Part shown: positions 1-37,960 of the stretch, piece by piece
Position numbering within the stretch: position 1 is the first letter of the stretch
Layout: the number at the start of each line of letters is the position of its first letter
Assembly (NCBI GenBank): GCA_021732845.1
Contig: JAKFUF010000117.1
Location: forward strand, 1-37,960
DNA from: Planctomycetaceae bacterium
Lineage (GTDB): Bacteria > Planctomycetota > Planctomycetia > Planctomycetales > Planctomycetaceae
Length of the DNA stretch: 37,960 nucleotides
Reading direction: 5' to 3'
Program-made: the position numbers and the translations under genes
Notes under the pieces: model-generated
Database searches by the model: none
The model's input: the letters and a program-made list of their open reading frames with translations, nothing else
Told to the model about the DNA's origin: nothing

Positions 1-3000
1 CGCCCCCACCACCCGATCCGCCGCCGGTCGTAGTGCCACCGGTTGTGGTGCCACCGGTTGTGGTGCCACCGGTTGTGGTGCCACCAGTCGTTGTCCCACC
101 GGTAGTGGTTTTGCCACCGCCACCGCCCGAGGCTGCGACTACCTTCACGCTAAGCGTGGCCTTTATGCTGGTCTGCAGCGTATCCTGCACACCGATCGAC
201 TGCGTTCCCGTAGAGGCGAGTGTGACGGAAAACACGTGGGCTCCCTGGTCGCCCGCCGTGAAGGTGTAGCTGGCCGGGAGCACGTTTCCAGTCCCACTGG
301 GGCCGGTGAAGCGGACCGTACCGGTATACCCGACTACGGTGTTGCCGTAGGCATCCACAGCGGAAACCGTAATGCTGAAGGCCAGGCCGGCGGTCACATT
401 AGAAGGAGAGCGGAAGGCAAACCCAGCCACCGCGGCCGCGTCGATGTGAATGTCTGTCTGCAGCACGGTGAAGGCCGGGTTGGCTGCATTGCCGGTGTCG
501 GTGACTTGGAATGTCTGACCCGTGGATGTCTTAAAGGTCATCGAGAACGTGTGCGCACCCGCATCCGCAGCGGTGAATGTGTAGGCCGGTGGCAGCACGG
601 CCTGGGTGTCGCTGCTGCTGAACGTCAGGGTTCCGCGGTAGTCGGTGGCGGTGTTGCCGAAGACATCACGGGCGGTGACGGTGAACGACTGGGCGTCTCC
701 AGCCGTCACATCCCGCAGGGCGGTCATGGAAATCGATGCCGCGGCGGCTGGGGTGACCTGCAGGCCAGCCTGGGTGGTGGAGACCGTCGGGTTATACAGG
801 TCGGCAATGGTGACCGCCTGGGCTCCGGTGGTCTTCAGCGTGATTGGGAAGGCATGCTCGCCAGCGTCCGCTGCCGTGAAGGTGTACCAACTGACGGGTA
901 CCTTCGGATCCGAAGTCGTGATCTGCACTGTTCCAGTATACACAGTCGACACATTGCCGAACGCGTCGTAGACCGTCACCTTCGTGGACTGCGTTTGCCC
1001 CGCCACAGTTCCCGTCAGCGGGGTGGCAACAAACCGGGCGCCCCAGCCCGGAGTGGCAACGATGTTTTCCGAGCCGATCAAAGCACCGGTTTCCACGTCC
1101 GTGGCGGTCAGTGTCTGCGTCCCCAGTGTCACCGTGGTCACGGCGAAGGTGCCACTCCCACTGGTCAGGGCGATGTCTCCGGAAACCGTCGTCAGCGAGT
1201 CGGAGCTTGCCAGATGGACGGTGCCCGAGTATCCCGTGGCAACGTTGCCGTAGGCATCCCGCGCGGTCACCACAACGGCGTGGCTCGAACCGATGAAGCC
1301 CCCGCCGCCAGCTAGCGTCAGCGTTGTGGCGTTGCCCGCAACCGCCTGCACGGTCGTGGTTCCGTAGAATCCGCCAGTCAGGTCCGTGGCCGCGAGGATC
1401 TGCGAGCCCGCCACTTTGATGACGGCCGCAAACTGATGGACGCCGGCATCTTCGGCCGTGAAGGTGTAACTGGCGGGGTACGTTCCCGCCGGGTCCGTTC
1501 CCGTCAGCAGGATGGTGCCCGTGTAGTTGGTGTCCACGTTGCCATAAGCGTCCACCGCCGTCACGCTGAAGGGGGACACGGCACCGGCGTAAATGGTGGC
1601 CGGTGCGGCGAGACGGAAGCCCGATGCGCGTGCCGCGGTAACATTGATTGTGGCTGAGCCACTGGTCATGAACGGTGACGTCACGGTCACTGGTTGATCG
1701 CCAGCGGTAAATTCAGTCGCGGCGGCGGCAATCGTGTGGACCCCCGCGTCGGCGGCGGTGAAGGTGTAGGAGACCGGTTGAGAACCGGCCGAGCCACTGA
1801 TCCCGACCGTGCCCAGAAAGTCCGTCGCCACATTGCCATTGGCGTCGAGAACCGTCACCGTCACTCCAAACGGGGTTCCAGCCACTGCTGTTCCCGAGAC
1901 CGAAACCGCGAAGCCGACTCCGCTGCCCACCAGCGCGGCGTCGTTGTTCGCATTCAGCGACACGTTGACGCCGCTCCCCAAGACGGGTGATGTGGAGATG
2001 ATGTCGACACCGCCGTCACCATTCACATCTCCCAGCTTGATCTTGCCCGTGGTGGGGGTGGCATAGGCGGTCGGGACATAGAATGACCCATCCCCGCGGC
2101 CGAATGTGACCTGCCCGTTGTTGGCCACGATGTCCAGCATGCCGTCAGCATTGAGGTCGGCAAACTCCAGGTCGGTCGCCAGCGTGGTGGCATAGCTGGT
2201 CGCTGGCTGGAATGTTCCGTTGCCCTGGCCAATCAGGACATTCAGCTTGCTCGCGTCGGCATAGGCCAGATCGACCTTGCCGTCCTTGTTGAGGTCGCCG
2301 ACCTTCACGGTGGTGGGAATCGAGCCGATGTAGAAAGTGCCATTGGTTCGGAATGTACCATCGCCCTGGCCGAGTTCGACTTGGACGTAGGTGCCATTCA
2401 ATTCCAGCAGGTCGAGGTTGCCATCTTCGTCAACATCGGCCACTTCGACATCCCGGCCGAGGCTGCTGATGGAGATGTTCTTAGGAGGCAACAGCCCGCC
2501 CAGCCCATCACCGAGCAGCACCTGCGACGTGCCGCCGTAGCCGAAACTGGCGGTCACCACGTCATCGTTCTGGTCGTGGTTGAAGTCGCCAATTTCGATG
2601 TCATTGGCGTAGGCCCCAATGTAAGACAACGTCGGCAATGCGAAGCTGCCGTCACCGTTGCCCTTGAGAATATTGACGGAGCCACCTTGATTGGTAATGA
2701 GGTCCACGCGCCCGTCATGGTTGAAGTCGCCCGACCGCAACTGGATGCCAAAGCCTCCGGCCGCGACATTGATCGGGGCCTGAAAGGAGCCATCGCCATT
2801 CCCCAGCAACACGCCAATGGAGGCGGTGGACGAATTGAGTTCTGCCAGATCCGCCTTGCCGTCGCCGTTGAAGTCCGCCACCACGACATCTGTGGCGGTC
2901 GTTCCAGTGGCGAAAGCCACCGGCGAATTGACTGTCAGTACGACTCTGGATTCCAGTTGCTCGGCTCCAAACCGAACCCCTGCAGGGAGTTGTCGCCGTC

Positions 3001-3073
3001 GGGCAGGCCTCAGGCCGAGAGACGTTCTCCATGGCTGCTGAAACAGACTGCGAAGCCAGAATGAAACCAACAT
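1..3073 (-). CDS. FG-GAP/VCBS and Ig-like repeat surface protein, C-terminus outside the window
   Basis: Read on the minus strand, one frame stays open from an ATG at 3073-3071 to the left edge (1024 codons and one base). A CAGGAG ribosome site lies about 8 bases before the ATG. The protein starts MLVSFWLRSLFQQPWR, a basic, hydrophobic leader. Seven FG-GAP/VCBS calcium loops follow (DFNGDGKADL, DFNHDGRVDL, DFNHDQNDDV, DVDEDGNLDL, DLNKDGKVDL, DLNADGMLDI, DVNGDGGVDI) at roughly residues 60-370. Then come six Ig-like repeats of about 90 residues, marked by D-A-[YF]-G-N-V-x-T-x-Y-x-G-T and by YTFTAADAG. A Gly/Thr/Ser-rich linker ends the visible part. By family this is a secreted or cell-surface adhesin-type protein; the substrate is unknown. 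The anchoring C-terminus is not in the window. Plus-strand open frames over this region are shadows. Confidence 0.9.
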   Translation of the reverse strand, partial: MLVSFWLRSLFQQPWRTSLGLRPARRRQLPAGVRFGAEQLESRVVLTVNSPVAFATGTTATDVVVADFNGDGKADLAELNSSTASIGVLLGNGDGSFQAPINVAAGGFGIQLRSGDFNHDGRVDLITNQGGSVNILKGNGDGSFALPTLSYIGAYANDIEIGDFNHDQNDDVVTASFGYGGTSQVLLGDGLGGLLPPKNISISSLGRDVEVADVDEDGNLDLLELNGTYVQVELGQGDGTFRTNGTFYIGSIPTTVKVGDLNKDGKVDLAYADASKLNVLIGQGNGTFQPATSYATTLATDLEFADLNADGMLDIVANNGQVTFGRGDGSFYVPTAYATPTTGKIKLGDVNGDGGVDIISTSPVLGSGVNVSLNANNDAALVGSGVGFAVSVSGTAVAGTPFGVTVTVLDANGNVATDFLGTVGISGSAGSQPVSYTFTAADAGVHTIAAAATEFTAGDQPVTVTSPFMTSGSATINVTAARASGFRLAAPATIYAGAVSPFSVTAVDAYGNVDTNYTGTILLTGTDPAGTYPASYTFTAEDAGVHQFAAVIKVAGSQILAATDLTGGFYGTTTVQAVAGNATTLTLAGGGGFIGSSHAVVVTARDAYGNVATGYSGTVHLASSDSLTTVSGDIALTSGSGTFAVTTVTLGTQTLTATDVETGALIGSENIVATPGWGARFVATPLTGTVAGQTQSTKVTVYDAFGNVSTVYTGTVQITTSDPKVPVSWYTFTAADAGEHAFPITLKTTGAQAVTIADLYNPTVSTTQAGLQVTPAAAASISMTALRDVTAGDAQSFTVTARDVFGNTATDYRGTLTFSSSDTQAVLPPAYTFTAADAGAHTFSMTFKTSTGQTFQVTDTGNAANPAFTVLQTDIHIDAAAVAGFAFRSPSNVTAGLAFSITVSAVDAYGNTVVGYTGTVRFTGPSGTGNVLPASYTFTAGDQGAHVFSVTLASTGTQSIGVQDTLQTSIKATLSVKVVAASGGGGGKTTTGGTTTGGTTTGGTTTGGTTTGGTTTGGGSGGGG
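21..110. repeat. 15-bp tandem repeat coding for a Gly-Thr linker
   Basis: Six copies of a 15-bp unit (consensus CCACCGGTTGTGGTG on the plus strand) run head to tail. The three central copies (36-80) are identical and the outer ones carry a few changes. On the minus strand the unit codes for Thr-Thr-Gly-Gly-Thr, so the array forms a flexible linker after the last Ig-like domain of the surface protein. A multiple-of-three unit keeps the frame when copy number changes, so length may vary between strains. Confidence 0.9.
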
Positions 3074-3602
3074 GCGTGTACTCCTGGGGGACCTGACCGA
3101 TGCGGCGATAAACAAAGCTGAACTTGGGATCGCACACAACCGGCCCGATTCGTGCGACTTTCGCCTCTGCTGTAACGCGGGGAACCGCTCCCCACCGTGA
3201 GCAGCCGAATTGCCGTACGGGGTCCGCCAGGAAATCTGAAAAAATTCCTTTCTCCCGATCGGGACCAACGCGTCCGCGGCCAGGGAATCATCTTGGAGCA
3301 GTGGCTTACCCACTCAAGCCGCCAGTGTCACATCCGCCCGCAGCGTTAAGGACAAATTTTCCACCTTTTCAAAATAGACAAAATGTGCGGCAGCTTGTCG
3401 CCCAAGATTCCTGTTCCACGACCTGCGGACGGGTAACGGGCGACCCACACTGGCAGAGCCGGCAGGGCCAGTGACACACATGCTTGCCACAGTGCCACAC
3501 GATCCGTGTCGGATCGATTCGGAATCGGGTAAATATGCACCCATGTCGCTCATCCGCGTGCCGGCCGGCACAGCCACCAGAAGAAACCCGACAAGGAACA
3601 GC
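3074..3602. other. Divergent intergenic region between surface protein and esterase
   Basis: This 529-base spacer separates two divergently read genes, so it should hold both promoters. I could not pick a convincing -35/-10 pair. An AT-richer patch lies at about 3350-3385. A small repeat (3448-3479) related to those near 7.0 and 18.2 kb is inside it. The esterase frame is open back to 3471, but the signal peptide and the AAGGA site favour a start at 3603, so I treat this stretch as non-coding. Confidence 0.6.
3448..3479. repeat. Dispersed small repeat, copy with CACTGGCAGAGCC
   Basis: The segment begins CACTGGCAGAGCC and ends CCAGTGACACAC, with about 7 extra bases between the two halves compared with the arms of the inverted repeat at 18166-18240. 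A more diverged relative lies at 6994-7025. It lies outside coding sequence. I see a family relationship by eye, not an annotated element. Confidence 0.6.
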
Positions 3603-4709
3603 ATGTTCAAGCCATCGATGGTCGTGGTCGTCTCCGTTCTCGCCTGTTTCAGTGCGGCGCACGCGCAGCCGACGCGCAAGTCCGACGACCCAGGTGCTCC
3701 GCCCTTCAAGGTGCTGAAGGAAGGGGAGGCTCCGCCGCTCGACGCCCACGACAATTTCGTCATCGGGCCGAAGTATGTCACCGCGCCGGAGCGGATGAAG
3801 GTCGCCGGCGTCCCCGAGGGGACCGTGCGGCAGTTTCTGATCAACTCGAAGGAGACCAAGCTCTTCAATCCCGGTATCGCCCGCAAGGAGTTCGGCAAGG
3901 TTGATCCACAGAACCCCAAGACGCTGATCGTCGAGACGCACACCATTGACTACATGCGCGCGATCACGGTCTACGTTCCCGCCCAAAACAATCCGGAAAC
4001 CGCCGCCCCGTTCATGGTGGTCCACGACGGCCCCGGTCCCAGCAAAACGCCCTCGTCCGGCCTGCAGACCATCCTCGACAACCTGATCGCCCAGAAGCGG
4101 ATCCCCCCCATCATCGTCATTCACATCGCCAACGGCGGTGGTGACGCCCAGGGACACGAGCGCGGCAAGGAATACGACAACATGAACGGCGACTTCGCCG
4201 AGTACATCGAAACCGAAGTGCTGCCGCGCGTGGAGCAGAACTACAAGGTGAAGCTGACCAGGGACCCCGACGGCCGCGCGGCGATGGGCAGCAGTTCCGG
4301 TGGCTCAGCCGCGCTCATCATGGCCTGGTTCCGCACCGACCTGTACCACCGCGTGCTGACCACCTCGGGCACGTTCGTGAACCAGGCCTGGCCGTTCGAC
4401 TCCAAGTTCCCCAATGGTGCCTGGGGCTTCCACGAGACACTGATCCCCCAGGAACCCAAGAAGCCGATCCGCATGTTCATCTCCGTCGGCGACAAGGACC
4501 TGCTCAACCCCAACGTGATGCGGGACGAAATGCACGACTGGGTCGAGGCCAACCACCGGATGGCCAAGGTCTTGAAGGAGAAGAACTACGAATACCAATA
4601 CCTGTTCTGCCTCGGCTCCGGCCATGGCATCGGCAACGCCCAGGCCCAGTTCCTGCCGCACGCCATCGAGTGGGTCTGGAAGGGGTACGCTCCGAAGAAG
4701 GACGAATGA
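3603..4709 (+). CDS. Secreted esterase, alpha/beta hydrolase of the esterase D/enterochelin esterase type
   Basis: The 368-residue protein starts with a signal peptide (MFKPSMVVVVSVLACFSAAHAQ), so it is probably exported. The frame is open further upstream, but the ATG at 3603 has AAGGA about 8 bases before it and gives a clean signal peptide. The nucleophile elbow is G229-S-S-S-G233, with S231 the likely nucleophile. SVGDKDLL near 295-301 offers the acid and GSGHGIG (H341) the catalytic histidine. This order fits the PF00756-type esterases common in planctomycetes. The natural ester substrate is unknown. Its last 100 codons occur again, nearly unchanged, at 7484-7783, and a shorter part at 13249-13428, so this is the only complete copy here. 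Confidence 0.88.
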   Translation: MFKPSMVVVVSVLACFSAAHAQPTRKSDDPGAPPFKVLKEGEAPPLDAHDNFVIGPKYVTAPERMKVAGVPEGTVRQFLINSKETKLFNPGIARKEFGKVDPQNPKTLIVETHTIDYMRAITVYVPAQNNPETAAPFMVVHDGPGPSKTPSSGLQTILDNLIAQKRIPPIIVIHIANGGGDAQGHERGKEYDNMNGDFAEYIETEVLPRVEQNYKVKLTRDPDGRAAMGSSSGGSAALIMAWFRTDLYHRVLTTSGTFVNQAWPFDSKFPNGAWGFHETLIPQEPKKPIRMFISVGDKDLLNPNVMRDEMHDWVEANHRMAKVLKEKNYEYQYLFCLGSGHGIGNAQAQFLPHAIEWVWKGYAPKKDE

Positions 4710-4931
4710 CCGCGGCTGCCACTGTGCCGCCCCGCCGTGGTTGCGGAGGGTCACCCGTCCCATTGCACCGCGTGCCCCCGATCCGCATGCACTAAGATCT
4801 AACGAAGCCATCTGTCACTCCCTGAAGACGATCGACACTATGTTCATGTGACCTCCTCGAAAGCAATCGGCGAAAATCTGGCTATGGAAACGCCGCGTTT
4901 TGTGACCCGCGAAGAGCACACGGAGTACGGA

Positions 4932-6782
4932 ATGAGCAATCATCAATTTACGGGTGCCCGTGAATTGCTTCTCGGCCTACTTGCGTTTCAACTGGGCTTC
5001 GCACGGCGCGAGACAGTCGTCGGTTGCTTTCGGCAGTGGCTGGTTGGGGTTCCTCAACCATTCGGTGAAATCCTCCGCGGCGAGGCTGCGCTGAAGGATG
5101 ATCAGATTGAACTGCTTCAGGCGCTGGTCAGGGAGCACATTGTGTTACATGACAATGATGTCATGAACAGTCTCGCATCCCTCCGAGACACTGGCTCGCT
5201 CAGTGTGGAACTTCGAACACTCGGAGGCGCGCAGATGGAGGAGACGCTCACTTATCTGGGAGAGCGGGAAGAAACCACAACTGAGGACCGCAAAGAGCAC
5301 AAAAGCGGCCACGGAAACTACCGGGTTGTTCGGCCGCATGCCGAGGGAGGACTTGGGCGGGTGTCCCTGGCATTTGACTCTGGCCTTTCTCGTGAAGTGG
5401 CACTGAAGGAGATCAAGGACGGCCTCGTCGACGATCCAGTCAGCCGCGAGCGCTTTGTCATGGAGGCGCAGATCACCGCATGCTTGGAACATCCCGGAAT
5501 AGTGCCTGTGTATTCCTTCGGAACTCATGACGGTGGGCGGCCATTCTACGTCATGCGCTTCGTGCAGGGAGTCACGCTGCGCGATGAAATTGCGAAGTTT
5601 CACATGCAGGCGAAAATGCCGGTCGCAACCAGACAAGTGGATTTTCGCCGGCTGTTGCAGCGAGTGATCGATGTTGGGAACGCCGTGGCATATGCACACA
5701 GCAAGGGAATACTTCACCGCGACCTGAAACCGAGCAATATCCTGCTTGGACAGTTTGGGGAAACTCTCGTCATCGACTGGGGGCTGGCAAAAACGAGGGC
5801 ATCCTTCGCGCCGGACACTCCTGCCGGCGAAGCGCACCCGGGCTTGATGAATGAACTCACACAGGCCGGGGAAGTTCTGGGCACGCCCGCTTACATGAGT
5901 CCAGAGCAGGCTCTAGGTCATCAGGGTCTTCTCGGCCCCGCCACCGACATTTACAGCCTGGGTGCCACACTCTACTCGGTCCTGACGGGTGTCCCCCCGT
6001 TTCATTCACTTCCAATTCGAGAATTGCTCGTCCGCGTCAAAACCGGCCGGTTTCCTCCGCCTGCATTGATTAATGACGCAGTCCCTCCTCAACTGAATGC
6101 CATTTGTCTGCGTGCGATGGCATTGGCACCCGCTCAACGCTATCCAACTGTGCAGAGTCTCGTGCGCGACATTGAGGCCTGGCTGGCTGATTCTCCAGTG
6201 GATGCCTATCCGGAACATCTGCTGCAGAGATGGGCCCGCGTCTATCGTCGACACCCTACGCTGTCCATTTTCTTGATATTCTTGTGCGTGGCCGATTATG
6301 TCATCGTGCCAACCATCCTCTTCGGATTCTCCACGTCCGCGCTGGCCGTCTATTTGCTGCAAAGCGGCTTTTGGATTTTGCTTGTGCTGCAGTGTTCGGC
6401 ACTCGGCGGATGGCTGATAGGGGCCGCGCTCGGAGTACTCGTGAAGGCGGCCACGGGACGCCATGAGCTGCGTGTCAGGCGGGCAGGAGCACTGGGGAGC
6501 GCAATCGTTCTGGTGCCTGTTGGCATGTTTTCGGGGACGGCTTTTTTTGCGGACGTACCTTCGCCAATCAGGCTTGTTTTTATCGTTGCGATGTTCGCCA
6601 TGGCAGGCGGTGCAATGGGAGGGATATTGGGGTGGCTGCGAAGCCTGCGAAATCACGCGCCGGTTTTTGAAAGCACGACACTGGGCCTCCTTTACGGTCT
6701 GATCGGCGGTGCAGCGGTGGGCCTGGTGCCGGTGGCTCTCGTGATCGTGATGGTACTGTTTCTGTCTCTGTGGAAGCACTGA
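4932..6782 (+). CDS. Membrane-bound Hanks-type Ser/Thr protein kinase (kinase 1)
   Basis: The N-terminal module (residues about 8-80; RELLLGLLAFQLGF, then PFGEIL and HIVLHDND) is one I know from planctomycete kinases. The kinase domain spans about 130-420: a loop EGGLGRV, VALKEI with K159, HRDLKPSN with D264, DWG with D282 in place of the usual DFG, and GTPAYMSPEQ. Several hydrophobic segments follow from about 443 to the end, so the C-terminus is a multi-span membrane region. It should phosphorylate Ser/Thr in other proteins at the inner membrane; the signal is unknown. The frame is open from a GTG at 4848; I prefer the ATG at 4932 because CGGAG lies about 9 bases before it and the conserved module begins just after. 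An ATG at 4884 is another option. The gene looks less GC-rich than kinase 2. Confidence 0.88.
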   Translation: MSNHQFTGARELLLGLLAFQLGFARRETVVGCFRQWLVGVPQPFGEILRGEAALKDDQIELLQALVREHIVLHDNDVMNSLASLRDTGSLSVELRTLGGAQMEETLTYLGEREETTTEDRKEHKSGHGNYRVVRPHAEGGLGRVSLAFDSGLSREVALKEIKDGLVDDPVSRERFVMEAQITACLEHPGIVPVYSFGTHDGGRPFYVMRFVQGVTLRDEIAKFHMQAKMPVATRQVDFRRLLQRVIDVGNAVAYAHSKGILHRDLKPSNILLGQFGETLVIDWGLAKTRASFAPDTPAGEAHPGLMNELTQAGEVLGTPAYMSPEQALGHQGLLGPATDIYSLGATLYSVLTGVPPFHSLPIRELLVRVKTGRFPPPALINDAVPPQLNAICLRAMALAPAQRYPTVQSLVRDIEAWLADSPVDAYPEHLLQRWARVYRRHPTLSIFLIFLCVADYVIVPTILFGFSTSALAVYLLQSGFWILLVLQCSALGGWLIGAALGVLVKAATGRHELRVRRAGALGSAIVLVPVGMFSGTAFFADVPSPIRLVFIVAMFAMAGGAMGGILGWLRSLRNHAPVFESTTLGLLYGLIGGAAVGLVPVALVIVMVLFLSLWKH

Positions 6783-6802
6783 CGCCAGATTCAGCGTCTC
6801 GA

Positions 6803-6939
6803 TGGATTCACACGAATCCCGTCAAGTGGGCCTGTACCAGGGTGCCATCGACTGGAAATGGTCATCGGCCAGATGCTACCTGGGGCCACCGGAGCGCCAG
6901 CAGGACGCGGACTTGCCGCACATCGACGGCCTTCCAGCA
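6803..6939 (+). pseudogene. C-terminal fragment of a REP-associated tyrosine transposase
   Basis: In one frame the sequence reads WIHTNPVK and, after a frameshift near 6826, another frame reads VGLYQGAIDWKWSSARCYLG followed by DADLPHIDGLPA. Joined, this matches the typical C-terminal block of RAYT/TnpA_REP proteins (YIHxNPVKxGL, DWxWSSARxY, DPDLPxID). The catalytic HUH and tyrosine part is missing. It is a relic, unlike the complete RAYT gene at 36339-37037, to which it is only distantly related. Confidence 0.75.
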
Positions 6940-6993
6940 GGACGAGACGAGGCTCGAATGCCACGATCGAAAAGTCTTGAATCTTGCGCTCAA

Positions 6994-7025
6994 ACTGGAA
7001 TAGCCGACAGGGCCAGGTGGCACAC
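6994..7025. repeat. Dispersed small repeat, diverged copy
   Basis: The sequence ACTGGAATAGCCGACAGGGC followed by CAGGTGGCACACA resembles the repeat at 3448-3479 and the arms at 18166-18240 (shared GACAGGGCCAG-like core and GGCACACA end). It directly follows the transposase relic. Similarity was judged by eye and is imperfect. Confidence 0.45.
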
Positions 7026-7170
7026 ATCCCCAAATCAGCTTCCCGCCAACTTCGCCGGAGTCACGCCGGCCGCGTGTTTACCGCCGCGCGCCGGACGGCT
7101 TGCGCCGTGCCGCTACAAACCCAAGCGGCGAGGCGTGTCCTCCGTGGCGGGGCAACACTGCTCGAAAGCG

Positions 7171-7300
7171 TCATCGTGCCAGTTCGACGACCTCCGAGTA
7201 GTCGACCTTTTCGCGGCAGTTCACAGTGAAAGGGGCTTTAAACTTGTTAGCGTCGAGGCTGGCGGGGATCAGCTTCACCACCACTTCACCATTCAATCTT
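7171..7300 (-). pseudogene. Decayed 3' end of an unidentified gene
   Basis: Read on the minus strand, this stretch codes for about 40 protein-like residues (GEVVVKLIPASLDANKFKAP, then FTVNCREKVDYSEVVELAR) ending at a TGA (7173-7171). Just upstream another frame reads LALAKTDKFKD, so a frameshift near 7300 probably splits the relic. No start codon or longer frame is present. I do not recognise the family. Confidence 0.45.
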
Positions 7301-7483
7301 TGAACTTATCGGTCTTCGCCAGCGCCCGGAGCGGAAGCATGGCATGAGGTGGCGATGCCGTTGGCGCGGCGGGTGTGGCACTGTCGCCCTGACCGCCGGG
7401 CCGATATGGCAGCCGAGACAAAGATCTGGCGTGAGGCCGATCGCAAGCCCAGAAGGGGACACCCATTCATTTGAAATGTCGAC

Positions 7484-7783
7484 CCCAATGGTGCCTGGAG
7501 CTTTCACGAGACGCTGATCCCCCAGGAACCCTAGAAGCCGATCCGCATTTTCATCTCCGTCGGCGACAAGGACCTGCTCAACCCCAACGTGATGCGGGAC
7601 GAAATGCACGACTGGGTGGAGGCCAACCACCGGATGGCCAAGGTCTTGAAGGAGAAGAACTACGAATACCAATACCTGTTCTGCCTCGGCTCCGGCCATG
7701 GCATCGGCAACGCCCAAGCCCAGTTCCTGCCGCACGCCATCGAGTGGGTCTGGAAGGGGTACGCTCCGAAGAAGGACGAATGA
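7484..7783 (+). pseudogene. Truncated duplicate of the esterase gene 3' end (copy 2)
   Basis: These 300 bases match the last 100 codons of the esterase gene (4410-4709) without length differences and with only about ten substitutions; identity continues some 30 bases past the stop. One substitution turns a Lys codon into TAG (about 7533), and the nucleophile region is absent, so no esterase can be made. A 65-codon frame from a GTG at 7589 is only a leftover. The 5' junction is the same as in copy 3 at 13249, including the flank from about 7436, so both truncated copies seem to come from one already truncated ancestor. Confidence 0.85.
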
Positions 7784-7807
7784 CCGCCGCTGCCACTGTG
7801 CCGCCCC

Positions 7808-7975
7808 GCCGGGCGTGGCTGGGGTCGATGAACGGGAAAAGGTTGGACGACTCGTGGGGAACAAACAATCGACAGGGGTGGCTGATCCGCGATCCCCAGT
7901 GATTCCCGAAAAATCTGCGACAGTCCTACACGTTGAAGCCGGAATTGTTGGCGAACGCGGTCCGTGGCCCAGCAC
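7808..7975. repeat. ~168-bp repeat, copy 1, upstream of kinase 2
   Basis: This segment (GCCGGGCGTGGCTGGGGTCG ... GTCCGTGGCCCAGCAC) is almost identical to 11066-11234, with about seven substitutions and a one-base length difference. It follows directly on the duplicated esterase tail and lies about 130 bases before the kinase 2 start. No frame in it looks like a conserved protein with start and stop. It may be a fragment of a larger duplicated region or a small mobile or regulatory element. Confidence 0.85.
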
Positions 7976-8106
7976 TTAAACCTCCATCCCGTGTCGAAAA
8001 TCTCCATGAAAACGCTTTCCAATTCATCGTTAATCTTTTACAAGGTGGGGTGGAATTGAGCCGCCGTGGCGCTGATGGTTTTCGTCTTAATCGCTACGGA
8101 TGTGCC

Positions 8107-10953
8107 ATGGCCGATCCCCAAAAACCCGACCCGCTTCGATCGGACCAGACGATTGCAACCTCGCCCGACACGGCGAGTCGCGACTTGCGCGCGGATGCCA
8201 CCGTGGTTGGTTCGGTGACTCCCACCGATCCGGCGACTCCCCCGCCGGCCGCCAAGTCCGGGCCGCGAATTTCCAAGACGTTCGGGCGGTACGAGATCGA
8301 GAAGTGCCTTGGCGAAGGGGCGATGGGGGCCGTCTATCTGGCTCATGACACGCAACTGGGCCGCGACGTCGCGCTGAAGATTCCGAAAATTACGGCGGCC
8401 GATGGCGTGGAGATCATGCAGCGGTTTTTCCGTGAGGCGCGGGCGGCCGCGATGCTGCGGAACAACAACATCTGCCCAGTCTATGACGTCGGCGAGGTCG
8501 ATGGCCAAGCTTACATCACGATGGCTTTCATCGAAGGCCGCGATCTCAAGCAACTGATCAGCTCTGGCAAGTCCATCAGCGAAAAGCAGGTGGTGTCCGC
8601 CCTGCGCAAGCTGGCGCTGGCCCTGGCGGAGGCACACAAGTTGGGCATCATCCACCGCGACTTGAAGCCCGCCAACATCATGATCGACCTGAAAGGCGAA
8701 CCGGTCGTGATGGATTTTGGCCTGGCGCGGCGAACCGACGGCGAAGAAGTCCAGGTGACCCAGAGTGGCTCGATTGTCGGCACGCCCGCCTACATGTCGC
8801 CCGAGCAGGTGGATGGAGAGGTGACGCTGGGCCCCCCCACCGACATCTTCAGCCTGGGCGTGATTTTCTATGAACTGCTGACCCTGACGCAGCCCTTCAA
8901 GGGCAGCCTGATCACAATCCTCAAGCAGATTGGCACCCTCGACCCCGCGCCACCCAGCACCCTCAAACCCGGTCTGGATCCGCGACTGGACAAGATCTGC
9001 CTGAAAATGCTGTCCAAGTCCCTGGAAAAGCGCTATGCCAGCATGGATGACGTCGCGCGGGATCTGACCGATTTTCTGCGCCAGCCCCGCCCAACCACCC
9101 CGGTCGCCGAGGCCACCCCCGCGTCGCCCGTTCCACCCGTGGCTCCCGGCGACTCTGCCAAGTCTCCAGCCGCGAAGGCCAAGGCTCCCAAGGCCAAAGC
9201 CACACCGGTCGCCCCAAAGCCAGAATCGGATGTGGGCAGCGAGACGATGGCCTGGGCGAAACTTGTGGAAGAAGGAGAACCATTTCGCAGGCGGTCCCGG
9301 ATACGGAAGAAAAAGCCCAAGGCCTGGGAAAACCCCCTGGTGTTGATCGGTGCCGGCGTGGGGGTGATTGCCGTCGTCGTACTGACCCTGACGATTTCCT
9401 CGCTGTTCCGTGCGAAACCGGAACCGACGCTGGCGGAGGCGAGCGGCGTGAACCCGAAGGGTCGGACCGCCAGCCGGCCGCAGACCGCGAAGACTCAGGT
9501 GCCGGCAGTGGCCGCAGCCACCAGCCCCGGGAAGGCACTGCAGTTTGACGGAAGCTCGAGCTACGTGCAGATTTCGACCTTGTCCAGGGGCGCTGACACG
9601 CCAGCGACGCTTGAGGTGTGGGTGCGGCCTGAAGTCCAACCCAGGCCCAATGCGATTGCTGTTCTGGGGGGCGCGATCCGGCTGCAGCTCGCAAAAACCA
9701 GCAGCCATTTTTTTGCGATCAATGGTGCCGCGCAACTCGAATCGGACACTGAAAACGGGTTTGCACCCGGAGTCTGGGTGCATCTGGCGGCAGTTGCCGA
9801 TGGGCGTGAAGCGCGGTTTTATGTGAATGGGCAGAAGCAGGGACGGATGCAGGTCGGGGCGTCCCAGCCACTCCCATTTCCAGGGCTGTGGCTTGGCGCG
9901 CATCCCCTCGAATCTAACCCCAGTCAGATTGTCTACAACGCGAAATGTCAGTTGGACGAAATCCGGGTCTCGAGCATCGCCCGCTACACTGGCAATTTCG
10001 TGCCCGCAGCGCGGTTTGAGCCCGATGCCGAGACACTGGCGCTCTATCATTGCGACGAGGAGTCCGGCGGCGACCTCAAGGACGAAACGGGCCGGCATCC
10101 GGGCAAGGCTGTCGGGGTGAAGTGGGTGACCGCCGAACGCGGTCTGGGCCCCACGACCACGCCGGCCGCGACTGGTCCTGGCCAAACGGCGGCGGCGGCG
10201 AATGCCCACGACCTGAAGCTCGCCATCCAGCCGGAACTCGACCGCCTGACGCGCGAAATCGAGGCCAACCCGCGAAACGCGTCGAAGTTCTCAGCGCGGG
10301 CTGAGTACCAGGCTCGGCTCGGCCGCTGGAAGAAAGCCGCCGCCGATTATCAGAGTTCGGCCAAGCTGATTCCACAGGAGCGCTACGGCTGGGCAAAGGC
10401 GGCGACGTGCTTCCTGATGGCGGGCGATGCCGCCGCTTACCGCGAGCATTGCCGCGCGATGGCAGCGCAGTTTAAGGGCACTGGCGACCCGCTGGTGGCG
10501 GACAGCGTCTGCAAAACCTGCCTGCTTCTTCTCGACACGGTCCCGATCGCCGACCTCCCCATTCAGACGATTCGCAACGCGACGCCGAAAACGCCACCCA
10601 CTCTCAAGAAGTGGTTCCTCGGATGTTGTGGATTGATCGCCTACCGCCAGGGGCTCTTCGAGGAGGCTGTGGACTGGTCGAAGAAGAACACCGAACCCAC
10701 TGAGGAATGGGGCGCGCTCGCTCTCGTGGTCCGCGCCATGGCCGAGCGCCAGCTCGGTCAGCGGGATGAGGCGAACAAGACCCTGGCTCAGGCCGAAGCG
10801 CTCATCCCGATGGAGCTTCGCACCCTCGGCACCGAGGGTTACACCGGCCTGATGCCGGCAAGTGCGAAGAACACCCAATCCGACTGGCTTTTGGCCGAGA
10901 TCCTGCGGCGGGAGGCGGTGCAATTGATTCGCGGCGGTCACGACGCAAAGTAG
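8107..10953 (+). CDS. Ser/Thr protein kinase with transmembrane segment, LamG-like domain and TPRs (kinase 2)
   Basis: The 948-residue protein has a Pro/Ala-rich N-terminus, then a kinase domain at about 60-326: GEGAMG (69-74), K91 in VALKIPK, HRDLKPAN with D185, DFG at 203-205 and GTPAYMSPEQ. An Ala/Pro/Lys linker leads to a single membrane span (about 410-433, after a basic RRRSRIRKKK). Outside the membrane is a LamG/concanavalin-like domain (about 476-690; GKALQFDGSSSYVQI, GVWVHLAAV, RFYVNG, LDEIRVS) and then TPR-like helices (about 745-940). It probably senses an extracytoplasmic ligand or protein and signals by phosphorylation. The frame is open from 7933, but that extension runs through the ~168-bp repeat, so the ATG at 8107 is the better start. 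Confidence 0.9.
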   Translation: MADPQKPDPLRSDQTIATSPDTASRDLRADATVVGSVTPTDPATPPPAAKSGPRISKTFGRYEIEKCLGEGAMGAVYLAHDTQLGRDVALKIPKITAADGVEIMQRFFREARAAAMLRNNNICPVYDVGEVDGQAYITMAFIEGRDLKQLISSGKSISEKQVVSALRKLALALAEAHKLGIIHRDLKPANIMIDLKGEPVVMDFGLARRTDGEEVQVTQSGSIVGTPAYMSPEQVDGEVTLGPPTDIFSLGVIFYELLTLTQPFKGSLITILKQIGTLDPAPPSTLKPGLDPRLDKICLKMLSKSLEKRYASMDDVARDLTDFLRQPRPTTPVAEATPASPVPPVAPGDSAKSPAAKAKAPKAKATPVAPKPESDVGSETMAWAKLVEEGEPFRRRSRIRKKKPKAWENPLVLIGAGVGVIAVVVLTLTISSLFRAKPEPTLAEASGVNPKGRTASRPQTAKTQVPAVAAATSPGKALQFDGSSSYVQISTLSRGADTPATLEVWVRPEVQPRPNAIAVLGGAIRLQLAKTSSHFFAINGAAQLESDTENGFAPGVWVHLAAVADGREARFYVNGQKQGRMQVGASQPLPFPGLWLGAHPLESNPSQIVYNAKCQLDEIRVSSIARYTGNFVPAARFEPDAETLALYHCDEESGGDLKDETGRHPGKAVGVKWVTAERGLGPTTTPAATGPGQTAAAANAHDLKLAIQPELDRLTREIEANPRNASKFSARAEYQARLGRWKKAAADYQSSAKLIPQERYGWAKAATCFLMAGDAAAYREHCRAMAAQFKGTGDPLVADSVCKTCLLLLDTVPIADLPIQTIRNATPKTPPTLKKWFLGCCGLIAYRQGLFEEAVDWSKKNTEPTEEWGALALVVRAMAERQLGQRDEANKTLAQAEALIPMELRTLGTEGYTGLMPASAKNTQSDWLLAEILRREAVQLIRGGHDAK

Positions 10954-11065
10954 CGCTGCCGGCGTAAGGCTGCCCGGCATGACGCCACTTCACCGCTCTT
11001 GGCGCAGCTCGAAGCCGACTTGCTGACCGACTATTTGGCAAACGCCCAGCACGGCGGGTGGCTGC

Positions 11066-11234
11066 GCCGGGCGTGGCTGGGGGCGATGAACGGGACAGGG
11101 TTGGACGACTCGTGGGGAACAAACAATCGACAGGGGTGGCTGATCCGCGATCTCCCAGTGATTCCCGAAAAATCTGCGGCAGTCCTACACGTTGAAGCCG
11201 GAATTGTTGGCGAACGCGGTCCGTGGTCCAGCAC
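11066..11234. repeat. ~168-bp repeat, copy 2, upstream of the cyclase
   Basis: Near-identical partner of 7808-7975 (starts GCCGGGCGTGGCTGGGGGCG, ends GTCCGTGGTCCAGCAC). It lies about 270 bases before the cyclase start, in the same orientation as copy 1. The flanks differ, so the matched segment is the unit that moved. No terminal inverted repeats or target duplications are obvious. Confidence 0.85.
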
Positions 11235-11305
11235 GCTCGAACTGGCAGGCGACGGCGGAATTCTGCCGGGGAATCGCTTTCCAATGAGCGATTTCCTGAC
11301 CCTCG

Positions 11306-11458
11306 GCCGCATTCACTGCGACGAAGGCACTGGACGAACTCACCCAGTTCTGCCACGGCCGGCACCGCGAAGTGGTCGGCGCGTGGTACGCGAACAAGCG
11401 CGCCATGACGACCTCGCCGCGCGGTGTGGCGAAGTCGCCTGGACAGGAGTATCCTTGA
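11306..11458 (+). pseudogene. Possible relic of a coding 3' end
   Basis: A 50-codon stretch open after a TGA reads AAFTATKALDELTQFCHGRH, then REVVGAWYANKRAMTTS, and ends at a TGA (11456-11458). The composition is protein-like, but there is no start codon with a ribosome site and the frame is closed upstream. I do not recognise a family; chance coding is possible. Confidence 0.25.
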
Positions 11459-11501
11459 CCACAATTCAGACGAATTCTCGAAGTTGTTCCAGGACCAAAC
11501 G

Positions 11502-13184
11502 ATGAGCGACGCGGTGGGCGCGGCCAAAGTTTCTTTTGTCGCCGACGGAAAACGCGTCGAAGTCGACCTGGCTGGCGGTGCGACCATTGGCCGTGGGGAC
11601 GACTGCACGATCCGGTCTCCGGCCTCGATTTCGGGTGTCTCGCGCAGGCATGCGGACCTTCAGTTCGAGCAAGGCGAATGGTTCTTGTGCGACAACAACA
11701 GCACCAACGGTACGACCGTGAACGGGACGCGGATCACCCGGCAAAGGGTCCATGCTGGAGACACGCTGGGCTTCGGGGGGTTTGAACTGAAGTTTGACGC
11801 TCTGGCGCGCGAAGAGGCCGCAGAAATCGATGATGACCCGCCCATCAAGGGGAGCATCCTCTTCAACATGGACGACGTTCAGGCGATGCTGGCGGGGACG
11901 CAGGGCGGAGGGCTGGCCCCGGCTGGCTCCGAGATGCAGATGATCTCGCTGGATTACGACCACACGACTGCCGATCCCACCGGCTTCGGCTGGGCGATCG
12001 ACCTGTTCACGGAGGTTGGCGACGCGCTCCTGGCGAATCAGGATCTCGACAGCATCCTGTCAAGTCTCCTGAACCTCGTCTTCGCAAACGTCGTGGCTCA
12101 GCGGGGAGCCATCTGCCTCTACGACAGCGAGACGGGAAAGATCACGCCCCGGACCTCCCGGGGAGCGGCCCCCGGCCGAAAGCTGGCGATCAGCCGCACG
12201 GTCTTGAACCAGGCGATCAAAACCCGCAGCGCCGTGCTGGTGGTGGATGCCGGCAGCGATTCCCGGGTCGATCGCGCCGCGTCGGTCAAGGCGCTGCAAT
12301 TGCAGTCGATCATGTGCGTTCCCATGATCCACAAGCAGAACATCGTGGGGGTCATCTACGTCGACACGCAGCACCGCGTGAAAACCTTCGACGAGAGCCA
12401 CCTGCGGATTTTGGCCTCGCTGGCGATGTTCGCGGCGGTGGCGATCGAGCAGTCGCGTCTGGCGGACTCGGTGGCCCGCGAGAAGGCCATCCGCAATCGG
12501 CTCGCCAAGAATCTGTCCCCCGCTGTCGTCAACCAGATGATTTCCCGCCTGGGCCACGCCGAGGGCGAGCAGATGATGGCCGAGGAACGGGATGTGACGG
12601 TTCTGTTCAGCGATCTCAGCGGTTTCACCGCCATGTCCGAAAACATGGCTCCGACCGAAGTCATCCAGGTCCTCAACACGATTTTCGAGGAGTTTTTGGA
12701 CGCCGTTTTCAAGTTCGGCGGCACGCTCGACAAGTTCATGGGCGACGGCATGCTGGCCTTCTTTGGCGCGCCGCTGTCCTACTCCGACCACGCCGCCCGG
12801 GCGGTCCGCGCGGCACTGGCCATGCGGGAGTCGCTGGAGCAGTTCAACATCGCCCGTCCCGGCTCACCGCGTGTCAGCATGCGGATTGGCATCAATTCGG
12901 GGCCGGTCGTGGTGGGCGAAATCGGGTCCCGGCGGACACAGCGCAACTACACCATCATTGGCGACACGGTCAACACCGCCAGCCGACTGGAATCGGCTGT
13001 CGCCAAGCCCGGGGACATTGTCATCAACTCGACGACCGCCGCGTTGCTCGATCTCCGCGAGTTCAATCTGGAAGCATTGGCGGAAACTCAGGTCAAAGGA
13101 AAAAAAATCCTCCTGAACCCCTTCCGGGTGACGGGACACACTTCGCCGATCACCCAATCCGTCGATGCCACGGCCGCGGAATGA
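11502..13184 (+). CDS. FHA-GAF-class III adenylate/guanylate cyclase
   Basis: The 560-residue soluble protein has an FHA domain (about 8-98; IGRGDDC, SRRHADL, NSTNGTTVNG), which binds phosphothreonine, a GAF domain (about 165-318) and a class III nucleotidyl cyclase domain (about 362-545). The two metal-binding aspartates are D371 (FSDLSGFT) and D415 (KFMGDGM). K411 and D488 (IIGDTVN) are the Lys/Asp pair that usually selects ATP, and N491/R495 (NTASR) fit the transition-state residues. So it probably makes cAMP, with the FHA domain linking it to a kinase; the two neighbouring kinases are natural candidates, by inference only. The ATG at 11502 has CAGGA about 9 bases before it; the frame is open slightly further upstream. 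Confidence 0.9.
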   Translation: MSDAVGAAKVSFVADGKRVEVDLAGGATIGRGDDCTIRSPASISGVSRRHADLQFEQGEWFLCDNNSTNGTTVNGTRITRQRVHAGDTLGFGGFELKFDALAREEAAEIDDDPPIKGSILFNMDDVQAMLAGTQGGGLAPAGSEMQMISLDYDHTTADPTGFGWAIDLFTEVGDALLANQDLDSILSSLLNLVFANVVAQRGAICLYDSETGKITPRTSRGAAPGRKLAISRTVLNQAIKTRSAVLVVDAGSDSRVDRAASVKALQLQSIMCVPMIHKQNIVGVIYVDTQHRVKTFDESHLRILASLAMFAAVAIEQSRLADSVAREKAIRNRLAKNLSPAVVNQMISRLGHAEGEQMMAEERDVTVLFSDLSGFTAMSENMAPTEVIQVLNTIFEEFLDAVFKFGGTLDKFMGDGMLAFFGAPLSYSDHAARAVRAALAMRESLEQFNIARPGSPRVSMRIGINSGPVVVGEIGSRRTQRNYTIIGDTVNTASRLESAVAKPGDIVINSTTAALLDLREFNLEALAETQVKGKKILLNPFRVTGHTSPITQSVDATAAE

Positions 13185-13248
13185 GCCCGCCGGTCGCAAG
13201 CCCAAAAGCAAGTCCAGAAGGGGACACCCATTCATTTCAAATGTCGAC

Positions 13249-13428
13249 CCCAATGGTGCCTGGGGCCTCCACGAGACACTGATCCCCCAGGAACCCAAGA
13301 AGCCGATCCGCATGTTCATCTCCGTCGGCGACAAGGACCTGCTCAACCCCAACGTGATGCGGGACGAGATGCACGACTGGGTGGAGGCCAATCACCGGAT
13401 GGCCAAGGTCTTGAAGGACAATATTTAG
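13249..13428 (+). pseudogene. Truncated duplicate of the esterase gene (copy 3)
   Basis: About 170 bases match codons 270-326 of the esterase, up to GTCTTGAAGGA, after which the sequence changes and a TAG ends the frame (13426-13428). Its upstream flank (from about 13186, including GGGGACACCCATTCATTT) is shared with copy 2 at 7484, with a 12-base difference, but not with the complete gene. It begins just after the cyclase stop. Both the nucleophile and histidine regions are missing. Confidence 0.85.
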
Positions 13429-13530
13429 GAAGCCGGTCCTACGATAGTTGCGTCTTTCCGCCATCCGGCCGAAAGGCGGGGCAAAAATTGTTATCGGCAT
13501 TTTTTGTCAAAACTTGCCTTGGAGGGTGAC

Positions 13531-13917
13531 ATGAGCTGTGAAAAATGCGGGCGGGACGCACCTCTGCGGTACGTTGAGTTTAACCAGAACGTCGGCCTCC
13601 TGGTCATGCGGATCTCCTCGTCGGCGCACGGCTATTACTGCAAGCCCTGCATTCACGAGACGTTCTGGACCATGCAGATGATCAACCTGACGGTTGGCTG
13701 GTGGGGGATCGTTTCGATGATCGTCACCCCCGCGTATGTGCTGACCAACTTCGTGCATTACATTCCCGCCCTGTTCATGGCCAGCAAGCATCCCGGCCCG
13801 CGTTCCCGGCCGAAGGCCAAGAAAAAGGCCGCCCGCCGCCGGCGGGAGCGGGTCTACGAGACGGACGCGGTGGACGATCCGGACGACGAGGAACCGCCCA
13901 AACGCCGACGGAAATGA
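13531..13917 (+). CDS. Small zinc-ribbon membrane protein
   Basis: The 128-residue protein starts MSCEKCGRDAPLRY and has a second pair in YYCKPC, giving two CxxC knuckles (residues about 3-6 and 37-40) that could hold a zinc ion. A hydrophobic region follows (about 50-85; LTVGWWGIVSMIVTPAYVL), and the tail is very basic and then acidic (KAKKKAARRRRER, DDPDDEEPPKRRRK). The ATG at 13531 has GGAGG about 6 bases before it, which favours it over the GTG/TTG-type start at 13504. I know similar small zinc-ribbon membrane proteins from planctomycetes, but no function. Confidence 0.8.
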   Translation: MSCEKCGRDAPLRYVEFNQNVGLLVMRISSSAHGYYCKPCIHETFWTMQMINLTVGWWGIVSMIVTPAYVLTNFVHYIPALFMASKHPGPRSRPKAKKKAARRRRERVYETDAVDDPDDEEPPKRRRK

Positions 13918-14285
13918 CGCGGCGACGGAAAAGCTCGTCTTTGGCCGAAATCCGCTCACGATTCAATGCTTGCAACGGACGACCGAACGGTTGCCGCCCC
14001 GCAGGGGGCGGTTCAACTCGTCGAAGAATCCTCGTGGGTAGTCGCTCTTCCAGCAGTTCCCATTGTTCAAGCGTGATCATCTTTGCTTCCCTCAGTTTCC
14101 GATTCTGAATCTCCTGGGGATCTGCAAGTGATAGTACCGCACGGCCGTTCACTGTCGCAACGGAAAGTGTGTGCTGCCCACTGCTTCGCCAGATCGGCTT
14201 TAACCTGCCTTCGCAGATCCGCCAGTTCCCGTGCAATCACAAGCCGCTCTTCCACTGGCAGTTCCTCGAACTGGTTAAACTGCAT
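13916..14285 (-). pseudogene. Possible frameshifted small gene
   Basis: On the minus strand a frame from an ATG at 14285 reads MQFNQFEELPVEERLVIARE and on to KQWAAHTF. A second frame continues as SVATVNGRAVLSLADPQEIQ and MITLEQWELLEERLPTRI. The two halves join by a single frameshift near 14165. The first half is helical and charged like many small planctomycete proteins. The 3' end overlaps the tail of the convergent zinc-ribbon gene. It could also be chance, so confidence is low. Confidence 0.3.
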
Positions 14286-14388
14286 GTGCTTGAACTGTTC
14301 CAGAGACTTCTTTGTAGATCTTTAACTGGAACGTGGTGACTGAAGGGGAAGCGACCCGCGTCAGCATCTGGAATAAACGCGATTTCGG

Positions 14389-15273
14389 TTAACCCCAACT
14401 GCGGAGACGCGCGATAACTGACAGACAAATCGAGCAGAGTCCAGCAGATCGTGGAGACTGGCTGAGAGTGACGCGGAAGCCAAGATAGTTGAGGCGGCAG
14501 TCCGGGCTATCGGCACCGCGGCACGCAGACCTACAGCACGGAGGTCCATAACCATAGCTGCCGCCGCGAAGTACACGGTAGGTGGCTCTGTTAAGCCGCT
14601 CCGGGTCGGTCCCGCCCCGGAGCTTCGCATCATAACAATCGCGACACCACTCCCAAACGTTCCCATGCATGTCTCGCAGCCCCCATGCGTTAGGTCGCTT
14701 CGCCCCGACTGGATGAGCGAAAGGCTCGTTCACCTGGAGAGCGTTGTCTTTGAACCATGCGTAGTCTCCCAAAGACTCCGGGTCAGCACCGAACGCATAT
14801 GCCGACTCTGCCCCTGCTCGGCAGGCATATTCCCATTCGGCTTCGGTCGGCAGCCTGTAGACCCAGCCAGCGGGCAGCCAGCCCGCCTGACGTTCGAGGG
14901 CGGTGAGGCATTCGCAGAACTCGACGGCGCTGTCCTCGCCACTATGGCATACATGTACTGCAGGGAAGTCATCTCCGGCTTGCACAAACCTAGTCGTCGG
15001 CCAAGGCTGAGTTCCCAGCACGTGTCGCCATTGTCTCTGTGTCACGGTTGTTTCTCCCAGCCAAAATCCTCGCTTTAGCGTGACAAGGACTTGACCTTCA
15101 TCACCGTTGCGGGAGGGCTCACTTTCCGGGCTGCCCATCATGAATTTGCCCGGTGGACACCAACGAAACGTCATCGCAGATAAATTGGTCCACACCTGGC
15201 CGGCTTGTTTGCCAACCAGTGAAGTTTTCGCCGATTGCACAGTTGGTTCCGATATGCCCTCTGCCACTATCAC
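14389..15273 (-). CDS. Formylglycine-generating-enzyme/sulfatase-modifying-factor family protein
   Basis: The 294-residue protein shows the family hallmarks in order: FRWCPPGKFMMGSPESEPSR near the start, VTLKRGFWLGETTVTQRQW, YRLPTEAEWEYACRAG near the middle, then GNVWEWCRDCY, and RVLRGGSYGYGPPCCRSACR and LGFRVT near the end. The fold (SUMF1/EgtB/PvdO-like) either oxidises a sulfatase Cys or Ser to formylglycine or serves another substrate; in planctomycetes the family is large and mostly uncharacterised. No sulfatase gene lies in this window. The start is a GTG at 15273 just after an in-frame TAA, so the frame cannot extend further. No signal peptide is clear. Confidence 0.85.
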   Translation of the reverse strand: MIVAEGISEPTVQSAKTSLVGKQAGQVWTNLSAMTFRWCPPGKFMMGSPESEPSRNGDEGQVLVTLKRGFWLGETTVTQRQWRHVLGTQPWPTTRFVQAGDDFPAVHVCHSGEDSAVEFCECLTALERQAGWLPAGWVYRLPTEAEWEYACRAGAESAYAFGADPESLGDYAWFKDNALQVNEPFAHPVGAKRPNAWGLRDMHGNVWEWCRDCYDAKLRGGTDPERLNRATYRVLRGGSYGYGPPCCRSACRGADSPDCRLNYLGFRVTLSQSPRSAGLCSICLSVIARLRSWG

Positions 15274-15515
15274 TTAGCCCATTTTACAAACAAAGGTTCG
15301 TCGTCTCAGCTCCTGCGATGCACCTCTGGCCCTGTTAGTGACGAAAACACAACCTGTGTGAATGCAGGATGCAAGACATTTCGGCGGTGACATTCGCAAC
15401 TGCTCCAGCACCGGACGGCATGCTGTACTGCCAACAACTCAGGCTACGGGAACAAGGCCTCCGTGGCGGGCAACCCGTACAACACATCGCTCGCTGACGC
15501 TCGAAGTTGGCTGCA
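15274..15515. other. Short intergenic region
   Basis: This 242-base gap lies between two minus-strand genes, downstream of the 806-residue protein and upstream of the FGE-like gene. I see no convincing gene, terminator or repeat in it. Confidence 0.5.
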
Positions 15516-17936
15516 CTACTTGCGCCTAGATAATTCTTCGCGCAGTTTCAAATTTTCGACTTCCAGCTCTCCAATCCTTCTTTCAGATTTGGATGAGGCG
15601 ATCTGATCTACAGCGGAGGCCAAGATGTCGCGGACGAGTTCCGTGTTCTCCGCACCATTTTTTAAAAACGATGACTCAATCTCCTCTCTGGGTACGCCCG
15701 CCTGAGCCGCACGCTTCCGAATTTCTGTGCGCACGGCAGTCTTCAGAGTCGACCGCCGAGAAAAATGTACCCGATATTCTTCAGACTCGTGCAATAGCCG
15801 CAGGCCTTTTCGTTCGATTGGGTCCAGCTTGATAGGAAAGTCCATGTCGAGCATCACGGCCCTCAAGCAATTAGCCCCCATTCGCACGCCGGGGACTTGC
15901 GACAACAGCCATGCGATCGCAGTAGTGTATAGGACAGGATCCTCACCCCCTATCTGTGCCTTTATGATCTGGCGCACTGCGCTCCGGAGTGAGCGTGACG
16001 TCGAGAGTACGATTGCAGTCCGATTTGCTTCAGCTAACTCAGCTCGCCGAAGGAATAGCTGCGCAGCAAGCCTGCCGTCTCTGTTGCATTTCTCCTGCAG
16101 TGCTTGAATGCTAAATGGTGAAGAACCGATGGTGCTCTTACGTTCGTCAAAGAGTGCTCCAGAGATTTGAGCAGCCTGCTCGCGACATGAATCTGATTCT
16201 GCGAGCAGCGAGATGCCAAAATCACTGAGCAGGCCGATTATTTTTGATGCATCGTGGTCGGATTTGCCACGAAAGCCCGAGATGTAATATTGCCATCTTG
16301 TTCGAGAAAATTTTTGCTTGGTCGCCTTCGTCTCAAACCAATATCCTCGCACAAACACGTTTGTGATGAGGTGCAGTGCACCAGCTGCGTCCATCTTATC
16401 GAACAGCGAAGTCGTATTCTCGTAATCAACCTCCGCTATCCATGCATGGTGCGAGACTTCTTCCAGGACAGGTGCGTTGACGTGAAGCGTCCCTCCGAGT
16501 TCTCGCCACGCGCGAACGATCGCACTCACTGCTTTGTGATTGGGCTCGCCTGGAGACATCAATGAGAGAACAACATCGCTGTCTAGGAGCAGTTCGATCT
16601 CCTGGATATGCGTTAACAGCTCCTGCTGAGCCTTTGGCTCGAGTCCAAGCGCGCAGAGGTGAAGGAAAACTTCTGCGACATCGCAAAGCCAAATGAATGC
16701 CGCTGATTCTCTTTCGTGAAACAAGTCCTCAATGGCTTGCGCGATCTCCTGCATTCGTGGGCCGGCACCTGGCAGTTGCACGACGCTGGCCGCGACTTCA
16801 CGAATCTTCTCCCTGAGGTCAAGGTGCTCCTTAACCGTGGTTTCACCGCCAGAAATCGAAGCGATGGACCCTATTAATTCCGTCCCATGGGCAAGGAATA
16901 TACCGATTATGTTATGTTCTAGGGTATTCCAAACCATTCTGAATTCGTTGTCGGCAAGATCGTAACCTAAAAGTGCTTCGATTGCGCTCCGGATTGCGGA
17001 GTGTCCTTTCATCAACGACCGTGCACCCGCCTCTGTTCGTCGGGCAAGATCCTGTCGTCCGAGATCTTCAACTCGGTAGACACCATGTGCCTGGGCGACC
17101 AACCCTTCGGACTCAAGTGAATTCAGCTCTGACAACAACCAGCTCTCTCGAACTAAGCGAGGCAGGTGCAGGCGATCGGTTATCGCCTTCGCGAGCGAAG
17201 AAGGTTTCAATTCCTTGCCCGACGACAACGCGGTCAGGATAAGGTTGCGTACCAAGTCGGCCCTCTTTTGCTGGGCCACATCATGCAATTGCGTAGTAAG
17301 CGCGATTCGCAATCCCGTAAGTCGCACTTCCTCGTTCGCTGACGAAGGGACAGCCAATGCAGATCTGAGGTCCCCTAATTCCGCAGCATAGAGTCGCTCG
17401 AAGGACGCTGGAACTCTCGCAATAAGTTGCGCCAGCTGTGCCCCTCCGTAAACTTCAACACTTTCGATTACCTTGCACCGATTGAACACATCTGCTTTGA
17501 TTTTCTTTTCCATGAGTTCGGAAAAGGTCGGGTCTGTGAAGCAGAACAGCAGCTGCTTGGGTTGGACTGACTTAAGTATACTGGACAGGTCGTCCGACGC
17601 CTTCTTTACTGGGTCAGCGCCGGTGCCGCAGCAGATTATTGGTGGTGTGCTCGAGGGTGACGCACTGAGCCCTCTGGCATCGCGACCCAAATCATGAGTT
17701 CGCGATGTTTTGACGTATTCGATTTGCTGAAGTTCATGGAATGTGTCGATACATAAGTCTTCAAAGCGTATTGCATATCGTTCATGATTGAGGATGTCCT
17801 GAACCATGGTTTCTGTCGTTTGGCTGGCCATTGAGAGTTCCGAATGAATTGCCAGTTTCTTGGAAAAAAGTTTGCGGCAAAGCGATTGATTGATGATCTC
17901 GGCAGGAGCCGCGATCCGGACTTCTGAGTCAAACAT
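15516..17936 (-). CDS. REase-like / winged-helix / PIN-like protein, candidate defence nuclease
   Basis: The 806-residue protein is not one I can name. Residues about 50-190 look like a restriction-endonuclease-like (Mrr/PD-D/ExK) domain: RFEDLCIDTFHEL, then LGRD (D86), IICCGTG in the strand where ExK or QxK would be expected, and KKASDDLSSIL; the catalytic Lys seems lost. Residues about 223-292 look like a winged helix (KADL-like start, SSLAKAITDRL, LESEGLVAQAHGVYRV). Residues about 448-585 fit a PIN-like nuclease: LLLDSDVVL (D452/D454), LEEVSHH (E492/E493), SDHDASKIIG (D560/D562) and GISLLAESD (D582). A basic, coiled-coil tail ends the protein. The gene is single, flanked by spacers, and less GC-rich than its neighbours. 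An internal ATG at 17831 (MASQTTETM) is an alternative start. Defence is an inference from the domains. Confidence 0.75.
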   Translation of the reverse strand: MFDSEVRIAAPAEIINQSLCRKLFSKKLAIHSELSMASQTTETMVQDILNHERYAIRFEDLCIDTFHELQQIEYVKTSRTHDLGRDARGLSASPSSTPPIICCGTGADPVKKASDDLSSILKSVQPKQLLFCFTDPTFSELMEKKIKADVFNRCKVIESVEVYGGAQLAQLIARVPASFERLYAAELGDLRSALAVPSSANEEVRLTGLRIALTTQLHDVAQQKRADLVRNLILTALSSGKELKPSSLAKAITDRLHLPRLVRESWLLSELNSLESEGLVAQAHGVYRVEDLGRQDLARRTEAGARSLMKGHSAIRSAIEALLGYDLADNEFRMVWNTLEHNIIGIFLAHGTELIGSIASISGGETTVKEHLDLREKIREVAASVVQLPGAGPRMQEIAQAIEDLFHERESAAFIWLCDVAEVFLHLCALGLEPKAQQELLTHIQEIELLLDSDVVLSLMSPGEPNHKAVSAIVRAWRELGGTLHVNAPVLEEVSHHAWIAEVDYENTTSLFDKMDAAGALHLITNVFVRGYWFETKATKQKFSRTRWQYYISGFRGKSDHDASKIIGLLSDFGISLLAESDSCREQAAQISGALFDERKSTIGSSPFSIQALQEKCNRDGRLAAQLFLRRAELAEANRTAIVLSTSRSLRSAVRQIIKAQIGGEDPVLYTTAIAWLLSQVPGVRMGANCLRAVMLDMDFPIKLDPIERKGLRLLHESEEYRVHFSRRSTLKTAVRTEIRKRAAQAGVPREEIESSFLKNGAENTELVRDILASAVDQIASSKSERRIGELEVENLKLREELSRRK

Positions 17937-18415
17937 TTCGTAAATGCACTTTACCTCTCAGGAGCAAAGGACATCCGCGCTGTTCGACCTCAACGAACAA
18001 CCGTCATCGTACCCAGCTCTCGCGAACTTTCAAACGAATCATCGGCGGACGTCGATTTGTCCACCGTCAATCACGGACGGCAGTTCCAGGGAATTCTGGC
18101 ATTCGTCCGCGAGGCGATTGTGCGGATCCGGCGGGTGTGGCACTGGCGAAATGCGTTCTGATGTGGTGTGCCACTGGCTCTGCCAGTGCCTGTGAAGGTC
18201 ACGCGAGCCCTCAGTCACACTGGCAGAGCCAGTGGCACACAACGTTGTCATCAATGGTGCCAGCGCCGCAGTGCCACGCCCGCCGCATCGGCTGAAGCCA
18301 ACGCCACGGGGCGTCGAATTTGGCGGATTTCCAGACAGATTGCCCGAATCCGCCGGCAGACGCTACGATCGGGCGGGTTTGCTGATTGTGGCCTTGCTGC
18401 GCGGGTTCGCTGTTC
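17937..18415. other. Divergent intergenic region with an inverted repeat
   Basis: About 480 bases between the minus-strand 806-residue protein and the plus-strand ankyrin gene, so both promoters should be here. It contains the inverted repeat 18166-18240. I see no gene; short open frames across it are shadows. Confidence 0.6.
18166..18240. repeat. Perfect 23-bp inverted repeat
   Basis: The arms 18166-18188 (GTGTGCCACTGGCTCTGCCA, then GTG) and 18218-18240 are exact reverse complements with a 29-base loop. The right-arm sequence recurs in altered form at 3448-3479 and, less clearly, at 6994-7025. Transcribed, it would make a long hairpin, but no T run follows, so it is more likely a dispersed palindromic repeat than a terminator. 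Confidence 0.85.
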
Positions 18416-19822
18416 ATGCTTCGCGGATGTGTTTTCGCCCTGTTGCTGCTGGCCGGTGTGATGGCCGGGTATTTCTATTGGCTCGACCAGGTGTTTGAGC
18501 CACCGGGGAGTTATATCGGGGCGGGGGTGATCGGGTTTTTGGTCACCTGCTGCATTGGGGCCTTCGACAAGGCACGCGTGGCTTGGCGGGACATCGCGTT
18601 TGTGAGTGAGGCGAGCCACGGGATGCGGTTGGAAGATGGACGGCTGGCGGCGGTCTGCGGGCCGATCCATCCGCTGGGCGAGGCGTTGAAGGCTCCGTTC
18701 AGCCACGCCCCGTGCGTGCTGTGTGAGTATGATGTCCTCAGCCCTCGTTCAAAGAGCAACCGCGATGCCAATATGGGTTCGGACTTCGCCGGGTTCCTGA
18801 TGGTGCCTTGTGTCGTGAGGACACCGGCGGGGGATGTGAAGGTCCTGGGGTATCCGCAGATTGACGAGTCGGAAGGGGCAAGCTGCCCTGGTTTTCAGGC
18901 GGCGCGGAACGCCCGGTATTTTCTTAAGAACACCGAGTTTGAAGACCGTTCGGGCTTGAAGATCGTGTCGATCCTGTCGGTGTTTGGCGAGATCTGGACC
19001 GATGACGACGGCTCTGTCCAGAAGAACATGCGGCTGGGGTCGCGGACGGTCGGCGACCTGTACCCGCCCGAGAACAACGCCAGACTGGATGAACTGGCGA
19101 AACAGGAAACAGAAGAACTGGATGATGACGACGACGATGATGAGGAGGATTATGAACCGCCGCCAAGCAACATCCCCGAGCCACCGCGGTTGCGGGAGAA
19201 GCGGGTGGGGGTTGGCGAAGAGGTCTGTGTGATCGGCGTCTACAACGAGATGCGCAGCGGGCTGCTGCCTCGCGGACGCAGTGGGCCGCCGAACCGGCTG
19301 CTGCGGGGCTCTCCTGAAAAGCTTGATGCGCAGCTCCGGCTGACTTTCTACAGCATGCTGATCGGCGGGGCGATTGGGCTGTTGGTCATCAACGCGGGCA
19401 TTGCGTTGGTGATGATGCTCTACCAGCGTTCGCCCGATACGATTCGTTACACGGAACGCGAGGCCGAACGCGCCGTGAAAAAAGGCGACCTGCCGCGGCT
19501 GGCCAATTTGGTGCGGCGCGGCCTCAACGCCAACTTTCGTGATTCGAGCCACCGGACGCTGCTGATGGAAGCCACGGATCCCGCCGTCAGCGCGTGGCTC
19601 ATTGCCCACGACGTGGATGTGAACGCCACCGACGATTTGGGGGAAACCGCTCTGACCTTCGCAGCCCGCTCTGGCCGCACCGAAATCGTCCAGCAGTTGA
19701 TCGCGGCCGGGGTGCATCTCAATCCGAAGAGCAAGAGCCTGGGCACCACCCCGCTGCAGGATGCCGAGATGCGTGGTCATGAGGCGACCGCCAAAGTGCT
19801 GCGCGACGCGGGGGCGAAGTGA
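18416..19822 (+). CDS. Membrane protein with GIDE-like domain and C-terminal ankyrin repeats
   Basis: The 468-residue protein starts with two hydrophobic segments (about 3-22 and 33-50). Residues about 65-275 resemble the GIDE-type domain of membrane E3-ligase relatives (GRLAAVCGPIHPLGEALKAP, CVLCEYDVLS, and GEEVCVIGVY), interrupted by a very acidic stretch (EELDDDDDDDEEDYEPPPS). Another membrane span lies at about 325-350. The C-terminus has ankyrin-type repeats (LLMEATDPAVSAWLIAHDVD, then DDLGETALTFAARSGRTEIV and QQLIAAGVHLN). It probably anchors protein-protein contacts at the membrane; no ligase RING is visible. The frame starts at a TTG (18386), but the ATG at 18416 opens directly into the first hydrophobic segment. 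The next gene starts 6 bases after the stop, so the two probably form an operon. Confidence 0.75.
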   Translation: MLRGCVFALLLLAGVMAGYFYWLDQVFEPPGSYIGAGVIGFLVTCCIGAFDKARVAWRDIAFVSEASHGMRLEDGRLAAVCGPIHPLGEALKAPFSHAPCVLCEYDVLSPRSKSNRDANMGSDFAGFLMVPCVVRTPAGDVKVLGYPQIDESEGASCPGFQAARNARYFLKNTEFEDRSGLKIVSILSVFGEIWTDDDGSVQKNMRLGSRTVGDLYPPENNARLDELAKQETEELDDDDDDDEEDYEPPPSNIPEPPRLREKRVGVGEEVCVIGVYNEMRSGLLPRGRSGPPNRLLRGSPEKLDAQLRLTFYSMLIGGAIGLLVINAGIALVMMLYQRSPDTIRYTEREAERAVKKGDLPRLANLVRRGLNANFRDSSHRTLLMEATDPAVSAWLIAHDVDVNATDDLGETALTFAARSGRTEIVQQLIAAGVHLNPKSKSLGTTPLQDAEMRGHEATAKVLRDAGAK

Positions 19823-19828
19823 TTGGTC

Positions 19829-21076
19829 ATGACTGAGCCTTTTCCACAGATTTGTGGGCGGATGGAGTTCGAGCCCCTGTACCAGCTCTTGCTGCGGGAG
19901 ATTCCAGACTCCGCCCGACTGGTGGAAGTGGACACTGCGGAAGGCCGGTCGACAGCCTTTTTGGCGGGCGGACTGCGGCAGGCGGGGAAGTCAGCCACAC
20001 TGCAGGCCGTGGTGGAGAAATCCAAGGCTGAAGAGATCGTGCAAAACCTGCGGACCGCGGGTGTGGCGGATTTGGTCACGGTGACGCCGCAATCCACCAC
20101 CGACGCGGTCACAGGAATCGGCGACGAGTCACTGGACGGCGTGTTCCTGTTGAATGTCTCAGCGCGCTATGCAACCTTGCGCTCCGAGTTCCTCGCCTGG
20201 TGGCCGAAACTCATGCCAGGGGGCCTGCTGGCGGGAGTCGGTGACGCCAGCAAGCAACCCGGCCTCGCCCGGGTGCTGCAGGAGTTTTTTGCCCCCGGTC
20301 TGGTTCAAACCGTGGCTGGCGGCTTTATTGTCCGCAAACCGCAGGAAGCAGAGACGCTCCGGCGGCAATTGGACAACAGTCGCTGCGTGATCCTCGTCCC
20401 CGTGGCTCACCGCCTCGAGCCTGAATGTGATGCGAGCCTGCGCGAGTTGGAAGCGCAGGGGTATGTGGTCCGCCGCCTGTGGGGGATTGCGAACATCGAC
20501 CTCTGCCGCAGCCAGATGGCCACCGATGCACTGGAAGACGGCTTTGAGGAGCTGTTTTGGATTGATGCCGATATTGGGTTTTCGCCGGCGGCAGTGGGCC
20601 GGCTGCGGAGCCACGGCTTGCCGCTGGTCTGCGGAATCTATCCCAAGAAGGGCCAACGGGCTCTCGCGGCGAATTTGGAGACTGGAACACGGCAGGTGGT
20701 GTTTGGACCGCAGGGCGGACTGCTGGAGATCCAGTACGCAGCGACGGGGTTCTTGTACACCCAGGCGGCGGTGTACGCGGCGATCAAAGAGCACTGTCGG
20801 CTTCCAATCTGCAACCGTCGCTTCGGAACGCCAGTTGTGCCTTATTTCCTCCCATTGGTTGTGGCCGAGAAGTCCGGCGAATTCTGGTACATGACCGAGG
20901 ACTTTTCGTTCTGCGAGCGTGCCCGGCAGGCGGGGATCAAGATTCTCGCGGACACCACGATCCGCCTGCAGCACATTGGATCGTACCGTTACGGGTGGGA
21001 GGATGCGGGGTCGGAGTTGGCGCGGTATGGGACGTATGTGTTTCAGCCGCGGCCGTATGCGCCGCATGTGAGTTGA
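19829..21076 (+). CDS. Fusion of a methyltransferase-like domain and a GT-A-type glycosyltransferase-like domain
   Basis: Residues about 15-170 look like a class I SAM-methyltransferase fold of the Methyltransf_24 kind (LVEVDTAEGRSTAFLAGGL, later DGVFLLNVSARYATL and LMPGGLLAGVGD). The usual first-motif glycines are degenerate, so activity is uncertain. Residues about 185-390 look like a GT-A glycosyltransferase: CVILVPVAHRLEPEC, FWIDADIGFSP with a D246-A-D248 metal motif, YMTEDFSFCERARQAGIKI and H382. Together they suggest sugar transfer in surface glycan or glycoprotein synthesis. The ATG at 19829 follows the previous stop by 6 bases, so the gene is probably co-transcribed with the ankyrin gene. 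Family assignments are from motifs only. Confidence 0.7.
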   Translation: MTEPFPQICGRMEFEPLYQLLLREIPDSARLVEVDTAEGRSTAFLAGGLRQAGKSATLQAVVEKSKAEEIVQNLRTAGVADLVTVTPQSTTDAVTGIGDESLDGVFLLNVSARYATLRSEFLAWWPKLMPGGLLAGVGDASKQPGLARVLQEFFAPGLVQTVAGGFIVRKPQEAETLRRQLDNSRCVILVPVAHRLEPECDASLRELEAQGYVVRRLWGIANIDLCRSQMATDALEDGFEELFWIDADIGFSPAAVGRLRSHGLPLVCGIYPKKGQRALAANLETGTRQVVFGPQGGLLEIQYAATGFLYTQAAVYAAIKEHCRLPICNRRFGTPVVPYFLPLVVAEKSGEFWYMTEDFSFCERARQAGIKILADTTIRLQHIGSYRYGWEDAGSELARYGTYVFQPRPYAPHVS

Positions 21077-21101
21077 GGGACCAGCAATGGACTGACAAAA
21101 T

Positions 21102-21133
21102 AATTTCAAATTTCAGATTTCAAATTTCACAGT
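21102..21133. repeat. Decayed heptamer-type repeat with AAATTTCACAGT end
   Basis: The stretch AATTTCAAATTTCAGATTTC, ending in AAATTTCACAGT, resembles the heptamer array at 27064-27199, which ends in the same AAATTTCACAGT, and the reverse-orientation copy at 34367-34395. It lies just downstream of the glycosyltransferase gene. Confidence 0.6.
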
Positions 21134-21245
21134 CAGTGCAGCAACTTCGGACTGCGTGGAGAACTGATGCACCGGTCCTAACTAAGATTCATCTCGGTGT
21201 TGTCACCCGCTTTTCGCTTCTGGTATCTTGCATCAAGCAATCTTG

Positions 21246-21704
21246 ATGATTCTTGGCGTGATGGGAGTCGATGCTATTTCTGAGGTTGAGGAATTAATTG
21301 CTGAGGGTGAAGCACTTTTGATTGCGGGCCAAGTGCCGGAAGCACTTTGCCATTTCGAAGGGGCATGGGTCGCGCTTCCAGAGCCTCGTGAAGAGCAAGA
21401 TTTCGCCATCGCCATCCTCGCAGCAATCGCAGACATCAAATTTGAGTTGGAAGACTGGAATGCCTGTGCCAGTGCAATTCAGCGGGCTTTCCGATGTGGC
21501 GCGGATCTCGAAAATTCATTTTTGCGACTCCGCATGGGACAGTGCCTGTTAGAGCTAGGCAACGAGCAGGAGGCGATCAACTGGCTGGTGCCTGCTTATT
21601 TGTCAGAAGGCAGGAAGCTGTTCGAGGGCGAATTGCCCAAGTATTTCGAATGTTTTCATTCCAAACTGCAGCCACCCGCGGGTGGCTGGCCGGACGGTTG
21701 GTGA
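21246..21704 (+). CDS. Small tetratricopeptide-repeat protein
   Basis: The 152-residue protein is built of helical pairs of the TPR kind (ELIAEGEALLIAGQVPEALC, HFEGAWVALPEP, LRLRMGQCLLELGNEQEAIN, WLVPAYLSEGRKLFEGELPK). It resembles small planctomycete and proteobacterial TPR proteins that sit alone or near toxin genes. No toxin is next to it, so no role follows. The frame opens at a TTG (21228); ATG codons at 21246 and 21261 are possible starts and neither has a clear ribosome site, so the N-terminus is uncertain by a few residues. It is separate from the genes on both sides. Confidence 0.75.
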   Translation: MILGVMGVDAISEVEELIAEGEALLIAGQVPEALCHFEGAWVALPEPREEQDFAIAILAAIADIKFELEDWNACASAIQRAFRCGADLENSFLRLRMGQCLLELGNEQEAINWLVPAYLSEGRKLFEGELPKYFECFHSKLQPPAGGWPDGW

Positions 21705-21776
21705 AGCGACATTAGATCTTGATCACTGCCGCGGCTGATCGAGATTTTTCGACAAATTCTGCTGCTGGACATTGCC

Positions 21777-23177
21777 ATGATCGACGTAGAGCATCCAGAC
21801 CGGTCAGCGGGCAGTCTGTGCGACAGGCTTCACCGGCGGCAGTGGCTGCAGGTGGGGACGGCGGCAGGGCTGGGTTTGTCGCTGGCGAACGCGCCGCGAT
21901 TGATGGCGAGTGAAGGTGTCGCTGCACCCGCGAAGCGAGCCACGGCGAAGGCGTGCATTCAGTTGTTTTTGTGGGGTGGCCCGGGTGCGCAGGAGTCGTG
22001 GGATCCCAAGCCCAATGCACCAGAAGTCAACCGTGGCGAATTCAAGCCGATTGCCACCAGCCTGCCGGGCGTGTATTTCAGCGAGCACCTGCCGCTGCTG
22101 TCACAGCGGGCGAACCAGTACACCATTATTCGCAGCCTGACGCACGACGGCGTCAATCACGGCACCAGCTCGTATCACATGCTGACCGGGCATATCCACT
22201 GGGCTCCCGGCACGCTGAAGCATCCCACCAAGAACGACATGCCCAACATCGGGGCGAATGCCGCGCGGTTTTTGCAGCACCCCGCCTATCTGCCGGGGCA
22301 TGTGCATCTGCCGACAGTCGTCAACGATGGCGACGGTTTGCCGGTTCCTGGTCAGGACGCGGGGATTCTCGGGGAAACCCACGAGCCGTTTCGCGTTCTG
22401 GGCGATTTGACCAAGAAGGACTTTCGGGTTCCCGCGCTGGCTTTGGCGGAGGGTGTCTCGCCCGGCCGGTTGGAGCGGCGGCTCGGATTGACCGAGGCCC
22501 TGGCAGTGCAGGGGGCTCATCTGAAACAGGAAGCGCTGGGGCGGGCGGTTGATTCTCAGTTCGACAAAGCGGTCAGCCTGCTGGCTTCGCCCGTCACCCA
22601 GTCGGCCTTCGACCTGTCGCGCGAGCCGGACGCGCTGCGGGAACGGTATGGCTATCATCATTTCGCCCAATCGTTGATTCTCGCCCGCCGCCTGGTGGAG
22701 GCGGGGGTGCCGTTTGTCACCGTCTATTGGAACACGCCGCGGAACACCGACGACCAGAGTTGGGACACGCACAACGACCAGCACCGCCGGATGCGGGAAC
22801 ACCTGCTCCCGGCCTTTGACCGTGGCTTGTCCGCGTTTCTGGATGACCTGTCCGAGCGTGGAATGCTCGATGAAACTCTGGTCACCTGGTATGGCGAATT
22901 CGGCCGGACGCCCAAGATCAACCGCGTGGGCGGTCGCGATCACTGGGGCTTCTGTCAGTCGATCGGCATGGCGGGCGGCGGCGTTAAAAAGGGGCTCGTG
23001 TACGGCACCAGCACGAAAGACGGTGGCTACGCCGAAACCTGCCCGGTCCGCCCTGATGACCTCTCGGCCACAATGTTTCACTGCCTGGGGATCGACCACC
23101 AGCAGCACATGTACGACATCCAGCGCCGCCCGATCCCGTTGAGCTACGGTGTGCCGGTGCAGGACGTGCTGGCGTAA
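21777..23177 (+). CDS. DUF1501 family protein with twin-arginine leader
   Basis: The 466-residue protein has R20-R21 in LHRRQWLQVGTAAGLGLSLA, a twin-arginine (Tat) leader, so it is probably exported folded. The rest follows the DUF1501 pattern, an alkaline-phosphatase/sulfatase-like fold abundant in planctomycetes: LFLWGGPGAQESWDPKP, TIIRSLTHDGVNHGTSSYHM, WNTPRNTDDQSWDTHNDQHR, WYGEFGRTPKIN, GRDHWGF and TMFHCLGID. The Asp/His residues in these blocks match metal ligands of the superfamily. The substrate is unknown. DUF1501 genes often follow a DUF1549/DUF1553 cytochrome-type gene; no such partner is here. The ATG lies about 6 bases after a GGA. Confidence 0.9.
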   Translation: MIDVEHPDRSAGSLCDRLHRRQWLQVGTAAGLGLSLANAPRLMASEGVAAPAKRATAKACIQLFLWGGPGAQESWDPKPNAPEVNRGEFKPIATSLPGVYFSEHLPLLSQRANQYTIIRSLTHDGVNHGTSSYHMLTGHIHWAPGTLKHPTKNDMPNIGANAARFLQHPAYLPGHVHLPTVVNDGDGLPVPGQDAGILGETHEPFRVLGDLTKKDFRVPALALAEGVSPGRLERRLGLTEALAVQGAHLKQEALGRAVDSQFDKAVSLLASPVTQSAFDLSREPDALRERYGYHHFAQSLILARRLVEAGVPFVTVYWNTPRNTDDQSWDTHNDQHRRMREHLLPAFDRGLSAFLDDLSERGMLDETLVTWYGEFGRTPKINRVGGRDHWGFCQSIGMAGGGVKKGLVYGTSTKDGGYAETCPVRPDDLSATMFHCLGIDHQQHMYDIQRRPIPLSYGVPVQDVLA

Positions 23178-23190
23178 GACCGCCCGTGGC

Positions 23191-24321
23191 TCACTTCGCC
23201 GGCTTGAATGTCCCTGACATCAGATCCTTGAGCAACCCGGTCTCCAGCGCTTCCGCGGCGAGGGCATGCGCGCGTTCGTTGGGGTGGGCGTCGAAGCGGT
23301 TGCAGACCAGGCCCTCCTTGACGTGCGGGGCGAGCGCCGGAGCCAAGTCTTGAACGGGGATGCCAGCTTCCTGGCAGTGTTCCACGATCAATTTGTGCGT
23401 GGCGGCGAATGGATAGTTGGGTCCCAAAGTGTGGAGAAACGGAAAGATCGCCACGCGGAAGTCGGTGCCGTGTTCCGCGCAGGCATCACGCATTTTGTCG
23501 ATGGTCGACAGCAGCCGCTGGCCGGGCCTCCCGGCGTAGGCCTCGACCAGGTCGCCGTAGTAGTTTTGCACCCCCGCCTGCCGTGATTGGTAGTAGCGAA
23601 AGTACAGAAAATTGAAGAAGTATGTGCCACGGAACGGGAAGGTTTGCGGCTGCCACTGGCCCATTTTGGTGTAACGTTCTTCGTTTCCGGGAACGTACGG
23701 TTCCACATCGTTCAGGCAGATCACATAAACTGCCACATCGACCTTGAACGGGATCGGGTCGGGCCGCCCCTCAATGTCCGTCACCTCGGTCTTTCGCCGC
23801 AGGTCGGCATCAATGGACAGTTTGAGCATGTTCTCGATCTGCGCAATGTTCGCCCCCGCTTCAGCCACATTGGAGACCAGGTATTGGCCGGGTTGTGCCT
23901 TGTCCAAGGCGACCGCGACGCGGTCGGTAAAGCGGTCGGCCACGCGTTTGACGCCATGACCAAAGGTAAAGCTGTCGCCGCAAAACCAGAGCTGGCGGAC
24001 GCCTGCCGGGGCCACTTTGACCAGGGGGTGATCGCGAAAGCCGTCGCTGTTGCGGACGACGTGCCGCTCGTACCAGGCCTTCGAGACGTTGCTCATGTTG
24101 AACGAATCGCTCTGGTCGTAGAACACGGCAAAAAACAGTTCCAAACCTGTCAGCGCGGCCAGCAGCATCCACAGTGACAGACCGGCGTTGACCGTTCGCG
24201 ACCTTGCGGGCCGCGCCTTGAACTTTTGCCGCCACAGGAGCAGTTGTCGCGCGGCGAAAAAGCCGGCAATGAGCCACGCCGCCATGCCGGCGAGGTATTC
24301 CCAGGAGAGGCCGTAAACCAT
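23191..24321 (-). CDS. Membrane-anchored SGNH/GDSL-type hydrolase
   Basis: The 376-residue protein has N-terminal membrane segments (about 8-28 and 45-67), then FCGDSFTFGHGV with the GDS nucleophile (S117), a block near the middle with VICLNDVEP, and FDAHPNERAH near the C-terminus, the DxxH of SGNH hydrolases. Such proteins in planctomycetes act on O-acyl groups of surface polymers; the substrate here is unknown. The frame is open upstream to 24534, but that extension lacks membrane or domain features and faces the next gene, so I start at the ATG 24321. It converges on the DUF1501 gene with a 13-base gap. Confidence 0.8.
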   Translation of the reverse strand: MVYGLSWEYLAGMAAWLIAGFFAARQLLLWRQKFKARPARSRTVNAGLSLWMLLAALTGLELFFAVFYDQSDSFNMSNVSKAWYERHVVRNSDGFRDHPLVKVAPAGVRQLWFCGDSFTFGHGVKRVADRFTDRVAVALDKAQPGQYLVSNVAEAGANIAQIENMLKLSIDADLRRKTEVTDIEGRPDPIPFKVDVAVYVICLNDVEPYVPGNEERYTKMGQWQPQTFPFRGTYFFNFLYFRYYQSRQAGVQNYYGDLVEAYAGRPGQRLLSTIDKMRDACAEHGTDFRVAIFPFLHTLGPNYPFAATHKLIVEHCQEAGIPVQDLAPALAPHVKEGLVCNRFDAHPNERAHALAAEALETGLLKDLMSGTFKPAK

Positions 24322-24581
24322 GTGTGCGCAGACGAGTGCGAAAGGGCAGGGGGCAGATGTGCTTTCAGCATCGTCGCTTCTCCCGCTGTTGGCAAGCCGC
24401 GCGAATGCCCCTTCGATCGTCTGCTCTGATGTGAGGCGTGATGGCGGTGCGGGAAAACCTGAAGGAATCTTTCTGCGGCCAGCGATTTTTGTACGGAACC
24501 GTTCCGCCAACGTCACTAACAAGGTGACCAGCATTGTCGGCAGGCAGCTTGCCGAGGCTCAAATAGCGGTGGAACCTGATC

Positions 24582-26909
24582 ATGCGACTGACTTTACGAA
24601 CACTTCTCGCCTATCTGGACGATGTGCTGGAGCCGGCCGACTCGCGGGCGATCAGCGAACAGATCAATGCCAGCCCCGCCGCGAGCGAACTGGTGGGCAA
24701 GACGCGGGACGTGATTCGCCGCCGCCGGCTGTCGGCCCCGGCGGTCTCTGGTGCCGGCATGGGGGTCGATCCCAACGCCGTTGCCGAATATCTGGACAGC
24801 AATCTGTCTCCGGAAGGCGTGGCGGATGTGGAGCGGATCTGTCTGGATTCGGAGATGCATCTGGCGGAAGTGGCGGCCTGCCATCAGATTCTGACTCTGC
24901 TGATGGGTGAGCCGGTTGATGTCACACCCGCCATGCGCGAGCGGATGTATGGACTGGGGCCGGTAGCCACGCCACTGCGTTCGCCAGGCTCATCCCAAGG
25001 TTCGGCGCGAATCGGGGTTCAGCCAGCAGCGGCACACTCACCCACGCCGCCCAGCGCGCTGGGAACACCCACCCAGCGAGATGCGGCTGGCTTCGCCGCC
25101 GCACCAGCAGCTTCGAATGGTGCTGAGGTCTCCGTCGCAGCGGCGGCTCACTCACCCAAACCGCCGCCGCCGTTTCAACAGGGGCTGCCGGACTATCTGC
25201 GCGAGCCACCGTTGTGGAAGACTCCGTTCGCCTACTGGAGCGTGGTGGCGGTGCTGGTCCTGATCTGGGGCTGGGCCATGATCTACTTCTTCCAGTCGAC
25301 ACCACCGATGGTGGCGAACAACGGCGGCAACGCGGAAGCGGACGTCAAAGTGGCGGCCAACACGCCCAAGAAGCCGGGCCAGTCGGATGCCGAATTGGCG
25401 GGAATTCCGGTGAAGAAACCCGAAACCGAGAAGCCCGCCGATGACGCCTCGGCCAAGCCCTCGGTGGCGGGCATTGATCCTCCGCCTCCGGCAGACATGC
25501 CGGAAGAACCCAAGGAAGCCACTGAATTGGCGACCGTGGAAGGCAGCAAGCCGGCGAGAACTCTCCCGACAGAGACACCGAAGAAAATGCCGGTCGAAGC
25601 CGGAGCCGAGCCCAAGGTGGTGCCGATGCCGCCGCCCACAACCGACACCCCCGAGGAGACCACTGACACACCAGCCACCCCGAAAAAGCCCGTGGACCCG
25701 ATGCCGGACACGCCTCCCAAGAAGACGACGGAAGTCGCCGTCGTGACTCCCGGCGGCAAACCGGTGGCCATGGGTGCGGAAATTGCCACCTACCGCTCCT
25801 TTGATGGCCTGGTGATGGTGTTCGACCCCGCGCAGCAACACTGGTATCCATTGGCGCGGCGCACCATGATTCGTGCCGGGGACGTGCTGGCGGTTCCCGA
25901 GCCGTTTGAAGGGCTGTTTGAATTCGACCAGGGCAAGGGAACGGTCCGGTTGCTGGACGGGACTCTGGCCGGAGTCATCGGGGAAAATCCGGTGGCTGCC
26001 ACCGGTTGGGTACTGGATCGCGGCCGGATGGTGATGAAGCTGACCGCCGGGGCCTCGCGCAAGCCATTCGCCTTGAAGGTGCGGCAGACAATCTGGTCCG
26101 TGGAATTGCTGAGCGACGACACGGTGATCGGCGTGGAAGTTGTGCCACGGATCCCGCAGGCGTTGGAAGAGGATCTGACGGGCCGCGAGTTTACCGGGGC
26201 CATCTTTGTCGAGACCGGCAGCGCCCGCGTCATCGCCCCCGACAAGACCTCACAGACCGTCATGGAGGCCAATTGGTATCCGCTCACCGCGGAGACCCAG
26301 GTTTCGGGCAGTCCGAAATGGCTTGGAGAATCGATGCTGTCGAAGGTCCAGCGGCAGCAGGCCAAGGTGTTTGAAGATCTGCTGGTCGATCCGATGGCGA
26401 CCTCCCGCACGGCCATCGATCTGATTGCTCCGGGCGTGGCTTCCGATCGTCGTCCACAACTGGCCCGTCTGGCCGTGGCGACGCTGGACCTGATGGGGGC
26501 GTATGCGCCGCTGTTGGACGCGCTGAAAAGTGAAACGGGCCACGAAGAATCGCGGCTGATGGCCATTCATGGCCTGCAACTGTGGCTGCCACGTCAACCG
26601 GAGAACCGAGACCTGCTGCGGGATGAACTGGCCAAACGCTTCCAGCCCGCCGACGTGGACGCGATGTACCGCCTGTTGTGGGGCTTCAATGAGAATGATG
26701 CCAAGGACAAGGAAGCGTCGAAAAAACTCGTGGAGTGGCTGGGACACCCCGAGATTTCAATCCGTGAACTGGCCTTCTACCACGTGTTGGCGCTGACCGG
26801 GAATTCAAAGCGGTATGACTATCGCCCGAACGCTTCGCCGCCGCAGCGCGAATCGGCGCTGAAGAGCTGGAAGAACCACATCAAGAACGGAACGCTGGTT
26901 GCGCCGTAA
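24582..26909 (+). CDS. Anti-sigma-like membrane protein with long Pro/Lys/Ala linker
   Basis: The 775-residue protein begins with two similar helical units (LLAYLDDVLEPADSRAISEQ, and AVAEYLDSNLSPEGVADVER) like the zf-HC2 anti-sigma fold without the zinc Cys/His. One membrane span lies at about 216-237 (YWSVVAVLVLIWGWAMIYFF). A long Pro/Lys/Glu/Thr-rich linker (about 240-395) leads to a beta-rich region (about 400-560; YPLARRTMIRAGDVLAVPEP) resembling FecR-like sensors, and a helical C-terminus. It probably passes a signal across the inner membrane; no sigma factor gene is next to it, so regulation of a sigma factor is an inference. No strong ribosome site is seen before the ATG. Confidence 0.75.
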   Translation: MRLTLRTLLAYLDDVLEPADSRAISEQINASPAASELVGKTRDVIRRRRLSAPAVSGAGMGVDPNAVAEYLDSNLSPEGVADVERICLDSEMHLAEVAACHQILTLLMGEPVDVTPAMRERMYGLGPVATPLRSPGSSQGSARIGVQPAAAHSPTPPSALGTPTQRDAAGFAAAPAASNGAEVSVAAAAHSPKPPPPFQQGLPDYLREPPLWKTPFAYWSVVAVLVLIWGWAMIYFFQSTPPMVANNGGNAEADVKVAANTPKKPGQSDAELAGIPVKKPETEKPADDASAKPSVAGIDPPPPADMPEEPKEATELATVEGSKPARTLPTETPKKMPVEAGAEPKVVPMPPPTTDTPEETTDTPATPKKPVDPMPDTPPKKTTEVAVVTPGGKPVAMGAEIATYRSFDGLVMVFDPAQQHWYPLARRTMIRAGDVLAVPEPFEGLFEFDQGKGTVRLLDGTLAGVIGENPVAATGWVLDRGRMVMKLTAGASRKPFALKVRQTIWSVELLSDDTVIGVEVVPRIPQALEEDLTGREFTGAIFVETGSARVIAPDKTSQTVMEANWYPLTAETQVSGSPKWLGESMLSKVQRQQAKVFEDLLVDPMATSRTAIDLIAPGVASDRRPQLARLAVATLDLMGAYAPLLDALKSETGHEESRLMAIHGLQLWLPRQPENRDLLRDELAKRFQPADVDAMYRLLWGFNENDAKDKEASKKLVEWLGHPEISIRELAFYHVLALTGNSKRYDYRPNASPPQRESALKSWKNHIKNGTLVAP

Positions 26910-26960
26910 GCTCTGTTCGATCCATAAATCAGGTTCGCTTGTCGCGGACCGGCCGCAAGT

Positions 26961-27015
26961 GCGAGGGATCGGCCTGACTGCCGTCTTTTGAGACTCAAGT
27001 CGGCCGATTCCTCGC
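26961..27015. repeat. Imperfect inverted repeat downstream of the anti-sigma-like gene
   Basis: The arms GCGAGGGATCGGCCTGACT (26961-26979) and its near reverse complement (26998-27015) differ by one mismatch and one bulged base, with an 18-base loop. It lies 52 bases after the stop and could act as a terminator hairpin, but no T run follows closely, so a palindromic repeat is as likely. Confidence 0.6.
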
Positions 27016-27063
27016 TTTGACGCTTGTAGTCCCCCGCACAACCCGCAAAATGTGGCGGCAGGG

Positions 27064-27199
27064 ATCTCAAATCTCAAATCTCAAATCTCAAATCTCAAAT
27101 CTCAAATCTCAAATCTCAAATCTCAAATCTCAAATCTCAAATCTCAAATCTCAAATCTCAAATCTCAAATCTCAAATCTCAAATCTCAAATTTCACAGT
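27064..27199. repeat. Heptamer tandem array (ATCTCAA) with conserved end
   Basis: About 18 perfect copies of ATCTCAA run from 27064 to 27189, followed by ATTTCACAGT. The same end occurs after decayed versions at 21102-21133 and, inverted, at 34367-34395. Perfect copies point to recent expansion. The 7-bp unit shifts frame, so any open frame through it is not a gene. Confidence 0.95.
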
Positions 27200-27366
27200 A
27201 AAATGCCTTTTCGTGTCATCCGTCCTTCCGGGCCGGAGTTACGTTCCTCACGGCGGAAGCGTCGCCGATGGTTCGACGTGGCCGCACAGACTGTGACACT
27301 TCTGTCGAACGATGTTGGTCAAGATGGTCCCCCAAAGCGGTATGTGGATCGGATGGTCAGGAATTT

Positions 27367-27469
27367 AACCACGAATCCTACGAATTTCACGAATTGTGCA
27401 CCGGCATGGCCCCACGGGCGATGGAATCCTTCTCGTTGTCATTCGTAGGATTCGTGAAGATTCGTGGTT
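27367..27469. repeat. Inverted pair of CACGAAT-word repeats
   Basis: The left part (27367-27395) reads AACCACGAAT, CCTACGAAT, TTCACGAAT. The right part (27441-27469), reverse-complemented, contains the same words in another order: AACCACGAAT, CTTCACGAAT, CCTACGAAT. I know similar words as dispersed repeats in planctomycete genomes. The inner spacer of about 45 bases shows no gene. Confidence 0.7.
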
Positions 27470-27669
27470 CCCTTTCTCGTTCATGCAAGATCGGCCTTCA
27501 GACAGCATCTTGAAGCGCGCGTATATTTTTTGTCTGCTCCTTCCAGCGTTTTTGAAATCTGAAATTTGAGTTCTGAGATAGATCTGAGATCCAAGTTCTG
27601 TCGAAATCATGCAAGGCCAGTTCGCCCGGCGTCTCCAGCCGTCTCCAAATTGACTGATCAGGAACTTCC

Positions 27670-28842
27670 ATGAACGATACTGTCGTCACCAGCGAGGGCT
27701 GGTTCTCCCGCATGGGCAAGGCATTCGGCGGGATGCTGATTGGGTTTCTGATGTTCGTGGCGGCGTTTCCGGTGCTCTTCATCAACGAGGGGCGGGCGGT
27801 GCATCGGGCGCAGGATTTGGAAGAGGGTGCGAAGAACGCCATTGATGTCGACCCGACCAAGGCGGACCCGAGCCACGAGGGGAAGCTGGTCTTCGCCAAT
27901 GGTTTTGCCACAACGGAGGAAACGCTGGCCGACCCGGTGTTTCTCGTTGAATCGCCGCACGCCTTGAAGCTCAGCCGGCATGTCGAAATGTACCAATGGA
28001 AGGAACGCAAGGATTCGCGCAAGGTGAAGCAAATGGGGGGCGGCGAACGAACGGAAACCACCTACCATTACTCCAAGGTGTGGGAAGACGCGCCGATCCA
28101 TTCCGGCAGTTTTCACACTCGTACTGGACATGAAAACCCAACCCAATGGCCGTTTCCCAACCTGTCGTTGGTGGCGGGCAAGATCACCATGGGAGTGTTC
28201 ACGATCCCGGAGCTGCTGAAGCACTCGCTCAGCCGCTTTCAGCCACTGCCGGCTGAACCAGGCTTGCTGGAAAAGATCAAACTGCCGGAGGGCTCACAGC
28301 CACTCAAGGCACATTCTGGCGGCTTCTACCGCGGCAATGATCCTGTAAATCCCGCTGTGGGAGATGTTCGCATCACGTTCAAAGACGTGCCTGCCGGAGA
28401 TTGTGCGCTGGTCGGTGTGCAAACCGGGGATACCTTCGCCGCGTACAAGACACGCGGCGGCCGCGAGCTGTTTGAACTGCGTTCCGGGAAGCACACCGAA
28501 GAGGCCTTCTTCAAGGAGCTGGTGGCCGAAAACAACATGCTCACCTGGATCCTGCGGGCCGTCGGCACCGGGCTGATGTTTTTTGGCCTGCTGCTGCTGT
28601 TCCGGCCGATCAGCGTGATGGGTGACTTCGTGCCGCTGTTTGGCAACCTGCTCGGCTACGGGATCGGGGCCTTCGCCTTTGTCATCGCACTGTCGTTCTC
28701 GCTCGTCACCATCGGCATCGGCTGGCTCTCCTTTCGTCCGCTGCTTGGCATCGGGCTGCTTGTCGCCGCCGCCGCTCTGGTGACCCTGCTGGCCATGTTC
28801 GGCCGCAAGCGGACGCCGGTGCCGGAAGTGCTGGATGTTTGA
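27670..28842 (+). CDS. TMEM43 family membrane protein
   Basis: The 390-residue protein has one membrane span near the N-terminus (about 19-38; GGMLIGFLMFVAAFPVLFIN), a long extracytoplasmic middle with NEGRAVH directly after the span, and about three spans at the C-terminus (about 297-380). This layout and NEGRAVHRAQDLEEGA match TMEM43 (PF07787), a conserved family of unknown molecular function in bacteria and the inner nuclear membrane in animals. The ATG at 27670 has AGGAA about 8 bases before it. It stands alone after the repeat region. Confidence 0.85.
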   Translation: MNDTVVTSEGWFSRMGKAFGGMLIGFLMFVAAFPVLFINEGRAVHRAQDLEEGAKNAIDVDPTKADPSHEGKLVFANGFATTEETLADPVFLVESPHALKLSRHVEMYQWKERKDSRKVKQMGGGERTETTYHYSKVWEDAPIHSGSFHTRTGHENPTQWPFPNLSLVAGKITMGVFTIPELLKHSLSRFQPLPAEPGLLEKIKLPEGSQPLKAHSGGFYRGNDPVNPAVGDVRITFKDVPAGDCALVGVQTGDTFAAYKTRGGRELFELRSGKHTEEAFFKELVAENNMLTWILRAVGTGLMFFGLLLLFRPISVMGDFVPLFGNLLGYGIGAFAFVIALSFSLVTIGIGWLSFRPLLGIGLLVAAAALVTLLAMFGRKRTPVPEVLDV

Positions 28843-28889
28843 TCGGTGTCGAGGCAGTCACTCCGCAGGCTCGATCGCGAGGCTCGCCC

Positions 28890-30013
28890 GTGGCAGACAT
28901 TCCAAATCCGCATGACCGGCTCTTCAAGGAACTGCTGACGCGGGTGGATGCCGCGCAGGACGTGGCTCGAAATTACCTGCCGCAAGACATCGTCCGGCTG
29001 CTCGACCTATATAACATTGCGTGATTCTGCGACACCTGTCGCGGAACCGCTCGCTGGCGCTCACTCCAGTTCCGCTGGCGGTGTCCCAGAATCACGCACG
29101 GCTATTGGAGTCGATGGAGTTGGAGGAAGACTCCTGGGTCGACCCGGAGCTGCGCGAGTACTTCGCGGACGTCGTGTATCGGGTCAAGTGGCTCGACTCC
29201 CAGGGCGGCAGCGGTGAAGTCTACCTGTACCTGCTGTTTGAGCACAAAAGCCACTCTGACCGGACGACAGCCCATCAGATCCTGCGGTACATGATGCTGA
29301 AGTGGAACGCGCACCTGAAAACAGAATCGCCGCAGTTGCCGCTGCCCTACATCATCCCCCTGGTGTTTTATCACGGCGAGGCCAACTGGACGGCGTCTCG
29401 GACATTTCAGGGGTTGTTTGGCGACAAGATCCCCGCAGAATTGCAGCCCTACGTTCCTCATTTTTCGTATGAGCTTCTCGACCTGTCGCCGCATTCGACG
29501 CGACAGATCGTGGGCGGCCCGCGAGTCGCGGTGACATTCTCAGTGATGCACTCGGTGTTCACCGCGGACCTGAAAGCCCGCGTGCCCGACATCTTGAAAG
29601 CCCTCGCCAACGGAATGCCTGGCGACATAGAATTGCTGAAATTGATCCTGCTGTATCTGATGACCGTCAGTTCCCTGAGCCAGTCAGATCTGTCCGCCGC
29701 CGTCAACTCCGCTTATCAGGGCAACGCGAGGGATGTCATGCCAACACTTGCTGAAACGCTGTTGCAACAAGGTGAGGAGAGGGGGATCCAGAAGGGGATC
29801 GAAGAGGGGAGGCAGCAGGGCGTCCATACCGGCTCCCTCGCCATAGTCTTGCGCGCCGTTCAGCGCAAATTCGGAAGTCTGGATCCTGCCATCCTGGCAT
29901 CACTGGAGCAGCTTTCCACCACAGATCTCGAACTGCTCATTGATGACCTGCCCAACTTCACGTCGACAGGTGACCTGCGGGAATGGCTGGCAAAACGCCT
30001 CCCGGCGCTTTGA
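28890..30013 (+). pseudogene. Rpn-family nuclease/putative transposase gene split by a palindromic element
   Basis: The N-terminal part (GTG at 28890; ADIPNPHDRLFKELLTRVDA to QDIVRLLDL) ends at a stop inside a 79-bp palindrome (29019-29097). The rest continues in another frame (LESMELEEDSWVDPELREYF, FADVVYRV, YLYLLFEHKSHSD, to the stop at 30013). Joined, this is a typical Rpn/Transposase_31 (PF04754) protein of the PD-(D/E)xK nuclease fold; the catalytic D of FADVVYRV and E-x-K of FEHKSHS are both in the second part. C-terminally there is a run of charged GIQKGIEEGRQQG repeats usual for the family. An ATG at 29113 with GGAG 3-7 bases before it could still yield a product holding the catalytic core. 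So the gene is disrupted but possibly not fully dead. Confidence 0.8.
29019..29097. mobile_element. 79-bp palindromic mini-element inside the Rpn gene
   Basis: The ends GCGTGATTCTGCGACACC and GGTGTCCCAGAATCACGC are inverted repeats with one mismatch, and pairing continues inward through CGGAAC/GTTCCG. The whole segment can fold into one long hairpin. It sits between LDL and LESMELEED of the Rpn protein and shifts the frame. It has no coding capacity and resembles REP or MITE-type palindromes. No target duplication is evident. Confidence 0.75.
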
Positions 30014-30260
30014 AACGCCCCGGATGATCTCTCCGCCACCGTCATTCCCTCGCGGAAGGGAATGTCGGTCGTGACTTCATTCACCCGGTTCATTGAACCA
30101 CCATCAGGGACAGCGCGTGAAGGTGCAGGCCAGGTCGGCCAGTCCAGGAAAACGGAGCTGGAATCTTGAAAAGCATCCGCTGTTTCCATGGCCAAAACGA
30201 CAAAGCCCCGCTTCCGATCTGGAAGGCGGGGCTTTTTGAGGTCAAGCGGCGAGGCCGGGA
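30014..30260. other. Intergenic region between convergent genes
   Basis: No gene is supported. A small hairpin with a 7-bp stem CATTCCC/GGGAATG lies at 30043-30064, and a strong terminator at 30202-30237. Confidence 0.6.
30202..30237. terminator. Bidirectional intrinsic terminator
   Basis: AAAGCCCCGCTTCCGATCTG pairs with the following GAAGGCGGGGCTTTTT: a GC-rich stem of about 12 bp (AAGCCCCGC/GCGGGGCTT with inner CTTCC/GGAAG) ended by T runs on both strands. It lies 24 bases after the minus-strand pilin-like gene and about 190 bases after the Rpn gene, so it can serve both. Confidence 0.85.
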
Positions 30261-30596
30261 CTAGTAATCGTTGCCACCGTGTCCGCCCTTGTTGGCTTCC
30301 GGGACTGGCCCAAAGTTGCAGACGATGTCATTCTCGGCGTCGCATTCGTCGACATGGTCCTTGAACGAGCTGCCGAAGGCCCGGCCTTTGCAGCCGGAGA
30401 AGCCACTGTAGTAGTAGGACTGGTTGAGCGAACCGATCGCGGCACCCACGTCTTCAAGTTCCTGGTTCACGCCGCTGGCGACTTCGGTGAGGCCCACCAC
30501 CAGTCCGATCACGGTGATCGTGGCGATCAGCACCAGTTCGGCGGAGACGACGAAACCGGCTTCATCCTTCAGCAGCAGAGTGGCGACGTTGATCAT
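30261..30596 (-). CDS. Flp-pilin-like small protein, paralog A
   Basis: The 111-residue protein starts MINVATLLLKDEAGFVVSAE, followed by LVLIATITVIGLVVGLTEVA, the short basic head, Gly and Glu before a long hydrophobic helix seen in Flp/type IVb pilins. The mature part is small, with ELEDVGAAIGSLNQSYYYSG, two Cys near the end and a Gly/His tail. Similar planctomycete proteins are sometimes mislabelled as aminotransferases; nothing here supports an enzyme. The Glu lies at +6 from the Gly rather than the usual +5, so processing by prepilin peptidase is uncertain. AAGGA lies about 9 bases before the ATG. Paralog B lies 121 bases upstream on the same strand. Confidence 0.8.
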   Translation of the reverse strand: MINVATLLLKDEAGFVVSAELVLIATITVIGLVVGLTEVASGVNQELEDVGAAIGSLNQSYYYSGFSGCKGRAFGSSFKDHVDECDAENDIVCNFGPVPEANKGGHGGNDY

Positions 30597-30717
30597 GGTG
30601 TGCGGTCCTTGTGGATTTGTTGTGTCAAACGAATGTGTGAGAAATTGACGCGGTTGGCGGTCAAAGGGGTTGACCGTTCGAGTTCGGGGCGAAGGGTGGT
30701 CCGGACGGGTGGGCGAA

Positions 30718-31038
30718 TTAGTAGGTATGGCCGGTTGATTCCGCCTGAGGGCCGAGATTGCAGGAGATGTCGTTTTCGTTGTCGCACTCGTCGGCATGGT
30801 CCTTGAAGCTGCTTCCCACCATGCGGGCCTTGCAGCTAGTCAGGCCCTGCATCCTGAAGGACTGATTGACACTGCCGAAGGCGGCGCCCACATCTTCGAG
30901 TTCCTGATTGACGCCATTCGAAACTTCAGTCAGCCCGACAACCAACCCCAGCACGCAGATCGTCGCGATCAGCACGAGTTCCGCGGAAACCACGAAGCCA
31001 GCGTCGTCGTTGAACAGGTGGCGGGCGAGGGTCAGCAT
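30718..31038 (-). CDS. Flp-pilin-like small protein, paralog B
   Basis: The 106-residue protein (MLTLARHLFNDDAGFVVSAE, then LVLIATICVLGLVVGLTEVS) matches paralog A over nearly its whole length, including NQELEDVGAA, SSFKDH, DECD and the ENDI-C-N block near the C-terminus. The ATG has AAAGGA about 9 bases before it. The pair arose by tandem duplication and diverged. No pilus assembly ATPase or TadE gene lies in the window, so the pilin role rests on the N-terminal pattern only. Confidence 0.8.
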   Translation of the reverse strand: MLTLARHLFNDDAGFVVSAELVLIATICVLGLVVGLTEVSNGVNQELEDVGAAFGSVNQSFRMQGLTSCKARMVGSSFKDHADECDNENDISCNLGPQAESTGHTY

Positions 31039-31513
31039 GTTGGCAAGTCCTTTGTCTGGGGAGAGTTGTCTCGGTTGATGTTCAGATCATTAAGCACGCT
31101 GAATGCCAGTCTGAACAAAATGTTTCAGGGATCGCACACCCTGTAAGCGCCATGAGACACATCGACCGCAACGGCAGGATGTTACGTAAAGCCGCTCGGC
31201 GTCCGACCCGCGCCCGGGGCCAGTTCTTCCCGCTTGAGCGCCGTGGTGGTTTCGCCTCACGGATGTTGCCGGCGGCAACGAATGATGCTGAAAGGCAACG
31301 GGTGCGGGAACTGCCTGATCTGCCCATTACGGCAGGGACCCTCTGTGCAGCAAGGGGAATCCCCATGCCGAGTTCAGCAATAAACCTCCATGCACGGGCC
31401 GATCTGTAGTCTATGTTTGTCAGGTTTGAGGAAGTTCACTTTGCACGAACTCGTCAGGCCATCGCGCTCGTTCAAATTCAGTTGTCGCCGTTGTCAGCCC
31501 CATTCAAATTGCA
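31039..31513. other. Divergent intergenic region
   Basis: About 475 bases between the pilin-like pair (minus) and the HD-GYP gene (plus), so it should contain promoters for both directions. I see no gene, repeat or clear promoter boxes. Confidence 0.55.
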
Positions 31514-33100
31514 ATGCCACAAAAAAAACACACCCCGTCAGTCGAGCAGGCGAAAGTCGCCGCCTTCATTCTGGAGAGTGAACTCTCGGCCAGTGTGACG
31601 GTGTTTGACGGTGAAACCGGTGTGAAGTTGGTCGCGGCGCTGAACGAGCCGATTTTGGAAGACGTGGACATTGTGGCCAGCGCCGGCCTGAAACGGCCGC
31701 GGATTTGTGCCAACGGGAATCAAGGTTGGCAGGCAGTTTTGCCGTTGAGGTTTGGCCCGATGACCCTGGTCGCCGTGGCTCGGGTGAAACGGCTGGCCCC
31801 CGAAGGTCCGGTGGCCGACGAAGAGCAGCGGCGGCTGGAGAAGTGGTGTGGCCTGCTCGTCGAAAAGCTGACCGCCAGCCATGAACGCGGCAATGAAGCC
31901 ACCGCCCGCGAGCGGGAGGCCGGCTCGGTGATCGCCGCGATGGATGTCCTGTTGCGCACCGGCCGTCTGACCGGTGACCGTGCGGTCTTTCAACGCCATG
32001 TGCTGAAGGCCATCTGCAGCGTCCTGGGAGTGCGTGCCGCCACCTGGATCCCGATGGACCCCAGCGCCTCCGTCGTCACCCGGGGCATCGCCAACCTGTC
32101 CAACTGGGACTGGCGACAGGTCGTCGCCAGCCTTGTGCCCCGCATCTCCGATGATCGCCTGGGCCTGCTGATCGACAATGTCGTCCCCCGCGGGCTCCTG
32201 GCCAACCGGCTGCCCGATCTGCGGAACATCATGGTGATGCGCGTGCAGGAAGAAGGCGCGGCCGGTTACCTGATCGCCTTTGACCGGGTGGCTCGCGCCG
32301 AAAAGGGACGCAGCGACCTGGATGCGCCGCTCGACTTCCGCCGCGGTGATGCCGCCCTCATGGCACCGTTTGCGACATTGCTTGGTGCTCAGGCTCGCGC
32401 GTCATCCCGCCACGATGAAATGAAGGAACTGGTCGTGGGACTGACACGCTCGCTCACCTCGGCGATCGATGCGAAGGATCCCTACACCTTCGGCCACAGC
32501 GAGCGCGTGGCTCGAATCGCGGTCGAATTGGCCCGCGAAATGGGCCTCGGCGCGGAAGCGCAGAGCGACATTTATCTGGTGGGCCTGCTGCATGACATCG
32601 GCAAAATCGGCGTTCGCGATTCGGTGTTGGGTAAGAACGGACCGCTGACCGACGAAGAACGCGACCATATCAACCAGCACCCGCGCATCGGTTACCGCAT
32701 TCTGCTGGGCATCGGTGCCATCAAGCATCTTCTGGGTGGGGTGCTGTACCATCACGAGCAGTTTAACGGTGCCGGATATCCCGACGGACTGGCGGGGGAG
32801 AAGATCCCACAGATTGCCCGGATCATCGCGGTGGCCGACAGCTTCGATGCGATGCGCTCCGACCGCCCCTATCGGCCAGGCATGCCCCTGGGGCGAGTCG
32901 AGTCAATCCTGTCGGGCGGTTCCGGGACGCAGTGGGATCCGGAAGTCATCGACGCCTATGAACGCTGCAAACAAAAAGTCAGCGAGATTCGCGAGCAGGG
33001 GGTCGGCGAATCGCTCCGCCTCGCTCTCGACGGCGCGATGCGGCACGCACCCCATATTGACCAGTCGATCAGCTTTAGCGCGCACCGCGTGCCGGTGTGA
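31514..33100 (+). CDS. HD-GYP domain protein with N-terminal sensor region
   Basis: The 528-residue soluble protein has an HD-GYP domain at about 305-490: HSERVARIA (H328), LLHDIGKIGV (H360-D361, K364), NQHPRIGYRIL (H389), HHEQFNGAGYPDGL (H413-H414 and the GYP triplet), and VADSFDAM with RPYRPG. The family hydrolyses cyclic di-GMP or related cyclic dinucleotides using a metal pair; the key residues are all present. The usual D in HHExxDGxGYP is N here (HHEQFNG), a common variation. Residues 1-300 look like a GAF-type sensor with a helical linker, without a response-regulator receiver. No ribosome site is obvious before the ATG at 31514. With the cyclase and kinases it adds a nucleotide-signalling component. 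Confidence 0.88.
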   Translation: MPQKKHTPSVEQAKVAAFILESELSASVTVFDGETGVKLVAALNEPILEDVDIVASAGLKRPRICANGNQGWQAVLPLRFGPMTLVAVARVKRLAPEGPVADEEQRRLEKWCGLLVEKLTASHERGNEATAREREAGSVIAAMDVLLRTGRLTGDRAVFQRHVLKAICSVLGVRAATWIPMDPSASVVTRGIANLSNWDWRQVVASLVPRISDDRLGLLIDNVVPRGLLANRLPDLRNIMVMRVQEEGAAGYLIAFDRVARAEKGRSDLDAPLDFRRGDAALMAPFATLLGAQARASSRHDEMKELVVGLTRSLTSAIDAKDPYTFGHSERVARIAVELAREMGLGAEAQSDIYLVGLLHDIGKIGVRDSVLGKNGPLTDEERDHINQHPRIGYRILLGIGAIKHLLGGVLYHHEQFNGAGYPDGLAGEKIPQIARIIAVADSFDAMRSDRPYRPGMPLGRVESILSGGSGTQWDPEVIDAYERCKQKVSEIREQGVGESLRLALDGAMRHAPHIDQSISFSAHRVPV

Positions 33101-33195
33101 GCCCGGTTGTTGACCATCGGCTGTGTTTCGGCGAGAACCAGTGAATCTGAGTCGAAGACCCTCCGTGGTCCCACTTCAGATTCCGGGATGAGCCG

Positions 33196-33795
33196 ATGGG
33201 CGCAAAAGAAGACCGAGCGGAACTTCTCGAAGCCACTGTTGACCGCGTGCTCGCCAGATTCTCCGAGCGTGGGTTCGACCGCCATTGGGTGGATGAGCAA
33301 TCCCGACTGATGCGGACGATGCTCGACGCCCCCTACCGGCGCGCCGTCGTGTTCGTCAAGAACACGCAACCGGCCATCGCTGAGTTGTGCCGGTCAGGCA
33401 TACTATGGGAATTCGACAGCGAGCTTCATCGTTCCCATCCTGAGGCCAGCGAATGCAACCTGTCCTGGTTCTGTCGGCTGCTGGAGGCCGTCGAGGCACT
33501 GGCGAACGTCACGGCCACCATCAGGGCGAGTCCCACCGCATTGGCGTTGTTCCGGGACGCTGTCCTGCAGAGCAACGCGGCGTATAAGAATTCCCAATTG
33601 TCTGAGGAAATCGTCCATCCCGAGGAGTTCTCTCACGACTCGCTCTTCTGGATCTTCCTCTGTGTTGCTCACAGCCATTCCATAGTGATAGTGCTTCCTC
33701 AGGCGCTGTCAGACCTGCTTGAGGGCAGGGGGGTGGTTGAGCCTGAGTGGATCGCGAAGTGGATCCGGCGCTTTTCCGCCGGGCTGTCTCGATAA
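33196..33795 (+). CDS. Hypothetical protein, unrecognised
   Basis: A 199-residue soluble, mostly helical protein (starts MGAKEDRAELLEATVDRVLA) with no signal peptide or membrane span; one hydrophobic stretch is at about 150-170 (FWIFLCVAHSHSIVIVLPQA). I recognise no motif. A GGGATGAG stretch about 5-12 bases before the ATG may be the ribosome site. The next gene starts 33 bases after its stop, so the two may be co-transcribed. Confidence 0.6.
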   Translation: MGAKEDRAELLEATVDRVLARFSERGFDRHWVDEQSRLMRTMLDAPYRRAVVFVKNTQPAIAELCRSGILWEFDSELHRSHPEASECNLSWFCRLLEAVEALANVTATIRASPTALALFRDAVLQSNAAYKNSQLSEEIVHPEEFSHDSLFWIFLCVAHSHSIVIVLPQALSDLLEGRGVVEPEWIAKWIRRFSAGLSR

Positions 33796-33828
33796 GCGTT
33801 CGACGCTCTCCGCAAGTTTTTCCTATGC

Positions 33829-34215
33829 ATGATCCGGCTGGAGGCAGCGCGGCCGGTTGACGGCGGCCGTCTCAACGAAATGTTGCATGCGTACGCCGTG
33901 GCCTTCAACGAAATCGCTCCTGCCCTTCGCCAATTGACTCAAATTAAAGGCATTGTGCCATGGCTTCAACTGGCCGGGATCATCGAATGGGACTACAAGG
34001 ATTGCATCCTGTCAAACTCCATCCCCACGCCATGGGTGGAAGCGGATGCCGGCACACAGTGGCTGGAGCTGGAAAGGTGGATCTTCGAAGTCGCGCGGCT
34101 GCAGATGGAGCAGGCTTTCTTTCAGGGACTGGCTGTCCCATCTCTGAGCACGCTGTCGAACGCGATCCAATGCCTTGATTGGGCAAAAGCAGATCGAGGT
34201 CACTCATTGCAGTGA
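33829..34215 (+). CDS. Hypothetical protein, unrecognised
   Basis: A 128-residue helical protein (starts MIRLEAARPVDGGRLNEMLH; later LERWIFEVARLQMEQAFFQG) without a recognised motif, signal peptide or membrane span. It follows the previous gene by 33 bases. Another ATG four bases earlier opens only 11 codons. No clear ribosome site supports the start, so it could be part of a decayed gene. Confidence 0.45.
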   Translation: MIRLEAARPVDGGRLNEMLHAYAVAFNEIAPALRQLTQIKGIVPWLQLAGIIEWDYKDCILSNSIPTPWVEADAGTQWLELERWIFEVARLQMEQAFFQGLAVPSLSTLSNAIQCLDWAKADRGHSLQ

Positions 34216-34582
34216 TTTTTGGTCGGCACATTGACAATGGCGCTGCTTTAACAGGAGCGGCGTGACAAGGTAAACCCCGGAGGGATCACTGCTATCATCC
34301 GCCACACCGTTTGATTAGCCGCAACCGCAATTCTCGGGTTCCAGCGATCAGACCTGTACTTCAGTTACTGTGAAATCTGAGATTTGAGATTCAGTGCAAG
34401 CACCTCTCGGGCCGTACTTTCCGGCTCATCGAACGGCATTGCCATGAGCCGGGGGGGTGAGTGTGATTGCGACAGTCATTTCTACTCTGGTCCCAAGTGG
34501 GATTTGGCGAAGCCCAACGCCGCTTGTTCCAGTACTGTGGACGTGCGAAAGTACTCTGGGTCATTCACTCGGAGAATCACAC
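34216..34582. other. Intergenic region before the ceramidase-like gene
   Basis: No gene is supported. It holds a decayed heptamer-type repeat (34367-34395) and the GGAG ribosome site of the next gene. Open frames starting at 34384 and 34457 run into the next gene, but they lack a signal peptide and are not used. Confidence 0.55.
34367..34395. repeat. Inverted-orientation heptamer-type repeat
   Basis: ACTGTGAAATCTGAGATTTG followed by AGATTCAGT is, reverse-complemented, a short decayed version of the heptamer array, with the same AAAT-TTCACAGT-like end as at 21102-21133 and 27064-27199. Confidence 0.6.
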
Positions 34583-35962
34583 ATGTTCAGATTTGCAGGC
34601 CCTGCCAGCCGCATTGGCTTTTCCCTGTGCGTTGTGCTGTTGAGCGTCGTGCCAACACGGGCCTTTGCCGACAAGCCACGGTATCGGCTGGCCACCTTTG
34701 CGGCCGACGTGACTCCGCCAATGGGCAGTCCGCTGTGTGGAGGGCTGGTCAAACCGGTGTCGGGTGTTTCGGAACCGCTGCAGGCACTGGGGATCATCCT
34801 CCTCGGTTCCGGAGATCCGATCGTCCTATGCGCTGTCGATTGGTGTGAGATTCGCAATCGCGATCACGCCGGGTGGCGCGAACAGTTGGCCCAGGCAGCG
34901 GGGACGACTCCAGAGCGAGTGGCCGTTCAGGCGCTGCACCAGCACAATGCACCTATTGCCGACACCGGGGCGCAGGAATTGTTGCAGTCCTCGAAGTCCC
35001 CTTTGGTCATTCAGGACTCCCCCTGGATGCAGCAGGCCCTGACCAATGTGGCTCAGGCGGTTCAACAGGCACTGGAAAAATCTCAGCCACTGACTCGAAT
35101 CGCCGTCGGCGAGGCCACGGTTGTCGATGTTGCGTCCAACCGCCGCGTGATGGGACCGGATGGCAAAGTCCGGGCTGTGCGGACGAGTGCCACGAAGGAT
35201 GCCTCTGTTCGCGCCGCGGAGGTGGGCACCATCGACCCGCAACTCAAAAGCATCAGCTTTTGGAACGACTCCAAAAAGCTGGCGGTGCTGCACTATTACG
35301 GGACCCATCCGATGAGCTACTACGGCGACGGCATCGTCTCGTCGGACTTCGTCGGCATCGCCCGTGAACGAAGAACGGCGGAGGATCACGTCCCCCATCT
35401 GTATTTCACGGGGTGTGGCGGCAACGTCACCGCCGGCAAGTACAACGACGGCAACCCGGACAACCGCCCCGTGCTGGCGAACCACATTCTGGAGGCGATG
35501 CGCGCCTCCGAGCAGGCACCGCGAGTGACAGCCTTGGCAGAGATCGCGTGGCATTCGCAGCCTGTTGTGCTGTCCTTGAATGCCTTGAAGGAAGAAGAGG
35601 TGCTGGCCGCCATCGGCAACGCCCAGTCGAATGCCGGCACTCGCATCGGCGCGGCGATGAAGCTCTCGTATCAGCGGTATTGCGCCGCCGGAACACCGAT
35701 CCAGTTCAGCGCACTGCAACTGGGCGACGAAGTCCGCATCGTTCACCTGCCCGGCGAACCGTTCATCGAGTATCAGCTTTTCGCGCAGGAAGCTGCCAAA
35801 GGAAAATTCGTGGCCGTGGCCGGATATGGAGACGGCGGCTGCGGGTACATTCCCCTGGAAAAATCCTTTGAAGAGGGTGGGTATGAACCCACCTGGGCGT
35901 TTGCCGCGCCGGCCAGCGAAACGGTGATCCGCAGGACGATAGAGGACTTGCTGAAACCGTAG
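34583..35962 (+). CDS. Secreted neutral/alkaline ceramidase-like protein
   Basis: The 459-residue protein starts with a signal peptide (MFRFAGPASRIGFSLCVVLL, then SVVPTRAFA), so it is exported. It then shows the ceramidase N-terminal pattern: FAADVTPPMGSPLCGG, ALHQHNAP (H119, H121, probable zinc ligands), HYYGTHPMSYYGDGIVSSDF, YFTGCGGNVTAGKYND, and LPGEPFIEYQLFAQ. The family hydrolyses ceramide; planctomycete members are shorter than ceramidases and probably act on other amides or lipids. The ATG at 34583 has GGAG about 8 bases before it, which settles the start over 34457. The REP array begins directly at the stop codon. Confidence 0.85.
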   Translation: MFRFAGPASRIGFSLCVVLLSVVPTRAFADKPRYRLATFAADVTPPMGSPLCGGLVKPVSGVSEPLQALGIILLGSGDPIVLCAVDWCEIRNRDHAGWREQLAQAAGTTPERVAVQALHQHNAPIADTGAQELLQSSKSPLVIQDSPWMQQALTNVAQAVQQALEKSQPLTRIAVGEATVVDVASNRRVMGPDGKVRAVRTSATKDASVRAAEVGTIDPQLKSISFWNDSKKLAVLHYYGTHPMSYYGDGIVSSDFVGIARERRTAEDHVPHLYFTGCGGNVTAGKYNDGNPDNRPVLANHILEAMRASEQAPRVTALAEIAWHSQPVVLSLNALKEEEVLAAIGNAQSNAGTRIGAAMKLSYQRYCAAGTPIQFSALQLGDEVRIVHLPGEPFIEYQLFAQEAAKGKFVAVAGYGDGGCGYIPLEKSFEEGGYEPTWAFAAPASETVIRRTIEDLLKP

Positions 35963-36340
35963 CGTGGGTTTCAACCCACCTCGGTCAGCGGTGCGTTGCG
36001 GGAGACCTGGTGTGACAGCACGCCCACCGTTCACCGGTCGGCTGAAGCCGACGCTACGTAGCGAGGGTTTCAACCCACCTCGGTCAGCGGCCCGTCGCGG
36101 GAGACCTGGTGTGACAGCACGCCCACCGTTCACCGGTCGGCTGAAGCTGACGCTACGTAGCGAGGGTTTCAACCCACCTCGGTCAGCGGAGCGTCGCGGG
36201 TGACCTGGTGTGACAGCACGCCCACCGTTCACCGGTCGGCTGAAGCCGACGCTACGTAGCGTGGGTTTCAACCCACCTCTGGCAGCGGAGCGTCGCGGGT
36301 GACCTGGTGTGACAGCACGCCCACCGTTCACCGGTCGGCT
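35962..36340. repeat. Left REP array: four 99-bp palindromic units
   Basis: Each unit has GGGTTTCAACCC (usually GTGGGTTTCAACCCAC), a spacer, ACCGTTCACCG, the hairpin GTCGGCTGAAGCCGAC and the palindrome GCTACGTAGC. Hairpin starts at 36037, 36136, 36235 and 36334 are exactly 99 bases apart. The fourth is cut after GTCGGCT, where the RAYT stop codon lies. All spacers are of type A (CTCGGTCAGCGG ... CCTGGTGTGACAGCA). Confidence 0.95.
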
Positions 36341-37037
36341 AGCGGAGGTCCTCAAATTGCCAGCCACAGTCAACCCAAGAGGGCTGCACCCAGCGGCATG
36401 CTTTCAGCGGGTCGAGACCCGCTTTCTGCGGGTTGCGTCCGATGTACTGCAGCACTCGCCAAAGCTCTTCTTCATCACGAACGATGCGATCGTAAGTATC
36501 CTTTTGCCAGAGCGCCCCGGTTTTACCACGCAGACAATTGATGTCGTAGGCCGACCGCCCCTTCCAGTGTTTCAGGATCTCTTCCAAGTCCAGTTCGCTC
36601 GGCACCAAGGGGCGAACAATTGCATGAACGTGATTCGGCATGACGACGAAGCATCCCAGTTCGTAGATGTTTCCGTCGCCCCGTTTAAGCGTGTCACACA
36701 CCAGCCTGGCATGTTCCTCATTCGCCAGCAGGCAAGATCCCATACCCTGGTCGAGCCATGTGTCAGTACGGCGAAATGTCTCTCGGGCGAGTTCGTCGCG
36801 CTGGTCTGCTGACTGGGGTGGCGGGTGTCGTCTTTCCCAATCAGCCTTAAATTGGCGAAGTTCTGCGAGTTTCGACTGTGGTAGCGAGTCGCCCAGGCGG
36901 AATGTTATGAAATAGGTGGCTCCCTCCTGCCGCCAATGGGGCAGTTTTTGTTGATAGGTCAGCAGCCGGAGATCTTCCCTGAGACCCTGGAAGCCGGGCG
37001 GGGAGGGAAGGTTCCACTCACCAGGGGATTTGGCCAT
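36339..37037 (-). CDS. REP-associated tyrosine transposase (RAYT, TnpA_REP)
   Basis: The 232-residue protein belongs to the HUH single-strand nucleases of the Y1 type: HWRQEGATYFITFRLGDSLP near the N-terminus, VMPNHVHAIV with H136 and H138 as metal ligands, and WQKDTYDRIVRDEEELWRVL with Y182 as the likely catalytic tyrosine, then YIGRNPQKAGL. RAYTs nick REP hairpins and are thought to spread or maintain them. All core residues are present, so the gene looks functional. It is flanked on both sides by arrays of palindromic units, which fits a REPtron. The left array reaches into its stop codon (36341-36339). The ATG at 37037 has no strong ribosome site. Confidence 0.92.
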   Translation of the reverse strand: MAKSPGEWNLPSPPGFQGLREDLRLLTYQQKLPHWRQEGATYFITFRLGDSLPQSKLAELRQFKADWERRHPPPQSADQRDELARETFRRTDTWLDQGMGSCLLANEEHARLVCDTLKRGDGNIYELGCFVVMPNHVHAIVRPLVPSELDLEEILKHWKGRSAYDINCLRGKTGALWQKDTYDRIVRDEEELWRVLQYIGRNPQKAGLDPLKACRWVQPSWVDCGWQFEDLR

Positions 37038-37130
37038 ACTCGTAGACTGAACGTCCGATCAAGATGACTGGGGCGATTCAACGCATCTGAAGTCGAGACT
37101 CTCGCCAATTTCTGCACCGGACGCAATCTC

Positions 37131-37960
37131 ACGTAGCGTGGGTTTTAGCCGGTTTTAGCCCAGCGGGGCGACTGGGGTCGGGACATTTGCCGTGGGATGC
37201 AGCAATGCCAACCGTCCACCGGTCGGCTGAAGCCGACGCTACGTAGTGTGGGTTTCAACCCACCTCGGTCAGCGGAGCGTCGCGGGTGACCTGGTGTGAC
37301 AGCAATGCCAACCGTTCACCGGTCGGCTGAAGCCGACGCTACGTAGCGTGGGTTTCAACCCACTGGGGCGACTGGGGTCGGGACATTTGCCGTGGGGGCA
37401 GCAATGCCAACCGTCCACCGGTCGGCTGAAGCCGACGCTACGTAGCGTGGGTTTCAACCCACCGGGGCGACTGGGGTCGGGACATTTGCCGTGGGGTGCA
37501 GGCACGCCAACCGTCCACTGGTCGGCTGAAGCCGACGCTACGTAGCGTGGGTTTCAACCCACTGGGGCGACTGGGGTCGGGACATTTGCTGTGGGATGCA
37601 GCAATGCCAACCGTTCACCGGTCGGCTGAAGCCGACGCTACGTAGCGTGGGTTTCAACCCACTGGGGCGACTGGGGTCGGGACATTTGCCGTGGGTGCAG
37701 GCACGCCAACCGTTCACTGGTCGGCTGAAGCCGACGCTACGTAGCGTGGGTTTCAACCCACTGGGGCGACTGGGGTCGGGACATTTGCCGTGGGGTGCAG
37801 GCACGCCAACCGTCCACCGGTCGGCTGAAGCCGACGCTACGTAGTGTGGGTTTCAACCCACCTCGGTCAGCGGAGCGTCGCGGGTGACCTGGTGTGACAG
37901 CAATGCCAACCGTTCACCGGTCGGCTGAAGCCGACGCTACGTAGCGTGGGTTTCAACCCA
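37131..37960. repeat. Right REP array: at least eight 99-100-bp palindromic units
   Basis: Hairpin GTCGGCTGAAGCCGAC starts at 37222, 37322, 37421, 37521, 37621, 37720, 37820 and 37920, and the array runs off the right edge. Units share GTGGGTTTCAACCCAC and GCTACGTAGC. Spacers are type B (TGGGGCGACTGGGGTCGGGA, then CATTTGCCGTGGG) in most, type A after 37222 and 37820. The first unit has a changed GGGTTTTAGCC element. All units read in the same direction as the left array. Confidence 0.95.

Follow-up and report, generated by a model that had tools for sequence, protein, structure and literature searches.

The window, i.e. the whole stretch of 37,960 nucleotides of a Planctomycetaceae bacterium contig (C53) that we analysed, holds a predicted RAYT (TnpAREP) gene between two regular arrays of hairpin-bearing units, which raises the question of how such arrays arise and what part the enzyme plays in it. 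There is no settled account of how REPINs spread or of why they form clusters, and this genome offers a clean test case: a single RAYT goes with this hairpin pair, the spacers and linkers of the seven dimer arrays mostly differ from locus to locus, and one pair of arrays has common units in unlike flanks. We give a probability of about three in four to the reading that the locus is a REPtron, with cognate REPINs on both sides of the RAYT gene, and that seeding in trans followed by local growth expanded these REPINs into tandem arrays; the pairing of a RAYT with cognate REPs had been correctly recognised in the original prediction.

Tandem REPINs around the RAYT gene

Using TRF, we found repeats on both sides of the gene, at 35958-36340 (period 99 bp, 3.9 copies, 95% matches, score 689) and at 37151-37960 (period 100 bp, 8.1 copies, 86% matches, score 1110), in agreement with the 99-100 bp originally reported for both arrays. 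Around the gene in the window we counted 12 units, of which 10 are complete and 2 damaged; they form two arrays of this period that are in phase. The ORF has no internal stop, and the earlier description of at least twelve units around one intact RAYT is thus borne out. Each unit consists of GTAG-Y-GTGGGTTTCAACCCAC (arm A), a spacer of 57-58 nt and GTCGGCTGAAGCCGAC-R-CTAC (arm B, inverted). The unit is a REPIN, i.e. two unlike GTAG-tagged hairpins facing each other with the GTAGs at the outer ends, or an HH dimer in the vocabulary of PMC3733652. The key motif, which the earlier description lacks, is the GTAG found at either outer end. GTGGGTTTCAACCCAC occurs 9 times and GTCGGCTGAAGCCGAC 10 times in the window, both in one orientation only; GCTACGTAGC was found 9 and CTACGTAG 11 times. 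The two hairpins per unit were thus described correctly, while the palindrome GCTACGTAGC is no separate element: units abut directly, and the joint of CTAC with GTAG forms it.

The left array on the forward strand starts at 35959, and not at 35962 as had been stated, with three complete abutting REPINs of 99 bp and a 57-nt spacer (35959-36255), the second and third of which have arms altered at one or two bases. A fourth REPIN (36256-36340) has its hairpin B cut off after GTCGGCT at the edge of the RAYT gene, which lies on the reverse strand (36339-37037) and is followed by a non-repeat stretch (37038-37132) from the RAYT start codon to the right array. There, again on the forward strand, a first unit with hairpin A damaged by an extra GGTTTTAGCC (37133-37242) is followed by seven REPINs (37243-37940) that are complete, abut each other, measure 99-100 bp and, as seen by unit comparison, have spacers of two types. 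The start of a thirteenth REPIN (37941-37960) stands at the window edge, past which the array runs on. The units at 37243 and 37841 are identical and five different units lie between them, so blocks have been duplicated.

The one unit that we folded (37343-37441) forms a long hairpin (z -3.8 on the forward and -2.6 on the reverse strand), i.e. two REPs in inverse orientation fold into one hairpin. A 26-mer of the unit, allowing for up to three mismatches, gave 54 matches in the whole genome versus 0 for the reversed control, so the tandem units are not due to chance. No Rfam family of structured RNA matched at gathering thresholds within 34800-37960. A CRISPR array was considered and rejected, since the spacers are 79-95% identical within arrays and are therefore repeats of each other.

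Beyond the window, the contig continues with a scaffold gap of 100 N and then 5 complete units. The sequences on either side of the gap share an overlap of exactly 127 bp, suggestive of a k-mer break made by the assembler, so the unit count past the window is uncertain: two of the units listed could be the same one, or several could have been lost. That the assembly breaks inside these repeats we count against our preferred explanation. Of the ongoing amplification formerly suggested, recent amplification can be retained, as indicated by 100% identical units and by the 127 bp common to the gap sides.

The RAYT protein and its relatives

The gene encodes a protein of 232 aa, and its TAG stop overlaps the hairpin B remnant. 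The protein carries HUH residues at H136/H138, W177, tyrosine Y198 and the motif YIGRNP, and so combines HUH, W and a tyrosine within Y---NP, the TnpAREP signature according to PMC6006769. NHVH (H136/H138) and W177 are present in 31 of 31 aligned homologues (alignment A1, from which L057 and L066 (internal stop) and other loci were left out), the catalytic tyrosine in 30 of 31 and P203 in 23 of 31 only. The window protein scored 71.5 bits against profile NF047646 (cut-off 80), which matches all 31 aligned homologues, and 20.6 against Pfam Y1_Tnp (cut-off 23). A phmmer search with the lone protein against PDB gave two weak unrelated matches (E 0.33 and 0.35), so a profile was needed to reach the best match, TnpAREP structure 4er8 (4.3e-7). 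The same structure was the best Foldseek match (E 8.2e-7, TM 0.42 query and 0.57 target) of the AF2 model (pLDDT 90.6), and the predicted fold is accordingly that of TnpAREP. By its motifs and by its best structural match, the protein is predicted to be a RAYT/TnpAREP (class 2 TnpA-Y1), though it scores below two curated cut-offs, which we count against our explanation.

The gene interrupts one unit, leaving a truncated hairpin B on one side and a damaged hairpin A on the other, as would be expected had an IS200/IS605-type mobile element landed by chance in a pre-existing satellite array. However, the gene is present in single copy in the assembly and the next homologues are 43% identical, where an insertion sequence should show several near-identical transposase copies; the Y---NP motif is that of TnpAREP and not of IS200, and several relatives have the same flanked layout with other hairpins. 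We therefore regard the landing of such an element as highly improbable. In the REPtron reading, the RAYT gene is flanked by GTAG-tagged hairpins that are present elsewhere in the genome, as is the case here.

The flanked layout recurs among RAYT relatives. Among 25 named loci, the six best-ranked belong to Planctomycetota MAGs (43-51% identity), as do ten in all, the others being verrucomicrobial or more distant; this ranking by itself makes a planctomycete the probable host. Together with the window's own, we inspected 26 RAYT loci, which comprise higher-identity matches and not all of them (the similar-identity matches G030:C167, G038:C241, G105:C664 and G052:C54 and all lower-identity ones were left out). 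GTAG hairpins were detected within 700 bp on both sides in 14 of the 26 loci, on one side only in 4 (one of which, L059, is cut by a contig end) and on neither side in 8, the last two numbers being counted against our explanation; in 7 of the 8, hairpin-like repeats that have other feet can be seen by eye in the flanks. L062, L063, L064, L068, L069 and L119 have complete facing pairs to the left and right of the gene. The hairpin sequences differ between most of these RAYTs, and even the RAYTs nearest in sequence (59%, G083) have different hairpins, which also counts against our explanation. A region of contig C135 with 764 bp between hairpins was considered as a further RAYT locus and rejected: no RAYT match lies on the contig and, among listed ORFs of at least 80 aa, the region holds only one, of 84 aa.

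Dimer arrays in the genome and among relatives

We searched the genome for the REP pattern, allowing for up to two mismatches, and obtained 390 sites versus 2 in the control. Exact A-B dimers number 50 at eight loci (C53 11, C97 10, C24 10, C12 6, C8 5, C153 5, C86 2 and C17 1). Counting solitary and arrayed copies genome-wide, a check that had been proposed with the original prediction, showed 49 of the 50 in seven arrays of about 3 to 15 units and 1 solitary. A looser dimer pattern yielded 119 strand matches, of which 117 (59 dimers) fell in the searched loci, 58 dimers in the seven arrays and 1 at C17; the remaining two, absent from the stretches of C190 and C109 that were taken, are probably one dimer, and overall 58 of about 60 dimers are arrayed. 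The near-absence of solitary copies holds for dimers only and not for single arms: arm A alone, with at most one mismatch, has 79 sites, of which 63 lie in the seven arrays, 11 are scattered and 5 are at C190, a separate one-direction array of 59-bp units, and hairpins of the arm B type also occur at other loci, often alone. Many copies at several places of the genome, as seen here, are expected of REPINs and BIMEs. Units of 183 bp at C1, C2, C5, C10 and C27 were rejected as further arrays, being part of a longer duplicated segment (blastn) of about 1.2-1.8 kb in the larger pairwise alignments.

Between arrays the arms are 93-100% identical, and spacers are 51-70% identical between loci, with the exception of C8 and C97 (88%); part of this contrast is built in, since the array loci were found by arm searches and the compared units were picked by their arms (at most three changes each), which favours high arm identity. 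Arms that are far more constant than spacers would also be expected if the arrays were kept for host use, as terminators, for mRNA 3' protection or as topoisomerase sites, with the RAYT as a bystander or housekeeping nuclease; such roles of REPs are reported from elsewhere in the available text of PMC8266576 and PMC6006769. In line with this, the first GTAG of the left array provides the TAG stop codon of the preceding ceramidase-like ORF, and the C8, C97 and C86 arrays seem, by eye, to start right behind stop codons. On the other hand, exact A-B dimers were found in none of the other 396 genomes of the class that were searched, and the REP pattern (up to one mismatch) is missing from 129 of the 150 genomes of the family. 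Due to this absence from relatives no conserved host role is visible, and we consider maintenance by the host very unlikely.

The REP pattern at the same threshold was present in 21 of the 150 family genomes, our own included, and a RAYT homologue of any type, cognate or otherwise (E up to 1e-10), in 52. The original prediction had named units that are widespread in genomes lacking any RAYT as evidence against a RAYT-REP pair; our data point in the opposite direction, with a homologue in 15 of the 21 genomes with REP sites versus 37 of the 129 others (Fisher p 0.0003, not corrected for kinship) and in 6 of the 6 genomes with at least 10 sites. Six genomes with 1-8 REP sites had no RAYT match, and these we count against our explanation. 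When 21 genomes were searched with the gene that precedes the array, matches to others were confined to fragments no longer than about 400 bases; the genus is represented by this genome alone.

Probable seeding and local growth of the arrays

Linkers between units measure 0 (C53 and C12), 4 (C86), 9 or 12 (C153), 10 (C24), 6 or 13 (C8) and 9-13 nt (C97), and they differ by locus except for related ones in C8 and C97, one of which is identical. We compared linkers with the 5' flanks of three arrays (C8, C153 and C24), leaving out C86 and C97 because a B arm stands ahead of the first A arm there. Of the five C8 linkers, one agrees with the 13 nt preceding the first C8 unit at 12 of 13 positions and the others at 8 or 9 of 13 or at 3 or 4 of 6. 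These 13 nt, which recur unchanged as a linker present four times in C97, may simply be the array's own first linker. The C153 linker matches its 5' flank only if a gap is allowed (otherwise at most 5 of 9), and the C24 linker does not match its 5' flank (at most 4 of 10). That linkers are copies of the 5' flank would thus be weakly supported by these sequences.

The C8 and C97 arrays have units and linkers in common, about 90% alike across as many as 689 alignment columns, and no DNA beyond them (blastn, E 1e-3). Furthermore, both ends of C97 fall, as read by eye, some 2-4 nt behind hairpin A, and the array contains 11 A and 11 B arms, i.e. an integral number of circularly permuted units. Both features would be explained if the RAYT itself made the arrays, by excising a single-stranded circle of a REPIN, with its linker or without it, that is copied by the rolling-circle mode and inserted as a concatemer, in one block; the position of the RAYT inside its array and the second RAYT of this genome (C57), which also borders a seven-unit, 135-bp array, fit as well. 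Against this stand the block duplications within one array, the C86 array, which runs from inside a spacer to the outer end of a B arm and is therefore not integral, and the fact that the C97 permutation is one case, a phase agreement that close having a chance of roughly 4% by our own estimate. We consider array-making by the RAYT unlikely. A bolder form of it, in which the arrays are mobile concatemers, with RAYT-made circles of REPIN plus linker giving rise to head-to-tail rolling-circle chains that insert whole and circularly permuted at new loci, is suggested by the C97 array with its 11 integral units, C8-related linkers and unrelated flanks, and appears to us quite unlikely; were it true, the RAYT would be a satellite-making enzyme and not only a spreader of REPs. 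The rolling or template-switch copying by the RAYT formerly proposed finds no backing either in the placement of the arrays, six of the seven dimer arrays being on contigs without any RAYT search match, and block duplication fits recombination or slippage instead.

The most likely course of events, as read from these sequences, is that REPINs are first seeded in trans by the RAYT and that slippage or recombination then acts on them locally. The RAYT would cut single-stranded DNA in the vicinity of GTAG-tagged hairpins and would in this way seed REPINs at new places, as suggested by the enzyme family and by the arms common to the loci. A seeded REPIN together with 0 to about 13 nt of linker could then increase in number on the spot, one or several units at a time, through replication slippage or unequal recombination, as indicated by array-specific spacers and block duplications, while recognition by the RAYT would hold both arms constant and let the spacers drift.

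RAYTs beside tandem REPIN clusters and GTAG repeats of Planctomycetes are already published, and the system belongs to that known type; among the matches listed from the open-licence PMC literature there was no paper on this array. According to the available text on Pseudomonas fluorescens SBW25 (Bertels and Rainey 2011, PMC3116915), inverted REP pairs fold as one hairpin there too, tandem clusters include flanking sequence, a REPIN cluster lies beside each of three RAYTs, and single-REP tandem arrays exist as well. An array beside the enzyme is therefore less unusual than originally held. However, in that account REPINs are mostly singlets and the largest of 16 ordered tandem clusters has four REPINs, a maximum exceeded by the longest arrays here, where dimers are almost all arrayed; unlike in SBW25 as described there, the window RAYT sits in phase inside its array. 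With the E. coli REPtron and BIMEs and their TnpAREP (4er8), as presented in PMC8266576 and PMC6006769, the locus has in common GTAG-tagged hairpins, unlike inverted partners and an HUH-Y1 enzyme, which is described in PMC8266576 to cut at CT near such hairpins, as well as inverted pairs frequently in consecutive tandem copies; it differs in lineage, in its short perfect stems (bulged in E. coli) and in the longer protein (165 aa in E. coli), with extra N-terminal sequence and helices predicted by the AF2 model. The GTAG families of Di Nocera et al. (2013, PMC3733652), including those of Planctomycetes such as R. baltica, share the GTAG tag, HH heterodimers, the PVC phylum and tandem reiteration of dimers with flanking DNA segments; the present hairpin pair and arrays are not named in the text available from that paper. 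What sets the system apart is the size of its arrays, the fact that almost no dimers are solitary, and a RAYT lying in phase inside the array.

The 157 pattern sites in the loci fetched from this genome are related copies, and counts made on them are therefore not independent. Their first stem position is G-C in 70, C-G in 87 and mismatched in 0, though the pattern allowed a mismatch; such covariation is as expected if the hairpin is what counts.

A second RAYT gene and RAYT relatives

A second RAYT gene of the source genome (contig C57, 24225-24827) also adjoins a tandem array, which comprises seven units of 135 bp (positions 1781-2730 of L054, the locus fetched from C57). The REP of this array, GTAGGCGAGTCACTCCGTGACTCG, is different from that of the window arrays, and a search of the whole genome allowing for up to two mismatches yielded 324 sites versus 0 for the control pattern. 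Around the RAYT relatives in the fetched loci L076, L077 and L079, repeated palindromes centred on GACGGACTTCCAGTCCGTC were noted by eye, with GTAG replaced by other feet.

REPIN units and single-arm rows elsewhere in the genome

REPIN units of approximately 183 bp, composed of GTGGACTTCAGTCCAC and GTCGGCTTGAGCCGAC, were located on contigs C1, C5, C2, C10 and C27 (loci L102-L106), where they sit within a longer duplicated segment; contig ends lie close to three of the five copies. On contig C190, an array of arm A only, all in one direction (L124, 1230-1537), holds 5.2 copies with a 59-bp period and 92% matches, and the loose dimer pattern, which searches for facing A-B arm pairs, revealed no facing B arm there. 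On contig C5, nine arm-B hairpins follow each other in the same direction at intervals of 46 and then 96-98 bp, and a tenth in the opposite direction terminates the row (L101, 4867-5609).

The window end and other features of the window

Directly past the window end lies a gap of 100 N (L039, 2162-2261), and the contig ends on either side of it share an exact overlap of 127 bp. Within the window, the heptamer ATCTCAA is repeated in 18.9 copies (27064-27195), and an ORF at 29021-30013 carries the Pfam domains Transposase_31 (YhgA-like; 128.6 bits) and DUF4351. Furthermore, in the ORF list the minus-strand translations of 4305-4811 and 7286-7975 have a long stretch in common, which suggests that the window holds, further along, a partial copy of the end of the gene at 3471-4709.
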